From Nitrosarchaeum sp. (GTDB lineage: Archaea > Thermoproteota > Nitrososphaeria > Nitrososphaerales > Nitrosopumilaceae), in assembly GCA_003569705.1 (NCBI GenBank), contig BGOU01000007.1, positions 124,001-188,000 on the forward strand: 64,000 nt of DNA, written 5' to 3'. Within the stretch, counting starts at the first letter, position 1; each line of letters begins with the position of its first letter. Shown here one piece after another: positions 1 to 64,000 of the stretch. A program made the translations under genes and the position numbers. A model generated the notes under the pieces. It was not told the DNA's origin. It ran no database searches and saw only the letters and a list, made by a program, of their open reading frames with translations.

Positions 1-156
1 TCAGTAGACGGTAAACAAGTAAGAAAAATAGACGATATTTTGGTTCATCTACAAAGAGCAAAATCCATTGGAGATGAAATGAATTTAGAGATTCTAAGAG
101 ATGGTAGAACTACCAACATCACAATTACCTTAGAAGAAAGACCAAATGGAAATTAA
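1..156 (+). CDS. C-terminal end of a PDZ-domain (HtrA/DegP-like) protein, partial
   Basis: An open frame enters from the left edge and stops at TAA 154-156, giving about 51 residues. The visible part reads as the second half of a PDZ domain: a VDGKxV turn, a helix with 'DDILVHLQ', and a final strand with 'EILRDGRTTNITITLEER'. This is typical of the C-terminal PDZ of HtrA/DegP-type serine proteases, which act in protein quality control at the membrane or outside it. The catalytic domain lies outside the window, so the protease assignment is inference; a site-2 protease or a stand-alone PDZ protein is possible. Confidence 0.6.
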   Translation, partial: SVDGKQVRKIDDILVHLQRAKSIGDEMNLEILRDGRTTNITITLEERPNGN

Positions 157-198
157 AGCAATACAAGCATAAATACTTCTAGGCAAGCACAACAACTG

Positions 199-1368
199 TT
201 GAACAAACTTGTGTTAAACTCTGAGAGTTTAAACAATGTTTTAGAAGACAAGACAATTTCCAGAGATGAAATAATACAAATTTATGAAAGTTCAAAAAAT
301 AATCCCAAAGAGTTATTCTCAACATCTCAAAGATTGAGAAAAAAATTCAAAGAAGATTCAGTTACATTTTCAAAAAAAGCATTTTTCAATATTGTAAATT
401 TATGTAAAGATACATGTTTGTACTGTACTTACAAGGCAGAACCTAGTGAGGAAAAAATATCTCTGATGTCAAAACAAGAAATAAAACAATTATTGAGTCT
501 GGCAAAAAAATATAGATGTGTAGAAGCTTTGTTTGTAACAGGAGAACAACCAGAACAAAGATATCAAGAGGCCCGAGATTGGCTAAAGACAAATGGATTC
601 AAATCAACGGCAGAATATTTGATTCATGCATCAGAATTGGCAATAGAGACGGGGTTGTTTCCACATACCAATGCAGGAAACTTGAATAAAGAAGATCTAA
701 AAGAATTACAAAAAAGCAATGTGTCAATGGGCATAATGTTAGAAAACATCAGTGAAAGACTTGCAGAAAAAGGAATGCCACATTATTTAGCTGCAAGCAA
801 GAAACCAAAAGCACGTCTCGAAGTACTGCAAAATGCAGGTGAATTAAAAATTCCAATGACAACTGGGATACTAGTAGGAATTGGAGAAACGCCAATTGAA
901 ATCATAGATTCAATTTTGGCAATAAGAAAACTACATAAAAAATATGGAAATATACAAGAAGTGATTGTACAAAATTTTCAACCAAAACAAGACACTAGGA
1001 TGAATGATTTCCCGCCGGCTAATGAAAATTATTTCAAAATAGTTGTAGCATTAACAAGAATAATCATGCCAAAAATGAACATACAGATTCCTCCAAATTT
1101 ATCTCCAAATTCATATCACAGTTTTCTATCATTGGGAATTAATGATTGGGGTGGAGTTTCACCACTTACACCAGATTACGTAAATCCGGAATTTTCTTGG
1201 CCAGAGATTAAAAAAATAGAGCAAGACTCAATGAACGCAGGATTTGAATTAAAATGCAGATTTCCTGTCTATCCTGAATTTTTTTCGTTTATTGGCAAAG
1301 AGTTAAGAGATAAGATGAAAAATATTGAAGATGAAGAGGGCTTGGTGAGAAAGGAGTATTGGAAATGA
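199..1368 (+). CDS. cofG: FO synthase subunit 1, radical SAM
   Basis: CofG makes, with CofH, the deazaflavin chromophore (FO, 7,8-didemethyl-8-hydroxy-5-deazariboflavin) of coenzyme F420. The radical SAM cluster motif Cx3Cx2C is visible as C69, C73 and C76 ('LCKDTCLYCTYK'), followed by a TIM-barrel sequence with 'VTGEQPEQRY' and the late block 'NDWGGVSPLTPDYVNPE' typical of CofG. Length (389 aa) fits the family. The start is TTG. The stop overlaps the cofH start as ATGA at 1365-1368, so the two are translationally coupled. Function is known for the family; the assignment rests on motif and pairing. Confidence 0.93.
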   Translation: MNKLVLNSESLNNVLEDKTISRDEIIQIYESSKNNPKELFSTSQRLRKKFKEDSVTFSKKAFFNIVNLCKDTCLYCTYKAEPSEEKISLMSKQEIKQLLSLAKKYRCVEALFVTGEQPEQRYQEARDWLKTNGFKSTAEYLIHASELAIETGLFPHTNAGNLNKEDLKELQKSNVSMGIMLENISERLAEKGMPHYLAASKKPKARLEVLQNAGELKIPMTTGILVGIGETPIEIIDSILAIRKLHKKYGNIQEVIVQNFQPKQDTRMNDFPPANENYFKIVVALTRIIMPKMNIQIPPNLSPNSYHSFLSLGINDWGGVSPLTPDYVNPEFSWPEIKKIEQDSMNAGFELKCRFPVYPEFFSFIGKELRDKMKNIEDEEGLVRKEYWK

Positions 1369-2624
1369 GTGTCAACATAGAATTACTGCTTAAAAATTCA
1401 GACTCTTTTGTTTCTGAGATTTTAAACAAGGCATTATCAGATAAAGAGATAACATCTCAGGAAGGATTAAGACTATACAACACAACAGGGATAGATTTTC
1501 ATTTAGTAGGACTGGTTGCAGATGAAATTAGGAAAAGAAGAGTCGGAGACACAGTTACATATGTTGTAAATAGAAACATCAATTTTACCAATGTATGCAT
1601 TAAACAATGTGGTTTTTGTGCATTTAGTAGAGATTTTAGAGAAGAGGAAGGATACTTTCTCCCAACAGATGAAATTGTAAGACGTGCAAAAGAGGCACAT
1701 CAATTAGGTGCAACGGAAGTCTGTATTCAAGCTGGTCTTCCACCAGATATGGATGGAGATTTGTATGAAAATATTTGCAGGGCAATTAAAAAAGAAATTC
1801 CAGATATCCACATACATGGATTTTCACCAGAGGAAGTTCTCTACGGAGCATCAAGATCAAAGACGACAATTAGAGATTATCTTAAAAGACTAAAAGAATC
1901 GGGAGTAAACACTCTGCCAGGAACAGCAGCAGAAATACTAGATCAAAAATTAAGAGATAAAATTTCTCCAGGAAGAATTAGTGTAAAAGATTGGGTAGAA
2001 GTTATCAAGACAGCTCATAATCTTGGAATCAACACAACCTCAACTATGATGTTTGGACACATTGAAACACCTGAAGACAGAGTAAATCACATTGCAAAAA
2101 TTAGAGAGATTCAAAAAGAGACAAGAGGATTTACAGAATTTGTTCCACTCAATTTTGTTCATAGTGAAGCCCCAATGTACAAACACCAATTACATGATGG
2201 AATAAGACAAGGAGGTAGTGGTAATGATGTATTGCTAACACATGCAATTGCAAGAATCATGCTAAATAATTACATAGACAATATTCAAATGTCATGGGTA
2301 AAGGAAGGACAAAAAATGTCACAATTGTTGTTAATGTGGGGAGCCAATGATTTTGGAGGAACATTAATCAACGAAAGCATTTCAACATCAGCAGGTTCCA
2401 ATCATGGTCAATTGATAAGACCAAAAGAGATAAGACGATTAGCAAGAGAAATAGGAAGAATTCCTGCAGAAAGAAACACCAATTACAAAATATTGAAAAA
2501 ATTTGATACAAGTAATGAATCAGATGATGAATTAGATAAAATTTCAGATGTATCTAAATTTGGTTCATATGCAGAACTAATCAAAATTAACAAATTCAAA
2601 TACAAGAATCCAAGAAAAGAGTAA
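1365..2624 (+). CDS. cofH: FO synthase subunit 2, radical SAM
   Basis: CofH condenses 5-amino-6-(ribitylamino)uracil with tyrosine to give the substrate of CofG in F420 biosynthesis. The Cx3Cx2C motif is near residues 78-85 ('CIKQCGFCAFSRD'), with 'QAGLPPDMDG', 'HGFSPEEVLYGA' and a C-terminal 'WGANDFGGTLINESIS' block. The frame stays open to a TTG at 1359, but GGAG at 1353-1356 sits 8 nt before the ATG at 1365, which also forms the ATGA overlap with cofG; I choose 1365. A distant relative (MqnC-like) lies at 20621-21739; CofH is distinguished by its pairing with CofG. Confidence 0.92.
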   Translation: MSVNIELLLKNSDSFVSEILNKALSDKEITSQEGLRLYNTTGIDFHLVGLVADEIRKRRVGDTVTYVVNRNINFTNVCIKQCGFCAFSRDFREEEGYFLPTDEIVRRAKEAHQLGATEVCIQAGLPPDMDGDLYENICRAIKKEIPDIHIHGFSPEEVLYGASRSKTTIRDYLKRLKESGVNTLPGTAAEILDQKLRDKISPGRISVKDWVEVIKTAHNLGINTTSTMMFGHIETPEDRVNHIAKIREIQKETRGFTEFVPLNFVHSEAPMYKHQLHDGIRQGGSGNDVLLTHAIARIMLNNYIDNIQMSWVKEGQKMSQLLLMWGANDFGGTLINESISTSAGSNHGQLIRPKEIRRLAREIGRIPAERNTNYKILKKFDTSNESDDELDKISDVSKFGSYAELIKINKFKYKNPRKE

Positions 2625-2893
2625 TTTACTAGATAAGATAATCATTAAAAAGAAATGCATGTGAGATTGTATTGTCAACACAGTAACAATTATGAGAATT
2701 ACAGATTATGAAGTTGTAGAACTAGAACAAAATTTAGAATTGCAGAGTTAGACTAATTTATAGAAAAAACATATCCATTCAAACAAGTAATGAAAATAAC
2801 AGTACAAAAATAGGTCGGTAGGCACGAAATAAGGTGTAAAAAAACCATCTAGATTGATCAACAAAGCTCGAGTTTAACATTAATAAGGTAATG
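2625..2893. other. Intergenic region between cofH and the winged-helix gene
   Basis: No convincing gene is seen. A 19-codon ORF (about 2692-2751, 'MRITDYEVVELEQN...') reads like protein but ends early; it may be a decayed fragment. The right end holds the palindrome described separately. Confidence 0.3.
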
Positions 2894-2910
2894 TACCGTA
2901 CAATACGGTA
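2894..2910. promoter_or_regulatory. 17-bp inverted repeat abutting a start codon (possible operator)
   Basis: TACCGTA and TACGGTA form a perfect 7-bp inverted repeat with a 3-nt spacer (CAA). It ends on the first base of the ATG of the downstream winged-helix gene. A dyad covering the start of a predicted DNA-binding protein gene is where an autorepressor would bind. The palindrome is seen; the operator role is inference. Confidence 0.5.
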
Positions 2911-3256
2911 TGATGCGAGCAAGATTAACATACATCCCCATAGAAGTGGCAGACCAATTTGAAGATTTTATCATAACAAGGGATGTCCAAGTACTAGATG
3001 CAGTAAAAGCAAGAACACGTGATTACAGCACATTATCTCTTCTAAAATTACTGTACCAGCTTAAAGGAAACCCAATGACATTTTCAAATCTATATTCAAA
3101 ATCAAAAATAAGAATGAAAAATCATTTCTAAATTATTTACATCTTTGTGTAAATTACAACTTTGTGCAAAAAGAGGCAGTTGGATCAAACATGATTTATT
3201 CCATAACAGATAAAGGAAGAACCATGTTGAATCTGTTTATTCATAAAAGTAATTAG
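2910..3256 (+). CDS. Winged-helix DNA-binding protein, frameshifted
   Basis: The first frame gives 73 residues and stops at 3129-3131. The next frame continues from about 3128 to TAG 3254-3256 with 'LNYLHLCVNYNFVQKEAVG' and 'MIYSITDKGRTMLNLF', the C-terminal wing of a winged-helix domain of the kind common in thaumarchaea. Restoring one base near 3124-3128 joins 'SNLYSKSKIRMKNHF' to 'LNYLHLC' in one protein of about 115 aa. The palindrome at 2894-2910 touches its start codon, so autoregulation is plausible. One of seven genes in the window missing a single base; a true pseudogene is the alternative. The target genes are unknown. Confidence 0.6.
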
Positions 3257-3277
3257 ACAGAACAATCGACGTAAAGA

Positions 3278-4003
3278 ATGCAAGAAGGATTTCCGGAAGC
3301 AGAAGTATTTGAGATAAAAAAAATAGAACTCAATAGTCCAATAATATTTGCAGGATTTGTAGGTGCAGGTCTTGTAGGACCACTTGCAATTAGCCACATC
3401 ATTGAAGAATTAAAAATGGAGGAAATAGGATTAATGAGATCAAAGTATCTTCCACCAACAACTGTCTTTATGAAAGGTAGATTACGTCACCCTTTCAGAT
3501 TTTATGCAAACAAAGAAGGTACAATATGTACAATAATTTGTGAAATAACATTAAGAATGGAAGGGTTGTACTCACTTGTTTCAGCTATTTTAGATTGGGT
3601 AGATAAAAAAGGCTCAAAAGAAATTGTAATTCTAGATGGAATAGCAAGTGAGGAACATGACAATAAAGCATATTGTGCAGCAGGAGAAGATTTGATAAGA
3701 ACAATGGCAGATAAAGACATCAGCATGATCCCACAGGGATTTATCACAGGAATTCCAGGAGGAATTTTAAATGAATGTATTGTAAGAAAGATTCAAGGAA
3801 TATCTCTACTTGCAAAAGCAAACAAGACATCACCAGATCCTGCAGCAGCGTCGACGTTAATAGAGGCACTAAATAGATTCTATGACATGAAAATAGATAC
3901 GTCAGATTTGAAGAAAGAAAAAGAGAGAATCAATTCCGAATTTAGTGAATTATCTCAAAAATATGTTGAGCATAGAGAAGAATTTGCTGGCATGTACATG
4001 TGA
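3278..4003 (+). CDS. PAC2 family protein (proteasome assembly chaperone-like)
   Basis: A 241-aa protein of the archaeal PAC2 family (COG2047 type). The diagnostic features are the N-terminal 'PIIFAGFVGAGLVGPLAISHIIEEL', the central 'ILDGIASEEHDNKAYCAAGE', and 'PQGFITGIPGGILNECI'. PAC2 proteins in eukaryotes help assemble the 20S proteasome; the archaeal role is not established. The C-terminus is a charged helix (about residues 205-240). The stop lies about 50 bp before the purM start on the same strand. Confidence 0.75.
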   Translation: MQEGFPEAEVFEIKKIELNSPIIFAGFVGAGLVGPLAISHIIEELKMEEIGLMRSKYLPPTTVFMKGRLRHPFRFYANKEGTICTIICEITLRMEGLYSLVSAILDWVDKKGSKEIVILDGIASEEHDNKAYCAAGEDLIRTMADKDISMIPQGFITGIPGGILNECIVRKIQGISLLAKANKTSPDPAAASTLIEALNRFYDMKIDTSDLKKEKERINSEFSELSQKYVEHREEFAGMYM

Positions 4004-4052
4004 GTCAAAAACTAGGCAAATTCTTTTATTCACAGCAAATACGCATGAAACT

Positions 4053-5054
4053 ATGGTCTTGACCTACAAAAAAGCAGGCGTGGACATAACCAAAATCAAA
4101 CAAAGTCAGGCAGCAATAGGCAAGATGATTGAATCTACACATAAACTCCAAAAAATGGCAAAAATCACACATGGTTTTGGACATTATGCAGGAATTGTAG
4201 AGATCCCAGGAGGAAAATTACTAGCTACCCATACAGATGGAGTTGGGACTAAAGTAGTAATTGCAAATTTGATGAAAAAATACAACACGATTGGAATTGA
4301 TTGTGTTGCAATGAATGTAAATGATATAATATGTATTGGTGCAACGCCGGTTTCATTTGTAGATTATATCGCTGCAAACAAAAATGATCAGAAAATTTTC
4401 AAAGAGATTGTAGAGGGATTGGTAAAAGGCGCAAAGAAATCAGCAATGCCAATTGTAGGAGGAGAGACAGCGATAATGCCAGATGTCATTGCAGGTAAAG
4501 GATTTTCATTTGATTTAGCAGGAATGGTAGTAGGTCTTGTTTCAAAGAAAGACATGGTGCTTGGAAATAAAATAAAAACGGGAGACATTATAATAGGTGC
4601 AAAAAGTAGCGGATTGCATTCCAACGGATATTCATTAGCAAGAAAAGCACTTTTGACAAAATATTCTGTAAAAGACAAAGTAAAAGGAGTCGGAGCAATA
4701 GGAGAGTCTCTTTTGACACCTACTGAGATTTATGTAAAACCAATTTTAGAAATAATTCAAAAGTGTAAAGTAAGTGGGTTGGCACACATCACAGGTGGTG
4801 CATTTACAAAATTACTCCGTCTCAAAAAAATAGGATACAACATAGATTCACTGCCAATGATTCCACCCATAATGAAATTAATTGCAGAGCAAGGTGTAAA
4901 GCCAGATGAGATGTACAAGACGTTTAACATGGGTGTTGGATTTTGTGTTGTTGCATCAAAAGATCAAGCAGATGAAATAAAATCAATATTTAAAAAACAT
5001 AATATATCAAGTCAGAAATTGGCCAAATCACATCTAAAAAAGGAGTTTTTGTAA
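4053..5054 (+). CDS. purM: Phosphoribosylformylglycinamidine cyclo-ligase (AIR synthetase)
   Basis: PurM closes the imidazole ring of purines (FGAM + ATP to AIR). Visible family features are the N-terminal 'YKKAGVDITKIKQSQAAIG', the substrate and ATP segment 'THTDGVGTKVVIANLM', 'DCVAMNVNDIICIGATP', 'VGGETAIMPD', 'SSGLHSNGYSLAR' and 'HITGGAF'. The open frame extends upstream to 3945, inside the PAC2 gene, but homology begins at the ATG at 4053, giving 333 aa, the usual length. It is probably transcribed with the PAC2 gene. Confidence 0.93.
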   Translation: MVLTYKKAGVDITKIKQSQAAIGKMIESTHKLQKMAKITHGFGHYAGIVEIPGGKLLATHTDGVGTKVVIANLMKKYNTIGIDCVAMNVNDIICIGATPVSFVDYIAANKNDQKIFKEIVEGLVKGAKKSAMPIVGGETAIMPDVIAGKGFSFDLAGMVVGLVSKKDMVLGNKIKTGDIIIGAKSSGLHSNGYSLARKALLTKYSVKDKVKGVGAIGESLLTPTEIYVKPILEIIQKCKVSGLAHITGGAFTKLLRLKKIGYNIDSLPMIPPIMKLIAEQGVKPDEMYKTFNMGVGFCVVASKDQADEIKSIFKKHNISSQKLAKSHLKKEFL

Positions 5055-5147
5055 ATTCCATAAAAATTGCATAATAATTAGACAATTATAAGAAAATGTT
5101 CAACCAATAATTACCTTATATTGGAACAATTTATTTAAAAATAGAAA

Positions 5148-6586
5148 ATGACCACATTTGCTAGTTATGTTCAATCCATTAATAAAAAAACAACCATAGG
5201 ATTTTCACTGTTAGGCTTTATGTCCATTTTGATTTGGATCATTCCAGAAATTATAGGATTCAATGCAAGTATTCCCTTGCGTCTTTTAACAATAGTTCTG
5301 CTTTCAATATACGTTGTACTAGCATTTGAGTTTGTTCATAGAACCGTAATTGTGCTAGTAGCAGCTACAATTGCAATCACAATCGGTATCACCACAGGTC
5401 TCTTTCCAGCTGACGAAAGTTTAGAATTTGCAATTCATTCTATCGATTTTAACACAATAGGTCTTTTGTTAGGAATGATGATCATTGTGACCATTTTAGC
5501 TGAGACAGGAATTTTTCAGTATATTGGAATCAAAATGGGTAAAGTATCCAAAGGAAACATGTGGAAACTTTTGGTTATGATGAGTGTATTTACTGCAGTG
5601 ACATCCATGTTCATAGATAATGTTACAACAATTCTACTTATGATTCCAGTAACTATTTCCATATTCAAAATTTTTCGCATATCACCTATTCCATTTATAC
5701 TGGCACAGGTACTTGCATCAAACATAGGCGGAACTGCCACTCTTATTGGAGATCCGCCAACATAATGATAGGCTCAGCTGCCAACATAGATTTTAATTCA
5801 TTTTTAATTCACATGGGTCCTACGATCGGAATTTCATTAATAGTGACGTTGATTCTGTTCAAGATATTTTTTAGAAAAGATCTAAAGATAACACCACAAC
5901 ATATTGAAGAATTAATGAGTCAAGATGAAAGATCTTTCATCAAAGATAAACCTCTTTTGATGAAATCATTATCGGTGTTGTTTGGCGTCATAATACTTTT
6001 TACGATTCATGGAATTTTACATATCGAGCCTTCAATTATTGCTCTTGGTGGTGCAGGCGTTTTGTTACTCATATCAAAAATAAAACCTGAAAAAATATTG
6101 CATGAGGTAGATTGGAGTACTCTCATATTCTTTGCATGTCTTTTCATCACCATAAGTATCGCAAAAGAATCTGGAATGATTGACGTATTAGCAAAGACAG
6201 CACTTGGCATTACAGCAGGAAATCCATGGGCAAGTTTCTTTATGATAACATGGGTGTCTGCTATTGCAAGTGCCTTTGTAGACAATATTCCATTTGCGGT
6301 AACTATGATACCACTAGTTGAAATTCTAAATCAAAGTCCAGCCATTGCCGCAGAATTCAATAGTGCTATCAGTCCTCTTTGGTGGGCATTATCTTTAGGA
6401 GTAGGACTTGGTGGAAATGGTACACTCATTGGATCCAGTGCAGGAATCATTGCCATAGGACTAGCAGAAAAACATGGTTACAAAATTACATTTATGCAAT
6501 TCTTCAAAATAGGATTCCCATTCATGATAATAACAGTAGCAGCAGGAAGTGTCATTTTGATGATTGATCTGATACTAAAAATATAA
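5148..6586 (+). CDS. Ion permease of the ArsB/NhaD superfamily, frameshifted
   Basis: Two consecutive frames (5148-5765 and 5765-6586) together form one polytopic membrane protein of about 479 aa, with roughly 11-12 hydrophobic segments. The break is inside the family motif GDPPNIMIGS: the window reads GDPPT then a stop, and adding one A near 5760 restores GDPPNIMIGS exactly. Other motifs are 'DNVTTILLMIPVT', 'DNIPFAVTMIPLVE' and 'LGGNGTLIGSSAG'. The superfamily exchanges or exports ions (Na+/H+ antiport, arsenite, or carboxylates); the substrate here is not clear. It stands alone on the + strand. Confidence 0.8.
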
Positions 6587-6704
6587 TCAGTTGGAATGAT
6601 TTCAAGAGTACAAAAAAGACGAAATAATCATTTTGAGAAAGTATTGAGAAATAGAAACTACAAAGTTATTTAACGAATTTATGTACATTGCAATATGAGT
6701 ATTT

Positions 6705-8296
6705 ATGATTAAGTTGGAACCTGTATTTTCAAAAGCATGCGGTGAAATCATGCAAAATCTTCTAACTGTAAATGAACCAACTAAAAGACAAGTCAAAGAT
6801 GAAATCAAAAAAATATGTTCAAAATACGCACTTACACGAATTCCCAGAAATCATGAAATCCTTTCAATGGCAAAAGATTCAGATTTTTCCAAATTACAAA
6901 AAGTGTTACTTAAAAAACCAATCAAGACAGCATCAGGGGTATCAATAATTGCATTAATGCCAAAACCATATGCATGCCCACATGGGAGATGCACATATTG
7001 TCCAGGCGGAATTGAATATAATTCACCGAATAGTTATACAGGAAAGGAACCATCGACTCTAAATGCAATTGAAAATAATTACGATCCCAAACTCCAAATC
7101 ACAACAAAAATTGAAAAGCTAATTGCATATGGACACGATCCATCAAAGATGGAAATAGTAATTGTTGGAGGAACATTTCTATTCATGCCAAAAGACTATC
7201 AAGAGAATTTTATCAAATCTTGCTATGATGCACTAAATGGAGTTGATTCAAATAATTTGGAAGAAGCAAAATCAAACAATGAACATGCAAAAATAAGAAA
7301 TGTTGGATTTACAATTGAAACAAAACCAGATTACTGCAAACAAAAACACATTGATGCAATGTTAGATTATGGAATTACAAGAATAGAGATCGGAGTGCAA
7401 TCATTACAAGAAAGAGTATACAAAATTGTCAATAGAGGGCATGATTACAACGACGTAATTGAATCATTTCAGATTTCAAAAGATGCAGGATATAAAATTG
7501 TGGCACATATGATGCCAGGTCTTCCTACAATGACTCCAGAAGGAGACATGTCAGATTTTAAAAATTATTCGACGACTCACAGCTCAGACCAGACATGTTG
7601 AAAATCTATCCATCATTAGTCATAGAAAATACTCCACTTTATGAAGAATACAAACGTGGAGAATACACCCCATATTCAGATCAAGACATGATCAGAGTTT
7701 TAACGGAAGTAAAAAGAAATATCCCTAGATGGGTTCGAATAATGAGAATACAGAGAGAGATATCTCCAAAAGAGATCATCGCAGGTCCAAAATCAGGAAA
7801 CCTCAGACAAATAGTACACCAAAATCTGAGCAAGGAAGGCATTTCATGTAAATGCATAAGATGCAGAGAGGCAGGATTGTCAAATAAAAAGACAGATGAT
7901 CAGAATCTAAAATTAAACAGAATTGATTACGAATCATCGGGTGGAAATGAAGTATTTTTATCATATGAAGATGCAAACGATTCAATCTATGGATTTTTGA
8001 GATTAAGAAAACCAAGTATTCTTGCACATCGAAGAGAAGTTGGAAATGACTCATGTATTGTACGGGAATTGCACGTGTATGGTAAATCATTAAAGTTGGG
8101 AGAAAAAGGAGAAAATGCAATACAGCATTCAGGGTTGGGAAAAAATTTGATGAGAGAGGCTGAAAAAATTTCCAAAGAAGAATTTGACGCTACGAAACTA
8201 TTAGTGATTAGTGCTATAGGAACAAGAGAATATTATCAAAAATTAGGGTATTCGTTATATGGACCATACATGACAAAATCATTGAATCGAGAATAA
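6705..8296 (+). CDS. elp3: Elp3 tRNA uridine(34) acetyltransferase / radical SAM, frameshifted
   Basis: Archaeal Elp3 places an acetyl-derived side chain on wobble U34 of tRNAs. The first frame (6705-7601) carries the radical SAM domain with Cx4Cx2C at C91, C96 and C99 ('CPHGRCTYCPGG'), 'VIVGGTF', 'IETKPDYC' and 'RIEIGVQS'. The second (7595-8296) carries 'GEYTPYSDQDMI', 'VRIMRIQREI' and a GNAT domain with an acetyl-CoA loop ('IQHSGLGKNLM') and 'YYQKLGY'. The break is at A5 near 7560-7564: with six A's the text reads continuously 'DFKKLFDDSQLRPDMLKIYP'. Total about 530 aa, the normal family length. lysS follows 3 nt downstream. Confidence 0.9.
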
Positions 8297-8299
8297 GAT

Positions 8300-9886
8300 A
8301 TGTCAGAGCAGGAAATATTTGGAAAGGGAACTTGGATAGATAAATTAGCTCATGAACTACTAGAACGTGAAAAATCTCTAGGTAGAAGTGTAGATGTTTT
8401 AAGAGTTGAAAGCGGACTCGGAGCTTCAGGAGTACCACACATTGGAAGTCTAGGAGATGCAGTTAGAGCATATGGAGTAAAACTTGCACTAGAAAACTTT
8501 GGATATAAATCGGAATTAATTGCATACTCTGATGATTTAGATGGATTAAGAAAGATTCCAGAAGGGTTTCCTGATTCTTTAGAAGAACATTTGGCAAAAC
8601 CCGTTTCATTAATTCCAGATCCATTTGGATGTCATGAGTCATATGGAATGCACATGAGCAGTATTCTTTTGGATGGTCTTGATAAAATGGGAATTAAATA
8701 TGAATTTAGAAGAGCAAGAGACACCTACAAGAAAGGATTACTAAAAGATCAGATTCATACAATTTTGCAAAATAGTTCAAAGATAGGAGATAAGATTTCA
8801 GAACTAGTAGGTCAAGAAAAATTTCAAAAATTTCTTCCATATTTCCCAGTTTGTTCAAATTGTAATAGACTCTACACGGCAGAATCATTCGAGTATTTAG
8901 GTGATGAAAAGAAAGTAAGATACAAGTGTCATGATGCAGAAATCGGCTCAAAAATGATCAAAGGATGTGGCCATGATGGAGAAGCAGACATCACAAAAGA
9001 TTTAGGAAAACTAGCATGGAAAGTAGAATTTGCTGCAAGGTGGGCAGCATTTGACATTAGATTTGAAGCATATGGAAAAGATATCATGGATTCAGTTAAA
9101 GTAAATGATTGGGTATCAGATGAGATTTTGAATTTTCCACATCCTCATCATGTCAAATATGAAATGTTTTTAGATAAAGGAGGAAGGAAGATCTCAAAAT
9201 CATTAGGCAATGTAATTACAGGACAAAAATGGCTAGAATTTGGTAGTCCAAAATCAATCCTATTGCTTCTTTACAAAAGGATTACAGGTGCAAGAGAGTT
9301 AGGATTTGAAGACATACCATCATTAATGAACGAATATAATGAATTAGAAGATATATTTTTTGGAAAAGTCAAAGTAGACAATCAGGCCAAGTTAATAAAA
9401 TCAAAAGGACTCTATGAATATGTAAATCTATTAGATCCGCCAAAAGAGCCAAGCATTCATGTCAACTATAGATTACTAGTAGAATTAGCTAAAATGTTTA
9501 AAGAAAACAGAACAGAAAGAGTGATGAAGAAATTATTAGATTACGGAGTAATCAAAAATCCAGATCCACAAATAGAAAAATTAATTGAATTGTCAGGGAA
9601 TTTTGCAGATGAGTTTGATCAACAAGAAAAAGTAGAAATTGATATGGATGAATCAGCAAAAAAAGTGTTGAAACTACTAGTAGATGCACTTAATGCCGAA
9701 GAAGAGCCAGAAGACATTCAAAATACAATATACCAAATTGCAAAATCAAATGGAGTAGAACCAAAAGATTTCTTTAAAATTTTATACCAGATAATACTTG
9801 GCACATCAAGAGGTCCTAAAATTGGGCCACTTATCTCAGACATTGGAAGAAAGCAAGTTGCAAAAACAGTATCAGAATATATCTAA
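8300..9886 (+). CDS. lysS: Lysyl-tRNA synthetase, class I
   Basis: This enzyme charges tRNA-Lys. It is the archaeal class I form, not the class II form of most bacteria. The HIGH-like motif is HIGS at residues 47-50 in 'GASGVPHIGSLGDAVRAYG'; the KMSKS-like motif is 'KISKSLGNV' near residue 297. A Cys zinc site ('CSNCNRLYTAE', then 'CHDAE' and 'GCGHDG') lies between residues 185 and 230. Length is 528 aa. The start ATG is 3 nt after the Elp3 stop, so the two genes, both acting on tRNA, are probably co-transcribed. Confidence 0.95.
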   Translation: MSEQEIFGKGTWIDKLAHELLEREKSLGRSVDVLRVESGLGASGVPHIGSLGDAVRAYGVKLALENFGYKSELIAYSDDLDGLRKIPEGFPDSLEEHLAKPVSLIPDPFGCHESYGMHMSSILLDGLDKMGIKYEFRRARDTYKKGLLKDQIHTILQNSSKIGDKISELVGQEKFQKFLPYFPVCSNCNRLYTAESFEYLGDEKKVRYKCHDAEIGSKMIKGCGHDGEADITKDLGKLAWKVEFAARWAAFDIRFEAYGKDIMDSVKVNDWVSDEILNFPHPHHVKYEMFLDKGGRKISKSLGNVITGQKWLEFGSPKSILLLLYKRITGARELGFEDIPSLMNEYNELEDIFFGKVKVDNQAKLIKSKGLYEYVNLLDPPKEPSIHVNYRLLVELAKMFKENRTERVMKKLLDYGVIKNPDPQIEKLIELSGNFADEFDQQEKVEIDMDESAKKVLKLLVDALNAEEEPEDIQNTIYQIAKSNGVEPKDFFKILYQIILGTSRGPKIGPLISDIGRKQVAKTVSEYI

Positions 9887-9892
9887 AAAAAC

Positions 9893-10093
9893 ATGGCCCA
9901 TAATGAGCACAACAAATCAAAAAACAGTGGAAGTTTTGCAATGATAATACTAGGTGCTCTATTATTATATTTGGCACCTAACATAAATCCCAGTAACCCG
10001 ATATTAGGAGCCATTGCATTAATTGGTGGAATTATAATTGGAGGTGTTGGATTTTATCTCAAGTTTATTCGTACAAGAGCAAAAAAAGTCTAA
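9893..10093 (+). CDS. Small two-helix membrane protein
   Basis: A 66-aa protein with a hydrophilic N-terminus rich in Asn, His and Lys, two hydrophobic helices (about residues 15-32 and 39-57), and a basic tail 'KFIRTRAKKV'. The tail suggests both termini face the cytoplasm. It starts 6 nt after lysS ends, so it is probably in the same transcript. I do not recognise a family. Confidence 0.65.
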   Translation: MAHNEHNKSKNSGSFAMIILGALLLYLAPNINPSNPILGAIALIGGIIIGGVGFYLKFIRTRAKKV

Positions 10094-10130
10094 AGAAACG
10101 TTCATCTTTTGGGAAATTTGGTAGGTAAAC

Positions 10131-10918
10131 ATGGGTCTTTTTGGAAAGAAAAAGGAGCAAGTAGATGAAACAACATCCGAAAAAAGCGAAGAACTGATTC
10201 TAAAAGAAGCACTTGAAACAGAAGTGGAAAATTTACAAAAAGAATTCAGAATAAAACAAGAAGAGATTGAAAACATTACAAAAAAACTACAAAGTGTAAA
10301 AGAAGAATACGATGTAGCAACAAGTAATTTGATGTCAGTAAAAAAGGAATCCAATCAGAAAAAAATGGAACTTGACACGATATATTTAGAATACAAAAAT
10401 ATCAAATCAAAAATAAGTGATGCAGATGATAAATTCAATAAAAATAAAAAATCAATTGAAGAAACAGATAAAGTAGAATTAAATCTCACAAAAATGAAAA
10501 TAGAACTTGAAAAGATTGTAAAAGAACATGATCAAATTAAAGAAAAAATTGTAGAGAGTCAATCATCTTTACATGAAATACACACACAACAAATTCAAGC
10601 ACAAAAAGAACTAGAGGAAATTAATTCCAGACGATATAATGCAAAACATGAAGCAAAGTTACAACAAGGAAGCATTACTGAAACAGGTGTGTTTACATCT
10701 AAAGAAAAAGAATTCATAGAAGGAGAAAGCGCAGAAAAAAAGAAATTAAAGGCATCATCGAAGCTGCAAGTGCCGTAGTAGGGTCATTAAAATCAAAATT
10801 AAGCATGGCAGAAAAAGAAATAGAAACAGTTCAAATTTTACTAGAAAAAGAACGTGGTGCTCATATTCAAACTAAAAATGAACTTGAAAAACTAAAAGGA
10901 AAATCAGATTCAAACTAA
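10131..10918 (+). CDS. Coiled-coil protein, frameshifted
   Basis: The first frame (to 10778) gives a Lys/Glu-rich protein that is coiled coil from about residue 15 to 180. After A7 at 10735-10741 the frame turns into an unrelated tail with a stop. The neighbouring frame continues with 'IKGIIEAASAVVGSLKSKLS' and another coil ('QILLEKERGAHIQTKNELEKL') to TAA 10916-10918. Adding one A gives a single protein of about 262 aa. The N-terminus 'MGLFGKKKEQ' is basic and could sit on a membrane. Function unknown; coil proteins of this type can be cytoskeletal or scaffolding. Confidence 0.65.
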
Positions 10919-10956
10919 GACAAATAAAGTATTAAAAAAGATAAAGAATTTTCAAC

Positions 10957-11061
10957 TTAACGCATGAAATCTACAGCATATAGTGAGAAAAAGAAGAATG
11001 CAATACCACCACCTAAAATGCCAATCCATATGGCAATTTGTTTAATTTTAGACACAATCAT
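10957..11061 (-). CDS. 34-aa single-helix membrane microprotein
   Basis: An ATG at 11061 opens a short frame to TAA at 10957. The product begins 'MIVSKIKQIAIWIGILGGG' and continues with a Phe-rich hydrophobic stretch to 'YAVDFMR': a basic head, one membrane helix (about residues 9-28) and a short polar tail. Composition is strongly non-random for noncoding AT-rich DNA. No family recognised. It is convergent with the coiled-coil gene. Confidence 0.45.
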   Translation of the reverse strand: MIVSKIKQIAIWIGILGGGIAFFFFSLYAVDFMR

Positions 11062-11182
11062 TAAATTAAAAAACAGATTATTGAATCTACTTAATCAATA
11101 AAAAATCATGATTTTACAATAACAGAATGTGCACTGAAATTCAGACATCAGATTGTTATTAAAAATAAATAGTGTAGAAAAA

Positions 11183-11356
11183 TTAGCCGTAAATTAAGCA
11201 GTGTTCGCATTCACAATTTACCTGTTGTTTTAATTTCACCAAGCATTTCTTGTGCTGACCAGCTTGACATTGAACACAAACTTGATCTATATTATCAACA
11301 CTAGTGTATTTTTTTGATTGATCAAAACCAAATCCACCATCTTGAGGTCCAACCAT
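11183..11356 (-). CDS. 57-aa Cys/His-rich small protein, probably zinc-binding
   Basis: ATG at 11356, stop at 11183. The N-terminus is 'MVGPQDGGFGFDQSKKYTSV', followed by a metal-ligand region: C27, C30, H36, C38, C48, C50, H52 and C53 ('QVCVQCQAGQHKKC', 'VNCECEHC'). The ligand spacing suggests a compact zinc site. The frame is clean and codon use resembles the neighbours. No known family recognised; possibly a lineage-specific zinc protein. Confidence 0.6.
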   Translation of the reverse strand: MVGPQDGGFGFDQSKKYTSVDNIDQVCVQCQAGQHKKCLVKLKQQVNCECEHCLIYG

Positions 11357-11452
11357 GTTTATATTTACATTAAAGCAGTATTTCTACTTCACTGAAAAAA
11401 TAAGTGCAATGGATTCGTACTTGATTAATACAGAATATGCCCATAACACACA

Positions 11453-11689
11453 ATGTCAAATACACTAATCTATGTCGACATAGCAGTAGGAGTTCTTGGA
11501 ATAGATGGTGCGGTAATATATGGAACACAAAACCAGCAAAATCACATCCCATCTGATGCAATTCCAGCAACAGAACAAGGATCTACCCCATCACCATCAG
11601 GTTTAGGACCTACAATAAACAAGGAAAAATGGCATGCAGATCCATATGCTGATGAAGCAGCAGCAATAAGAGCAAGAGCCGGCAAATAA
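11453..11689 (+). CDS. Hypothetical protein, 78 aa, N-terminal hydrophobic segment
   Basis: One hydrophobic stretch at the N-terminus (about residues 4-23, 'TLIYVDIAVGVLGIDGAVIY') is followed by a polar, Pro/Ser/Gln-rich region and a charged C-terminus 'DEAAAIRARAGK'. This layout fits a membrane-anchored or exported small protein. No family recognised. Confidence 0.5.
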   Translation: MSNTLIYVDIAVGVLGIDGAVIYGTQNQQNHIPSDAIPATEQGSTPSPSGLGPTINKEKWHADPYADEAAAIRARAGK

Positions 11690-11919
11690 ACACACATAAA
11701 ATATATTTTTTATTTTTTTAGATTCAAGTCTGTTATTGTTGATAATCCAGACATTAGATACACATTATTGTAATTGACTTTACTGAGAAAGCACTTTCTC
11801 AATTGAATTTTTCAGATCTATTCAGCATATCTCTTATTCTTAATTTTACATATTCTTCAAAGGATTTTCTTATTGATGAGGGATATAGCATATGTAAACT
11901 AGTTTACAACACTTGTTTT

Positions 11920-12111
11920 TTAGTCATTATTTTTATCAGATTTTTTTTCAGAGTTAGGTTTATCCCATAAATGCATGGTTCCACGAATCATAAAAGAACC
12001 AACAATAATTGCAACAATTCCACCTACAATAAAAAGAAAAAAATGCCCTATACTTTTGATATTAGTCAACAAATACAATATGTCTAATGTGTAATTATAA
12101 TTGTCTGACAA
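11920..12111 (-). CDS. Small membrane protein, 63 aa
   Basis: One strongly hydrophobic helix spans about residues 19-44 ('IGHFFLFIVGGIVAIIVGS' and onward), followed by a charged tail (KPNSEKKSDKNND). The N-terminal 18 residues are moderately hydrophobic. Function unknown. It sits among other small orphan genes. Confidence 0.55.
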   Translation of the reverse strand: MSDNYNYTLDILYLLTNIKSIGHFFLFIVGGIVAIIVGSFMIRGTMHLWDKPNSEKKSDKNND

Positions 12112-12149
12112 ACAAGATTAAAGAAGAGTGAAAAAGAGGTCAATTAACA

Positions 12150-12266
12150 ATGAATTGTAATAATAAGAAAATAGGGTGTTATCATGATAATGTAATTCAT
12201 TTTGAAGGAAATGGTAAGTGCCTTGTAAAAGGGTGTAAATGTGAAAAATATCAAGAAAGACAATAA
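12150..12266 (+). CDS. 38-aa Cys-rich microprotein
   Basis: ATG 12150 is preceded by GAGGT (12136-12140) with a 9-nt spacer, a good ribosome site for this genome. The product has five cysteines (C3, C10, C24, C29, C31) and one histidine: 'MNCNNKKIGCYHDNV', then 'GKCLVKGCKCEKYQERQ'. The Cys pattern suggests metal or Fe-S binding, or disulfides. No family recognised. Confidence 0.5.
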   Translation: MNCNNKKIGCYHDNVIHFEGNGKCLVKGCKCEKYQERQ

Positions 12267-12375
12267 ACACGACATTTAGAAATTACAAAGTTACAGATGT
12301 AATTCTCCAAAAACCCAAGTTAAAAATACAAATCAAAAATAACATCACATGCTAAAATCAACATCAGGATTTAAT

Positions 12376-12708
12376 TTAGAGGCAAGATAATTTTTTTTCT
12401 AATTCCAGAATTTCTTTTTGGTACATTTCAGCTTTGGTCTGAGCAAATTGTTTTTGCGCATAAATTATTGTGTTTAGCGCTTCTTTGTAATTAGAATCAC
12501 CTTCTTTGATAATATTGCAAGAATCAAGTGAGGTCAAATGCCCAGTGACTGTTGCCATTGCACCTTTTTGATTAAATTTTACAATTCCGCCAAATGCTTC
12601 AATTAACATGTATCCAGATTCAGATTTACATTTGTAGGTAACTCTACCTGTTTCAGTATTAAACAATTGAGTTATCCCTCCAGGCATTTTTGTTACAGTG
12701 ACTGTCAT
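12376..12708 (-). CDS. Hypothetical protein, 110 aa
   Basis: The N-terminal 65 residues look like beta strands ('MTVTVTKMPGGITQLFNTET', 'GYMLIEAFGGIVKF') and the last 40 like a charged helix ('QKQFAQTKAEMYQKEILELE'). I do not recognise the family. It lies about 45 bp downstream of the ferritin gene on the same strand and may share its transcript. Confidence 0.6.
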   Translation of the reverse strand: MTVTVTKMPGGITQLFNTETGRVTYKCKSESGYMLIEAFGGIVKFNQKGAMATVTGHLTSLDSCNIIKEGDSNYKEALNTIIYAQKQFAQTKAEMYQKEILELEKKLSCL

Positions 12709-12753
12709 AAAATATTGAAAAAGTACGAAGTATTAATGATTTTAGAATGATTG

Positions 12754-13269
12754 CTATTTAGTATTTGAGGCAGAAGATTCAACAGATGCTGCAAGAATTT
12801 TATCTATCTCATTAATTGCAATCTTGTCCCTTCCAATTAGTTCAAACTTTTTTATCAGAGTTTCAAACTTTGTTTCCTCTTCTACTTGCTCATTGACAAA
12901 CCATTCTAGAAATGCATGTGTTGGGTAATCTTTGTCTTTTTGTGCAATTTCAACCATCACATGTATTGCACTGGTAACTGTTTGTTCGCTATTAAGTGCA
13001 ATTTTTAAAATAGATTCCAGAGATTTGAAACTACTTGCAGGTAATTTTGTTGCAGGAATTACAGCAGGAACTCCCAAATTATTTAGATAATGAACAATTT
13101 TTATCATATGTGATCTTTCTTCATTAGATTGAGCATAAAAGAAACTAGAACCACCCTCATACCCAGTAATTTCACACCAAGATGCCATTGCCAGATAGTT
13201 GTTTGATGCGTTTGATTCAAGAATAATTTGATTGTTCAATGCATTTTGCATGTTTTTAGAAATTTTCAT
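12754..13269 (-). CDS. ftn: Ferritin (iron storage)
   Basis: Ferritins oxidise Fe(II) and store it in a 24-subunit shell. The sequence shows the non-haem ferritin four-helix pattern with metal ligands: E in 'ILESNASNNYLAMASWCE', 'SNEERSHMIKIVHYL' (the ExxH of the ferroxidase centre), E in 'QTVTSAIHVMVEIAQ', and 'NEQVEEETKF'. The frame is open to 13311, but the family start matches the ATG at 13269 (MKISKNMQNAL), giving 171 aa. Soluble cytoplasmic protein. The hypothetical gene at 12376-12708 may be co-transcribed. Confidence 0.9.
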   Translation of the reverse strand: MKISKNMQNALNNQIILESNASNNYLAMASWCEITGYEGGSSFFYAQSNEERSHMIKIVHYLNNLGVPAVIPATKLPASSFKSLESILKIALNSEQTVTSAIHVMVEIAQKDKDYPTHAFLEWFVNEQVEEETKFETLIKKFELIGRDKIAINEIDKILAASVESSASNTK

Positions 13270-13643
13270 AGTATAGGTTAATTTTACTTGATTAAAAATT
13301 ATTGCATCCAAAATAATCTGACATTATACCTAACACTAAACAAAAAATACAATCATATTTCTAATCAAAGATACCCCATGTTTGATGAAAATAAATGGAA
13401 TTAATCAGTGTAAAAATATCAATTTTAAGAGGAATGTTTTCAGCATCATCATTGACTAAAACTAGGAGAAGACATCCAAACATGTCATGACAAATTCCAG
13501 ATTATGTCTGAGATATAATACATCATATCTTTACGAAATACACAGTATACGAATTTGAAATAAATATTACAATTACTCCATAATCAAAAAATATCTTTAG
13601 ATGAAAAAATTAAAGTTAAATATTAGCAGATAATAATTTTCTT
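13270..13643. other. Intergenic region upstream of ferritin
   Basis: About 370 bp of AT-rich sequence between divergent genes. It must hold the promoters of ferritin (-) and the 99-aa gene (+). A 31-codon ORF at 13395 has no supporting feature. I see no RNA gene or repeat. Confidence 0.4.
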
Positions 13644-13943
13644 ATGCTTTTTGGAATTTTTGCGATACATAGTCCAGAATTATGTCCACTAAACAATGAA
13701 AAAAGTAAGAAAATTTTCGTGAATCTTAGAATAAATATGGAAAAAGAGATGAAAAAATACAACATAAATAAAATTGTTGAATTTTACATGTCTGTTTTAG
13801 AACATGAGTGGATAATAATTATAGATGCAGTTCATGCACATGACATAGAAAAACTATGTATCGATGTTGGAATATCATCTTTAAGCACTGTCAAAATAGT
13901 TCCAATGAATCTTTATGATGAAACAATCAAAAAATTTCAATAG
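13644..13943 (+). CDS. Small alpha/beta protein (DUF3303-like)
   Basis: A 99-aa protein beginning 'MLFGIFAIHSPELCPLNN', which resembles small dimeric alpha/beta-barrel proteins whose N-terminus reads MLF...HxxExCP. The later strands are 'KIVEFYMSVLEHEWIIIIDA' and 'STVKIVPM'. The family call is tentative and the function unknown. No operon partner on the + strand. Confidence 0.5.
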   Translation: MLFGIFAIHSPELCPLNNEKSKKIFVNLRINMEKEMKKYNINKIVEFYMSVLEHEWIIIIDAVHAHDIEKLCIDVGISSLSTVKIVPMNLYDETIKKFQ

Positions 13944-14014
13944 TAATAGAATTTACAATTATTTCTTAAACCCAAAACATTCTGAGATATAATTATTTAC
14001 TATTCCTTATCACG

Positions 14015-14611
14015 CTATGAAATATTAGATGTTTGTTTGCCCAGCACGTCTTTTTTATGTAAAATTTTCATAAAACAATCTATTGTGTGATCATTTACCA
14101 TGCCAACTGCCTGCATGAAAGCATAACAAATTGTAGGACCCACAAAATTGAATCCATGGTTTCTTAGATCCTTACTCATTTTTTCAGAAATAGTAGTAGA
14201 TGCAGGTAAATCAGACAGTTTTTTGAAATTGTTTATTATCGGTTTATAATTTACAAAACCCCAAATATATTTATCAAATGAGCCAAATTCCTCTTGAAGT
14301 TTTAAAAAGTGTTTTGCATTGTTAATTGCAGAATTAATCTTCAATCTGTTTCTAATTATTTCTTTATCATCTAGTAATTTTTCTACATGTTTTGCAGTGT
14401 ATTTAGAAACTTTAAGAGGATCAAAATTAGAAAATGCTCTTCGATACCCTTCTCGTCTCTTAAGAATTGTAGACCAAGATAGTCCAGCTTGTGCTCCTTC
14501 TAAGACTAGAAATTCAAATAATTTCCTATCATTATGTTGCGGTATTCCCCATTCATGATCATGATATTCTATGTTAAAATCATCTTTTGCCCAGACACAT
14601 CTAATTTTCAT
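14015..14611 (-). CDS. tag: DNA-3-methyladenine glycosylase I
   Basis: Tag removes 3-methyladenine from alkylated DNA in base excision repair. The zinc-snap ligands of the family are in place: C5 and H17 in 'RCVWAKDDFNIEYHDHEWG', and H175 and C179 in 'NDHTIDC', matching the E. coli numbering for the last two. Also typical are 'LFEFLVLEGAQAGLSWSTIL' and 'GFNFVGPTICYAFMQAVGMV'. Length 198 aa is normal. Single gene, divergent from a small membrane protein. Genes of this kind are often shared with bacteria, so past transfer is possible. Confidence 0.93.
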   Translation of the reverse strand: MKIRCVWAKDDFNIEYHDHEWGIPQHNDRKLFEFLVLEGAQAGLSWSTILKRREGYRRAFSNFDPLKVSKYTAKHVEKLLDDKEIIRNRLKINSAINNAKHFLKLQEEFGSFDKYIWGFVNYKPIINNFKKLSDLPASTTISEKMSKDLRNHGFNFVGPTICYAFMQAVGMVNDHTIDCFMKILHKKDVLGKQTSNIS

Positions 14612-14664
14612 ATCAAAACTAACAATTTAACATAAAATAATAGTTACTAGATTGTGAATCAAAT

Positions 14665-15090
14665 ATGAAGCTGAATCAGCAATTACTTCAAATTAATAGA
14701 AATTTCATAATTTGTTTTATTGTTTCAGCCTCACTTTCGGCAGTTGTTGCTCAATCATTATCAGAATATGAAAATCACCTTACAACTACACTCACCATTG
14801 GAACAGGATATGTTATTTATTTTGGAATTTTCTCATTTCTATTTTATTTTGATAATAAAAATAGATACAAGCAAATGAAATCAAGTTTAATTAGAAAAGA
14901 ACTAGTTAGTATGATTTCATCATTTGGCATAGGTGAAATTATTTATCTTGTAATAAGGTGGCCATCACTATACTATTTTCTTGAAATTGGCATAGAACCA
15001 TACATTGCATCACTTGTATCAGAGGTAATATCTACTGCATGTTACATGATTACAGTAACCATTTTTTTAAGAAAGACAAAGACATTCTAA
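14665..15090 (+). CDS. Integral membrane protein, four helices
   Basis: A 141-aa protein with four predicted membrane segments (about residues 14-30, 43-64, 80-105 and 115-136) and a basic loop after segment 2 ('DNKNRYKQMK'). No family recognised. It is divergent from tag, with about 50 bp between starts. Confidence 0.6.
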   Translation: MKLNQQLLQINRNFIICFIVSASLSAVVAQSLSEYENHLTTTLTIGTGYVIYFGIFSFLFYFDNKNRYKQMKSSLIRKELVSMISSFGIGEIIYLVIRWPSLYYFLEIGIEPYIASLVSEVISTACYMITVTIFLRKTKTF

Positions 15091-15193
15091 AACAATACAA
15101 CGTCATTTCAGACTAGAACTCCCATTAATAGAACAAAATCCAAATCTTACGGAATTTCATAAGAATCTTACAGAAAACAATAAGGTAGAAAAG

Positions 15194-15268
15194 CGGGCTC
15201 GGTCGGATTTGAACCGACGACCTAACGCTCCGCAAGCGTTCGCACTATCCAAGCTATGCAACGAGTCC
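15194..15268 (-). tRNA. tRNA-Arg (anticodon GCG)
   Basis: The minus strand folds as a 75-nt cloverleaf: acceptor GGACTCG/CGAGCCC, D stem GCAT/GTGC, anticodon stem AACGC/GCGTT with loop TTGCGGA (anticodon GCG, reading CGC), 5-nt variable loop, and T stem GTCGG/CCGAC with loop TTCAAAT. CCA is not encoded and no intron is seen. The third acceptor pair is an A-C mismatch, which is unusual (see findings). Confidence 0.93.
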
Positions 15269-15320
15269 AACAGATTCTGACTATATCAAATTTTTAAAAA
15301 CGTTTGGTATTTGTAAAAAA

Positions 15321-16022
15321 TTATGCTTCTTTTTCTACCTTGTTAACATAGACATAATTCATTATCAGACCTGCAATTATGCCACCTAGAATTGGTGCTG
15401 CCCAGTACATCCAATGATATTCCCAGAATCCAGAGATTAATGCAGGACCAAATGTTCTTGCAGGATTGACAGATGCACCAGTCAATGGAATCGCAACTAG
15501 ATGAATCAAAAATACCATTCCACCAATTGTAAAACCGGCCCATCCAGGAGATGCTTTTTTGTGTACAGCAGTCATGAAAATTACAAGTACTAAAAAGAAT
15601 GTCAAAATTGCTTCAACTAAAAATCCAGATTCAACACTTTTGTTGAGAAGTTCACTTGGTCCACGTTGAACACCAAAGATTGCTTTTGCTCCAAGTTCTG
15701 GTAAAATTACTTTTAGAGTGGCAGCTGCTGCAACTGCACCAATTAATTGTGAAGCAATGTATCCAATACCATCTATAATTCCAATTTTTTTAGTAATCAT
15801 CATAGGAATAGTTACAGCTGGATTGATGTGAGCCCCAGATACATGTCCAAATGCATAGATCATCAAAGCAATTGCACCACCATGTGCAAGTGCAATAAAC
15901 AATACGGATTGAGTAGTCAAGACTTCACCAAATGAAACGGCTACAATTACTGAAAGGGGACCAAAAAACACCAAAGCATACGTTGCAATTCCTTCTGCAA
16001 GATAGGCTCTTGGGTTGACCAT
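15321..16022 (-). CDS. Aquaporin / MIP family channel
   Basis: MIP channels pass water or small uncharged solutes such as glycerol. The 233-aa protein has six hydrophobic helices and both half-helix NPA motifs: 'SGAHINPAVTIPM' near residue 68 and 'GASVNPARTFGPAL' near residue 188. The spacing matches the family's internal duplication. Substrate cannot be set from sequence alone. It is divergent from the peroxiredoxin gene; the interval holds a TATA-like box for the latter. Confidence 0.9.
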   Translation of the reverse strand: MVNPRAYLAEGIATYALVFFGPLSVIVAVSFGEVLTTQSVLFIALAHGGAIALMIYAFGHVSGAHINPAVTIPMMITKKIGIIDGIGYIASQLIGAVAAAATLKVILPELGAKAIFGVQRGPSELLNKSVESGFLVEAILTFFLVLVIFMTAVHKKASPGWAGFTIGGMVFLIHLVAIPLTGASVNPARTFGPALISGFWEYHWMYWAAPILGGIIAGLIMNYVYVNKVEKEA

Positions 16023-16046
16023 TAAGCAAAAACCAATTCAATTTCC

Positions 16047-16054
16047 ATATAAAA
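16047..16054 (+). promoter_or_regulatory. TATA-like box for the peroxiredoxin gene
   Basis: ATATAAAA in the short gap between divergent aquaporin and peroxiredoxin genes. An archaeal start site about 26 bp downstream would fall near 16077, leaving a leader of about 35 nt before ATG 16111. Confidence 0.4.
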
Positions 16055-16110
16055 GATTCGGATAGATTTTGTGTTCATCAAGTCAAAAAGTAATTAATTA
16101 CGGAAGAAGT

Positions 16111-16587
16111 ATGGAAAATATCATGATAACAGAAGGAGACCCAGTCCCAAAATTTGAGATAAATGACGCAAATGGCAACAGTATAAAATCAAGCAATTTT
16201 AAGGGTAAAAAACATGTCATCTATTTTTATCCAAAAGACTTCACACCTGGCTGCACAACAGAAGCAGATGAATTTTCCAAAGATTACAAAAAATTTCAAA
16301 AAGAAGGAATTGAAATAGTTGGTATCAGTCCAGATGATGTAGAATCTCATAAAAAATTTTGTGATAAAATGGAAATAAAATATCCACTTCTCGCAGATGT
16401 AGATAAAATAGTATCAAAGCAATTTGGTGTTTGGGGTAAAAAACAATTCATGGGAAGAGAATACTTGGGAGTTACAAGAAGCACGTTTTTGGTTGATGAG
16501 AAAGGGAAAATTTTCAAAATATATCCCAAAGTAAAACCAGCAGGACATTCAAAAGAAGTACTAGATGATTTTTTAAAATTAAATTAA
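16111..16587 (+). CDS. bcp: Peroxiredoxin, BCP/PrxQ type
   Basis: Reduces hydrogen peroxide and organic peroxides with a reactive cysteine. The peroxidatic Cys is C48 in 'YPKDFTPGCTTEADEF', followed by 'VGISPDDVESHKKFC', 'YPLLADVDK' and 'GVTRSTFLVDEKGKI', all typical of the BCP/PrxQ group. The frame is open to a TTG at 16069, but the TATA-like box at 16047-16054 makes ATG 16111 (or 16123) more likely. A second Cys near residue 87 is a candidate resolving residue. Cytoplasmic; relevant to an aerobic ammonia oxidiser. Confidence 0.9.
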   Translation: MENIMITEGDPVPKFEINDANGNSIKSSNFKGKKHVIYFYPKDFTPGCTTEADEFSKDYKKFQKEGIEIVGISPDDVESHKKFCDKMEIKYPLLADVDKIVSKQFGVWGKKQFMGREYLGVTRSTFLVDEKGKIFKIYPKVKPAGHSKEVLDDFLKLN

Positions 16588-16612
16588 AAAATAATTAAAA
16601 GAGATTAAAAAA

Positions 16613-17491
16613 TTAGAAACCTTTTGGTAATGTGCCTCTAGAAGTTTTTGGTTGTTCAGGTGCTGGTTTTGCTTCAAACCCTTTTGGTAAAGTACCACGA
16701 GTTGCACTTGTTCTAGATTTTACTTCATCTTCGATAGCTTCTTGATATGCCTGTTCTTCTTCAACTCTTTGTTGTTCTATTCTTTGTAAGTAGTCTTTTT
16801 CATATTCTTCTAACTGTTCTTTCTTTGATTTTCCAGAATTACTAGAAGATGAAACCTGAGTTTGTTCTGTTCCTTTTGGCAATGTACCTCTACTTGGTTT
16901 TGGTGGAGGTGCTTGATACGTTTGAGCTTGTGCAACAGAGCCATCTACAGTCATAGATGTACCACTAAAACTACCAAACATTTTGTCTGCTGGATGATAT
17001 GCAAGTCTTGCTCTTGTTGCAAAGTACTGGTTTGATGGTTGTGTATATCCAGGTACTTTTGCTTTTTGGTCAATCCAATTTGTTGTTGGAACTTTACCAA
17101 CTGGAGCAGTTCTTCTTACAAAGTATCTGTTTGGAGCTGGAGAATAACCGGTGACATGTGCTCTATACCAATGAAAATCAGTCATTCGGGCATTTTGGTA
17201 AGCATTCTCTAACGCTGCTTGTACAGTGGATGGAGGTTGTGCTTTTGTCTCAGCTGTTTTTGGCACATCTGCTGGTTTTGTATCAAATCCTTTTGGTAGT
17301 GTACCTTTTGGTTTTGTAACTTCAGCAGGTTTTACTTGAGCTGGTTTTACCTCAGCTGGTTTTACCTCAGCTGGTTTTGGTGCTACGGTTGGTTTGGCTT
17401 CAAGTTGTGTTGCCAATTTATTTAATTTAGCTTCTAATTCTGCAATCTTGTTTTCAAGATCTTGGTTTGTGTTTGCTTTTTTAGTTGCCAT
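16613..17491 (-). CDS. GTLPKG-motif protein, long form (292 aa)
   Basis: Function unknown. Order of parts: a leucine-heptad coiled coil (about residues 9-32), a Lys/Pro/Ala/Glu repeat (KPAEV units), a GTLPKGFD motif (about 64-71), a middle domain with two similar units ('TGYSPAPNRYFVRR' and 'PGYTQPSNQYFATR'), a second GTLPKG, a Ser-rich linker, a charged Glu/Gln coil, then 'TRGTLPKGFEAK' and a final 'SRGTLPKGF' at the very C-terminus: four motif copies. No signal peptide or membrane helix. The N-terminal two thirds is almost identical at DNA level to the gene at 17719-18360. Both start codons have the same upstream element at the same distance. Confidence 0.8.
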   Translation of the reverse strand: MATKKANTNQDLENKIAELEAKLNKLATQLEAKPTVAPKPAEVKPAEVKPAQVKPAEVTKPKGTLPKGFDTKPADVPKTAETKAQPPSTVQAALENAYQNARMTDFHWYRAHVTGYSPAPNRYFVRRTAPVGKVPTTNWIDQKAKVPGYTQPSNQYFATRARLAYHPADKMFGSFSGTSMTVDGSVAQAQTYQAPPPKPSRGTLPKGTEQTQVSSSSNSGKSKKEQLEEYEKDYLQRIEQQRVEEEQAYQEAIEDEVKSRTSATRGTLPKGFEAKPAPEQPKTSRGTLPKGF

Positions 17492-17718
17492 TCATTTCAG
17501 TAAATATCATAGTGTTTATTTACATTTTGATTAGGTAAAAATTAGTTAAAATTAATTGCAAAAAGTAAATCATAATATGTAAAAATTTCACAAATTTAAA
17601 ATTGTTTTATAAATACAAACAGAGTAATATCCAAATCAAGTGTCAATCAAAAAAATTAGTATTGGATTGATCAGGATGAGAAATAATATTAAAAATAGAA
17701 AATAAAAGAATTATTGAA
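17492..17718. other. Intergenic region between the two GTLPKG genes
   Basis: A 227-bp AT-rich gap holding the promoter of the long gene at its left end. No gene or clear repeat seen apart from the shared promoter element listed separately. Confidence 0.4.
17514..17528 (-). promoter_or_regulatory. Promoter element of the long GTLPKG gene
   Basis: On the minus strand the block AAATGTAAATAAAC ends 22 nt before the ATG at 17491. The same block lies at the same distance before the paralog, although flanking bases differ. The distance fits a TATA box of a leaderless archaeal transcript. Confidence 0.6.
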
Positions 17719-18360
17719 TTAGAATCCTTTTGGCAATGTACCTCTACTTGGTTTTGGTGGAGGTGCTTGATACGTTTGAGCTTGTGCAACAGAGCCATCT
17801 ACAGTCATAGATGTACCACTAAAACTACCAAACATTTTGTCTGCTGGATGATATGCAAGTCTTGCTCTTGTTGCAAAGTACTGGTTTGATGGTTGTGTAT
17901 ATCCAGGTACTTTTGCTTTTTGGTCAATCCAATTTGTTGTTGGAACTTTACCAACTGGAGCAGTTCTTCTTACAAAGTATCTGTTTGGAGCTGGAGAATA
18001 ACCGGTGACATGTGCTCTATACCAATGAAAATCAGTCATTCGGGCATTTTGGTAAGCATTCTCTAACGCTGCTTGTACAGTGGATGGAGGTTGTGCTTTT
18101 GTCTCAGCTGTTTTTGGCACATCTGCTGGTTTTGTATCAAATCCTTTTGGTAGTGTACCTTTTGGTTTTGTAACTTCAGCAGGTTTTACTTGAGCTGGTT
18201 TTACCTCAGCTGGTTTTACCTCAGCTGGTTTTACCTCAGCTGGTTTTGGTGCTACGGTTGGTTTGGCTTCAAGTTGTGTTGCCAATTTATTTAATTTAGC
18301 TTCTAATTCTGCAATCTTGTTTTCAAGATCTTGTTTTGTTTGCTTTTTAACAGACGACAT
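17719..18360 (-). CDS. GTLPKG-motif protein, short form (213 aa)
   Basis: Function unknown. It has the same N-terminal coil, Pro-rich repeat, first GTLPKGFD motif and middle domain as the long form, but ends at the second motif ('KPSRGTLPKGF', then stop). It carries one more KPAEV unit (15 bp) than the long copy. From about 17725 to 18328 it matches 16871 to 17462 base for base by eye, apart from that unit. The first residues differ (MSSVKKQTKQ versus MATKKANTNQ). It was probably made by duplication, with loss of the C-terminal module by recombination between GTLPKG repeats, or the reverse. Confidence 0.8.
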   Translation of the reverse strand: MSSVKKQTKQDLENKIAELEAKLNKLATQLEAKPTVAPKPAEVKPAEVKPAEVKPAQVKPAEVTKPKGTLPKGFDTKPADVPKTAETKAQPPSTVQAALENAYQNARMTDFHWYRAHVTGYSPAPNRYFVRRTAPVGKVPTTNWIDQKAKVPGYTQPSNQYFATRARLAYHPADKMFGSFSGTSMTVDGSVAQAQTYQAPPPKPSRGTLPKGF

Positions 18361-18382
18361 TTAATTTGGATGAATTTCCGGG

Positions 18383-18396
18383 GTTTATTTACATTT
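18383..18396 (-). promoter_or_regulatory. Promoter element of the short GTLPKG gene
   Basis: On the minus strand AAATGTAAATAAAC is followed by 22 nt to the ATG at 18360, exactly as in the long paralog. Conservation inside otherwise divergent flanks supports a functional TATA/BRE-type element. Confidence 0.6.
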
Positions 18397-18428
18397 GGGT
18401 CAATTACCAATACAAAATTTGATCAAGT

Positions 18429-18436
18429 TTTATATG
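18429..18436 (+). promoter_or_regulatory. TATA-like box for the 125-aa gene
   Basis: TTTATATG ends 22 nt before the TTG at 18459, the spacing of a leaderless transcript. Confidence 0.4.
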
Positions 18437-18458
18437 CATAAAGAACATAGTTGTATCA

Positions 18459-18836
18459 TTGGACGATTTTGAGAAAGAATATCCTGGATTTGATTGGAAA
18501 AATACACCAGCATACAAACATCCAGGTGGAAAGGATTGTCCGTGTCCAAAACATGAATACATCAGAGAGCAGATAAATTTTACAAGACAAGTCAATCAGA
18601 AAGGAAAAGAGCCATCAAAAATAACTCTAAAATTTTGCCCCGATCATTACAGAGTATACACACAAGAAGTAATTCCAGCTATGCCATTAAAATATAGAAT
18701 TTTGACAAAAATTGCATTAAAACTTGGAGCCATTCAGATAGAGCAGTTAAAGTACATGGAATCAGAATTATGTTTTTACTGTAAATTTGGTTCAGGTGGT
18801 CATGATAGAAAGAATGAACTTCCACCAATGGGATAA
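18459..18836 (+). CDS. Conserved-looking Cys-containing hypothetical protein
   Basis: A 125-aa soluble protein starting at TTG, placed by the TATA-like box 22-30 nt upstream. Cysteines occur as 'KDCPCPKHEY' (about 27-29), 'LKFCPDHYRVY' (about 60) and 'ELCFYCKFGSGGHD' (about 105-108), a layout that could bind a metal. I recognise no family. It is convergent with the zinc-finger gene at 18842-19072; the stops are a few bases apart. Confidence 0.65.
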   Translation: MDDFEKEYPGFDWKNTPAYKHPGGKDCPCPKHEYIREQINFTRQVNQKGKEPSKITLKFCPDHYRVYTQEVIPAMPLKYRILTKIALKLGAIQIEQLKYMESELCFYCKFGSGGHDRKNELPPMG

Positions 18837-18841
18837 AATTT

Positions 18842-19072
18842 CTATTCAGGACTAAGTAAAATTTTTGGTTTATTTGGAGTGTCATGATGACATCTTTTGC
18901 CACATAAAGGGCATTGTTTTCTATCAAGAAAAATACATTGACAGATATGAGAATCAAGATATGACTTTGCGAGTTTATTTGACTCACCGGTTCCATTACA
19001 AAAAGGACACTGAGATCCCAATAACTCAATAGTGCCAGTTCCTTTGCATACCACACACTTATCTTCGGCCAT
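18842..19072 (-). CDS. Small DnaJ-type zinc-finger protein
   Basis: A 76-aa protein with two CxxCxGTG-like units ('CVVCKGTG', 'CPFCNGTG') as in the DnaJ cysteine-rich domain, then 'SHICQCIFLDRKQCPLCGKRCHH'. DnaJ zinc domains bind unfolded protein; here the J domain is absent. A paralog with the same CQCI...LDRK...CPxC...CHH signature is at 53242-53511. An alternative frame across the region (18679-19077) is a shadow. Confidence 0.75.
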   Translation of the reverse strand: MAEDKCVVCKGTGTIELLGSQCPFCNGTGESNKLAKSYLDSHICQCIFLDRKQCPLCGKRCHHDTPNKPKILLSPE

Positions 19073-19154
19073 AACATATTTCCCTAACGCTGGGAATTAA
19101 AATGCATGTGTTAAAATTATTTTAAAATCATCTTCTTTATGCAAATCCAGTTAA

Positions 19155-19162
19155 GCTTATAC
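19155..19162 (+). promoter_or_regulatory. TATA-like box for the UbiD gene
   Basis: GCTTATAC ends 22 nt upstream of the ATG at 19185, consistent with a leaderless or very short-leader mRNA. Confidence 0.4.
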
Positions 19163-19184
19163 TTGATCCATATTTAGGAAGATT

Positions 19185-20579
19185 ATGCCAATTGAAGACA
19201 TTCATGAATTTGTAACAGAGTTGGAAAAAAAAGGAGAATTAAAGAGAGTCAAAACAGAAGTAGATTCGAATTTAGAAATTGCAGAAATTCTAAGAAGAGA
19301 GATGTATTCAAAAGGTCCGGCAATACTTTTTGAAAATGTAAAAAATTATGATATGCCAGTGTTAGGTAACGCGTTTGGTTCAATGAAAAGATTAGAGATA
19401 GGTCTTGAAATGACAGATTTTACAGAAATTGGGCAAAGAATTGTAGATATGACAAAAATGGACATGCCATCAGGGTTTCTAAATAAAATTAAAAAACTTC
19501 CAGAGCTTTCAAAAATGGCAGAATCGTTTCCCAAACTAGAAAACAGTGGTCCAGTAACGGAGGTTACATCGAATTCTGCATCTTTTGACGACATACCAAT
19601 TTTAAAATCATGGCCAAATGATGCGGGACGTTTTATCACATTAGGATTAGTGGCTACAAAGCATCCAGAAACAGGAGTGAGAAATTTAGGAGTATACAGA
19701 ATGCAAATTCTAGATAGCACACATGCACTAATGCATTGGCAGAAACACAAGCGTGGGGCACATCATGGCGATATTGCAAAAGAGCGAGGAGAAAAGATAC
19801 AAGCCGCAATAATCATAGGATGTGAACCTGCAACAGTTTTCTCATCAATAGCCCCAGTACCAGAAGGACTTGACAAGTATTTGTTTGCAGGAATTACAAG
19901 AAAAAAAGGAATTAAAACGGTCAAATGCAAAACCATTGATTTGGAAGTACCTGCAAATGCAGAAATCGTTTTAGAAGGATATGTTGATCCATACGATATC
20001 AGAGACGAGGGACCATTTGGAGATCATACAGGATACTACACACCAGTTGAGCCGTATCCAACTTTTACATTAACAGGAATCATGAGAAGAAAAAAGCCAA
20101 TTTATGTTACAACAGTTGTAGGTAAGCCAGTTCTAGAAGATGCATATATTGGAAAAGTCATAGAACAGTCATTTTTGCCATTGATACAAATGTTCCATCC
20201 AGAAGTAGTAGATTTCAGCATGCCAGCTGCTGGCTGGTTCCAAGGTTTTGCAATAATTTCTATCAAGAAAAGATATCCAGGTCAGGCAAAAAAAGTAATG
20301 ATGGGATTGTGGGGAATGGGACAGCTTGCTCTAACAAAGATGTTTGTCGTAGTTGATGAAGATATCAACGTTCATGACATTAACGATGTGATATGGGCAA
20401 TAACAACAAGAGCAGATGCTGCACGAGATACAATAATAATCAACAACACACCTACAGATACACTTGATCCAGCATCACCACTTGTAAACTTGGGTTCAAA
20501 GTTAGGAATTGATGCCACTCAAAAACAAGAGAGGAGGGATATCAAAGAGAAATTCAACAGCAAGTTAAAGTGGATATAG
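19185..20579 (+). CDS. UbiD-family decarboxylase (probable menaquinone pathway)
   Basis: UbiD enzymes use prenylated FMN to decarboxylate aromatic or unsaturated acids. The 464-aa protein shows 'MPIEDIHEFVTELEKKGELK', 'NVKNYDMPVLGN', 'RNLGVYRMQ', 'DEGPFGDHTGYY' and 'TRADAARD' (the ExxxR...E region of the family lies around 'EGYVDPYDIRDEGPFGDHTG'). It is convergent with an MqnC-like radical SAM gene and next to the chorismate cluster, so a role in decarboxylating a futalosine-pathway naphthoate is likely. Other UbiD substrates cannot be excluded. Whether the prenyltransferase partner UbiX is present is not visible here. Confidence 0.88.
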   Translation: MPIEDIHEFVTELEKKGELKRVKTEVDSNLEIAEILRREMYSKGPAILFENVKNYDMPVLGNAFGSMKRLEIGLEMTDFTEIGQRIVDMTKMDMPSGFLNKIKKLPELSKMAESFPKLENSGPVTEVTSNSASFDDIPILKSWPNDAGRFITLGLVATKHPETGVRNLGVYRMQILDSTHALMHWQKHKRGAHHGDIAKERGEKIQAAIIIGCEPATVFSSIAPVPEGLDKYLFAGITRKKGIKTVKCKTIDLEVPANAEIVLEGYVDPYDIRDEGPFGDHTGYYTPVEPYPTFTLTGIMRRKKPIYVTTVVGKPVLEDAYIGKVIEQSFLPLIQMFHPEVVDFSMPAAGWFQGFAIISIKKRYPGQAKKVMMGLWGMGQLALTKMFVVVDEDINVHDINDVIWAITTRADAARDTIIINNTPTDTLDPASPLVNLGSKLGIDATQKQERRDIKEKFNSKLKWI

Positions 20580-20620
20580 ATACAAAGAATTTGGTAGATT
20601 CAAAATGGTCTAGTTATGGA

Positions 20621-21739
20621 CTATAGCAGAGCAATAGGATTGTAAAAATTATCTCGTTCTTCTGCCTGATATCCAATTTGATGAATCGCATCTACAATTA
20701 TTTTACCAGTAAGCTCAGTAGAACGAGCCCCTGTACACGATACAACTTCTTCGCCAATTAATGTGCCTCCAAAGTCATCAGCACCATATTGAAGAGCAAG
20801 TTGTGCCATTCCAACTCCATTTGTAAGCCATGAAGATTGAATGTGTGGAATCAGTCCATCAAAAACAAGTCTAGATATGGCTATCATTTTTAAAAGTCGG
20901 ATTCCCCCAGTACCATATGGTACCAAATTTTCTTTTTGCATCAAAGTGTTATTGGGTTCAAAATTCCAAGGAATAAAGGCCATGAATCCTTTAGTTTTTT
21001 CTTGTAACTTTACAATTTTAAAAAAGTGATCTACAATGTCATTGTTGTTTTCTACATGTCCATACATCATAGTTGCAGATGCTGGAAGACCAAATGTATG
21101 AGCTTCTTCCATAATTCTGATCCAATCGGCACTTGATATTTTTTTGGGACTTATTACATCTTTTACCGAATCAACAAGAATTTCAGCTCCTGCACCAGGA
21201 ATAGATTGAAGTCCAGCATCTTTTAATCTTGATAAGACTTCTTTTGTAGATGATTTTTCAATTCTAGCAATCATATCTATTTCAGATGTAGAAAGTCCAT
21301 GCACACCAATGTTTGGAAATTTTTGCCTAATCATTTTAAAGGCATTTTCATAATATTCAATTTTCAGATTGGGGTTATGTCCGCCTTGAATCAGAACTTG
21401 TCTTATCTTAAACATGTCAGATGAAGTCTTTATTCTTGATTCAATTTGATCAAGAGTTAAGGTGTATGCATCTTCAGAACCAGGGGATCTGTAAAATGCA
21501 CAAAATTTACAATCAGTAATACAAACATTGGTGTAATTCAAAATTATGTTATTTACAAATGAAGCTTTTTTCCCAAATTGTTTTCTTGTAAGATACCCAG
21601 AAACGAGACCCATAAGATGAACGTCATCAGACTCTAATAATCGAAGACATTCTGCAGGGCTAGGTCTATTCCCACTAAGTGAGTTTTCAAGAATATCCCC
21701 GATAGTGCTTTGATTAATTTGTTCAGTAGTTTGACTCAA
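20621..21739 (-). CDS. mqnC: MqnC-like radical SAM enzyme (dehypoxanthine futalosine cyclase)
   Basis: MqnC cyclises dehypoxanthine futalosine in the chorismate-to-menaquinone futalosine route. The radical SAM motif is C73, C77 and C80 ('NVCITDCKFCAFYR'), with 'QVLIQGGHNPNLKIEYYE', 'GVHGLSTSEIDMIAR', 'SIPGAGAEILVD', 'ATMMYGHVE' and the family tail 'GADDFGGTLIGEEVVSCTGA'. The family includes CofH, MqnE and MqnC; GAGAEI and the UbiD neighbour favour MqnC. The start is TTG. Menaquinone occurs in thaumarchaea, which supports the role. Confidence 0.82.
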   Translation of the reverse strand: MSQTTEQINQSTIGDILENSLSGNRPSPAECLRLLESDDVHLMGLVSGYLTRKQFGKKASFVNNIILNYTNVCITDCKFCAFYRSPGSEDAYTLTLDQIESRIKTSSDMFKIRQVLIQGGHNPNLKIEYYENAFKMIRQKFPNIGVHGLSTSEIDMIARIEKSSTKEVLSRLKDAGLQSIPGAGAEILVDSVKDVISPKKISSADWIRIMEEAHTFGLPASATMMYGHVENNNDIVDHFFKIVKLQEKTKGFMAFIPWNFEPNNTLMQKENLVPYGTGGIRLLKMIAISRLVFDGLIPHIQSSWLTNGVGMAQLALQYGADDFGGTLIGEEVVSCTGARSTELTGKIIVDAIHQIGYQAEERDNFYNPIALL

Positions 21740-21863
21740 TTAACTTGTTCAACAGCATCCATCATTTCTATTTATTCCTTGATAGAAAAAATATTAAAAA
21801 AAATTTAACATAAAGACCATTCCATGCACAAATCAGATAATCATGAGTTCAAAGATTCACGTT

Positions 21864-21871
21864 ATTTTTAA
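21864..21871 (+). promoter_or_regulatory. TATA-like box at the head of the shikimate operon
   Basis: TTTTTAAG ends 26 nt upstream of the ATG at 21898 and precedes a tightly packed run of seven aromatic genes with overlapping ends. Confidence 0.4.
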
Positions 21872-21897
21872 GTAGGGCACTAAAACCAGATTCAGCC

Positions 21898-22680
21898 ATG
21901 GTATCGGGTCATCAGATTCGACTTAATCGAATTCTTAGAAAGGGAAAGATGTTGTGTATTCCAATGGATCATGGTATTTCTAATGGACCTATCGAAGGTC
22001 TCACAGACCCTGCTTCCATAATTTACAAATGTGAAACACATGGACTTACAAGCGTGATAATTAACAAAGGAATTCTAAAAACATTACCAAAACCACCCAA
22101 GATTGGAGTTTTGGTTCATTTTTCAAGTAGTACATCATTATCATTATCTCCTAATCGTAAGATGTTAACAGGTACAGTAAAAGAAGCAGTCAGAATGGGG
22201 GCAGATGGGGTTTCATTACATATCAACATAGGAGGAAAAGAAGAACCAGAAATGCTAGAACAACTTGGAATGACAGCAGATCAATGTCACGAATGGGATA
22301 TGCCACTTTTGGCAATGATGTATCCAAGAGGAGAGAACGTCAAGGATCCACATGATCCTGAAATTGTAGGACACGTTGCAAGGATAGGCGCAGAATGTGG
22401 AGCAGACATAGTAAAAACACTGTATACTGGAGACATAGATTCATTTGCAAAAATTGTAAAAAGTACTCCAGTGCCAATAGTTATTGCAGGTGGACCAAAA
22501 TCAAAAACAGATTTAGATATTCTTCAAATGACGGAAGATGCCATGACAGCAGGAGCAAAAGGAGTAACATATGGCAGAAATATTTTTGCACATAAAAGAC
22601 CAGAAAAAATTGTAGAAGCATTAGCATCAATAATTTTCAAAAATGAATCCGCAAAGGAAGCAATGAAAAAAATTGAGTAA
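21898..22680 (+). CDS. 2-amino-3,7-dideoxy-D-threo-hept-6-ulosonate synthase (archaeal shikimate route)
   Basis: This class I aldolase-like enzyme (MJ0400 type) makes the first intermediate of the archaeal DAHP-independent route to dehydroquinate. Key features are 'CIPMDHGISNGPIEGL', 'HINIGGKEEPEMLE', 'AMMYPRGENVKDPHDPE', the Schiff-base region 'ADIVKTLYTGD' with K173, and 'IAGGPKSKTD'. 260 aa. It opens the aromatic operon; the next gene (dehydroquinate synthase II) overlaps it by 8 nt, matching the two-enzyme pair first described in Methanocaldococcus. Confidence 0.92.
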   Translation: MVSGHQIRLNRILRKGKMLCIPMDHGISNGPIEGLTDPASIIYKCETHGLTSVIINKGILKTLPKPPKIGVLVHFSSSTSLSLSPNRKMLTGTVKEAVRMGADGVSLHINIGGKEEPEMLEQLGMTADQCHEWDMPLLAMMYPRGENVKDPHDPEIVGHVARIGAECGADIVKTLYTGDIDSFAKIVKSTPVPIVIAGGPKSKTDLDILQMTEDAMTAGAKGVTYGRNIFAHKRPEKIVEALASIIFKNESAKEAMKKIE

Positions 22681-23734
22681 GACTAGAGAATTAATAATTT
22701 CGCCCAAAGTGTCTCAAGCACAGTTAACAAAATTTCTTTCTCAATTACAAGAAGAAGGAATCAAAATGGTATATCTTGATCCAAAGAAAATAGATATCAA
22801 AAAAACAAAATTAGAAACTGTGTATCCATCATCTGCTGCAAAATACGTAGTAATTGAAAAAGAGGGATCTGTAAAACCAAATGGGAAGAAAATAGGTAGA
22901 AAATTCAAAGTTTTATCCAATACAGATATCGAAAATATTCTAACCGTAGCAAAAAAAGGATTAGATTTTGTAATAGTCGAAGTGAAAGATTGGAAGATCA
23001 TTCCGCTTGAAAATATAATTGCAAAACTTCACAAGATCAATACCAAAATTTTTGCCATAGCAAATACACCTGAAGAAGTCAGAAAGATGTTCTCGATCCT
23101 AGAAGTAGGAGTGGATGGAGTAATTTTCAACACAGCCTCAATTAATGAGGTCAGAGAGGCCATGGTATACTTGGGAACTAGGAGTTTTGATTTAAAACCA
23201 GCAAAAATTATCGAGGTTAAAGAAGTAGGAGATGGAGAGAGGGTATGTGTAGACACAGCATCTATGCTCCATAAAGGAGAAGGGATGTTAATTGGAAATA
23301 GATCAAACTTTTTGTTTTTAGTACACAATGAATCAGTAGGATCTTCGTTTACATCCCCAAGACCATTTAGAGTCAATGCAGGAGCAGTGCATTGTTACAC
23401 ACTTTCTCCAGATGGTACAACCAATTATCTTTCAGAAGTGGAAACTGGATCGGAAGTGTTGATAATAAATTCAAAAGGTAATGCAAGAAGAGCTACGGTT
23501 GGAAGATCAAAAATAGAACGACGTCCAATGTTAATGATCAAAGCATCAATTGGTGGAGAAATAGGAGGAATAATTGCACAGGATGCAGAGACAATTCGTT
23601 TTGTAAAACCAAATGGACAATTAGTATCAGTTACACACCTCAAGAAAGGAGACATGGTAATGGTTCATGCAAAATCTGCCACAGGTAGACATTTTGGAAT
23701 GGAAGTATCAGACGAATATATTTTAGAAAAGTAA
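22673..23734 (+). CDS. 3-dehydroquinate synthase II
   Basis: Archaeal-type (MJ1249) enzyme that oxidatively deaminates and cyclises the product of the preceding gene to 3-dehydroquinate; unrelated to bacterial AroB. Features include 'VDGVIFNTASINEVREAM', 'RVCVDTASMLHKGEGMLIG', 'SSFTSPRPFRVNAGAVHCYT' and 'GGIIAQDAETIRFVKP'. 353 aa. The start is TTG, overlapping the previous stop. Confidence 0.93.
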   Translation: MSKTRELIISPKVSQAQLTKFLSQLQEEGIKMVYLDPKKIDIKKTKLETVYPSSAAKYVVIEKEGSVKPNGKKIGRKFKVLSNTDIENILTVAKKGLDFVIVEVKDWKIIPLENIIAKLHKINTKIFAIANTPEEVRKMFSILEVGVDGVIFNTASINEVREAMVYLGTRSFDLKPAKIIEVKEVGDGERVCVDTASMLHKGEGMLIGNRSNFLFLVHNESVGSSFTSPRPFRVNAGAVHCYTLSPDGTTNYLSEVETGSEVLIINSKGNARRATVGRSKIERRPMLMIKASIGGEIGGIIAQDAETIRFVKPNGQLVSVTHLKKGDMVMVHAKSATGRHFGMEVSDEYILEK

Positions 23735-23738
23735 TGAA

Positions 23739-24413
23739 ATGAAATACAAAACGTGCGTAACAATTGCAGAGAATTCATCATATAAAATTAAACAGAATCT
23801 AAAAGATGCTCTAAAAAAATCAGATTACGTAGAGATTCGATTTGATTTTTTAAAAACAAATGAAATACCTAAAACATTAGAAACCATCAAGAATGATTTG
23901 AAAAGAGTAGTGTGTACATTAAGACCAAAATCAGAAGGTGGAAAATTTGAAGGTAGTGAAAAAGAAAGAATTTCAATTTTAAAATTAATTGCAGAATACA
24001 ATCCATTTTTATTAGATGTTGAATTTAATACGATTAAAGAAAATAAAGAATTAGCAAATTATCTAAAATCAACAAAAACAAAACTACTCATTTCATGGCA
24101 TGATTTTAAAAAAACACCAAAATTTTCTGAATTAAAAAATATGATGAGTCAGATGACAAAATTTTCACACAATGTAAAAATTGTTACTACAGCCAAATCG
24201 GTGGATGATTCAACTAGAACACTTCAGTTGTATAGTAAAAATGAAAAAAATAATTTGATTGCATTTGCAATGGGGGATAATGGTAGAATATCAAGAATTT
24301 TGTGCCTGTATTTAGGTAGTCCATATACTTACGTATCATTAGGAAAGCCAGTAGCGCCAGGACAACTTAGCATAGACGAAGTAAAGAAAATTATTAGTCT
24401 GAAAATAGGTTAA
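23739..24413 (+). CDS. aroD: 3-dehydroquinate dehydratase, type I
   Basis: Dehydrates dehydroquinate to dehydroshikimate through a Schiff base. The catalytic lysine is K153 in 'KIVTTAKSVDD', with H121 in 'LLISWHDFKKTP'; the N-terminal 'YVEIRFDFLK' binds substrate; 'AMGDNGRISRILCLYLGSPYTY' and 'APGQLS' are also family-typical. 224 aa. It starts 4 nt after the preceding gene. Confidence 0.93.
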   Translation: MKYKTCVTIAENSSYKIKQNLKDALKKSDYVEIRFDFLKTNEIPKTLETIKNDLKRVVCTLRPKSEGGKFEGSEKERISILKLIAEYNPFLLDVEFNTIKENKELANYLKSTKTKLLISWHDFKKTPKFSELKNMMSQMTKFSHNVKIVTTAKSVDDSTRTLQLYSKNEKNNLIAFAMGDNGRISRILCLYLGSPYTYVSLGKPVAPGQLSIDEVKKIISLKIG

Positions 24414-24541
24414 ATATCAAAACCAAGATTTACAATTATAAAATATAGATCCCAGTAAAGTCTGTGCAAAATATGTTTTGACAGATATGTTTAGCACTAT
24501 AGTTGAGAGTTTAAATCAATCATAATAATTTAGAAAATAAG

Positions 24542-25363
24542 ATGTCAAAAACATTTGCAGTGATTGGGGATCCAATTGATCATTCACTATCGCCTAACAT
24601 TCATAGTGCGGCTTTCAGAGAATTAAATTTAGATTGTGCATATATTGCATATAGAATACCAAAAGGAGAATTAGAAGATGGAGTCGAATCACTTAAAAAA
24701 ATCAAAATAGACGGATTTAATGTTACAATTCCACATAAAATTGAAATGATGAAATATTTAGATAAATTTGATGAATCATGTAACATCATAGGAGCTGTCA
24801 ATACAGTTACAAACGATAGCGGTATTTTAAAAGGATACAATACAGACATGGATGGATTTTTAGATCCATTTAAAAAAAGAAATTTGAGTGTAAAAGATTT
24901 GAAAGTGTTGTTATTAGGAGCCGGTGGTGCTGCAAGAGCTATTGTTGCAGGATTTGCAAAAGAACATGCACAAAGTATCACTATAGCAAATAGAACTTTA
25001 GAAAATGCAAACAACGTAGCAGAATTTTCAAATAAAATTGGATTAAAGGCAAACACAGTAAAGATAGATGAAGTTGAAGACACTGCAAAAAATTACGATG
25101 TAATCGTAAATGCGACATCAATTGGATTAAAAAATGAATCCAGTCCAATTTCATTAGATGGGATTAACTCAAAAACAATTGTATACGATATTGTCTACAT
25201 GCCCATAAATACAGATTTTCTAAAAAAAGCAAAAGAAAAAAGAGCAACCATAATCTACGGATATGAAATGTTACTAGGTCAAGCAACAAGAGCATTTGAA
25301 ATATGGCATGGGATGGAAGCACCTTATAATGCCATGAAAAAAGCATTGTTGGGAGGAGTATAA
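24542..25363 (+). CDS. aroE: Shikimate dehydrogenase
   Basis: NADPH-dependent reduction of dehydroshikimate to shikimate. Substrate-binding 'DPIDHSLSPNIHSAAF' at the N-terminus, catalytic Lys in 'NVTIPHK' (about residue 66), Asp in 'GYNTDMDGF', dinucleotide motif 'LLLGAGGAARAI' (about 124), and 'IANRTLENA'. 273 aa. A gap of about 128 bp separates it from aroD, so it may have its own promoter. Its stop (TAATG) overlaps the next start. Confidence 0.94.
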   Translation: MSKTFAVIGDPIDHSLSPNIHSAAFRELNLDCAYIAYRIPKGELEDGVESLKKIKIDGFNVTIPHKIEMMKYLDKFDESCNIIGAVNTVTNDSGILKGYNTDMDGFLDPFKKRNLSVKDLKVLLLGAGGAARAIVAGFAKEHAQSITIANRTLENANNVAEFSNKIGLKANTVKIDEVEDTAKNYDVIVNATSIGLKNESSPISLDGINSKTIVYDIVYMPINTDFLKKAKEKRATIIYGYEMLLGQATRAFEIWHGMEAPYNAMKKALLGGV

Positions 25364-26217
25364 TGGTAAAAGCAAAGGCCACAGTGCACGGTGCAATATC
25401 ATTGGTAAATGCAATTGCAACTCAAAAAGGTGCAACATTAGGTATCGAGTTAAAAGTTGATGCAACAGTTGAAACAAGCCCAGGAAAAGGGATTAGTATC
25501 AAATCAGAAAACAAGAGTCTAAGTTCAAGATTAATCAACAAGACGATAGAAAAAATCCTTTCGAAAAAAGAACTAGAAGAAAACAAGATCGAAGTCACAC
25601 TAGATTCAGAAATACCAACAGGGTATGGATTAAAAAGCTCCAGTGCAATTTCATCTGCCGTATCTCTTGCATGCTCTAAAATTTTTAAACCAAAATTAAC
25701 AGACAAACAAATTTTACTTGCAGGAGTAGAGGCATCAATAGAGTCCAAAGTGAGCATAACAGGTGCATATGATGACGCATGTTCATGTTATTATGGAGGA
25801 TTCAATGTGACAGACAATTTTAAGAAAAATCGTATCACTTCAGAGAAAGCACCTGTAGATTTAATTGCCGTAATATTTATTCCGAAAAATAGAAAACGTG
25901 GAAATTTAAAAAATCTAAAAATTCTTTCAGCAGTGTTTGAAAATGCATGGGAGTTAGCTAAAAAAGCAGATTACTGGAATGCAATGAATATCAACGGATT
26001 AGCAACAGCTGCAATATTAAATTCTGATCCAAAAATAATTATAAATTTACTGGAAAAAGGTGCATATGGGGCATCAGTTTCAGGAAATGGTCCATCAATT
26101 GCAGCAATAACAAAAAAAGAAAATGAATCAAATATCAAAAAAGTGTTTTCAACATTAGAGGGAAATGTAATAGTTTCCAAAGTCAATAATAAAAAGGCAG
26201 AAGTTCATGAATTGTAA
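25363..26217 (+). CDS. aroK: Shikimate kinase, archaeal GHMP type
   Basis: Phosphorylates shikimate. This is the GHMP-kinase form found in archaea, unrelated to bacterial AroK. The ATP-binding loop is 'PTGYGLKSSSAISSAVSLAC' (about residues 86-105), and the late glycine-rich motif is 'GAYGASVSGNGPSIAAI'. The N-terminus 'MVKAKATVHGAISLVNAIAT' is typical. 284 aa. It shares one base with the aroE stop and overlaps aroA by 11 nt. Confidence 0.93.
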   Translation: MVKAKATVHGAISLVNAIATQKGATLGIELKVDATVETSPGKGISIKSENKSLSSRLINKTIEKILSKKELEENKIEVTLDSEIPTGYGLKSSSAISSAVSLACSKIFKPKLTDKQILLAGVEASIESKVSITGAYDDACSCYYGGFNVTDNFKKNRITSEKAPVDLIAVIFIPKNRKRGNLKNLKILSAVFENAWELAKKADYWNAMNINGLATAAILNSDPKIIINLLEKGAYGASVSGNGPSIAAITKKENESNIKKVFSTLEGNVIVSKVNNKKAEVHEL

Positions 26218-27475
26218 AGTAGAAAAATCAAAAATATCAGGACACATTACATGTCCAGCGAATAAGAGTTATTCTCATAGAGCAATTTTTCTTGCATCAC
26301 TTGCAGGAAATAATAGTAAATTAGACAACGTATTGTTTTCTGCAGATACTATTGCAACAATTGAAGCATGTAGAAATTTTGGAGCAGAAATTGAAGAGAC
26401 AAACACAACAATCATTGTCAAAAAACCCATAAAAATGGGCATAATCGTGCCTGAAATTGATGCAAAAAACTCAGGTACTACCATTAGAATTGCATCTGGA
26501 ATTGCAAGTCTATTCACAAGAGAGATCACACTATCAGGAGATTCAAGTCTTCAAAAAAGACCAATGCAACCACTGCTAGACGCACTTGAAAGTATAGGAG
26601 CTAAGTGTAATTCGACAAACGGAATGCCACCCATCAAAATAACTGGAAGAATTTTGGGGGGAGATGTTTCAATTCCAGGAAACTTTTCAAGTCAATTTAT
26701 TTCTGCATTATTAATTTGTGCACCATTAACAGAAAAAGGAATTAATTTAACCATAGAGGGAAATTTAGTTTCAAAACCATATCTAGATGCAACTATTGCA
26801 ACAATGAAAAATTTTGGAGTTACAGTACAAACACTAATCCCATACAAAAAATACAGCATCGCACCTCAAGTATACAAACCATCTACATTCACAGTTCCAA
26901 TGGATTTTTCAAGTCTAGCACTACTTCTTTCAGCATCAGTATTAAATGGGGAAGATGTCATAATTCATGGTAGAATGGGGAACTTACCTCAAGGAGATAA
27001 AGTCTTTATCGACATCATAGAACAGTTGGGAGTAAAAGTTTCAATAAAAGAAGATCAAATATCAATTCAGTCACCAAAAAAACTTAACGGAGGACGATTT
27101 GATTTAAGTAATTCACCAGACCTACTTCCGCCACTTGCAATTCTAGCATTAAAAACAACAAATCCTATTGAAATCATAAATGTGAAACATGCAAGATTAA
27201 AAGAGACAGACAGAATTTTAATTTTAGCTAGAGAACTAGTCAAAATTGGAATCAAAGTCCAAGAAAAAGAAGACGGATTAATTTTAGAGTCACCAAACGA
27301 ATCAAGAGGTGCATTATTGAATTCTGAAAATGATCATAGATTATTCATGGCATTTTGCATATCTGGAATGTATGTAGGCAATTGCATTGTGACAGATCAT
27401 GAATCAGTTGCAGTATCATATCCAGATTTTATCAATGAGATGAATAGATTAGGTGCAAAAATTCTAGTACAATAA
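26207..27475 (+). CDS. aroA: EPSP synthase (3-phosphoshikimate 1-carboxyvinyltransferase)
   Basis: Adds enolpyruvyl from PEP to shikimate-3-phosphate. Family blocks: 'CPANKSYSHRAIFLASLAG', 'AKNSGTTIRIASGI', 'LSGDSSLQKRPMQPLLDAL', 'SSQFISALLI', 'SPDLLPPLAILAL', 'HARLKETDRI' and 'ENDHRLFMAFCI'. 422 aa. Last gene before the 327-bp gap that carries the structured RNA candidate. Confidence 0.94.
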   Translation: MNCKVEKSKISGHITCPANKSYSHRAIFLASLAGNNSKLDNVLFSADTIATIEACRNFGAEIEETNTTIIVKKPIKMGIIVPEIDAKNSGTTIRIASGIASLFTREITLSGDSSLQKRPMQPLLDALESIGAKCNSTNGMPPIKITGRILGGDVSIPGNFSSQFISALLICAPLTEKGINLTIEGNLVSKPYLDATIATMKNFGVTVQTLIPYKKYSIAPQVYKPSTFTVPMDFSSLALLLSASVLNGEDVIIHGRMGNLPQGDKVFIDIIEQLGVKVSIKEDQISIQSPKKLNGGRFDLSNSPDLLPPLAILALKTTNPIEIINVKHARLKETDRILILARELVKIGIKVQEKEDGLILESPNESRGALLNSENDHRLFMAFCISGMYVGNCIVTDHESVAVSYPDFINEMNRLGAKILVQ

Positions 27476-27499
27476 AAAATCAATCTTAAAAAATTAATT

Positions 27500-27605
27500 T
27501 AAAGTTAAGAGGCGCGACCCTGTATAGAGTGAAAAGCATTCTCCTCACCCGCAACGCCTTTGCGCAGATAACATGTATTTTTCGCAGGGCCGCGCAAATT
27601 ATTTG
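27500..27605 (-). ncRNA. Candidate structured RNA in the aroA-aroC gap
   Basis: A GC-rich island in AT-rich DNA. An 11-bp helix closes it (27585-27595 with 27512-27522). Inside are a 10-bp hairpin (27541-27550 with 27527-27536, loop of 4) and a 5-bp hairpin (27560-27564 with 27550-27554). At four positions the pairs are G-U on the minus strand but A-C mismatches on the plus strand, so the RNA should be transcribed from the minus strand. A possible minus-strand TATA (TAAATATG, about 27626-27633) and T-runs past the 3' end (27485-27500) fit an independent gene. I do not recognise a known family. Confidence 0.55.
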
Positions 27606-27802
27606 TTAGAATTTGCATGTTTTTGCATATTTACTATACGTTATCATTATATTTAAGAATTATTTATAATTATTACAAGTAATTTGAAGAAAAAGCATAA
27701 TTTTTAATCAACATAAAAAGTAACCAAAATAGGGCATAATTTAAGAAATTTTTCAATATTTTACATAATGAGGAATTATAAGCATCAATTTACAGTTACA
27801 AT
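27606..27802. promoter_or_regulatory. AT-rich promoter region for aroC and the minus-strand RNA
   Basis: AT-rich sequence with no ORF. AATTATAA at 27774-27781 lies 21 nt before the aroC GTG at 27803, a leaderless-type spacing. Confidence 0.4.
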
Positions 27803-28900
27803 GTGTTGCCGGGAAGTTCAATTGGTCAGCGTCTTGTGTTAACTAGTTTTGGTGAAAGTCACGGTAAATCCATAGGGGCTGTTTTAGACGGTTGTCCAGC
27901 AGGATTAGAAATAGATGAAAAAGAAATTCAAAAAATGCTAGATCTTAGAAAACCAGGTCAATCACTGATTTCTACACAACGTAAAGAGGGAGATATTGTA
28001 GAAATTGTTTCAGGAGTCTTCAGAGGGCATACCACTGGGGCACCAATCACAATGATAATTTGGAACAGTGATCAAAAATCAACAGATTATGAAAATTTGA
28101 AAACAAAGCTCAGACCAGGACATTCAGATTATCCCGCCATGATGAAATATAATCATTTTAACGATTACAGGGGAGGTGGTAGATTCTCTGGAAGATTAAC
28201 TGCCACTCATGTAATGGGCGGTGCAATTGCAAGGAAATTATTAAAAGTAACATTAGGTGTTGAAACAAATTCATTCACAACACAAATTGGAAAAATAAAA
28301 ATGGAAAACAAGTTTGACGAAAAAATGATTAATTCAATTTATAAAAATGAAGTAAGATGTCCTGAAGAGAATACAGCAAAAAAAATGAAGGAATCAATAT
28401 TAGATGCCAGAAAAAAAGGAGATTCACTTGGAGGAATAATCGAATCAATCACTACAAATGTACCAGTGGGTATAGGAGAACCAATTTTTGGGTCATTAGA
28501 ATCTGATTTGAGTAAAGCAATATTCTCAATCCCATCTGTAAAAGGAATAGAATTTGGTTCTGGATTTGAAGGGTCTAAACTGTATGGTTCAGAAAACAAT
28601 GATCTATACACCATAAAAAAAGGAAAGATAATTACAAAGACTAACAATTCGGGAGGGATTTTAGGCGGAATATCAAACGGCATGCCAATAACAATAAGAA
28701 TTGCATTCAAACCTGCATCATCAATAGCACAGAAACAAAGTACTGTAGACATTAAAACCAAAAAAATCACAATATTACAAGTAAAAGGAAGACACGATCC
28801 ATGTGTAGTTCCAAGAGCACCCCCAGTAGTAGATTCACTGGTGGCTCTAACTTTGGCAGATCATGCTCTTTTATCCGGAGCAATCAAGCCTGTATTATAG
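27803..28900 (+). CDS. aroC: Chorismate synthase
   Basis: FMN-dependent final step to chorismate. Signatures: 'LTSFGESHGKSIGAVLDGCPAG' region at the N-terminus, 'STQRKEGDIVEIVSG', 'RPGHSDYPAMMKYN', 'DYRGGGRFSGRLTA', 'NSGGILGGISNGMPI' and 'GRHDPCVVPRAPPVV'. 365 aa. Starts at GTG (an out-of-frame ATG lies 2 nt upstream). The next gene starts 4 nt after the stop. Confidence 0.95.
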   Translation: MLPGSSIGQRLVLTSFGESHGKSIGAVLDGCPAGLEIDEKEIQKMLDLRKPGQSLISTQRKEGDIVEIVSGVFRGHTTGAPITMIIWNSDQKSTDYENLKTKLRPGHSDYPAMMKYNHFNDYRGGGRFSGRLTATHVMGGAIARKLLKVTLGVETNSFTTQIGKIKMENKFDEKMINSIYKNEVRCPEENTAKKMKESILDARKKGDSLGGIIESITTNVPVGIGEPIFGSLESDLSKAIFSIPSVKGIEFGSGFEGSKLYGSENNDLYTIKKGKIITKTNNSGGILGGISNGMPITIRIAFKPASSIAQKQSTVDIKTKKITILQVKGRHDPCVVPRAPPVVDSLVALTLADHALLSGAIKPVL

Positions 28901-28904
28901 CGAT

Positions 28905-30275
28905 ATGTCAGACATCGACCAACTTCGTAATAGAATGGATGAGATCACTATTGAAATGATCAAGATGCTTAAAATCAGAACAGGTATTTCTAAAGAAATT
29001 GGAGAAATTAAAAAAAATATAGGAAAAGGTGTCACAGATGAAACTCGAGAAGATAATCTGCGTACAAAAGTAATCACATTATGTAATGAGTTAAATTTTG
29101 ATGAATCAATTGCAACAAAATTTTTAAATTTTTTACTTAACGAATCGATCAAAGTACAATCAGATAACAAACAAACACATCTATCGATTTTTTTTAAAGC
29201 AAAATCAATGGAACGTGAAGGTAAGAAAATTATTCATATGGAAGTTGGAGAACCTGATTTTTTACCACCACAAATTGTAAGAAAAGCACTTGAAGAAGTT
29301 TTTGATAAAGGATTTTTAAAATATGGTCAAGCAAAAGGTCTGCCGTCATTTAGGGACGCACTTGCAAAATATTCATCCAAAAAGTTTAGTGTAAACGTTT
29401 CACAAGATAACATAATAGTTAGTCCGGGTGCACGATTTTCAATTTTTACAGCAATCACCACATTGTTAAATCCGGGAGATGAGTTAATCGTTATAGAGCC
29501 AGCATGGCCTGCATACAAGGATTGTGCCTTAAATGCAGGAGTTAAAGTCAGAACTATCACTACCACATTAGAAGGGAAATGGGAACCTACAGTTGAGCAA
29601 ATTGAAAAAGTGATAAACAAAAATACAAAAATGATTGTGTTGAACTATCCAAACAATCCAACAGGAAAAATTCTTCCTGAAAAATTACAAGATGAAATTG
29701 TAGAGATGGCAATAAAAAATAATTTGTACATTCTTAGCGATGAGATTTATTCACATTATGCATTTAAGAAATGGAAAAGCATACTTTGCTATAATTATGA
29801 TAAAAGTATCGTCACTCAATCATTTTCAAAATCCCATGCAATGACAGGGTTTAGAATTGGATATGCCATTGCAAGTCCCAAAATTATTGAGGTACTGTCA
29901 AAATTAGAGGCACTTTGTCTCACAAATGTTTCTGAGCCTATTCAATATATTGCCATGAAAGCGTTAGAAGCAGACATATCAAACAATACTAATACAGTAC
30001 AAACCAGACTAAAGGTATTGACTGAAAAGGCAAAAGAGATGAATTTGGACTTTGTTGTACCTGATGGTGCAATGTATCTTTTTGCTCGTGTCAATCAAGA
30101 AGGATTTAATGGAGTGCAATTTGCAAACAATCTTTTAGAGAAAGGATTGGCAGTAGCACCAGGAGAAGGTTTTGGAGAGTATAAGAATTTCATTAGAATA
30201 TCTGCATGTCAAAACGAAAAAACACTAATGGAAGGCATGAATATACTAGATAATATGATGAGACATAAGCAATGA
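28905..30275 (+). CDS. Bifunctional chorismate mutase - class I aminotransferase
   Basis: A fusion. Residues 1-85 are an AroQ-type chorismate mutase ('DIDQLRNRMDEITIEMIKML', 'ISKEIGEIKKNIG'), which makes prephenate. Residues about 95-456 are a class I PLP aminotransferase ('MEVGEPDFLPP', 'YPNNPTGKILPE', PLP lysine near 308 in 'SFSKSHAMTGFRIGYA', 'RISAC'), probably acting on prephenate, phenylpyruvate or 4-hydroxyphenylpyruvate. The frame runs up to 28863, but ATG 28905 lies just after the aroC stop. The fusion and the tyrA neighbour place it in Tyr/Phe synthesis; the exact acceptor is inferred. Confidence 0.9.
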   Translation: MSDIDQLRNRMDEITIEMIKMLKIRTGISKEIGEIKKNIGKGVTDETREDNLRTKVITLCNELNFDESIATKFLNFLLNESIKVQSDNKQTHLSIFFKAKSMEREGKKIIHMEVGEPDFLPPQIVRKALEEVFDKGFLKYGQAKGLPSFRDALAKYSSKKFSVNVSQDNIIVSPGARFSIFTAITTLLNPGDELIVIEPAWPAYKDCALNAGVKVRTITTTLEGKWEPTVEQIEKVINKNTKMIVLNYPNNPTGKILPEKLQDEIVEMAIKNNLYILSDEIYSHYAFKKWKSILCYNYDKSIVTQSFSKSHAMTGFRIGYAIASPKIIEVLSKLEALCLTNVSEPIQYIAMKALEADISNNTNTVQTRLKVLTEKAKEMNLDFVVPDGAMYLFARVNQEGFNGVQFANNLLEKGLAVAPGEGFGEYKNFIRISACQNEKTLMEGMNILDNMMRHKQ

Positions 30276-31126
30276 AAAAGAAGATTACAATAATTGGGGT
30301 TGGAGGTCAAATGGGACAATGGTTTGCAAAATATTTCTTATCGAATGATTTTGAAGTAACAGGTTATGATACTGAAAATAAAATTCAAGGAAAAGGAATC
30401 ATTCAAGCTAATTCACTAGTAGGAGGAATCCTAAATGCAGATTACGTAGTGTTGTGTACGCCCACAAGAAGAACTCCCGAAATAATCAGATTAATTGCAA
30501 AAGAAATGAAACGAGGAACATATCTAATTGAAATATCATCTGAAAAATCTAAAGTTGTAGCATCATTATCAAAAATGCCAGCAAAAATTAATCCGATATG
30601 CATTCATCCCATGTTTGGGCCTGGAGCAAAATCCATCAAAGGACAAAATATAATTTCAGTTCCAGTAAAAGATGCAAAAAAAGAACTAGCAGTTGCAAAA
30701 GAACTTTTTGATGGAGCAAATTTTGTAACAATTGATGCGATTGAACATGATAAAAAAATTGCAGTGATTTTAGGATTAACACATTTGATGAATCTCGTTT
30801 TTGCAAACATAATTTCAAAAGATGAAAAAATGTCATTAACAGAAAAAATGTCTGGAACAACTTTCAGAGTTCAAAAAATCCTAGCTGAAAGTATCATGAC
30901 AGAATCACCAGAATTAATTGAAACAATTATCGCAAATCCAGAAATTAGAAGAGGTGCAGAAGAGCTTTGGAAAGATATAGGAAGATTACTCACAGCAGTG
31001 CAAGAATCAAAAACAGAAGAAGTGATAAACTACATTAAGACTTGTCAAGAAAAACTCGCTACAAATACAAATTTAGAGGAATCATATAAAAAATTGACAA
31101 AAATGGTAAATGCAATTGAAAAATAA
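30272..31126 (+). CDS. tyrA: Prephenate dehydrogenase
   Basis: NAD(P)-dependent oxidation of prephenate toward tyrosine. The Rossmann start is 'ITIIGVGGQMGQWFAKYF'; 'CTPTRRTPEIIRLI', 'EISSEKSKVV' and 'ICIHPMFGPGAKS' are family blocks around the active site; the C-terminal half is helical. 284 aa. Its ATG overlaps the preceding stop by 4 nt, so the fused mutase/transaminase and TyrA are translated together. Confidence 0.9.
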   Translation: MKKKITIIGVGGQMGQWFAKYFLSNDFEVTGYDTENKIQGKGIIQANSLVGGILNADYVVLCTPTRRTPEIIRLIAKEMKRGTYLIEISSEKSKVVASLSKMPAKINPICIHPMFGPGAKSIKGQNIISVPVKDAKKELAVAKELFDGANFVTIDAIEHDKKIAVILGLTHLMNLVFANIISKDEKMSLTEKMSGTTFRVQKILAESIMTESPELIETIIANPEIRRGAEELWKDIGRLLTAVQESKTEEVINYIKTCQEKLATNTNLEESYKKLTKMVNAIEK

Positions 31127-31131
31127 AAGAA

Positions 31132-31536
31132 ATGCGCTCAACCAAGATCGTGACATCTTTTATTCAAGATGATCAAAAATTACTTATCCTTAGAAGAAGT
31201 GATAAAGTAAAAACTATGAAAGGTCTTTGGGCAGGAATTAGCGGCATTATAGAAAAAAATGAAATTCCATTAACAAGAGCAAAAATTGAAATTCATGAGG
31301 AAGTAGGAATTTCTGAAGACAAAATTAAATTCGTAAAAGCTGCAGAGAAATTAAGAGTAAATTCACCACAGTATGAAAATCACGAGTGGGAAATATTTCC
31401 ATTTTTGTTTGAAGCAAAAAACCCAGATATCAAACTAAATTGGGAAAATTCAGAATACACATGGATTACGATTGATGAATTGAAAAACTACAATACAGTT
31501 CCTAATCTTGAAAAAGTATTACAAAATTTGTTGTAA
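31132..31536 (+). CDS. Nudix hydrolase
   Basis: A 134-aa Nudix-fold protein. The Nudix box begins at about residue 38 with G-x5-E ('GIIEKNE') and ends 'IEIHEEVGI', so the glutamates needed for metal are present, but the consensus Arg of REUxEE is Ile. Substrate unknown; proteins of this kind clean up modified nucleotides or cofactor precursors. It begins 5 nt after tyrA and ends convergent with thiC (18-nt overlap). Confidence 0.8.
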   Translation: MRSTKIVTSFIQDDQKLLILRRSDKVKTMKGLWAGISGIIEKNEIPLTRAKIEIHEEVGISEDKIKFVKAAEKLRVNSPQYENHEWEIFPFLFEAKNPDIKLNWENSEYTWITIDELKNYNTVPNLEKVLQNLL

Positions 31537-32877
31537 TTTTTCTTCTTTGGCATATTGTTTTTGTTGTGGCAACATCACGTAGACACATGCACCACCACAC
31601 ATTGTACATGGGACATTGTTTCCAGGTCGTTGGCCAGTTCGACTATGAATTCTAGCTGCCTCCTCGGGATCAATAGATAATGCAATTTGTTTTTCCCAAT
31701 CTAATGTACGACGAGCTTCAGTCATGGCCATATCCCATTTTATTGCCTTGTCACGAATTTTCACCAAATCAGCTGCATGTGCAGCAATTCTATATGCAAT
31801 TAGACCAGCCTTAACTTCTTCAGCATTTGGCAATGCGAGATGCTCAGATGGTGTAAGATAACACAATAAATCTACACCCTCACTTGCAGACACAGCAGCA
31901 CCAATGGCACTTGCTATATGATCATGTCCAGATGCAACATCAGTTACCAAAGGACCTAAAACATAGTAAGGGACATCACCAATTAGAGATTTAGCCAATC
32001 TAACATTAGCAGCTACTTCGTTTAATGGGACATGTCCTGGACCTTCCACCATTACTTGAATATCTTGCTCATGAGCACGTTTGGTTAATTGTGCAACATT
32101 GATCATTTCTTGAACCTGAAGTTCATCATGAGAGTCAAGAATAGATCCAGGTCGTAGTGCATCACCTAAACTAAATGTGACGTCATATTTTTTAGCAATT
32201 TCAATAAGATAGTCATAATGTGTCAGATATGGATTTTCTTTATCATGTTTTAGCATCCATGCAGCAGTGATTGTTCCACCTTTACTTACAACACCCCCAT
32301 ATCGTTTGACTTTTAGAATTCTTTTTGCAATGTCTTTTGTGATTCCACAGTGAATGGTTGTATAATCAACACCATCTTTTGCATTGTTTTCAAATGCATT
32401 TAGAAAATCATCCTCAGTTAAGTTTAAAGGATTTTTATGAACTTCCACACCGTAATTGTATGCCTCATAGATAGGTACAGTTCCAAATGTTATTGGTGCA
32501 ACATCTAACAAAGCTTGTCTTATTTTTCTAACATCTCCACCATCGCTTAAATCCATCATTGTGTCTGCATGATATTTTACTGCCACTTTTGCTTTTTCAA
32601 TCTCTTCCTCCAAATTTACATTGAGTGTAGAAGTACCAATGTTAACATTCACTTTTGTTTTAAGACCTTTACCAATTCCAACATTGTGAATTTTTTGAGG
32701 TCTAACATTATTACTAGGGATAATAATTGAACCACTTGCAATTTTAGGAATTAACCATTCTAATGTGACGTCTTCATCTTTTGCCACTCGTTTCATTTCC
32801 TCAGTAGCAACACCTCTTCGCGCTGCACTCATTTGAGTACCCATAAAGTAATCTATGTTTTTGCCTGATTTAAACAA
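31519..32877 (-). CDS. thiC: Phosphomethylpyrimidine synthase
   Basis: ThiC converts aminoimidazole ribotide to HMP phosphate for thiamine, using a radical SAM-like Fe-S cluster bound by the C-terminal CxxCxxxxC ('CTMCGGACVYVML'). Other blocks: 'DGVDYTTIHCGI', 'SFSLGDALRPGSILDSHD', 'VMVEGPGHVPLNEV', 'PYYVLGPLVTDVASGHDHI'. 452 aa from a TTG adjacent to the upstream stop (TGATTG). An ATG at 32844 (MGTQMSAARRG), where family homology begins, is an alternative start. PurM, which makes its substrate, is also in the window. Confidence 0.94.
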   Translation of the reverse strand: MFKSGKNIDYFMGTQMSAARRGVATEEMKRVAKDEDVTLEWLIPKIASGSIIIPSNNVRPQKIHNVGIGKGLKTKVNVNIGTSTLNVNLEEEIEKAKVAVKYHADTMMDLSDGGDVRKIRQALLDVAPITFGTVPIYEAYNYGVEVHKNPLNLTEDDFLNAFENNAKDGVDYTTIHCGITKDIAKRILKVKRYGGVVSKGGTITAAWMLKHDKENPYLTHYDYLIEIAKKYDVTFSLGDALRPGSILDSHDELQVQEMINVAQLTKRAHEQDIQVMVEGPGHVPLNEVAANVRLAKSLIGDVPYYVLGPLVTDVASGHDHIASAIGAAVSASEGVDLLCYLTPSEHLALPNAEEVKAGLIAYRIAAHAADLVKIRDKAIKWDMAMTEARRTLDWEKQIALSIDPEEAARIHSRTGQRPGNNVPCTMCGGACVYVMLPQQKQYAKEEKLQQIL

Positions 32878-33093
32878 TCATAGCGATATGCGGGATTGTA
32901 AATCTGAACGTTCAGATTTAATTCGTGAAATTCTTTCTAAAATAGGTGTGATTATACGCTCAGAATCATCAGAATTAAGAAAAATTTGTTTAATTTCACC
33001 TACTCTTTGAATTAATTCCATCTCAGCTAAAACTAAAGTTATGTATTTTCTAAGATTCTGATTTTCTATTCTAAGAGATTCCATGTCATTCAT
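32878..33093 (-). CDS. Small coiled-coil protein upstream of thiC
   Basis: 71 residues, nearly all helical: 'MESLRIENQNLRKYITLVLA' gives leucine heptads, and the C-terminus is Arg/Ser-rich. It ends directly before the thiC TTG start, so the two are probably translationally coupled. No family recognised; not an obvious thiamine protein. Confidence 0.65.
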   Translation of the reverse strand: MNDMESLRIENQNLRKYITLVLAEMELIQRVGEIKQIFLNSDDSERIITPILERISRIKSERSDLQSRISL

Positions 33094-33098
33094 AATTT

Positions 33099-33296
33099 CT
33101 ATTTACTTGAGCTCCAAGTTTCCTTAACACTATAATGAACAGAAGAGTCAGAAACAAAATATTTTTTGCCACACTTGAAGCATTGCCAAAGAAAAATATC
33201 GTTAATTTTCTTTTGATACTGCATAGGTAACAAACATACAGTACACAGCAATTCATCAGGAGTGTCATCTACTAGAGGAATTTTATTTGTATTCAA
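33099..33296 (-). CDS. Zinc-ribbon protein, 65 aa
   Basis: Two CxxC knuckles, 'LLCTVCLLPM' (about 18-21) and 'WQCFKCGKKYFV' (about 39-42), spaced as in a zinc ribbon. Five bp upstream of the coiled-coil gene on the same strand, so likely in the thiC transcript. A shifted frame at 33086-33268 is a shadow. Confidence 0.65.
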   Translation of the reverse strand: MNTNKIPLVDDTPDELLCTVCLLPMQYQKKINDIFLWQCFKCGKKYFVSDSSVHYSVKETWSSSK

Positions 33297-33438
33297 ATTA
33301 ACAAATGAAAATCATTTTAGATATATAAATGCCCTATCATGATCATGAAATAATCAAAACATAAGAATTTAGAAATATAAAAAACGAAAATTAAAATGAA
33401 AAGGAAAAATAGATTAGGATAGATTTTAAAAATATAAC

Positions 33439-34742
33439 ATGAATTTACTTTCAATAGGAGGTTCAGATCCATCATCAGGTGCAGGTATACAAAGCGATAT
33501 CAAAACATTTGATTTGCTAAATGCCCACGGGTTAACAGTAATTACTGCAATAACAGGTCAAAATACATCTAGTTTTGGAATGATCGAACCAGTGTCACAA
33601 AAAATATTGAAAAACCAACTAGACTCAGTGATGACAGATTTTAAAATTGACGGAATTAAAATTGGAATGGTATACAATTCAGAAATAATAAAAACAATAT
33701 ACAGAGAATTAAAAAATAAAAAGATCATAATTGTATTAGATCCAATAATAAAATCAACCACAGGAGGTTTACTGATTGAAAAAACAGCTATCAGTGATTT
33801 TAAAAAATTTCTAATTCCATTGGCTACGGTTATTACACCAAATAAATTTGAAGCCGAATTTTTATCAAAAATCAAAATTGACTCAAAAAAATCACTCCAA
33901 AATGCTGCTCAAAAAATTCAAAGTATGGGTACAAAAAATATTGTAATTACAGGATTGGAAATAAAAAACGACCAAATTTCAGATTTTATACTAGAAGGAA
34001 AAAACCAATACACATTATCAAGTAAAAAAATTCCAAAAATCAATCATGGAAGTGGATGTAATTACTCATCATCATTGTTATTTTCGCTGGCAAATGGAAA
34101 TTCACTAAAAAAGGCAGTAAAATTTTCAAAACAATTTACATATAATTCAATTAAAAATGCCAAGAGAGTAGGGTATGGGTTAGACATTACACAAATAAAA
34201 GGTAAAGATCTAATTCATACAGAACTAACTCATGCAATTAACAAGTTTATAGAAATCAAAAATATTTACAAAAAGATTCCAGAATGTCAAACAAATTTTG
34301 TTTTTTCAAAAAAAATCCAAAGTCAATTAAAGATATTTTAGGAATTTCAGGCAGGATTGTAAAAACTGGAAATAAAATCACAGTTGCAGGAGATTTGTCA
34401 TATGGTGGATCAAAACACGTTGCAACAGCATTAATTACAATGAATAAAAAATATCCAGATATACGTTCAGCAATTAATTTAAAATATAATAAAGAAACTA
34501 TTTCAAAATTAAGAAAAGAAAAATGGGTCATTTCCAGTTATGACAGAAATGCAGAACCCAAGAATACCAAAACCAAAGAAGGATCTTCTATAGAATGGGG
34601 TGTAAAATACGCGATAAAAAATTTAAAAGGACCACCAGATGTAATTTATCACAAAGGAGATTTTGGAAAAGAGCCAATGATAATAATTTTTGCCAAAACA
34701 CCCACATTAATTATTGAAAAAATTTCAAAATTGGTTATTTAA
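33439..34742 (+). CDS. thiDN: ThiD-ThiN fusion (HMP-P kinase / thiamine-phosphate synthase), frameshifted
   Basis: The N-terminal frame (33439-34341) is ThiD, which phosphorylates HMP phosphate: 'LSIGGSDPSSGAGIQSDIKT', 'ITAITGQNT', 'VITPNKFEAE', 'GSGCNYSSSL'. The second frame (to 34742) is ThiN, which joins HMP-PP and the thiazole phosphate: 'DILGISGRIVKTG', 'VAGDLSYGGSKHVA', 'GVKYAI', 'GDFGKEPMI'. The break is A8 at 34308-34315; with nine A's the text reads 'FVFSKKNPKSIKDILGISGR', the normal linker of archaeal ThiDN fusions. Full product about 434 aa. With thiC it forms a thiamine locus. Confidence 0.9.
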
Positions 34743-34803
34743 TTTTTAAGTATAATAGAAATCCATACTTGAACATAAATAGTCACATATCAAATAGGAA
34801 TTC

Positions 34804-35505
34804 GTGAAAGCAGTAATTCTTGCAGGCGGATTAGGCACAAGATTACAACCATATACAACATTTCTTCCAAAGCCAATGTTACCATTAGGAGAAAAGCCAA
34901 TCCTAGAGCACCTAGTTGATTGGTCAAAGAAAAATGGCATAAAATCAGTTGTATTGTGTGTCAGTTACCTAAGGAAAACAATTGAAGATTATTTTGAAGA
35001 TGGTAAACGATTTGGCGTGAATATCGAGTATGCAGTTTCCAACAAACCATTAGCTACCGCAGGTCAACTTAAAACAGCGGAGAAATTCATTGACGGTACT
35101 TTTGTTTGTATGTATGGGGATTCAATATTTGATTTTAATTTACGAAGTATGATAAATCAACATCAGCAAAAAAAATCATTTGTTACAATGAGTTTGTATG
35201 AATATAAAACAAATCTGCCATACGGGGTGATTGAAACTACCAAAACAGGCAAAGTAATTGCCTGGAATGAAAAACCAGAAATCAAGGCAAATATCAATAT
35301 GGGTTGCTATGTGATGGAGCCAGGAGTAATGGATCTAATTCCAAAAAATATACCATATGGGATGGATGATGTAATTAAAAAAGCAATGACTAAAAAGAAA
35401 CTAATTGGCAGTATTGTTTCTAAAAAAGGATTTCTAGATATTGGAAACAAAGCATCATACAAAAAAGCAAATCAAGAATATCTTCAAAAACTAGGAAATA
35501 TATGA
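34804..35505 (+). CDS. Sugar-phosphate nucleotidyltransferase
   Basis: 233-aa NDP-sugar pyrophosphorylase core: nucleotide loop 'VILAGGLGTRLQPYTTFLPK' with Lys at its end, 'KPILEHLVDW', 'CMYGDSIFDF' and 'GVIETTKTGKVIAWNEKP'. It activates a hexose or GlcNAc phosphate; the C-terminal hexapeptide domain of GlmU-like forms is absent. The next gene, a GNA1-like N-acetyltransferase, suggests amino-sugar nucleotide synthesis. Start is GTG. Confidence 0.85.
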   Translation: MKAVILAGGLGTRLQPYTTFLPKPMLPLGEKPILEHLVDWSKKNGIKSVVLCVSYLRKTIEDYFEDGKRFGVNIEYAVSNKPLATAGQLKTAEKFIDGTFVCMYGDSIFDFNLRSMINQHQQKKSFVTMSLYEYKTNLPYGVIETTKTGKVIAWNEKPEIKANINMGCYVMEPGVMDLIPKNIPYGMDDVIKKAMTKKKLIGSIVSKKGFLDIGNKASYKKANQEYLQKLGNI

Positions 35506-35515
35506 TAAGAAAAAA

Positions 35516-35953
35516 ATGAGCGATATAACAATTAGAAAATTACAAAAAGATGATCTGTGGAATGGATTTTTAATTACATTAGATTCGCTTCGTCAAGCAA
35601 GCAACATAGATAAAAAAACTGCAGAAAAAATATTTGATAAAATAAATTCAAACCCAGATCACATTGTTGCAGTTGCTGTGATAGAAGGAAAGATAGTTGG
35701 TTCAACTACACTGCTAATAGAAACCAAGTTTATTCATAATGGGGGTAGGGTTGGTCATATAGAAGATGTTGTAGTAGACAAAAAGTATCAAAGAAAAGGA
35801 ATAGGAGAGAAAATTATCACATATCTCTTAAGATATGCAAAAGACCAGGGATGTTACAAAACTATTCTGGATTGCGTGGATGACGTAAAACCATTTTATG
35901 AAAAATTGGGCTTTAAACATAATGCAAATGCATTAAGATTTGATCACATCTAG
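35516..35953 (+). CDS. GNAT acetyltransferase, glucosamine-6-phosphate N-acetyltransferase-like
   Basis: 145 aa, full GNAT fold: 'IRKLQKDDLWNGFLITLDSL' at the N-terminus, 'GRVGHIEDVVVDKKYQRKGI' with the acetyl-CoA Q/RxxGxG loop, and 'GCYKTILDCVDDVKPFYEKL'. This series is close to eukaryotic GNA1. Together with the nucleotidyltransferase 10 bp upstream it suggests UDP-GlcNAc supply, for S-layer glycans or N-glycosylation. The substrate is inferred. Confidence 0.78.
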   Translation: MSDITIRKLQKDDLWNGFLITLDSLRQASNIDKKTAEKIFDKINSNPDHIVAVAVIEGKIVGSTTLLIETKFIHNGGRVGHIEDVVVDKKYQRKGIGEKIITYLLRYAKDQGCYKTILDCVDDVKPFYEKLGFKHNANALRFDHI

Positions 35954-36438
35954 AAATATTCTTTTTTTGGGCGTTTCTTGTTTGTTTTTATCAGAATAAG
36001 TCCAACTATCATCACAGGAATAGAGATGCCCATGAAAAGTGGTGGAGTTATGAATACAGCGTCAGTGACATAGGAAGCAACGAGTTTATCTAAAAGAGTG
36101 TAGCAATACGCCATTCCAATTAACAAAATTATTCCACCAGTAAGTATCAGAGAACCAATTTGTTTAGACCCATAACGTCTTGACAGAATAAACGAAAGTC
36201 CGGCTAAAATAGATGCAGGAGCCACTCCAATAGAAATGAATTGAAGAATTTTTGGACTGGGGTCAAATGAAACACCAAATTCTAGATTTGTAGCAACGTC
36301 AGTCATAAAATGATAGATTGAAATTAATTCTCCAGCAAACATTGCAAATAATCCAACACTTGCAATTGCAGCCCATTTTTCAAGTGACACAATATTAACA
36401 AAATCTAGTTGATAATTAAACTGTTCAAACGATACCAA
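35950..36438 (-). CDS. Membrane protein, four to five helices, coupled to galT
   Basis: 162 aa with hydrophobic segments at about 22-42, 66-86, 95-115 and 132-153 and a Lys-rich tail. TTG start 36438 overlaps the end of galT by 14 nt. Its 3' end overlaps the acetyltransferase stop. No family recognised. Confidence 0.6.
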   Translation of the reverse strand: MVSFEQFNYQLDFVNIVSLEKWAAIASVGLFAMFAGELISIYHFMTDVATNLEFGVSFDPSPKILQFISIGVAPASILAGLSFILSRRYGSKQIGSLILTGGIILLIGMAYCYTLLDKLVASYVTDAVFITPPLFMGISIPVMIVGLILIKTNKKRPKKEYF

Positions 36439-37441
36439 CTAGATTGGCTAATTCTTTTCTGCAAGACGCACCAAGTTTTTCTGCTGCCTGTTCGGGAGAC
36501 AAGTCATTAAGGAAAATACCATAACCGCGCTCAAGACCTGACCAAGATTTGGTTATTGGATAAATTTCAATATGCCAATGAATTTGTCTACTATTTTTCT
36601 TTTCAGGAGATAAATGAAATACCATGTTATAGGAAACGTCTTTAACTGTTTTTGCCAAACCGCCAAGTGTAGAACGTAAAATAAGGGATAAATCATTGAT
36701 TTCTTTTTGAGTAATTTTAGAAAAACTAGTCGTATGTTTTTTTGGAGAAATACAAAACTCATATGGATATGATGGTGCCCAAGGACAAAATGCAATGAAA
36801 CCTTCAGTTTGAAGAACTTGTCTAGGACCACCCATTTCAGCGTTAACAGTTTGACACATTGGACATACTCCTTTTTCATTAAGAATTTTGTAAGATGCTT
36901 CTGCCTCTGCTTCAATAATAGGAGGAATTGTTGAAAATGTCAAGATATTCAAATGAGGGTGTGGATTTTGACTACCTGCAAGCTCACCCTGATCAGCATA
37001 AATTGAAACATATGTCACACCTTTTTGTGTATAAAGCCAACGTAATCGATCCTGAACAACTACGAGTATGTTTGACCATTGCTCAGTATCAATTGTAGCT
37101 AGAGTGTCCTTTTCTTTAGGGGAAGCAACTACAATGTAATGATAACCGTAAGCTGGTTCACTATAATGAGGTCGATCACTGTACGAGTTTTCAGTCTCAA
37201 TTGAAACTATAGGATTCTTACTTTCAAAAACTCTAATCGACCAACCTTGAACATATTCATCATCAAAATCTTGAAGACGTTGCAACATGCCGTCTTTTGC
37301 AACTAGTGAAAGAACAGATGGATTTGTCATAGCTTCGTTTCCAGGAGCAAAAGGAGATTTTTTTAGATCAATGACTTTATCATCTTTTTTAGAGACAATC
37401 ATAAAACGCTCAGAAGCATAATCTTTGCGCATGTCCCCCAT
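36425..37441 (-). CDS. galT: Galactose-1-phosphate uridylyltransferase-like (HIT superfamily)
   Basis: GalT swaps UMP between UDP-glucose and galactose-1-phosphate. Features: the HPH motif at H161 and H163 ('NPHPHLNIL'), the zinc pair C193/C196 ('GVCPMC'), and the nucleophile region H288/H290 ('IHWHIEIYP'). 338 aa. HIT-family NDP-sugar phosphorylases are an alternative. It is divergent from apgM across 190 bp. Confidence 0.85.
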   Translation of the reverse strand: MGDMRKDYASERFMIVSKKDDKVIDLKKSPFAPGNEAMTNPSVLSLVAKDGMLQRLQDFDDEYVQGWSIRVFESKNPIVSIETENSYSDRPHYSEPAYGYHYIVVASPKEKDTLATIDTEQWSNILVVVQDRLRWLYTQKGVTYVSIYADQGELAGSQNPHPHLNILTFSTIPPIIEAEAEASYKILNEKGVCPMCQTVNAEMGGPRQVLQTEGFIAFCPWAPSYPYEFCISPKKHTTSFSKITQKEINDLSLILRSTLGGLAKTVKDVSYNMVFHLSPEKKNSRQIHWHIEIYPITKSWSGLERGYGIFLNDLSPEQAAEKLGASCRKELANLVGIV

Positions 37442-37634
37442 AATTCATACTTGAAGTTTAAGTATGTTAAAACGTTTTCCAATACACTGAAAAATTAAAA
37501 AATAAAAAACCAGAGTTAAAATAAAATTTCATTTTAATAAAATACATCATTCATCAATGATACAAATATTTTGTAGTAAAAATTATCAAATGGTTTTCCA
37601 AATTGTAGAAATTTTATTTTGATCGCATATTTTG

Positions 37635-38969
37635 ATGCAAGATTTAAAGGAGAGCAGTAAAAAATTGGGAAATATGGACAGTATCAATAATTCAGATATT
37701 CATATGATTTACGTCCTTTTAGATGGAGTCGGTGATCTTCCACATCCTGATTTAGAGGGTAAAACACCACTTGAGGCTGCCAATACACCAACTCTTGACA
37801 AATTGGCACAAAACGGAGTAATTGGAGAAGTGATTTCAGTAGGAAAAGGAATCGCTCCAGAATCAGACATTGCAGTTTTCAATATGCTAGGATATAGATT
37901 TCATCATGTAGATTATGCAGGTAGAGGCGTCATAGAAGCAATTGGTGTTGGAATTGACTTTAAAGATGGAGACTTGGCATTGAGAGGAAATTATGCCACA
38001 TTAAATGATGAAGGGATAATTATCGACAGACGTGCAGGAAGACACATCGAAAAAAATGATGCCGATGGAATTGCAAAAGAAATTGAAAATAAAATTAAAT
38101 TCTCATATCCAAATACATCAGTAGTTGTATCACCCACAATAGGACATAGAGTCACAGTAAGAATTAGAACAGATGGTGAAAAACTGTCATCGCAAATAAC
38201 CAATACAGATCCTGCATATGGCAGGGTAGAGGGCATGGGAATAGCAAAAGCGGTTGGAGATTTTTTACGAATTGAAAAATGTTTTCCTCTCGAAGAGACA
38301 GAAATTGCCAAGAAAACAGCAAAATTGGTTAATGAGTTTACAGAGCAATCATTAAAAATTATGAAAGAAAGTTCAATCAACAAAAAAAGAAATGATGCTA
38401 AAAAGAAAAGTTTGAGTTGTATTTTACTAAGAGATGCAGGAAACAAATATCCAGATGTAAAACCCATCAATGAAATGTATTCTATGAATTTCTCATGTAT
38501 TGTAGATATGCCTGTGGAGCTTGGAATTTCAGAAGTACTAAAAATGAAAGCATATGAAGCAGGAGGGTTGACAGATTATGAAGAGAAAGCAAAAGTGGCT
38601 GCAAAAGCAATGGAAACTCAAAATGTAATTTATGTTCACCTAAAAGGACCAGATGAATTTGGGCATGATGGTGATGCGATTGGAAAAATGAAAAACATTG
38701 AAGAGATTGATCAACGATTTTTCAAAACATTACTTGAAAATATTGATTCTAGTAAAGTAGCCATAGTTATTTCTGCAGATCATTCAACTCCATGTATCAA
38801 TAAAGGTCACAGTGATGATCCAGTGCCAATTTTAGTGTCAGGCGACTTTATCAAAAATGATGGTACTACAAGAATGACTGAAAATCAAGCTAAGAAAGGA
38901 AGTATAGGTCTTATTCAAGGAGCTGATGTAGTAACAACAGCTCTTAATTTAATTAAATCTCAAATATAA
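37635..38969 (+). CDS. apgM: Phosphoglycerate mutase, 2,3-BPG-independent archaeal type
   Basis: Interconverts 3- and 2-phosphoglycerate. Alkaline-phosphatase superfamily metal sites are visible: 'VLLDGVGDLPHPDLEGKTPL' at the N-terminus, the nucleophile Ser in 'GIAPESDIAVFNMLGY', 'YAGRGVIEA', 'DPAYGRVEGMG', 'HLKGPDEFGHDGD' and 'ISADHSTPCINKGHSDDPVP'. About 444 aa. The start is uncertain: ATG 37635, TTG 37665 (GGAG 12 nt upstream) and ATG 37674 are all in frame. Convergent with the DUF309 gene (17-nt overlap). Confidence 0.9.
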   Translation: MQDLKESSKKLGNMDSINNSDIHMIYVLLDGVGDLPHPDLEGKTPLEAANTPTLDKLAQNGVIGEVISVGKGIAPESDIAVFNMLGYRFHHVDYAGRGVIEAIGVGIDFKDGDLALRGNYATLNDEGIIIDRRAGRHIEKNDADGIAKEIENKIKFSYPNTSVVVSPTIGHRVTVRIRTDGEKLSSQITNTDPAYGRVEGMGIAKAVGDFLRIEKCFPLEETEIAKKTAKLVNEFTEQSLKIMKESSINKKRNDAKKKSLSCILLRDAGNKYPDVKPINEMYSMNFSCIVDMPVELGISEVLKMKAYEAGGLTDYEEKAKVAAKAMETQNVIYVHLKGPDEFGHDGDAIGKMKNIEEIDQRFFKTLLENIDSSKVAIVISADHSTPCINKGHSDDPVPILVSGDFIKNDGTTRMTENQAKKGSIGLIQGADVVTTALNLIKSQI

Positions 38970-39537
38970 TCAAATCTTTAATTTTCTGCATTTCTTTTAT
39001 TTTATTTCTAATCCTATCAACATCAATGTTACCATACATGGCAGGAGAATCACCTAATTTTTCTAATGCACGGCCTAACATACCAACACCAATACGGTTC
39101 TCATCTTTTTGTTTATGAGCAAAAGCTACGGCAAGAAGAATAATTCCTTGTACAAGTTCTTTTTCTGTACCATAACATTTTTTCCAAACGCCTTCCAAAG
39201 ATTCATGACTTTCCCAAAATCGTTCATTATTAAAATAAAAAATACCATCCTTGATTCCCTCTTCTTTTTCAATTTTTTCTTCAACTACATGTCTTGTATT
39301 ATCTAATTCACCAATTGGACTTAATTTTCCAATTAACATATCCAACTCATCTGGATTAACAGAAACATCAAATTCTACAAATTTACTTGCTACACGAGCA
39401 ACTCTTATCGAAGCGTTCATGTCGGAACAGATCTCTCTTGCTCTATGAACAAGATTAGGTGAATCTATCGTGTCATATCCAATATTTTTTAAATGAATCA
39501 TGTATCGTTCCATATGGTAATTTAACTGAAATTTCAT
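38953..39537 (-). CDS. DUF309-domain protein
   Basis: The C-terminal half has the DUF309 signature 'FNNERFWESHESLEGVWKKC' and 'ELVQGIILLAVAFAH', a helical domain with conserved W, H and E of unknown function. The N-terminal half is a separate domain. I choose ATG 39537 (MKFQLNYHMER); the frame is open to 39558. Divergent from the S24e gene. Confidence 0.75.
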   Translation of the reverse strand: MKFQLNYHMERYMIHLKNIGYDTIDSPNLVHRAREICSDMNASIRVARVASKFVEFDVSVNPDELDMLIGKLSPIGELDNTRHVVEEKIEKEEGIKDGIFYFNNERFWESHESLEGVWKKCYGTEKELVQGIILLAVAFAHKQKDENRIGVGMLGRALEKLGDSPAMYGNIDVDRIRNKIKEMQKIKDLIIFEI

Positions 39538-39562
39538 AAATTTGTTCTCTAATTTCAATCAA

Positions 39563-39570
39563 GGTTTATA
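39563..39570 (+). promoter_or_regulatory. TATA-like box for the S24e-S27ae operon
   Basis: AGGTTTATATG, centred on TTTATATG, lies about 26 nt before ATG 39597, giving a nearly leaderless transcript. Confidence 0.35.
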
Positions 39571-39596
39571 TGAAATATCTTAAGGATTTTGGGTAC

Positions 39597-39938
39597 ATGT
39601 CTATTATTCAAACGGTAAATGACGTAAATAACACCTTCTTATCAAGAAGAGAGTTAATCTGTAATTTTACAGGATTGGGAGGTAAACTCAAAAAACTTGA
39701 AGCCGTAGATATGATTACAAAAGAATTCAAACTATCAGGAAAAGTAGTAATTCCCATGAGATTACAAACGCATGTGGGAAAACCACTGGTCACAGGAACT
39801 TTCTATGTTTATGAAGATGAAGTGCTTGCAAAAAAACACATCAATCCAGTAATATTTGAAAGATTGGAAAAATCAAAAGCAAAACTAGCTGAAGCAGAGG
39901 GTGCTGCAGCAGAATCAAAATCGGAGAAAACTGAATAA
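39597..39938 (+). CDS. rps24e: 30S ribosomal protein S24e
   Basis: Small-subunit protein of archaea and eukaryotes. 'NTFLSRRELICNFTGLGGKL', 'MITKEFKLSGKVVIP', 'MRLQTHVGKPLVTGTFYVYE' and an acidic Lys/Glu/Ala tail. The frame extends to 39570, but the family start and TATA spacing fit ATG 39597 (113 aa). Overlaps the S27ae start by one base (TAATG). Confidence 0.9.
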   Translation: MSIIQTVNDVNNTFLSRRELICNFTGLGGKLKKLEAVDMITKEFKLSGKVVIPMRLQTHVGKPLVTGTFYVYEDEVLAKKHINPVIFERLEKSKAKLAEAEGAAAESKSEKTE

Positions 39939-40129
39939 TGGCAGCAAAAAAAGCATCAGCTGGAAAAAAAGGTTCCAGTCCAAATGTCTATAAATATTTT
40001 AAAATTGACGGAGACAAATTAACAAGAGGTAGAAAAAATTGCTCCAGATGTGGAAAAGGAGTTTTCATGTCCAAACATAAAGATAGAAACACATGTGGAA
40101 AATGTGGATTGACAGAATTTAATCAATAA
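39938..40129 (+). CDS. rps27ae: 30S ribosomal protein S27ae
   Basis: 63-aa zinc-ribbon ribosomal protein, fused to ubiquitin in eukaryotes but free here. 'YKYFKIDGDKLTRGRKNCSR', then CxxC pairs in 'NCSRCGKGVFM' and 'NTCGKCGLTEF'. Co-transcribed with S24e, the usual archaeal order. Confidence 0.95.
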   Translation: MAAKKASAGKKGSSPNVYKYFKIDGDKLTRGRKNCSRCGKGVFMSKHKDRNTCGKCGLTEFNQ

Positions 40130-40256
40130 AGTTCTTCTTATTACAACAGATTTTATTCAATTTAAAATAAAAAATATACCGTTAACATATAAAATTATTA
40201 AACATTAGAAAAAATTCCAAATAAAATATAATAACAAGATAAGTCGTAGTGAAAAA

Positions 40257-40613
40257 ATGGATTATGAAGAATTATGTGATAAAGTGTTAAAAATAGATTC
40301 GTGTGTCAGATTTACTGGGGTTTTAGATTCTAAAGGAGATTTAGTAATTGAGAGAAAAAGGGATGATGCAAAATTGCTTAATTCAGATGAAGCAAAAATG
40401 TCAATTCATTATACGTTTGAGAGATGGACACGTCTTCAAAATTTATCGCATAGATTCGGTAAAGAAAAATCATCAATTACAGAATATGAGAAAGTTACTT
40501 TGATCAGTCTACATCTTAATGGAAATCTATTTTTGTTAAGTATAGACCCAGGGGCAGATTATATGAATATAATTTCTAAAACTAATTCAATAATTACAGA
40601 GTTCCAAAATTAA
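40257..40613 (+). CDS. Hypothetical protein, paralog of 47611-47973
   Basis: 118 aa starting 'MDYEELCDKVLKIDSCVRF'. It shares length, the start M(D/N)YE..C..(V/I)L....(C/I)RF, 'EY(E/D)' near residue 77 and a C-terminal 'LFLLSIDPGADYMNIISK' with the gene at 47611-47973. The layout suggests a small alpha/beta signalling-type domain (roadblock-like); it may be the family filed as DUF6659, but I cannot confirm that. Confidence 0.6.
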   Translation: MDYEELCDKVLKIDSCVRFTGVLDSKGDLVIERKRDDAKLLNSDEAKMSIHYTFERWTRLQNLSHRFGKEKSSITEYEKVTLISLHLNGNLFLLSIDPGADYMNIISKTNSIITEFQN

Positions 40614-40692
40614 TTATTCATAAAAACAAACCTATCTAATCAATGCGTATAATAAAAAATTCAGAAAATATTGCAATATAATGAAAGGTATA

Positions 40693-41400
40693 TCAGTAAA
40701 GTTTTTTCTTGTGAATTTTAGCACTTTTTTGTTCTAATTGGTCTATTCGATGTAAAAATACAGGATCAAGTTTTATTTTAGACAAGGATTCAGCAGATAA
40801 TTTGACAGTATTAGCATCAAGGGAGATGTTTATTTTTGGAAGATTTTTCTCTAACCAAAATTGAATTACTTTATCTTCTAACTTATGATCTCTAAAACCT
40901 GCTGGGAATCGTTTTGTGATATGATCTAACAGAGTTCTATCTTTGAATACCACCTTGGGTTCAAACAATCTCGCCTCATCAGCATAGACACTTTCAAAAA
41001 GATTTCCAGTGATTTCATCTGAAAGTAAATCCATTTTAGAAATTTTTCGAATTAATTCAAGAAAATGTAAAAACTCATGTGCCAAAATTGCATGAATTGT
41101 ACCTTTAAGTCCATATGCAATTAAGGGTGCAGAAATCTGAATTACAACATGAAATTTATCATCAAAAAATATTGGAATAGTGCGAGCAAACAATATTCCA
41201 AATTCATAAGAATTTGGATTAGGAGATGAAATAACAATGGATGGTTCTACGTAAGCTGTAGGATAACGTATTCCTGAGGCTTTTTCAATCCTATTAATGC
41301 CATCCACAACGATAGGAAAACGTTTTACAATAAGGTCATAGACATCGTCTGGAATTAATCCCTTAAGGTGTGCCTCTTTCATTCGTATTAACGGATCCAA
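40693..41400 (-). CDS. Putative HExxH metallopeptidase-like protein
   Basis: 235 aa, soluble. The motif HEFLH (H108, E109, H112) in 'HAILAHEFLHFLELIRKI' is the zincin signature; a downstream acidic third ligand could be in 'LLSDEITGNLFE'. TTG start at 41400; an ATG seven codons in is possible. No peptidase family recognised; HExxH alone can occur by chance. Confidence 0.6.
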   Translation of the reverse strand: MDPLIRMKEAHLKGLIPDDVYDLIVKRFPIVVDGINRIEKASGIRYPTAYVEPSIVISSPNPNSYEFGILFARTIPIFFDDKFHVVIQISAPLIAYGLKGTIHAILAHEFLHFLELIRKISKMDLLSDEITGNLFESVYADEARLFEPKVVFKDRTLLDHITKRFPAGFRDHKLEDKVIQFWLEKNLPKINISLDANTVKLSAESLSKIKLDPVFLHRIDQLEQKSAKIHKKKLY

Positions 41401-41439
41401 TGTATCCTCTCGAGAAATTTGAATGTAAAAAGGTTGATC

Positions 41440-41556
41440 CTATTTGGATTTCGACTTTCTGGATTTTGGCTTGCCTGATTTTGCTGTCTTTTTTCTACGT
41501 CTGTCAGCTCTTTGATCGGCATGTCTCTTATGTTTACTTTTTTTTCGTATTGGCAT
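41440..41556 (-). CDS. 38-aa highly basic protein
   Basis: ATG 41556 to TAG 41440. The product begins 'MPIRKKSKHKRHADQRADRR' and ends 'KTAKSGKPKSRKSKSK': about half Lys/Arg, no hydrophobic core. Such proteins bind nucleic acid, for example very small ribosomal proteins. It lies between two minus-strand genes. No family recognised; similar in size and charge, but not clearly in sequence, to L41e. Confidence 0.55.
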   Translation of the reverse strand: MPIRKKSKHKRHADQRADRRRKKTAKSGKPKSRKSKSK

Positions 41557-41592
41557 GATTTATGTAAAAAATCAGGTATTAGTTAATTGTTA

Positions 41593-42741
41593 TCATTTTA
41601 GGTCAATTTCAAGAAAATCAAACGTTATACACGTACATTTGTCATTCATTATTTGCCGAATTCCAGGAGTTACATCATCGCCATCCACAAAGTGTTTTAC
41701 AGGCAATCCACCTTCTGCTTTAATAAATAAAGTAAAACAATTTTTTGAAGTTTTCTTATATTTTAAATCAGAAATGACTTTTTCAGATCGTTTTCCAGAT
41801 GTTTCATAAACCACTACAGGTCCATTGAGAATACTCTTTAATTTTGCCATAGTTGCAGGTAAAATTTCATTTTCTGTAGAAATTTTCAATTCTATTGAGG
41901 AATTAAATTTGATTGGTGTTTTTGGAGGTAAAGAAATTATTTTGCAATTATGCATAACAACAGAATCAGACGTTATTTTTCTTGGTAGAATAAGATCTCT
42001 TTTGAATGGATTTTGAATCTTGACAAAAAATGGTCTCCCAGAACCTAAAACTAGACTAGATTTATCTTCTCCACCAACCCAGGTAAATTTTGCAGTCGTT
42101 CCTCCAAATTTATCAAAAAGAAATTCAGAAAGTTTGCCTTCAACACTATCATATTCAGAGATACCATGGAAATCACAACACCTGCAACCTTTTCCAGAAC
42201 AATTAACACAAGATTTTTGTTTTTGAGGTAATCCTCTTTCGGATTTAGTGTACCTTCCATGTAATAAAATAGGCTTTGAGCGTAGTTGGCATGATTCATC
42301 TTTAAAATTAATTGTAAAAGTAAGATCAGGGTTTAGAAAATCAATTGTTTTCTTTGTTTTTTTAATGAATTGTTTCCCAAGTTCTTTGGTAATATCAGTC
42401 TTAACACTATCAATTCCCCTAAGTTTGTATTTTGATCTTATGTAATCATCTCGATCTATTACAGATGGCTTAATCAAAGCCCCTACAATCATAGATGAAA
42501 AATCATATTTGGAAGAAGCATCCAACATTAATTTCAAATAAGGTGTGAGGTTATCCAGTAGATTTTTACAAATAAAACATTTTGTAGAAGATTGTCGTAC
42601 AGACATCTTTAATTTTTTTCCAAGTAATTTATTTGATGAAAGATGCAGCTGTTTAGAAAAAAGTCTGCCTAAACAACTATCACATAAATCATAATCTTGC
42701 ATGATTTGATTTGCAACAGGAATAATTTCTTTGATAGTCAT
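41593..42741 (-). CDS. pus10: tRNA pseudouridine synthase Pus10
   Basis: Archaeal Pus10 makes pseudouridine 54 and 55 in the tRNA T loop. Zinc-binding N-terminal domain with 'LCDSCLGRLF' (C20, C23) and 'TKCFICKNL' (C55, C58); catalytic domain with 'LHGRYTKSERGLPQ' and 'GGEDKSSLVLGSGRPFFVKI', whose Asp is the catalytic residue; a Cys-rich insert ('CVNCSGKGCRCC') lies between. 382 aa. Starts just downstream of SRP54 on the same strand. Confidence 0.9.
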   Translation of the reverse strand: MTIKEIIPVANQIMQDYDLCDSCLGRLFSKQLHLSSNKLLGKKLKMSVRQSSTKCFICKNLLDNLTPYLKLMLDASSKYDFSSMIVGALIKPSVIDRDDYIRSKYKLRGIDSVKTDITKELGKQFIKKTKKTIDFLNPDLTFTINFKDESCQLRSKPILLHGRYTKSERGLPQKQKSCVNCSGKGCRCCDFHGISEYDSVEGKLSEFLFDKFGGTTAKFTWVGGEDKSSLVLGSGRPFFVKIQNPFKRDLILPRKITSDSVVMHNCKIISLPPKTPIKFNSSIELKISTENEILPATMAKLKSILNGPVVVYETSGKRSEKVISDLKYKKTSKNCFTLFIKAEGGLPVKHFVDGDDVTPGIRQIMNDKCTCITFDFLEIDLK

Positions 42742-42775
42742 TTTAATTTATAATTTTTAACAAATGAAATAAGAT

Positions 42776-44100
42776 CTAACCGAATCCCATACGACGAAGT
42801 GTACCTTGCATTTGTCTGCCTTTGGATGCCTTCATCATGTTTTTGAATTTTTATAATTTTTGAGTAGTTCCTTAACTTCGTGTTCCGGCCAACCAGAACC
42901 TCTAGAAATTCTTTTAATTCGAGATGAATTTAATATATCAGGATCTGCTTTTTCTGTCTTTGTCATACTTTGAATAATGAATCTCCATTTTGACACTCTT
43001 CCTTCCATTTGATCTAATTGATCATCTTTTACCATACCTGAAAGACCAGGCATGTTATCAAGAAATCCTTTCAAAGAGCCTACTTTGGTCACTTCTTCTA
43101 ATTGATAGAAAAAATCATCCATGTTCATTTTTCCACTGGAAATTCGTTTTAGTCTGACATCGTCTCCTTCATTTTCTAATCTTTTTGCCAAATCTAAAAC
43201 TGCTTGAATATCACCCATTCCAAGTAATCTACCAACAAATCTAGTGGGTGAAAATTTTTCTAAATCATCAATTCGTTCTCCTGTTCCAACATACATGATT
43301 TGAGCACCAGTAGCTGCAGAAGCTGCAATAGCACCACCACCTTTTGCAGAACTGTCTAATTTTGTAACAATAATTCCACCAACAGGAATTGTTTTATGAA
43401 ATGCCTCAGCTTGATTGAAGCATTGTTGGCCAATGGTTCCATCAATAACAAGTATTGCAAGATCAGGATCAGTGACTTTGTTAATTTGCTCCATTTCTGC
43501 CAGTAGATCCTTTTCTTCTTTGTGTCGTCCAGCAGTATCAATTATTATTACATCTAAAGGCAATTTTTCAAAATGTTTTAAACCATTTTTCACTATGTCC
43601 GGAGAATCTTTGTTGTTTGGTTCACCGTATACTTCAACATTTGACTTTTCACACATAGTTCGTAATTGAACTAATGCTCCAGGTCGGTATGTATCAGCCC
43701 CTATCACACCAACAGCATAACCTTGTTTAATTAGGAATTTAGCAAGTTTGGCAGTTACAGTTGTTTTTCCACTTCCTTGAATTCCAAGCATGATCAACTT
43801 GTTTTGTTTACCAGGTTTGAAATCAAAATCGGTTTCTTTGCCCAACATCTTTGCAAGCTCATCATATAGAATTTTTACAATGTGATCTTTTCGGGATAAC
43901 CCTGGTGGAGGTGTTTCATTTAATGATCGTGCTTCTAATTGCTTTGTAATTTCAAGAACCAATCTCACATTGACATCAGATTGCAATAATGCTCTCTGGA
44001 CGTCTTTTGATAATTCTTTTATGAGTTCTTCATCTATACCAGAAGATTTTACAATTTTCTTGATTGCATCACGCAGATTATTCTTTAGATTATCAAGCAT
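42776..44100 (-). CDS. srp54: Signal recognition particle protein SRP54, frameshifted near the C-terminus
   Basis: SRP54 binds signal peptides and 7S RNA and uses GTP to target ribosomes to the membrane. N domain to about residue 85; GTPase with '[19 protein letters not shown]' (P-loop), '[11 protein letters not shown]', '[12 protein letters not shown]', '[12 protein letters not shown]'; M domain from about 300 ('[20 protein letters not shown]'). The open frame stops at 42835, but one missing T near 42846-42847 hides the tail: restoring it gives '[20 protein letters not shown]' and so on, to TAG 42776-42778, the usual basic Met/Gly-rich end. A true truncation of this essential gene is unlikely. 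Confidence 0.93.
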
Positions 44101-44782
44101 TGTAATTTAGCCTCGCATCCACTATTTCAAACCTTCCTCTATAGCCATCCCAAATTTTTGTTCCTTGAATGATTTCAATTGGATGTGAAAAAAGAGGGCA
44201 ATCTATGACAAACGTTTCTGCTTCTCCACCTTCAAAATTTAAATTAAAACCAAATTTTTGAGAGAGAGAGCAAAGATCAACAATGTCATTTTTTGTAATT
44301 ATTTTACCAAGCCATGAATCATCCAATCCACCTGATGAAACACTGCTAATAATGAATACAAAGTTTGAGGATATTAATTCATTCATGTACTCTAATGGAT
44401 TACGATTCCACAGCGGTGTTATTGATTTGAGATTTAACTTGTTACATAAATTTTCAAATTGTTCTTTTTGAAATTGACTTTGTATTCCACCGTGTACTAT
44501 TCCCTCTATTTGATATTCATCTATAGATTGAATTAGAATTTTTTCTAATAATTTTATTTCGTTGTCAGTCTCATCAAATTCAGATTTGATTGTCAATTGA
44601 GGAATTTGCATTGATTGTGATTGCAGATATGTCCATTGTAAATTAGGATGATGTAATAGATGACTTTCATCAGATTTAGGAAAAACACTCAAAAGACATT
44701 TTATTTCGTGATCTTGTTTTTTTGCCAAAAAAATAGAATATACACTATCCTTTCCACCTGAAAAAAGAGCAGCTAATTTCAT
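44093..44782 (-). CDS. dph6: Diphthine-ammonia ligase (ATP pyrophosphatase family)
   Basis: Last step of diphthamide formation on elongation factor aEF2. 'MKLAALFSGGKDSVYSIFLA' is the SGGKDS ATP-binding loop; 'GIVHGGIQSQFQKEQFENLC', 'TPLWNRNPLEYMNEL' and 'NFEGGEAETFVIDCPLF' are characteristic of the MJ0570/Dph6 family. 229 aa. Overlaps the SRP54 start by 8 nt, so both are in one translation-linked operon. Confidence 0.9.
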   Translation of the reverse strand: MKLAALFSGGKDSVYSIFLAKKQDHEIKCLLSVFPKSDESHLLHHPNLQWTYLQSQSMQIPQLTIKSEFDETDNEIKLLEKILIQSIDEYQIEGIVHGGIQSQFQKEQFENLCNKLNLKSITPLWNRNPLEYMNELISSNFVFIISSVSSGGLDDSWLGKIITKNDIVDLCSLSQKFGFNLNFEGGEAETFVIDCPLFSHPIEIIQGTKIWDGYRGRFEIVDARLNYNA

Positions 44783-44822
44783 ATTAATAAAAAAAACGGC
44801 TTAACAAATCTTCAAAGAAAAG

Positions 44823-44900
44823 ATGTGTGGATGCTTCATTACTCATAATCCTCATCACATGTCAGACGGCTTTTCCGCTCATCATCAGCATCCATACTAA
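44823..44900 (+). CDS. Possible 25-aa His/Cys-rich microprotein
   Basis: ATG 44823 to TAA 44900. The product has two Cys and six His in 25 residues: 'MCGCFITHNPHHMSD' then 'AHHQHPY'. The composition is striking for chance translation of AT-rich DNA and would suit metal binding. No ribosome site is evident. Evidence is composition only. Confidence 0.3.
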   Translation: MCGCFITHNPHHMSDGFSAHHQHPY

Positions 44901-44924
44901 CTTTTAATACGCATTATTTTAGGT

Positions 44925-45020
44925 GTGAATGTTATTTGGATATTCACTTTATAACGTAAATTCTCTGCAAACATGTTCTTGTAATTGCTACATAGAAGTC
45001 AAATATATCCCATAATGAAA
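44925..45020 (+). repeat. Dispersed element, copy 1 (possible microprotein or small RNA)
   Basis: Similar by eye, without gaps over the first 60 bases, to 50821-50916. The best block is CTGCAAACATGTTCTTGTAA here versus CTGCAAATATGTTCTTGTAA there. An in-frame ORF (44929-45015, 28 aa) contains 'LQTCSCNCY'; copy 2 has 'LQICSCNHQ' at the same place. A short hairpin GTGAAT...ATTCAC is at its left end. Confidence 0.45.
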
Positions 45021-45117
45021 CAAATCTAGAAATCATGTGTTTGAATAGATTTTGAGGAATTCTAGCATATTGAACGAAGTTAAAACAAATATAGAATGAA
45101 AACAACATATTTTGAGA

Positions 45118-45432
45118 ATGAGTTATTCTACACGATTATTTATTTTTGGAATATTAATTTCATTTCTAGTACCCGTTATAGAAGAAATAAGTCTACAGAA
45201 TGAATCAAATAGTATTCTAGATATACTATTTTCTTATACTCCTCATTTTTGGAAATTAGGTTACTCTGTATTGTTGGTGTTCATTTTGCCAGTTATGATA
45301 ATTCCAAAATTACAAAAACTGTTTGTTGAGAATCATTTCAAATGGTATTCGTTTTTGGCAGGGAATTCATTTGGATTTGGCATAATTGAAATCATCACAT
45401 TTTCTTTGTCTGCTCAAACCATTCAATATTAA
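45118..45432 (+). CDS. Small membrane protein, three helices
   Basis: 104 aa from ATG 45118 (the frame is open from TTG 45112). Hydrophobic segments at about 7-22, 44-65 and 82-98 with basic 'KLQKLFVENHFKW' between the last two. No family recognised. Confidence 0.55.
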   Translation: MSYSTRLFIFGILISFLVPVIEEISLQNESNSILDILFSYTPHFWKLGYSVLLVFILPVMIIPKLQKLFVENHFKWYSFLAGNSFGFGIIEIITFSLSAQTIQY

Positions 45433-45494
45433 CATCAAATTTAAAAAAACATTGAGATAGAACAGCCTGGAAATTATAAATCCATAAAATAATT

Positions 45495-46619
45495 TTATCC
45501 AAATGTAAATGTAAAAATCTCAAACCCAGGAGATTCCACTAATATTTCCAGAGTGTGTTCTTCAGTTGTATCTGTTTGTACAATATTATATAATCCAGGT
45601 TCATGTACCTGTATACGTCCAAGTGTTCCAACGTCTTTTCCAGAAATTGACGAGTCAATGATTTTTCCATCTATTTTGATTTGGAGATTACCTTCACCAG
45701 CAGTTACGATATTTACTTCTTTTCCACTGTATGGAACAACAATTGAACCAGAATCAGAAATCAATTTCATACTTCCTTTCAAATTTTTCCATGTTCCATC
45801 AAGATAGAAATTATGTAGTTGTATTGATTTCGGAATAGAGTAAGTAACATCTTGATTTGGTTTGAATCCTTCTGGACTTCCTAGTTGATTTCTTCCAGAT
45901 ACAAAATCATACCCAAAATACAATTCGGGAGTTCTAAATCCTGATGAATCAAATTCATCAATCTTGACAAATTCTTTTGCAGATGATGTGTTTAGCCCCA
46001 AAGATTCATTTCTTTCTCTCAGTAGATCTTGTATTACCTTCTCAGTTTCTTGATAACCTCCTTCACCAATGTGATCATATCTGATATATCCTTCATGATC
46101 AGCAATGTATTTTCTAGGCCAGTAGTTATTTTCAAATGCATCCCAAGTTTTTTTATCATTGTCTAATACAACTGGATAATGAATCCCGTGTTTTGCAACT
46201 GCTGTCTTAACATTATTGATATCTTTTTCAAACTCAAATTCCGGGGAATGAATGCCAATTATCAATAAACCCTGATCAGCGTATTTTTCATTCCAAGATG
46301 TGATAAATGGTAAGGTTCTAACACAGTTTATGCAGCTATATGTCCAAATATCATATAATACAACTTTACCCTTAATTGCATTTGCTAGTTCCTCAGGAGT
46401 TGTATTGATGTATCCTGAAATTCCTACTAATTCAGGAGCTTTCTTGTATCCAAGTTTGCTAATTTTTTGTTCAGAATTTGACGTGTTAGATTCATCTGAT
46501 ATGTTTGCAAGAGTTTGTTGTGGTTGTGAATCCAATATAGATAAGGATAAACTAAGAATGATTACTCCAGCTAAAATCGCTATTCCTAAAATTAGAGGGG
46601 TCTTTATTTCTGATTTCAT
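45495..46619 (-). CDS. Membrane-anchored thioredoxin-like protein (DipZ C-terminal type)
   Basis: One N-terminal membrane helix (about 8-29), a Ser/Asn-rich linker, then a thioredoxin fold with CxxC at C96/C99 ('WTYSCINCVRTLPFITSW') and 'IGIHSPEFEFEKD', and a C-terminal beta domain ('GYDFVSGRNQLGSPEGF') as in bacterial DipZ. The thioredoxin part should face outside and pass electrons to or from protein disulfides. The CcdA gene upstream, 4 nt away, supplies the membrane electron carrier; in DipZ both parts are one protein. Confidence 0.88.
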   Translation of the reverse strand: MKSEIKTPLILGIAILAGVIILSLSLSILDSQPQQTLANISDESNTSNSEQKISKLGYKKAPELVGISGYINTTPEELANAIKGKVVLYDIWTYSCINCVRTLPFITSWNEKYADQGLLIIGIHSPEFEFEKDINNVKTAVAKHGIHYPVVLDNDKKTWDAFENNYWPRKYIADHEGYIRYDHIGEGGYQETEKVIQDLLRERNESLGLNTSSAKEFVKIDEFDSSGFRTPELYFGYDFVSGRNQLGSPEGFKPNQDVTYSIPKSIQLHNFYLDGTWKNLKGSMKLISDSGSIVVPYSGKEVNIVTAGEGNLQIKIDGKIIDSSISGKDVGTLGRIQVHEPGLYNIVQTDTTEEHTLEILVESPGFEIFTFTFG

Positions 46620-46623
46620 TTAA

Positions 46624-47355
46624 TCATCCTAACAATAACAATTTATCTAAAAGTGGAAAGTTTGCAACATATGCAAGTTGATTTGTAAATACCAGAATTC
46701 CTAAAAGTATTATGAATCCTCCCAATATCAAATTATAATATTTTAGATGCTTACTCATTGCTCGTATTACTCTTGTAGCCCTTGAGAAAAATACACCCAT
46801 TAGAACAAATGGAATTCCCAATCCGAGAGAATAAGCTAACAACAAATGAAATGATACGGATGGAGTAGTTGCAGCCAATGTTAGAATTGTTCCGAGTATA
46901 GGACCCACACATGGAGTCCATCCAGCGGCAAAAGCTAGACCAAATACAAAAGATAAAGGATAGCTAGATTTTTTTCTTTTTGGAAAAAATTTTCTTTCTA
47001 TATTTAGGGCTCTAATCTTTGTCGATAATAACAGAAATAGTCCAAAGGATATGATGATTATTCCTCCAACATAGTTTAGACTTTGTATTATATCACCAGC
47101 TGCACTTGATAAAACACTATTAATCAAAACACCCAAAGCAGAAAATACTACTGAAAACCCTAGAACAAAAAATACAGTGTTTAGAATTATACCTGTTCTG
47201 TTAATGGTCATAGTAGATCCACTTTTAGAACTGAGTTCGGTAACTGTAGTGCCAGATATGTATGCAAGAAAAGCTGGAATCATGGGTAGGATACACGGTG
47301 CGACAAATGATGCTATGCCAGCAAATAGGGCTACAAGTATGGTGACCTCTGTCAT
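46624..47355 (-). CDS. ccdA: CcdA/DsbD-type transmembrane electron transporter
   Basis: 243 aa with six hydrophobic helices. The redox cysteines are in 'VAPCILPMIPAFLAYISG' (helix 1) and 'GWTPCVGPILGT' (helix 4), the signature of the CcdA/DsbD transmembrane domain, which carries reducing power across the membrane from cytoplasmic thioredoxin. Operon with the thioredoxin-like gene 45495-46619. Possible roles: cytochrome or copper-protein maturation, relevant to the copper-rich respiration of ammonia-oxidising archaea (inference). Confidence 0.9.
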   Translation of the reverse strand: MTEVTILVALFAGIASFVAPCILPMIPAFLAYISGTTVTELSSKSGSTMTINRTGIILNTVFFVLGFSVVFSALGVLINSVLSSAAGDIIQSLNYVGGIIIISFGLFLLLSTKIRALNIERKFFPKRKKSSYPLSFVFGLAFAAGWTPCVGPILGTILTLAATTPSVSFHLLLAYSLGLGIPFVLMGVFFSRATRVIRAMSKHLKYYNLILGGFIILLGILVFTNQLAYVANFPLLDKLLLLG

Positions 47356-47610
47356 AAGTACATTATTTTAATAGAGCAATAAAACTGATTATCCAAGTTA
47401 GTTCCAAATTAGATCCCAATCTTTTGGACTAGAAAAAAATCAAACAAGATAAATCAAAAATAATCTAAAAATCATCTAAAAAAACAAGATAGCCAGCATC
47501 ATCATAGATTGTATTTGTTTACCTCATCTCCAAATTTACTGGATTTGTTGATTTCTTTTTTTCCTGAATATTTAGTTATTTTTCAGATATGTGATGTTAT
47601 TTGAAATCGC

Positions 47611-47973
47611 TTAATCTTGATTTTTGTAATAGAGTGTGATAATTTTATCCACCACGGTATCTGTGTCAACATCTTTTTCTGTGCTTACAAGAAGCAAATG
47701 ATCATCTCCAAGATAAAAGGAAAAACGCTTAACCAAGTCATATTCAGCCAAGGTGTATTTTGTTTTGCCAAGCCATTTGGACATTTCTTTACGTGCCTTC
47801 CAATCAATAATGGAAAGAGTGACCAATTCATTTTCTTTATGTTCAGAAAGTAGGCTAGTCAAGCCTTTACGCATGCCACCTCCAACGCGAGCAGCCCATT
47901 CATCATAAACAGTAGCAAACCTGATTTTAGGATTAGATTCTAAAATTTGTGAACAAAAAGTTTCATAATTCAA
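47611..47973 (-). CDS. Hypothetical protein, paralog of 40257-40613
   Basis: 120 aa, 'MNYETFCSQILESNPKIRFA' at the start and 'FYLGDDHLLLVSTEKD' at the end. It has 'VYDEWAARVGGGMRKGLTSL', suggesting a roadblock-like alpha/beta fold. Shares the family pattern with the gene at 40257. No operon partner. Function unknown. Confidence 0.6.
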   Translation of the reverse strand: MNYETFCSQILESNPKIRFATVYDEWAARVGGGMRKGLTSLLSEHKENELVTLSIIDWKARKEMSKWLGKTKYTLAEYDLVKRFSFYLGDDHLLLVSTEKDVDTDTVVDKIITLYYKNQD

Positions 47974-48175
47974 TGATTGTTCTATGCATTCCTGATTATT
48001 AGAGTTTTATTTATCTCAATTATCTTGTTAATGAAAAAACCGCTCACCATAAATGAAAACAAAATAATTCATTGCAACATGTATGATATAGATTAACTTT
48101 GATCAAATTTTCATAAATGAATTACATATTTTCTTGCTGGTTGATATTCATCATAAACTAATATCAGAGAGTTTT

Positions 48176-48799
48176 TCATTTTTTCTTGAAAGATATCTCT
48201 TGCCCATTGCCAATAGGAACTGTAATTGATTCAACATGTGGGATTCTATCAATATGATTTAGATATTTTTTTATGTGTTTTTGAAATCTTCTTGGAAAAA
48301 TGATATTATCTGCAGCAATTATACCGCCTTTTTTTAACATGGGTAAACAAATATCAAAATAAAATGAATATTCTTCTTTATCTGCATCAATAAATATAAA
48401 ATCAAAATGATCTTGTGTGTTTGATTTTTTAGATTTACTTAGTTGAATTAGAACATCTCTTGCTATGCCTTGCCTGATTTCTATCATACTAGACACACCA
48501 GCTTTACTAAAATTCTTTTGTGCCAGTTTAATTTTTTTGAGATTTTTTTCGATTGTAATTATCTTTGAGTTTTTTCCAGTCATGGCATCTGCAAACCACA
48601 AAGTAGAGTAACCAGTAGATGTACCAATTTCAAGTATCTTTTTGGGTTTGTGTATTTTGAGAAGAATGTTATAAAAAATTCCAGTATCTTTAGTTATTGC
48701 CAGCATTCTTTCATCATGATGAATCTCATTGTAATTTTTTTTCTCATAATCAGCTCTTTTTTCAAGAGTGTTTAGAACGTGAGAGATTTTTTTATTCAA
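48176..48799 (-). CDS. O-methyltransferase, class I (catechol OMT-like)
   Basis: 207 aa. SAM motif I 'KILEIGTSTGYSTLWFADAM' (about residue 54), acidic residue after strand 2 ('IITIEKN'), 'FDFIFIDADKEEYSFYFDIC' and 'GGIIAADNIIFP'. These are typical of the metal-dependent COMT/CCoAOMT family. Substrate unknown. TTG start. Confidence 0.87.
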   Translation of the reverse strand: MNKKISHVLNTLEKRADYEKKNYNEIHHDERMLAITKDTGIFYNILLKIHKPKKILEIGTSTGYSTLWFADAMTGKNSKIITIEKNLKKIKLAQKNFSKAGVSSMIEIRQGIARDVLIQLSKSKKSNTQDHFDFIFIDADKEEYSFYFDICLPMLKKGGIIAADNIIFPRRFQKHIKKYLNHIDRIPHVESITVPIGNGQEISFKKK

Positions 48800-48880
48800 T
48801 TAATTGGATTAGGTGTATCTTGAATTTAACCAGTGATAGGTATTCATGTATTTTACACTCAATGGATCTTGATGATAAAA

Positions 48881-49274
48881 CTAGGATGTGTTGTATTTAT
48901 TGGACATGATCAAACACACAAAGAATCCACTTCCTGAAATAACGTCAGCCCTATGGTTTACCCCTTTTGGAATGAATATAGTTGCAGGTGAATTCACCTT
49001 ATAGATTTCATCATCCAGTTGAATTTCATAGACCAGTTTATCATTCTGCGAAAGAAGTATGTTCACTTCATCTACATTATGCTTATGCAATATACTGTAT
49101 TTTGATATTTTTTTATCAATGGCATCAACAAAGTGAACAGCAGCATGAATTTTTGATTCAGGGATTATTTTTTTACTTAACATTGAAATACGTTTGATTG
49201 GTGCTTTTTTATGAAATTGAACTTCAGACAGAGGTTCGTGTATTCCCTTTGTAATGTATTTTTTATATTTACGC
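48881..49274 (-). CDS. Cupin-fold protein
   Basis: 131 aa from a GTG whose codon spans 49274-49276. Cupin motif 1 is 'ILHKHNVDEVNILLSQND' and motif 2 'PATIFIPKGVNHRADV', giving His and Glu ligands for one metal. Could be a small isomerase, dioxygenase or sensor. Neighbours give no clue. Confidence 0.7.
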
Positions 49275-49354
49275 ACATTCTAGAAAGATAATTTTTAGTA
49301 TAAAACAAGTATGATTACAAATTATCATATAAGTAACAATTGATAATAAAATAC

Positions 49355-50032
49355 ATGCAAGATAGGACTTCAGAATGGTTTGTCCCAAAGATCGGTCCAA
49401 GAAACTTTAGAATTGGCATAGGAATGTTATTCTTACCTTATACTTTTATTGTGACATGTTTTGCTGTATGGGGTTCACTTGGCGGCACATTTGTTTTAGA
49501 TAGACTTGGTGCAATATGCATAATCTATTTTCTTGCAGTTGGTGTCTCAGCTCATTGTCTTGATGCAGTAGGTGGAAAAACAAAACCATGGGGAACATTA
49601 CCAAAAAGAAAAATTCTAACGATTGCAATAATATCGCTAGGAATTTCTTTTACTGTCGGCCTATATTACGCATTTTTAGATTCACCAATCTTGTTTCCAA
49701 TAGGCATTGCTGAAGGATTTTTTCTGTTTGCTTATAATTTAGAACTTTTTGGCGGGAGATTCCACAACAATATATCCACAGTAGTTTCATGGGGGATTTT
49801 ACCAGTATTTGCGGGTTCTGCTATACAAACAAATTCAATTTCGATTGAGACAATACTTTTGAGCATAGTTTCTGCATTGGTAACTTATTTCCTAATTACA
49901 ACATCAAGAAGATACAAAGAGCTCAAAAGAGATGGGCTTGATTCATCCAAAAGTAAAGAAATCATTCTAAAATTAATTACTCTGTTTGTAGCAATAGGAA
50001 CATTTTCGTTCTTTATCCTACGAGTTATCTAG
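49355..50032 (+). CDS. Polytopic membrane protein, possibly UbiA-related
   Basis: About 225 aa with seven or so hydrophobic helices. 'VGVSAHCLDAVGGKTKPWGT' after helix 2 and 'LFAYNLELFGGRFHNN' in the middle recall the two Asp-rich regions of UbiA prenyltransferases, but the NDxxDxxxD motif is not intact. The 3' end overlaps the UbiE-like methyltransferase on the other strand. The UbiA relation is weak; transport or lipid roles are open. TTG 49340 is an alternative start. Confidence 0.5.
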   Translation: MQDRTSEWFVPKIGPRNFRIGIGMLFLPYTFIVTCFAVWGSLGGTFVLDRLGAICIIYFLAVGVSAHCLDAVGGKTKPWGTLPKRKILTIAIISLGISFTVGLYYAFLDSPILFPIGIAEGFFLFAYNLELFGGRFHNNISTVVSWGILPVFAGSAIQTNSISIETILLSIVSALVTYFLITTSRRYKELKRDGLDSSKSKEIILKLITLFVAIGTFSFFILRVI

Positions 50033-50704
50033 TCTTCTTCCAACCAGAATAGCGCAAGAACCCAATGTGAAATAACGAAACTCGGTATCCAAACCCACTT
50101 CTCTCATAGCAGAAATATAGTCTTTAAGCCAAGTACTTGAACGTATTAGTTTTGGAAGTATAATAAATGCGTCCTTCCAAGTGGGAATAAAATATCCAAT
50201 CAATCGCAATAAAATAAAATAAAAATTCCAAATCATACGAACAAAAATATTTCTAGGATATGTAAAGTCATGTAAAATTATTACTCCATTTGGATTTAGA
50301 TGTGTGACACATTTTTTAATTAGAGTTTTTGCATCACAGTATTTTGGAATGTAAGAAGAAGTTATAGAATCAAATCTTTGATCAAGTTCAAGTTTTTCTG
50401 CATCTTGGTGTATAAACAAAATATTCTCAAATGATTTGGAATTAAATCGGGCAACATCGAGGTAACTCATAGACATATCAAGTCCAATCACATCAGCGTG
50501 AGGAAATCTCTGTGCAATCTTTCTTGTTAAAATTCCTGTACCACATGCTAAATCTAAAATAGATTTCCCATAAATTTTATTTATGATCTCTTTTTTCCAA
50601 ATTCCATCTCTGCCAAACGTTGTCCAGTGAACGACTTTATCGTATGAGCCAGACGTATTTCTAAAAAATTTTGACACAAGGCTCTTTGGTGAATTAATTG
50701 ACAT
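50018..50704 (-). CDS. SAM-dependent methyltransferase, UbiE/MenG-like
   Basis: 'FFRNTSGSYDKVVHWTTFGR' at the N-terminus resembles UbiE; motif I is 'SILDLACGTGILTRKIAQRF', then 'VIGLDMSMSYLDVAR', 'FDSITSSYIPKYCD' and 'NGVIILHDFTYP'. About 228 aa from ATG 50704. UbiE/MenG methylates demethylmenaquinone; given MqnC and UbiD in the window this is attractive, but many small-molecule methyltransferases look alike. Confidence 0.75.
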   Translation of the reverse strand: MSINSPKSLVSKFFRNTSGSYDKVVHWTTFGRDGIWKKEIINKIYGKSILDLACGTGILTRKIAQRFPHADVIGLDMSMSYLDVARFNSKSFENILFIHQDAEKLELDQRFDSITSSYIPKYCDAKTLIKKCVTHLNPNGVIILHDFTYPRNIFVRMIWNFYFILLRLIGYFIPTWKDAFIILPKLIRSSTWLKDYISAMREVGLDTEFRYFTLGSCAILVGRRLDNS

Positions 50705-50820
50705 TGCAACATACAAAATAAATATCCAATATATGGATTGATTGATGTTTTAGAAACTAGATCTTAGGAGATAATTAATTTAATAAAGAAAAAGCATGAT
50801 AATTTCATATAATTTATTTT

Positions 50821-50916
50821 CTGAATGTTATTCATGAATGCACCTCATAACACAAGTTTTCTGCAAATATGTTCTTGTAACCACCAGAGAAGTAAAAGAA
50901 CCATCATAATGAAGTG
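50821..50916 (+). repeat. Dispersed element, copy 2 (possible microprotein or small RNA)
   Basis: Partner of 44925-45020. The in-frame ORF 50825-50917 (30 aa) starts 'MLFMNAPHN' and contains 'LQICSCNHQRSKR'. The copy-1 ORF also starts MLF and has LQxCSCN at the same distance. Divergence after the CSCN block is greater. The surrounding gap (50705-51013) has no other gene. Confidence 0.45.
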
Positions 50917-51013
50917 ATATTCAGACACCAGAATAACATATGGAAGTAAAAAACATGAAATGAAAAGAGAATTAAGAGTTATAAAAATAAATATATCAAT
51001 AATTTTTCTAGAC

Positions 51014-51424
51014 CTAACTTTTGATTCTCATTATTTTAGTTCTGTCCATTACTTTCCAATATTCAACATTTTGTCCATTTTCAATTGTTCCATTTATTTC
51101 AGCATCAACTAAAGTGACATCAATCGTCTCAAAAGTTTCTGAATCCATAATTTGGATAGTTTCACCAATAATGGAGATGATCTGACCCATTCTCTTGTCT
51201 ATTAGTGGGATATGCACTTGCATGCTAACAGGTCCGACATGTGGTCTGGATTTACCATCAAATACACCCACACCTACAATTCTAGCCTTTGCTGCACCAT
51301 GTTTTCCAGGTTTAGATGTATCATATTCGGTAATCCTACAAGCCTCACCATCAGGTTGATCTGAGACAGGTAGTAGAATGTATGAACCAATTTTTAATGA
51401 ACCAAGATCAGCTGGTTTACTCAT
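51014..51424 (-). CDS. eif5A: Translation initiation factor aIF5A
   Basis: IF5A promotes peptide-bond formation at difficult sequences. The hypusine/deoxyhypusine lysine is K41 in 'EYDTSKPGKHGAAKARIVGV'; the C-terminal OB fold includes 'QIISIIGETIQIMDSETFET'. 136 aa. The gene at 51459-52124 lies 34 bp upstream on the same strand. Confidence 0.95.
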   Translation of the reverse strand: MSKPADLGSLKIGSYILLPVSDQPDGEACRITEYDTSKPGKHGAAKARIVGVGVFDGKSRPHVGPVSMQVHIPLIDKRMGQIISIIGETIQIMDSETFETIDVTLVDAEINGTIENGQNVEYWKVMDRTKIMRIKS

Positions 51425-51458
51425 GAAGAACCAGATTTTAGTCGAATATTTAACGTTT

Positions 51459-52124
51459 CTACTTTAGTTTTTCCAGAATTGAAAGACTTAACAAATTAGT
51501 CATAGTCAGTCCTTTTCGATTTACATCACGTTTAGTTTGTTCACAGTACTTTTTTACACTCTGATGACCCTTGTCACTTGCAACTTCAATTACTACAATA
51601 TTTTCAGCGTATGGAAAAGTAAATTTTGAAGGCAGCATACAAAACGTCGTCATATGACCAAGCCCACCAATTTTAATTTTTTCTCTTTTCAGTAAGATAT
51701 TTGCAACTTCTTGTAAATCTTCTTCATACTCCCCATATTCCAAATAATAGACAGTAACAAAATTTGTTTCTCCAGATACTTCTCTTTGAAACAATTCGTC
51801 TTTAAGATTGAAGATAAAGGATGTTTTTTCTTGATTGTTTTTAGTTAGATCATCTGTGATAGATTGACTATCTTTGAATTTTCCTAGAATGTAATGATTA
51901 GTTGAATTAGAAAAATAGGGTTTACTTTCATCAGAAAATGTGCCAGTTACAAAATATAATGCTTCGATATTATTTGAAGATGTCCAAGAGTCTTTTAATT
52001 TAGCAGATTCTGAATTGTGTAAATATGGTGCACAAACATAACCAGAATAAGATAATTGTTGCTCAGACACTACCATATTTCTTGAAATTTGGTATTTATG
52101 CGTATAGAAAGTAGGCATGATCAT
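51459..52124 (-). CDS. Hypothetical protein, 221 aa
   Basis: Soluble alpha/beta protein with 'NNIEALYFVTGTFSDESKPY', 'TNFVTVYYLEYGEYEEDLQE', 'KIGGLGHMTTFCMLPSKFTF' and 'ENIVVIEVASDKGHQSVKKY'. I recognise no family. It may share a transcript with aIF5A. ATG 52124 versus 52118 (both Met) is undecided. Confidence 0.6.
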   Translation of the reverse strand: MIMPTFYTHKYQISRNMVVSEQQLSYSGYVCAPYLHNSESAKLKDSWTSSNNIEALYFVTGTFSDESKPYFSNSTNHYILGKFKDSQSITDDLTKNNQEKTSFIFNLKDELFQREVSGETNFVTVYYLEYGEYEEDLQEVANILLKREKIKIGGLGHMTTFCMLPSKFTFPYAENIVVIEVASDKGHQSVKKYCEQTKRDVNRKGLTMTNLLSLSILEKLK

Positions 52125-52149
52125 TAATCAAATTAGCCAACCGTCGATA

Positions 52150-52160
52150 GTTTTTTAATA
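52150..52160 (+). promoter_or_regulatory. TATA-like box for tRNA-Tyr
   Basis: TTTTTTAATAC lies about 24 nt upstream of the tRNA 5' end at 52184, as expected for an archaeal tRNA promoter. Confidence 0.4.
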
Positions 52161-52183
52161 CTAGGGCACTTCATTTTTTTTGT

Positions 52184-52310
52184 CCCAAGCTAGCTCAGCC
52201 TGGTAGAGCTCCCGGCTGTAGTTGTTGGCTTAAGATGGCTGACTGAATAACAGCATATCAGGCATACAGAAACCGGGTTGTCGATGGTTCAACTCCGTCG
52301 CTTGGGACCA
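52184..52310 (+). tRNA. tRNA-Tyr (anticodon GTA) with a 50-nt intron
   Basis: Acceptor CCCAAGC/GCTTGGG with the C1-G72 pair of archaeal tRNA-Tyr, discriminator A and encoded CCA (52308-52310). D stem GCTC/GAGC, anticodon stem CCCGG/CCGGG, T stem GATGG/CCGTC with loop TTCAACT. The anticodon loop CTGTAG-A is interrupted after position 37 by an intron at 52222-52271, the canonical 37/38 site. Confidence 0.93.
52222..52271 (+). other. Intron of tRNA-Tyr
   Basis: 50 nt between tRNA positions 37 and 38. Removal restores a 7-nt anticodon loop. Archaeal introns of this kind are cut by the splicing endonuclease at a bulge-helix-bulge. The exact ends follow from the canonical position and were not folded by computation. 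Confidence 0.8.
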
Positions 52311-52401
52311 CAGTTTTTTATAAATTACTAAAAATAATAAAAAAATAGACTAATTTAAGAAAACAATGTTGAACTCTTAAATTAATAAAAAGATCTATTG
52401 T

Positions 52402-52593
52402 CTATGCTGTTTTTTTGACTTTTTGAGCAGCTGGTCCTTTTTGACCTTCACCGACTTCAAACTCGACTTTATCGCCTTCATTGATGAATCCATCAACATC
52501 TGATTTGTGAACGAATAGATCGTCACCAGATTCTCTTTCGATAAAACCAAAGCCTTTTGTGCGGTTGAACCACTTAACTGTGCCTTGTTCCAT
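52402..52593 (-). CDS. cspA: Cold-shock domain protein
   Basis: 63-aa single CSD: '[20 protein letters not shown]' contains RNP1 (KGFGFI), and '[10 protein letters not shown]' contains RNP2. Binds single-stranded RNA/DNA and melts secondary structure. The frame is open to 52659, but the family start is ATG 52593. CSPs are rare in archaea but regular in marine thaumarchaea, and may derive from bacteria. Confidence 0.93.
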
Positions 52594-52700
52594 TTGATTA
52601 TCACAAGAATTATTCCGTATATTAAGATAAGTTATCAAAATAGATCTAACATGTGGCAATTACACGCAAACATGGTCCATAATACCAGTTAAAAATAAGT

Positions 52701-53012
52701 TTAGAAATCTTTTGCAAAATGATTGTTGGTTTTTAACCATTCAACTTGAGGCAAAGTAAATCTCCAAACAATATCACCACGTTCGTCCTTTTTAAAATCC
52801 CAAGGTGCGATTATCACTATATCATTATCACGTATCCATACTCTACGCTTTAATTTTCCTCTGATTCTACCCCTTCTAGTAAGACCATCAGTACATTTTA
52901 CCATAACGTTTTCTCCTCCAAGCATTTTAAGCACTCTACCAAAAAGCTCGCCCTCTTCGGGTAAACGCATTTCTTTTAAATCACTTTCATTTTTGACTTG
53001 GCGCTTACCCAT
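52701..53012 (-). CDS. eif1A: Translation initiation factor aIF1A
   Basis: OB-fold factor that helps place initiator tRNA. 'PEEGELFGRVLKMLGGENVM', 'CTDGLTRRGRIRGKLKRRVW', 'IRDNDIVIIAPWDF' and 'RGDIVWRF' are diagnostic. 103 aa from ATG 53012 (MGKRQVKNE); the frame extends to 53036. Confidence 0.95.
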   Translation of the reverse strand: MGKRQVKNESDLKEMRLPEEGELFGRVLKMLGGENVMVKCTDGLTRRGRIRGKLKRRVWIRDNDIVIIAPWDFKKDERGDIVWRFTLPQVEWLKTNNHFAKDF

Positions 53013-53241
53013 AGCATACAATACAGTTATGAGCATATAAATTGATTAAATTCCAAAGTTGTTATCTATTTTTTCTTGAAAAAAAGAAGTATATTCACTA
53101 TTCTCACTAGATTCACTGTCATACCTAAAAAACGGTGATCATGTAATTTTCTATTTCCATTAAGAAAATAAAAAAAGATTAAAAAATAATTCAGCAGATT
53201 TGAAGAGAGATTTGAGTTTTTATTGACTTGTTTTTTATGAT

Positions 53242-53511
53242 CTATGCGATTACCGTAATTTCTGGTGCTGACATGCCTCCATACCCAGGATCAATTTTTT
53301 GTTTTGGATTTAATGTAGTACTATGATGACATGCTTTGTTACATACAGGACAGAATTTTCTATCAAGCACAATACATTGGCAAATATGGTTTTTCACATA
53401 TGCTTGTGCAGCTTGATTCCATTCTCCTGTTCCATTACAATATACACAAATATTTGAAGAGATAGAACCAGTTCCCTTACAAAAATCACATATGTCTTCT
53501 TTCATATCCAT
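53242..53511 (-). CDS. Small DnaJ-type zinc-finger protein, paralog of 18842-19072
   Basis: 89 aa with 'ICDFCKGTGSI', 'ICVYCNGTGEW', 'NHICQCIVLDRKFCPVCNKA' and CHH. Same layout as the 76-aa protein at 18842-19072, with a longer C-terminus. Ten or so Cys/His ligands could bind two or more zinc ions. Function unknown; possibly an accessory to chaperones, from the CxxCxGxG units. Confidence 0.75.
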   Translation of the reverse strand: MDMKEDICDFCKGTGSISSNICVYCNGTGEWNQAAQAYVKNHICQCIVLDRKFCPVCNKACHHSTTLNPKQKIDPGYGGMSAPEITVIA

Positions 53512-53612
53512 TACGATATTGTATCGTTATTTTTGAATCAATATATTTGAAGATCTTAGGAACTAGAAACTTAATGATTTAAATTGATTCCAGATACATG
53601 GTAAAATAAGAC

Positions 53613-53864
53613 ATGCTTGCCTATATTTTGTTAAATTGTATGCCTTCACAAGAAAAAAACATCATTGATGATCTAAACAAAATTCCCGAAGTGATCGAAG
53701 TTAACGGTATAATGGGAAAATACGACATAATTGTAAAAATTACAGGTGATCTCCCTGATGAAATAGATTTAGCAGTAAGAAAAATAAGATCAATTAATGG
53801 AGTAACTAGTAGCTATACCATGACTGCAATTTATGGTCAAGGTGGTTCAATTGACAAGAAATAA
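53613..53864 (+). CDS. Stand-alone Lrp/AsnC effector-binding (RAM) domain
   Basis: 83 aa: 'MLAYILLNCMPSQEKNIIDD', 'VNGIMGKYDIIVKITGD', 'IRSINGVTSSYTMTAI'. This is the C-terminal RAM domain of Lrp/AsnC regulators without a DNA-binding domain. Such proteins can form mixed oligomers with full Lrp proteins; one (54609-55109) lies 0.8 kb away. Confidence 0.88.
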   Translation: MLAYILLNCMPSQEKNIIDDLNKIPEVIEVNGIMGKYDIIVKITGDLPDEIDLAVRKIRSINGVTSSYTMTAIYGQGGSIDKK

Positions 53865-53966
53865 GATCAATTTGTACGAATGAAATCCAATCTAAATAAA
53901 AATTCCTAATTTTCATAAAATTTTATACGTCCAATGAATTTTATTTACAGGTGATAAAAATAATCT

Positions 53967-54530
53967 ATGGAGTTTAGATGCATACCTGATTGTTCTCAAT
54001 GTTGCATTGAAAGAGAATATTATCCAACTAAAAAATTTGGAAAAATTGGAGTTCTAATACTGCCTGAGGAAAAAGAAAGAATACAACATCTTGCAAAAAT
54101 AAACGGATTAAAAATAACAATTTTACCAAGGATAGGAATATCGGAAGAAAATAATTCTACTCCAACAAAAATATTAGCGTATCAATTAATGGGGATAGAA
54201 CAAAATGGAAATACATGCCCCTTTCTAGATACAGAGACTGCAACTAGATCACCTCATGGAGGATTTCCTTGTAAAATATATAGTGAACGACCTCTTGCAT
54301 GTATGACTTATCCATTAATAGAATCAAATCCGATTACACTGGATAAGAAATGTAAGTTTTGTAAAGAACATGGTTCTGCTGATAAAAATTTAAATTCTGA
54401 AATAGAATCACTGTTAAAAATTAAAACAAAAATGACCACACATGCTCCTTGCATATGGAGATTTGCTACTGGAGTTGGAGAAGAATCAGATAAAAACCAA
54501 ATAGAGACAGGTTGGATTTTAGAAGAATAA
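53967..54530 (+). CDS. YkgJ-family cysteine cluster protein
   Basis: 187 aa with the zinc/iron-chelating pattern: 'FRCIPDCSQCCIEREY' near the N-terminus, 'CPFLDTET', 'GFPCKIYSERPLACMTYPLI' in the middle, and 'KKCKFCKEHG'. The family is thought to bind Zn or an Fe-S centre; its role is unknown. It precedes the Lrp regulator by 78 bp on the same strand. Confidence 0.82.
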   Translation: MEFRCIPDCSQCCIEREYYPTKKFGKIGVLILPEEKERIQHLAKINGLKITILPRIGISEENNSTPTKILAYQLMGIEQNGNTCPFLDTETATRSPHGGFPCKIYSERPLACMTYPLIESNPITLDKKCKFCKEHGSADKNLNSEIESLLKIKTKMTTHAPCIWRFATGVGEESDKNQIETGWILEE

Positions 54531-54608
54531 TTGAAAATTCATAATCATATTTTTTGATAGAACGTACTCCAAGCAAAAATTCAAAAGCATGTAAAATATC
54601 AGAATATC

Positions 54609-55109
54609 ATGAGTGATGATGCATGGTCAAATTTAGATAAGGTAGATCAAAAAATCATAGAAATTCTTAACGATGATGCAAGAACTCCGTCAAAAGAAAT
54701 TGCATCAGAATTAAAAAAATCAGGTCATGATGTATCAGATAGAACAATTAGAAAAAGGATAGAAAGACTTGAAAAAAGTGGCATCATCAAAGGATACAAA
54801 GCTGTTCTAACAGATGTTTCTGGAGTTAATGAGTATCGAGTGATATTAATGAAATTAAAACCATCAAAATCATTAGAGGCAGTCAAAAATTTAATTAAAG
54901 AATTTGTCACAAAATTAGACAATTATCTTCTCGTAGCAAACATGGAAGGAGAATGGAATATGCTTGTAATAATTCAATTAGATTCAGCAAAATCAAATAC
55001 ATCACAAAAAATTGTTGAAAAATTTTCTGATGAATTAATAGATTATAGAATTAATGAGATAGATATCAAAGATGTGAATATTTTGAATATGTCTTTACTA
55101 TTACTGTAA
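54609..55109 (+). CDS. Lrp/AsnC family transcription regulator
   Basis: 166 aa. Winged helix-turn-helix at about 8-60 ('VDQKIIEILNDDARTPSKEI', 'VSDRTIRKRIERLEKSGIIK', 'GYKAVL'), then a RAM ligand domain (70-155). The effector is unknown. Convergent with the response regulator; stops overlap by 9 nt. Confidence 0.9.
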   Translation: MSDDAWSNLDKVDQKIIEILNDDARTPSKEIASELKKSGHDVSDRTIRKRIERLEKSGIIKGYKAVLTDVSGVNEYRVILMKLKPSKSLEAVKNLIKEFVTKLDNYLLVANMEGEWNMLVIIQLDSAKSNTSQKIVEKFSDELIDYRINEIDIKDVNILNMSLLLL

Positions 55110-55850
55110 CAAAGAATATTCTGATTCAGCAATATCAACTGCATTTTTTATCTCATCAAGAGTGAATGGTTTTTGAATAAATGCAGCAACTCCAGAACTA
55201 ATTGTTTTATTAACTCGTTTTGTGGTTTTATCATCAGCTGTAATTACAATAATTTGTAAATCTATTTTTTCTTTTAATAATTTCATAGCAATTACATCAC
55301 CATCAAAATCAGGAAGTCCCATATCCAAAAGTACAATAGGGTGTTTATTTTCAGAAAATAATTTTTTACACCCTTCAAGTCCATCTTTACCATTCTCATA
55401 AACAAGAATTTCATCATATCCTAATTTTTCCACATAGTTTTGAAGTTTCATTGTTATTGCTTTACTATCTTCGATTATAACTACAGGTCTAGAAATTTCA
55501 ATAGTTGAAGAAATTATTGTTTTTGCTTTCTGATATGAGGTTTTTGCTTTATCGTATTCACCAAGACTCAAAAAGCATTTTGATGCACAAAGTAATGCAC
55601 CTTGAATATTTTTTGAATTTTTAGTTTTAGAGTATTGTAAAAAAAGATTACCTGCTTGTTCAATTTCGTCTTTAGATTCTTTTCCCTGTCTAGTTTTACA
55701 TTCAGCTGCAAGCATATACAAGAGGGCAGATTTAAGATATTCAGTTTTTTTCACAGCATCGGCTTGATTCAGAAATAAATTATGAGCAGTGATAAATTGT
55801 TTATTTTTTAAATGTGTTAATGCTACCTCACAATTAGTCTTTGAATTCAA
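55101..55850 (-). CDS. Response regulator with N-terminal TPR-like helices
   Basis: 249 aa. Residues 1-115 are helical repeats resembling TPR ('AHNLFLNQADAVKKTEYLKS', 'LSLGEYDKAKTSYQKAK'). Residues 122-240 are a CheY-like receiver with acidic pair E127/D128, phosphoacceptor D176 ('VLLDMGLPDFDG'), T204 and K227 ('FIQKPFT'). No DNA-binding output domain, so it probably acts by protein contact. No histidine kinase is adjacent. Confidence 0.88.
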   Translation of the reverse strand: MNSKTNCEVALTHLKNKQFITAHNLFLNQADAVKKTEYLKSALLYMLAAECKTRQGKESKDEIEQAGNLFLQYSKTKNSKNIQGALLCASKCFLSLGEYDKAKTSYQKAKTIISSTIEISRPVVIIEDSKAITMKLQNYVEKLGYDEILVYENGKDGLEGCKKLFSENKHPIVLLDMGLPDFDGDVIAMKLLKEKIDLQIIVITADDKTTKRVNKTISSGVAAFIQKPFTLDEIKNAVDIAESEYSLLQ

Positions 55851-55902
55851 TAAAGACTCGTAGTTTTTTTATTTTATAACATTTTGTAATAGAGATTTTT
55901 AA

Positions 55903-56955
55903 CTAGGGATTAATTACAGCGCGTCCAACAATTTTACGTGCTTTAAGATCCTCTAATGCAGAATTTGCACCATCAAGAGAATATCTTTTTGAAATCATCG
56001 GATTAATGACTCCTTTTCGTGCAAGATCTAGCAATTCTACCATATCATTATAATTTCCAGTGTATGCACCTTGAATAATAATAGATTTGAGAGGAATTGT
56101 AACAAGAGATAATTCCATTGAACCACCAAACAAACCAACTAGGACAATATTTCCCCTCTTTCTTAAAACCGCCAATCCCATTTTTACGGTAGGTGGTGCA
56201 TTAACAAAATCCACAACACTGTCAGCTCCTTTACCATTACAGACTGAAATTATTTTTTGAGATGTTTCAGGATCTTTGGAGTTCATTACAAAATCAGCAC
56301 CCATTTCTTTTGCTATTTCCAATTTTTGATCATCTAGATCCACACAAATTATTTTGGATTTGGTTATAGCTTTTGCAATTTGTACACCCATTAAACCTAA
56401 TCCACCAGCACCTATTATTACAAGAAATTCAGGAGAGTTCTGATTTGATTTTTTAATTGCAGTGTAAGCTGTTAATCCAGAACAAGCCAATGAAGTTGCA
56501 GATTCTGGATCAATTCCATTTAACTTTGCTAAATATTTGAAATGAGGAACAAGAGAATATTCAGAATACCCACCATCTTGAAAAACACCAAGTGATTTTG
56601 GGGCATCACATAAATTTTCATTGCCAACTTTACAAGCAGGACATTCACCACATCCTATCCAAGGATAAACTAAAACTTGATCACCTTTTGAAAAACCCTT
56701 AACATTATCTCCAAATTCTTCAACAGTACCAGCAATTTCATGTCCAGGAGTAACAGGATACTTGACTCCTCTATCAGTGACTTTCATAAATTTACCATCA
56801 CCTAAATCATATCCACCTTCCCAAAGGTGTAAATCACTATGACATACGCCTACAGCTTTGACTTTAACTAATACTTGGTTATCTTTAGGGCTGGGTGTTT
56901 CTATTTCTACAACTTTCAATGGTTCGTTAGGACCTGTAATCCTAGCAGATTTCAT
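55903..56955 (-). CDS. adh: Zinc-dependent alcohol dehydrogenase (MDR family)
   Basis: 350 aa. Catalytic zinc ligands C38 and H72/E73 ('GVCHSDLH', 'TPGHEIAGTVEEFG'), structural zinc C102, C105, C108, C116 ('GCGECPACKVGNENLC'), and dinucleotide motif 'VIIGAGGLGLMGVQIAKAI'. The 'WEGGYDLGDGKFMKVTDRG' segment is like archaeal NAD-dependent alcohol dehydrogenases. Substrate unknown. ATG 56955 fits the family start; the frame is open to 56979. Confidence 0.9.
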   Translation of the reverse strand: MKSARITGPNEPLKVVEIETPSPKDNQVLVKVKAVGVCHSDLHLWEGGYDLGDGKFMKVTDRGVKYPVTPGHEIAGTVEEFGDNVKGFSKGDQVLVYPWIGCGECPACKVGNENLCDAPKSLGVFQDGGYSEYSLVPHFKYLAKLNGIDPESATSLACSGLTAYTAIKKSNQNSPEFLVIIGAGGLGLMGVQIAKAITKSKIICVDLDDQKLEIAKEMGADFVMNSKDPETSQKIISVCNGKGADSVVDFVNAPPTVKMGLAVLRKRGNIVLVGLFGGSMELSLVTIPLKSIIIQGAYTGNYNDMVELLDLARKGVINPMISKRYSLDGANSALEDLKARKIVGRAVINP

Positions 56956-57025
56956 AAATTTACAATTCAGCATTAACAATATAAGAGTTGACTGGATATG
57001 AGAAAAAAATAGAGCCCTTAGATAT

Positions 57026-57035
57026 TATTTAATTA
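57026..57035 (+). promoter_or_regulatory. TATA-like box for scpA
   Basis: TATTTAATTA lies 15-25 nt before the GTG at 57051. Confidence 0.3.
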
Positions 57036-57050
57036 AAAAAGAGTTAGTCT

Positions 57051-57722
57051 GTGAGTGAAGAGCAACCTGACAGTATTTCTCAAGCGCCAGTAAATATTCT
57101 ATTTAATCCCACTTCTGTTGCTAAAAAAGATGTTTGGGATATTGATCTTATTCAAATTCTGAATTTATTAATAAAAATTCTTGAAAAAAGTGGAAAAAAA
57201 GATCTAAGAGTTGCAGGAATGGCAGCATTATCATCTTCATTAATTTACAGAATGAAGGTAGAAAGCATTTTTGCATTACAACGCGCTGCCATGGAAAAAA
57301 AACCAATAAGACAAAGAACAGATGTAGACATAGAATTAATCGACATACCATATAGACATGAATCGACTTATCCTGTTTCACTAGATGATTTGTTAGGGTT
57401 ATTACAGAATTTAATTGGTACAATGGCCAATCCACAATCCAGAAGAAACAAGCTTGAGATAGAACCTATTGAAGCCCCTAATTTTCAAGATTATTTCATT
57501 TCACTTGAGAGCATCATTGGGAAATACGAAGATTTGATCATTAGAAAAATTTCAGATGCGGGATACGGTATGCTACAAGAGATCATAAAAGATCTGGATG
57601 AATTAGATTCGATTAGATGCTTTTTTGCAATATTGTTTTTGGCCAGAGATGAAAAAGTAGAGTTAGAACAAATAGAAGAAGATATCAAAATTATTTTGAT
57701 AAAAGAGAAGTTAACAATCTGA
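57051..57722 (+). CDS. scpA: Segregation and condensation protein A (kleisin)
   Basis: ScpA bridges SMC heads in the condensin complex. The 223-aa product has 'VWDIDLIQILNLLIKILEKS' (the N-terminal SMC-contact helices), 'LRVAGMAALSSSLIYRMK', an acidic middle and a C-terminal winged helix ('CFFAILFLARDEKVELEQIE'). scpB follows within 52 bp. GTG start. Confidence 0.85.
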   Translation: MSEEQPDSISQAPVNILFNPTSVAKKDVWDIDLIQILNLLIKILEKSGKKDLRVAGMAALSSSLIYRMKVESIFALQRAAMEKKPIRQRTDVDIELIDIPYRHESTYPVSLDDLLGLLQNLIGTMANPQSRRNKLEIEPIEAPNFQDYFISLESIIGKYEDLIIRKISDAGYGMLQEIIKDLDELDSIRCFFAILFLARDEKVELEQIEEDIKIILIKEKLTI

Positions 57723-57748
57723 TCAAAAATGAAGAAAGGATTTCTTTA

Positions 57749-57758
57749 AGTATATTTT
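57749..57758 (+). promoter_or_regulatory. TATA-like box for scpB
   Basis: AGTATATTTT ends 16 nt upstream of the TTG at 57775, hinting at a separate leaderless scpB transcript. Confidence 0.3.
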
Positions 57759-57774
57759 ATAGGAAAAGAAACGA

Positions 57775-58353
57775 TTGGCAAAAATTGAAACAAATGATGA
57801 ACCAACTGCAAGGATCGAAGCGGCACTTTACTCTGCTGGAAGACCCCTAAAAATGGAAGAATTAATCAGAGCTTCAGGCACAGAATCACGAACAAAGACG
57901 TTTGAGATACTCAATGATATAATGAAAAAGACAAAGTCTGCCTTTAAGGCACTTGAAGTAGTAACACTTCCTGATGGGTCATACGTGTTTCAATTAAAAC
58001 CAGAGTATAGTTCAACTATCAAAAGATATGCATCAAAACCTATTCTTCCAAATGCAACTCTGAAAACATTATCATATATTGCATACATGCAACCAATTTC
58101 ATCAAAACAACTTGTAGAAACACGTGGTTCTGGAGTATATGAACATCTCAAAGAATTACGACAGTTAGATTTTATCACTCATCAAAATGTAGGAAGATTA
58201 AAAATTTACAATACAACTGAAAAATTCCAAAAATACTTTGGAATACAAGGAGATGTAGAAAATCTCAAACAAAGACTGTTTTCCAAAGTAAGAAAAACAG
58301 CAAAGATGTCAGAATCAAATCCTACACAGGAAATTGTCACCAAACTAAACTAA
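57775..58353 (+). CDS. scpB: Segregation and condensation protein B
   Basis: Partner of ScpA: 192 aa with two winged helices, 'IEAALYSAGRPLKMEELIRA' and 'LSYIAYMQPISSKQLVETRG', plus 'GSGVYEHLKELRQLDFI'. Condensin accessory. TTG start. The C-terminus is Lys/Ser-rich. Confidence 0.9.
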   Translation: MAKIETNDEPTARIEAALYSAGRPLKMEELIRASGTESRTKTFEILNDIMKKTKSAFKALEVVTLPDGSYVFQLKPEYSSTIKRYASKPILPNATLKTLSYIAYMQPISSKQLVETRGSGVYEHLKELRQLDFITHQNVGRLKIYNTTEKFQKYFGIQGDVENLKQRLFSKVRKTAKMSESNPTQEIVTKLN

Positions 58354-58386
58354 GTATTTTTTATTTTAAGCCTAACTTTTTGCGTT

Positions 58387-58397
58387 TTGTATAAATT
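58387..58397 (+). promoter_or_regulatory. TATA-like box for the S8e-SRP19 operon
   Basis: TTGTATAAATT ends 21 nt upstream of the GTG at 58419, the leaderless spacing. Confidence 0.4.
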
Positions 58398-58418
58398 AGA
58401 GTAATTAAAAGAACATTC

Positions 58419-58799
58419 GTGCGAAAATCAGTAGAAAATCTTGCAACAAGCAAAATAACAGGTGGACGAAGACATCCTGCAAGAATTCGAAGAAAATATG
58501 AGATAGATAGATATCCAAACGAGCCAGTTACTGGAGCTCAAGTTACAATTACAAGACGAGTCAGAGGAAACAACAATAAAACAGCATTGAAAACAATTGA
58601 TTTTGTTAATTTAGCAACAGGTGATTCTAAAGTAAAGAAAATAAAAATTCTCAAAGTATTAGAAAATTCTACAAATAATGATTACAAAAGAAGAGGCATC
58701 ATTACAAAAGGTGCAATATTAGAAACAGAAGCAGGAAAATGCAGAGTTGTTTCTAAACCAGGACAAACAGGAATAGTTAACGCCGTTTTAATAAAGTGA
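58419..58799 (+). CDS. rps8e: 30S ribosomal protein S8e
   Basis: 126 aa, 'SKITGGRRHPARIRRKYEID' at the N-terminus, 'RRVRGNNNKTALKTIDFVNL', 'NDYKRRGIITKGAILETEAG' and 'VVSKPGQTGIVNAVLI'. Archaeal/eukaryotic type. GTG start. SRP19 follows 4 nt later. Confidence 0.95.
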   Translation: MRKSVENLATSKITGGRRHPARIRRKYEIDRYPNEPVTGAQVTITRRVRGNNNKTALKTIDFVNLATGDSKVKKIKILKVLENSTNNDYKRRGIITKGAILETEAGKCRVVSKPGQTGIVNAVLIK

Positions 58800-58803
58800 T
58801 AAA

Positions 58804-59121
58804 ATGAAAGATTACGAGCATGTCGTAATCTGGTTGGATTATTTTAACAAGACATTACCAAGAGCTAAAGGGAGAAAATTAGAAAAAGAAAAATGTGTTT
58901 TCGATCCTTCACTAAAAGAACTAACAGAAGCTGCACAAGCAGCAGGGTTTGAAATCACAGAGACAGATGAAAAAGTAAGATTTCCAAAAAGACCATATGT
59001 CAGGTCAGGCTACATAGTGTTACCAAAAGGATCCACTAAGACAAATATTCTTAACAAAATTTCACAAAAATTAGTTTCAAAAGAGCCAAGCAAACAAAAT
59101 AAAATCAAATCTAGCTCTTAG
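58804..59121 (+). CDS. srp19: Signal recognition particle protein SRP19
   Basis: SRP19 binds 7S RNA and prepares the SRP54 site. 105 aa: 'HVVIWLDYFNKTLPRAKGRK', 'LTEAAQAAGFEITETDE' and 'FPKRPYVRSGYIVLPKG', plus a basic Ser/Lys tail. SRP54 is encoded 15 kb away. Confidence 0.92.
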   Translation: MKDYEHVVIWLDYFNKTLPRAKGRKLEKEKCVFDPSLKELTEAAQAAGFEITETDEKVRFPKRPYVRSGYIVLPKGSTKTNILNKISQKLVSKEPSKQNKIKSSS

Positions 59122-59176
59122 CTAAAGTAAAGTTGACAGAAGTCTATGATAAGAATACAATGATCATTGTTTCTAA

Positions 59177-59470
59177 TTGCAGGAGGTAGGCGAAATATTG
59201 CACTTAGCCGCTAGTGGCAGAGTGATCATTCAGCTATCTGGTAAGTTAGTTGAAGGACAAATACTCTGTGACGAGACAGGAACTAAAGTTGCAAAAGTAA
59301 TGGAATTAATTGGTCCAATAAAAAGACCGTTTGCATCAGCAACTTCGTTGACAAACAATATCAGAAAATACATTGGCAAAAGTGTTTTCGCGATGGATGA
59401 TTCTCCTGCTAATACACAAAAATTTAGGAGAAGAAAAAATGAACATATTACAACCACAGAGCTGTCCTGA
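59177..59470 (+). CDS. gar1: H/ACA RNP protein Gar1
   Basis: Gar1 is a core protein of pseudouridine-guide RNPs. 97 aa: 'VGEILHLAASGRVIIQLSGK', 'DETGTKVAKVMELIGPIKRP', 'GKSVFAMDD' and a basic tail. Starts at TTG 59177 (MQEVGEI matches the family); TTG 59198 is an alternative. Overlaps the TFB start by 32 nt. Confidence 0.85.
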   Translation: MQEVGEILHLAASGRVIIQLSGKLVEGQILCDETGTKVAKVMELIGPIKRPFASATSLTNNIRKYIGKSVFAMDDSPANTQKFRRRKNEHITTTELS

Positions 59471-60395
59471 ATGTCAATCATCATTAGTTGATGATGTTCA
59501 GAATGGTGAAATCATCTGTTCAGGTTGCGGCGTAGTTGTCGCAGATCAGATGGTAGATTATGGCCCAGAAACAAAAAGCTCGAATCTAGAAGATAGGATG
59601 AAGCTAGCAAGAGCGACAGGACAGACAACTTATTCCCAACATGATTTGGGAATAACAACTGAGATATCAATTAGTACAAAAGACTATAGTGGAAAAACAA
59701 TCAATCACGAAGTTGCAAATCAAATGCACAATCTCAGAAAATGGCAACAGCGAGTACGTGTTTCCTCACCAAGAGAAAGAAGATTAGCAAATGTTTTATC
59801 AAAAATGGGTGAAACATGTGACGGTCTAAATCTTTCAAAAAACATCTTGGAAACTGCTTCTATGATATACAGAAACTTGGATGGACGTATTGATGTGAAG
59901 GGAAAATCAGTAGCCAGTATTACTGCAGCTACAATTTACATCGCATGCAAACAATGTAATGTTGTAAGATCACTAGAAGAAATTTGTAGAGGCATATGTG
60001 CGCCAAAAGATGTCAAGTCAAAAACAAAACTTGCAGCAAAATACTATAGAACCATGGTAATGGAAATGGGTCAATTAAATGCCCCAGTAGTCACTATGGA
60101 CAAATACATCTCAAAGATTGCAAACATGACACAAACTGAAGTTAGAGTTGAAAGACTAGCCTTGGAAATAGCAGAAAAAACCAAAGGCAGTAACATTGCA
60201 GATGGAAAAGCTCCAAATGGAATTGCTGCGGCATATCTGTATGTTGCCTCAGTTTTGTTAGGACAAAATGTCCTTCAAAGAGACGTCTCAAGTATTGCAG
60301 GTGTCACAGAAGTCACTATCAGAAATAGATGTAAAGAGATCCTAACATGTTACAAACTCAAAATTACTTTGAGACCATCTCTGGCCAAAATTTAA
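59439..60395 (+). CDS. tfb: Transcription initiation factor B
   Basis: TFB bridges TBP-bound promoter DNA and RNA polymerase. Zinc ribbon with C9, C12, C27 and C30 ('SCPECQSSLV', 'ICSGCGVVV'), B-reader/B-linker around 'MKLARATGQTTYSQHD', then two cyclin folds ('SVASITAATIYIACKQ', 'APNGIAAAYLYVASVLLG'). 318 aa. ATG 59439 has AGGAG (59426-59430) 8 nt upstream. One of probably several TFBs in such genomes. Confidence 0.95.
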   Translation: MNILQPQSCPECQSSLVDDVQNGEIICSGCGVVVADQMVDYGPETKSSNLEDRMKLARATGQTTYSQHDLGITTEISISTKDYSGKTINHEVANQMHNLRKWQQRVRVSSPRERRLANVLSKMGETCDGLNLSKNILETASMIYRNLDGRIDVKGKSVASITAATIYIACKQCNVVRSLEEICRGICAPKDVKSKTKLAAKYYRTMVMEMGQLNAPVVTMDKYISKIANMTQTEVRVERLALEIAEKTKGSNIADGKAPNGIAAAYLYVASVLLGQNVLQRDVSSIAGVTEVTIRNRCKEILTCYKLKITLRPSLAKI

Positions 60396-60418
60396 TCCCC
60401 CCTTTTTCATTTTATTAA
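60396..60418 (+). terminator. T-rich terminator after tfb
   Basis: C6T5 followed by more T-rich sequence directly after the tfb stop. Archaeal termination favours T-runs. Confidence 0.35.
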
Positions 60419-60460
60419 TCGGCATAGAAAATTCTATTAGGATTAGCTAAATTTCGTCGG

Positions 60461-60470
60461 TATTATATAC
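60461..60470 (+). promoter_or_regulatory. TATA-like box for sufC
   Basis: TATTATATAC ends 21 nt before ATG 60492, a leaderless arrangement. Confidence 0.45.
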
Positions 60471-60491
60471 AGAAACAAAATAAAATGCACC

Positions 60492-61262
60492 ATGGCAGTA
60501 CTTGAGATTATAGATCTTCATGTTACACGTGAAGGTAAAGAGATTCTCAAAGGGGTTAATTTGAAAACAGGTCCAGGAGAAGTACATGCCATAATGGGGC
60601 CTAATGGTTCTGGAAAAAGTACTTTGGCATACACATTACTTGCACATCCAAAATACGAAGTAACTAAAGGAGATATTTTGTTAGATGGTGAAAGTATTTT
60701 AAAATTATCTGCAGATCAACGTGCAAAAAAAGGATTATTCTTAGGATTTCAATACCCTACAGAAGTGTCAGGTGTAGGATTCTCGCATTTTCTTAGAACA
60801 GCTTACAATTCACTAAGCAAGGCACTCCAAGGAGACGACAGAGAAGTATTCATCACAGTAAGAGAATTTCAAAAATATCTTAAAGAAAATTTGAACAAAG
60901 TTGGATTGAAAGAAGAGTTTCTTTCCAGATATCTTAACGAAGGATTTTCAGGTGGTGAAAAGAAACGTGCAGAGGTATTGCAAATGGCGGTTTTAAAACC
61001 AAAGATTTCAATTTTAGATGAACCAGATTCTGGTTTAGACATAGATGCTGTTCAAGCAGTTGCAAAGGCAATAAGTCAAGTCTCAGGAAAAGACGCAACT
61101 GTAATTGTAATTACTCATTACGCAAGAATTTTAAAATTCCTAGATAAATTAGATTATGTTCATGTATTTGCCAGAGGTCAAATATTAAAAACAGGTGATG
61201 CATCCCTTGCAGATAAATTAGAAAGCGAAGGGTATGAATGGGTTTTAGAACAGAAAGCATAA
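60492..61262 (+). CDS. sufC: Fe-S cluster assembly ATPase SufC
   Basis: ABC ATPase of the SufBCD scaffold. Walker A 'GPNGSGKSTLAYTLL' (about residue 36), Q-loop 'FLGFQYPTEVSGVGFSHFLR', signature 'GFSGGEKKRAEVLQMA', Walker B 'ISILDEPDSGLDIDAV' and 'VITHYARIL'. 256 aa. sufB/D are not in the window. Confidence 0.95.
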   Translation: MAVLEIIDLHVTREGKEILKGVNLKTGPGEVHAIMGPNGSGKSTLAYTLLAHPKYEVTKGDILLDGESILKLSADQRAKKGLFLGFQYPTEVSGVGFSHFLRTAYNSLSKALQGDDREVFITVREFQKYLKENLNKVGLKEEFLSRYLNEGFSGGEKKRAEVLQMAVLKPKISILDEPDSGLDIDAVQAVAKAISQVSGKDATVIVITHYARILKFLDKLDYVHVFARGQILKTGDASLADKLESEGYEWVLEQKA

Positions 61263-61320
61263 TTAAATTTTCAATAATTTTTTTAAAATGAACAAGTTTA
61301 AGCAGGATTAATTTTTTACA

Positions 61321-61548
61321 ATGTGTGTGCTATACGAGGTAAACGTAGAATTTAACAAAGAATTTCTCAGTATTAAAGAAAACCAAATTACAATAGGAGT
61401 AAAATCAAAGCCAATCAAAGGAGAGGCCAATAAAGAAATCATAAAAAAACTAGCAAAACATTTCGGGGTATCAACATCAGTAATTCAAATAAAAGCAGGA
61501 CATAAATCCAAACAAAAAATTATACAGATACAGCATGTGAGAATCTAG
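61321..61548 (+). CDS. DUF167 / YggU family protein
   Basis: 75 aa. 'KSKPIKGEANKEIIKKLAKH', then 'VIQIKAGHKSKQKII' is the conserved family pattern; the fold is known, function not. It lies 58 bp after sufC. Confidence 0.8.
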   Translation: MCVLYEVNVEFNKEFLSIKENQITIGVKSKPIKGEANKEIIKKLAKHFGVSTSVIQIKAGHKSKQKIIQIQHVRI

Positions 61549-61583
61549 TTTTTGTTTAAATAGGGTTTTGAAAATGAAAAAGC

Positions 61584-62261
61584 ATGGAAGAGGATAGTAA
61601 TGAGCAGTATTTTTTCAATTTTTCATTCTTTCAAGTAGATCCTAAATGGAGATGGATGGCAGATTTGGCAAAAGAAGAATCAGCCAAAGAAGTAGAAAAT
61701 GTAATCAAGAATTCAGGAATAAAATTCAGAACATATTCGACTCTAGGTCTAAGAGATGATGCAGATTTTTTGTTTTGGTTTGCAGCAAAAACAGTTGAAG
61801 AAATTCAAAATGCAATAGAAAAATTGTACACTACTGTTTTTGGAAAATACATCATACCATCAAAAACATATCTGTCATGCACTAGACCATCAATTTATGT
61901 AAAAACAGGAAAACCGCTTGGGTTTGTTGCAAATAACGAAGTAAAAAAACATGTAATTGTGTATCCTTTCACGAAAACTAGAGAATGGTACCTACTACCA
62001 AAAGAAGAAAGACAATCAATAATGGATGAACATATCGAAGTTAGTAAAAAATATCCGCAAATTATTCTAAACACAACATATTCTTTTGGAATTCATGATG
62101 AGGATTTCATGTTAGCATTTGAAGTAGATCAAATTAGAGATTTTCAAGATTTGATAATGGATTTGAGAGAAACTAGAGTTTCAAGATATGTCCAAAAAGA
62201 TACGCCGATGATCGTGTGTGTTAAAAAAGACATCATTCCTCTGATAGGAAGTCTTGGCTAG
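61584..62261 (+). CDS. Chlorite dismutase-family (HemQ-like) protein
   Basis: 225 aa, dimeric ferredoxin-like repeats: 'FSFFQVDPKWRWM', 'RTYSTLGLRDDADFLFWFAA', 'SKTYLSCTRPSIYV', 'HVIVYPFTKTREWYLLPKEE' and the haem region 'LNTTYSFGIHDEDFMLAFEV' with H171 as probable axial ligand. The family holds chlorite dismutases and coproheme decarboxylases (HemQ). Without the distal Arg assigned by alignment I cannot choose. DUF1802 protein follows with a 1-nt overlap. Confidence 0.85.
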   Translation: MEEDSNEQYFFNFSFFQVDPKWRWMADLAKEESAKEVENVIKNSGIKFRTYSTLGLRDDADFLFWFAAKTVEEIQNAIEKLYTTVFGKYIIPSKTYLSCTRPSIYVKTGKPLGFVANNEVKKHVIVYPFTKTREWYLLPKEERQSIMDEHIEVSKKYPQIILNTTYSFGIHDEDFMLAFEVDQIRDFQDLIMDLRETRVSRYVQKDTPMIVCVKKDIIPLIGSLG

Positions 62262-62806
62262 TGGAGTCACTAAAAGAGTGGGCAACAGTAATCAATGCTC
62301 TAGAAAACGGTGATCAGACAGTTCTTCTAAGAAAAGGAGGGATATTGGATGTGGCGTCAGGTTTTAGAATCGAATCAAAAAAATTTCTATTGTTTCCCAC
62401 ACAAGAGCATCAAGAGTATAATCACATAAAGCCGCAATTTCACAATTATCTTGAACAAGTAAAATCAAATCCACCAAAAAATGGATTTAATAGAATTACA
62501 TCATATGCTGAGGTATTAGCAGATGCAGATATTTTATCAGAGGAGACCATCAAGAGATTATCATCATTTCATATTTGGAGTGATTCATATATCAATGAAA
62601 GAAGAAATTGGAAACCAGAAAATCCCATGAAAGCAGTGTTTTTAAAAGTCTATAAAATCCCGGAATTCAATACGCCTCTAAAATCAGAGTATCAGGGTTG
62701 CAAATCTTGGATAAACATAAATGAAGAAATTCCAATTGGAGAAGCAGTTTTGAGCGATTCGAAAATAGAATTAAAACTAAATGAATTCAAGGAAATAGTA
62801 AAATGA
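62261..62806 (+). CDS. DUF1802 protein
   Basis: 181 aa beginning 'LKEWATVINALENGDQTVLL' and 'RKGGI', with 'FLLFPTQEHQ' and 'FHIWSDSYINERRNWKPENP', the features of DUF1802. GTG start overlaps the preceding stop (TAGTG). Function unknown; fixed position after the haem protein suggests a common pathway. Confidence 0.82.
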   Translation: MESLKEWATVINALENGDQTVLLRKGGILDVASGFRIESKKFLLFPTQEHQEYNHIKPQFHNYLEQVKSNPPKNGFNRITSYAEVLADADILSEETIKRLSSFHIWSDSYINERRNWKPENPMKAVFLKVYKIPEFNTPLKSEYQGCKSWININEEIPIGEAVLSDSKIELKLNEFKEIVK

Positions 62807-63798
62807 AATACAAAACATTAGGAAAAAGTGGAATCAAGGTATCAGAAATAGGATTTGGCGCATGGACTATTGGTCTTGACTGGTGGGGTAAGAAAATTGA
62901 AGAAGATGAAGCAAAACGTATGCTTAAAAAAGCATATGATTTAGGAATTAACTTTTTTGAAACAGCTGATATGTACGGTAAAGGAATAAGCGAGAAACTC
63001 ATTGGTCAAGTATTCAAAGGAATGAGAGACGAGGTAGTTATTTCAACAAAATACGGTTATGATTTTTCAAAAGTGGAGCAAATAGGTCACACAGAATTAC
63101 CTCAAAGTTTTGAACCGGAATTTACAAGAAAAGCACTTGATGCATCACTAGAGAGATTACAAACAGATTATGTCGATTCATACGGAATGCACAATCCAAA
63201 ATTAAAGCACATTAGAAATGATGCTACTTTCGATATGTTTGATAAATTGATTCAAGAAGGAAAGATAAAATCATCACAAGTTGCACTCGGTCCAGCAATA
63301 GGATGGACACAGGAAGGATTAGAAGCAATGGAAAGAAAAAGTGTTTCAGCAGTACAAACGGTTTACAATATTTTAGAGCAGACACCTGGAAATGAGTTAA
63401 TAGAAAAAGCAGAAAAACAAAATGTCGGAATTCTAGTCAGAGTTCCAGATGCATCTGGAATTCTAACAGGTAAAGTAAAGGCAGAAACAGTAATTCCAAG
63501 CAATGATCATAGAAAAGACAGAAAACAAGAATGGAGACAAGAGGCATTACAAAAAGTAGAACAAATTAGACCCATTGCGGAGCGTAACGGCTTGAACATT
63601 ACAGAATTTGCAATAAAATTCATCTTGTCAAAAAAGTCAATTGCGTCAGTTTTACCCACAGTTGTAAGTGTGGAAGAAATTGAAACGTTTGCCACAATAT
63701 CAGACGGAAAATATCTAAATTCTTCAGATATGAAAGAAATAGATGAGATATACAACACTTGGCCCTCATACGAATTAAAAGCAACTCAAGCAAATTAG
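62803..63798 (+). CDS. Aldo/keto reductase
   Basis: 331 aa. TIM-barrel catalytic tetrad: D of 'FFETADMYG', Y nearby, K of 'VVISTKYGYD', H of 'DSYGMHNPK'; N-terminal 'YKTLGKSGIKVSEIGFGAWT'. NADPH-dependent reduction of carbonyls. Its start overlaps the DUF1802 stop (ATGA). Substrate unknown. Confidence 0.9.
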   Translation: MKYKTLGKSGIKVSEIGFGAWTIGLDWWGKKIEEDEAKRMLKKAYDLGINFFETADMYGKGISEKLIGQVFKGMRDEVVISTKYGYDFSKVEQIGHTELPQSFEPEFTRKALDASLERLQTDYVDSYGMHNPKLKHIRNDATFDMFDKLIQEGKIKSSQVALGPAIGWTQEGLEAMERKSVSAVQTVYNILEQTPGNELIEKAEKQNVGILVRVPDASGILTGKVKAETVIPSNDHRKDRKQEWRQEALQKVEQIRPIAERNGLNITEFAIKFILSKKSIASVLPTVVSVEEIETFATISDGKYLNSSDMKEIDEIYNTWPSYELKATQAN

Positions 63799-63805
63799 TT
63801 TTCAG

Positions 63806-64000
63806 ATGGACAAATCAATAGATGTCATTAAGACATTAGACATTATTGAAGGAATGAAACTTGCAAAAATTGGAGATTATAAAAAATGGAATGCAATAAT
63901 TAAAAAAATAAAAATAAAGAGGACTTGAATCCATCAGATTTAGAGTATTTTTCAAACATAACTAGAATTTACAAGGATTCAAACATAACTAGCAGGAGTA
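63806..64000 (+). CDS. Small hypothetical protein, frameshifted, runs off the window
   Basis: From ATG 63806 the frame gives 'MDKSIDVIKTLDIIEGMKLA' and 'KIGDYKKWNAIIKKIKIKRT' then a stop at 63926-63928. The next frame continues 'KEDLNPSDLEYFSNITRIYK' to the window edge. Adding one A to A5 at 63910-63914 restores 'KKIKNKEDLNPSDLEYFS'. Small helical protein; function unknown. Confidence 0.5.

Follow-up and report, generated by a model that had tools for sequence, protein, structure and literature searches.

A minus-strand RNA gene between aroA and aroC represents a multi-copy structured RNA family of Nitrosopumilaceae with a conserved, probably leaderless micro-ORF

The gap between aroA and aroC in a Nitrosarchaeum sp. 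genome encodes a real, undescribed minus-strand RNA of ammonia-oxidizing archaea, and this RNA is one paralog of a multi-copy family of free-standing RNA genes found across the Nitrosopumilaceae. The transcript itself is predicted, and no RNA data support it. The gap lies in the window, by which we mean the whole stretch of 64,000 nucleotides that was analysed (Table 1). A previous sequence-only reading had proposed a structured RNA under selection on the minus strand, which is now strongly supported by compensatory changes, a conserved promoter, and the lack of any Rfam match. The interval it gave, 27500-27605, does not cover the whole conserved unit, whose start is at 27628, and the 5' hairpin and the tiny ORF had been missed. 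The observation is larger than first claimed, as it comprises a multi-copy family and a conserved, probably leaderless micro-ORF.

The region was described as a GC-rich island, and indeed its GC content is 0.49 at 27500-27599 vs 0.17-0.37 in the surroundings. The minus strand folds with an energy of −38.9 kcal/mol (z −2.77; 3/200 dinucleotide shuffles equally good), while the plus strand reaches only −29.5 kcal/mol (z −0.52; 59/200). The resulting architecture is the closed multi-helix structure already proposed, with an 11-bp P1 enclosing P2 and P3. The five irregular pairs of the window copy (P2 included) read G-U on the minus strand and hence A-C on the plus strand. The strand argument drawn from such pairs was right: among 90 distinct homologs, 98.1% of the pair cells can pair on the minus strand vs 87.2% on the plus strand, and 295 cells are G-U vs only 10 A-C. 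The candidate TATA box and T-runs are also in place, and a run of at least five T within 60 nt after P1 occurs in 81/91 class I homologs (defined below), against a shuffled mean of 50.

Table 1. Features of the window RNA gene and its surroundings, and positions of related copies (G000, the genome of the window)
Feature	Position	Strand	Remarks
RNA gene	27628 to about 27480	minus	Between aroA and aroC
aroA	26207-27475		EPSP synthase
aroC	27803-28900		Chorismate synthase
TATA box TTAAATA	27650..27656	minus	First base 28 nt upstream of ATG
ATG	27626..27628	minus	Predicted transcription start site and leaderless start codon; TATA spacing fits a start at its A
Micro-ORF ATGCAAAAACATGCAAATTCTAACAAATAA	27599..27628	minus	MQKHANSNK*; 9 codons
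Hairpin PA, 5' strand (AAATT)	27610..27614	minus	PA 98.0% paired, compensatory change in 3/5 pairs
Hairpin PA, 3' strand (AATTT)	27596..27600	minus	Overlaps stop codon
P1 5' strand GCGCGGCCCTG	27585..27595	minus	P1 98.9% paired, compensatory change in 8/11 pairs; 3 nt past stop codon
Conserved joining strand CGAAAAATACATGTTATCT	27566..27584	minus	Largely invariant among aro-locus copies
P2 hairpin	27554..27565	minus	Variable sequence; 95.8% paired, compensatory change in 4/4 pairs
P3 hairpin GGGTGAGGAG-AATG-CTTTTCACTC	27527..27550	minus	98.3% paired, compensatory change in 7/10 pairs
P1 3' strand CAGGGTCGCGC	27512..27522	minus	Pairs with P1 5' strand
Two T6 runs	27488-27493 and 27474-27479	minus	Probable terminator, from sequence; converge on aroA 3' end
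Class II copy, window's genome	G000:C8:35691-35816		R2 match
Class II copy, window's genome	G000:C3:211727-211856		R2 match
N. maritimus SCM1, three copies	22398-22527, 488160-488277, 690171-690297	all plus	Model searches

BLASTN retrieved the element from 25/61 relatives, weak partial matches included. A covariance model built from 15 copies (R1) defines class I, and its search identified this class in 110/250 Nitrosopumilaceae genomes, nearly always as a single copy. Compensatory changes in relatives, the check that the sequence-only reading had named, were found in 22 of the 30 pairs across 90 distinct copies, spread over all four helices, and none of 500 shuffles equalled this value. The figure leans towards the model, since the alignment was fitted to it; in a structure-blind alignment, 10/30 pairs showed compensatory changes and the shuffles never equalled the score. 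In genus g9, P3 is rebuilt, from GTGAGGAG-AATG-CTTTTCAC to GGCAAGAG-AATG-CTTTTGCC. A further pairing, between nucleotides 8-13 and CATGTT of the joining strand, was discarded: it holds without mismatch in much of the genus of the window and is broken elsewhere. Single copies can be lost: copy L072 (G194) is decayed, with both ORF and fold broken, and at the aro locus of G004 only the P1 3' strand is left (L015, a remnant). G004 retains two class II copies.

Three weak R1 matches (G034, G092, and G114) share the class I layout and add to it an inner helix (GCAGAAC/GTTCTGC) and a hairpin (GAGAG-GNAAT-CTCTC). The model built from these divergent paralogs (R2) defines class II and matched 226/250 genomes of the family, in 18/22 genera, mostly one to four times per genome; covariation within class II involves 9/27 pairs. 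As R2 also recovers the window RNA (E 4.7e-7), the two classes are homologous. Model searches found one copy in Cenarchaeum symbiosum A, and pattern scans gave matches in Nitrosopumilus, Nitrosarchaeum, Nitrosotenuis, and Nitrosomaritimum. Outside the Nitrosopumilaceae, no match emerged from the 400 genomes of the order that were searched, and more diverged copies could escape such a search. Two class II copies (L211 and L232) come from records titled Nitrososphaeraceae, which are either mislabelled metagenome-assembled genomes or members outside the family. The window's own genome was searched by model only; there, G000:C3:209727-213856 and G000:C6:14427-18556 (L171 and L172) share 99.6% identity over 4.1 kb, so that contig C6 also bears the class II copy of C3, probably reflecting strain variation or an assembly duplicate.

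The sequence-only reading placed the RNA antisense in an aromatic operon gap. The position holds, and four genera have the RNA in the aroA-aroC gap, the location of most class I copies, with transcription opposed to both genes; the RNA is, however, not specific to aro genes. In genus g9 it adjoins a pair of genes resembling RNase Z and Sir2 (names from our reading of the sequences), and aro-specific regulation was rejected on this ground. Other loci involve an SDR/142-aa protein and purP. The conserved protein of ~142 aa has no Pfam match and ends a few nucleotides from class II RNAs, downstream of them, in many genera (e.g., L162 and L163). In L008 and L009 (G009 and G002), where the RNA-aroA side is intact, an additional ~1.2 kb separates the RNA from aroC, and in L089 (G203) the matches to aroA are fragmented, which suggests that the gene is broken or carries an insertion. 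Considering both classes, a WTAAATA box precedes the ATG by 28-29 nt in 208/217 unique homologs. This promoter moves along with the RNA to other loci, which indicates an independent RNA gene, and the conserved TATA box at different loci satisfies one criterion for a dual-function small RNA, a free-standing transcript with its own promoter, although the transcript was not observed.

From the spacing between TATA box and ATG, the transcript should be leaderless. Model position 1 is ATG in 207/214 unique homologs and GTG in 4, and the frame that opens there spans exactly nine codons in 211/214 and eight in 2/214 (the 214 sequences comprise the two classes, with nine weak matches omitted and three class II copies counted in both sets). 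It closes with TAA in 125 cases, TAG in 45, and TGA in 44, and the other two frames have no comparable length regularity. The stop codon lies 3-4 nt upstream of P1 in 220/234 copies. On an aroA-based tree, several positions of the ORF change 10-18 times, and nine changes of the stop codon were inferred, each to another stop, while its T never changes. The purines of the stop site are partly explained by pairing, as the class I stop codon overlaps hairpin PA. Furthermore, the ORF is intact in 135/138 unique 30-mers (by class, 65/67 and 70/71, vs column-shuffled means of 60.7 and 56.0), and in neither class did any of 2,000 column shuffles equal the observed value; this test is inflated, because the shuffles ignore phylogeny. 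One of the sequences scored as broken, L076, reads MLRDIKSIK* and failed only because its R1 match begins 2 nt late. L147, L184, L185, and L165 form a subgroup in which the TATA spacing favors reading the ORF as eight codons, with near-identical duplicates in G005. A second tiny ORF, within P3 (GAGGAGAATG, MLFTLYRVAP), was rejected: it is kept in close relatives only, and in other genera compensatory and loop changes destroy the frame (e.g., ATG CTT TAG in L017, and AAAG loops).

What is conserved is the predicted start of the ribosome, the length of its travel, and the position of its stop relative to P1. Since ORF length and spacing to P1 are kept and the amino acids are not, the passage of the ribosome appears more important than the peptide. 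At termination, a ribosome shields about a dozen nucleotides downstream, which would suffice to occupy the P1 5' strand, and this favors a fold coupled to translation. On this basis, a ribosome would initiate at the 5' ATG of the leaderless transcript and, on terminating at the micro-ORF stop, would cover the P1 5' strand; the folding of the 3' domain would thereby report translation. We therefore put forward a free-standing family of regulatory RNAs in which the RNA fold is linked to translation of the micro-ORF by ribosomes, a mechanism inferred without RNA, ribosome, or mutant data, for and against which we see even chances. Its parts differ in strength. Translation of the micro-ORF as a leaderless message, inferred in the absence of ribosome data, we regard as probable. 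A trans-acting role for the folded domain, be it regulatory or as a small RNA associated with ribosomes, is a weaker and tentative inference; no target or partner was identified. More specific, and speculative, is the proposal of a new kind of archaeal RNA, a free-standing transcript in which the leaderless ORF of fixed length would have the sole task of positioning a ribosome at the closing helix, and which would act in trans as a sensor of translation.

The conserved ORF could also be read without translation, as part of a purely noncoding RNA in which ATG and stop are by-products of promoter and RNA-structure constraints. The poor conservation of the amino acids, with codon position 2 the most variable, and the location of the stop codon in or beside helices agree with this explanation, which we nevertheless consider unlikely: constraints of that kind do not readily account for an exact length shared by two divergent classes whose 5' hairpins differ, with all three stop codons in use. 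Moreover, L108 and L109, which lose the ATG at codon 1, have an in-frame ATG at codon 2, and in the eight-codon variants L165 and L156 the difference amounts to one full codon. Conversely, the nonapeptide might be the product of a tiny mRNA whose folded part is a stabilizing 3' UTR. The leaderless start and intact ORF would fit, as would the tendency of class II peptides towards M-x-K-D-I-x-x-I-D; class I peptides, however, differ widely while the RNA fold covaries strongly, and we give this possibility little credit.

The genomic context bears on two other explanations. In 153/160 copies having a neighbor, the next gene is convergent, often a few nucleotides from its stop. Such an arrangement could suit a cis element, namely an antisense RNA, terminator, or insulator for the convergent neighbor (aroA in the window). 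This appears improbable, as the neighbors vary by locus (aroA, purP, the 142-aa protein, and others) and the conservation of the fold far exceeds what a terminator needs. The same orientation implies that there is no cis target gene, and the criterion for a cis riboswitch or leader attenuator, a co-directional downstream gene, is unmet. A mobile or selfish repeat, MITE-like or virus-borne, would be compatible with several copies at different loci and with the duplicates in G005, and is very hard to sustain given the retention of the same loci across genera, the strong selection on the fold, and the lack of matches to viral contigs in pattern scans, on which virus-borne origin was rejected.

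No described family was found to correspond to the window RNA. The open-access literature searched yielded neither an account of an RNA like this one in Nitrosopumilaceae nor a report of any small RNA family for them (subscription journals and preprints were outside the scope). The main text of a 2010 structured-RNA survey does not mention these archaea (PMC2864571), and a passage of another report notes one conserved noncoding RNA, unnamed there, common to N. limnia and N. maritimus (PMC3043068). Its membership in the family cannot be excluded, though it is more probably RNase P or SRP RNA. The sequence-only reading had recognized no known family, and an Rfam 15 search of the window agrees: above the gathering threshold it returned only a tRNA at 15194-15268, nothing overlapped the window RNA up to E 5, and nine class I and II loci had no match. 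Archaeal RNase P RNA (RF00373) was rejected as an identity, as the genome has its own at G000:C7:99913-100191 (192.7 bits). An H/ACA guide RNA was also rejected, as no ACA was seen ~3 nt after the stem in alignments inspected by eye; the sequence after P1 is C followed by TCTTAAC, TCTTACC, or TTTTAC.

The Nitrosopumilaceae rank with the most abundant ammonia oxidizers of the ocean, and a nearly universal multi-copy RNA, with three copies in the cultured strain SCM1, is a concrete entry to RNA regulation in this family. If micro-ORF translation controls the fold, these RNAs would make a clean system for testing the coupling of leaderless translation and RNA folding where there is no downstream gene. 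In leader-peptide attenuators such as trpL and ermC, the translation of a short ORF decides the fold of the adjacent RNA, as it would here; unlike them, the window family lacks a co-directional downstream gene in nearly all copies and has no repeated sensor codons. Dual-function small RNAs such as SgrS/SgrT and RNAIII/hld likewise carry an ORF and a structured regulatory part in one transcript, but their peptides are longer and conserved, whereas the window family keeps only the length and position of the ORF. That the ORF is conserved yet the peptide sequence is not bears on the functional peptide, a criterion for dual function. Among archaea, Tan1 of marine Thalassoarchaea (marine Euryarchaeota) is an abundant structured noncoding RNA of unknown function (PMC5069720); it resembles the window family as a structured RNA of a marine archaeal group, and differs in its length of 229 nt and in belonging to another phylum (no sequence comparison was made). 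Ribosome-associated small RNAs are reported in Haloferax volcanii, some encoding small proteins and most without coding evidence (PMC12482152). These too are archaeal small RNAs that in part bear ORFs; no homology to them has been shown, and the ORF of the window family is set apart by being leaderless, limited to 8-9 codons, and placed directly against a conserved helix.
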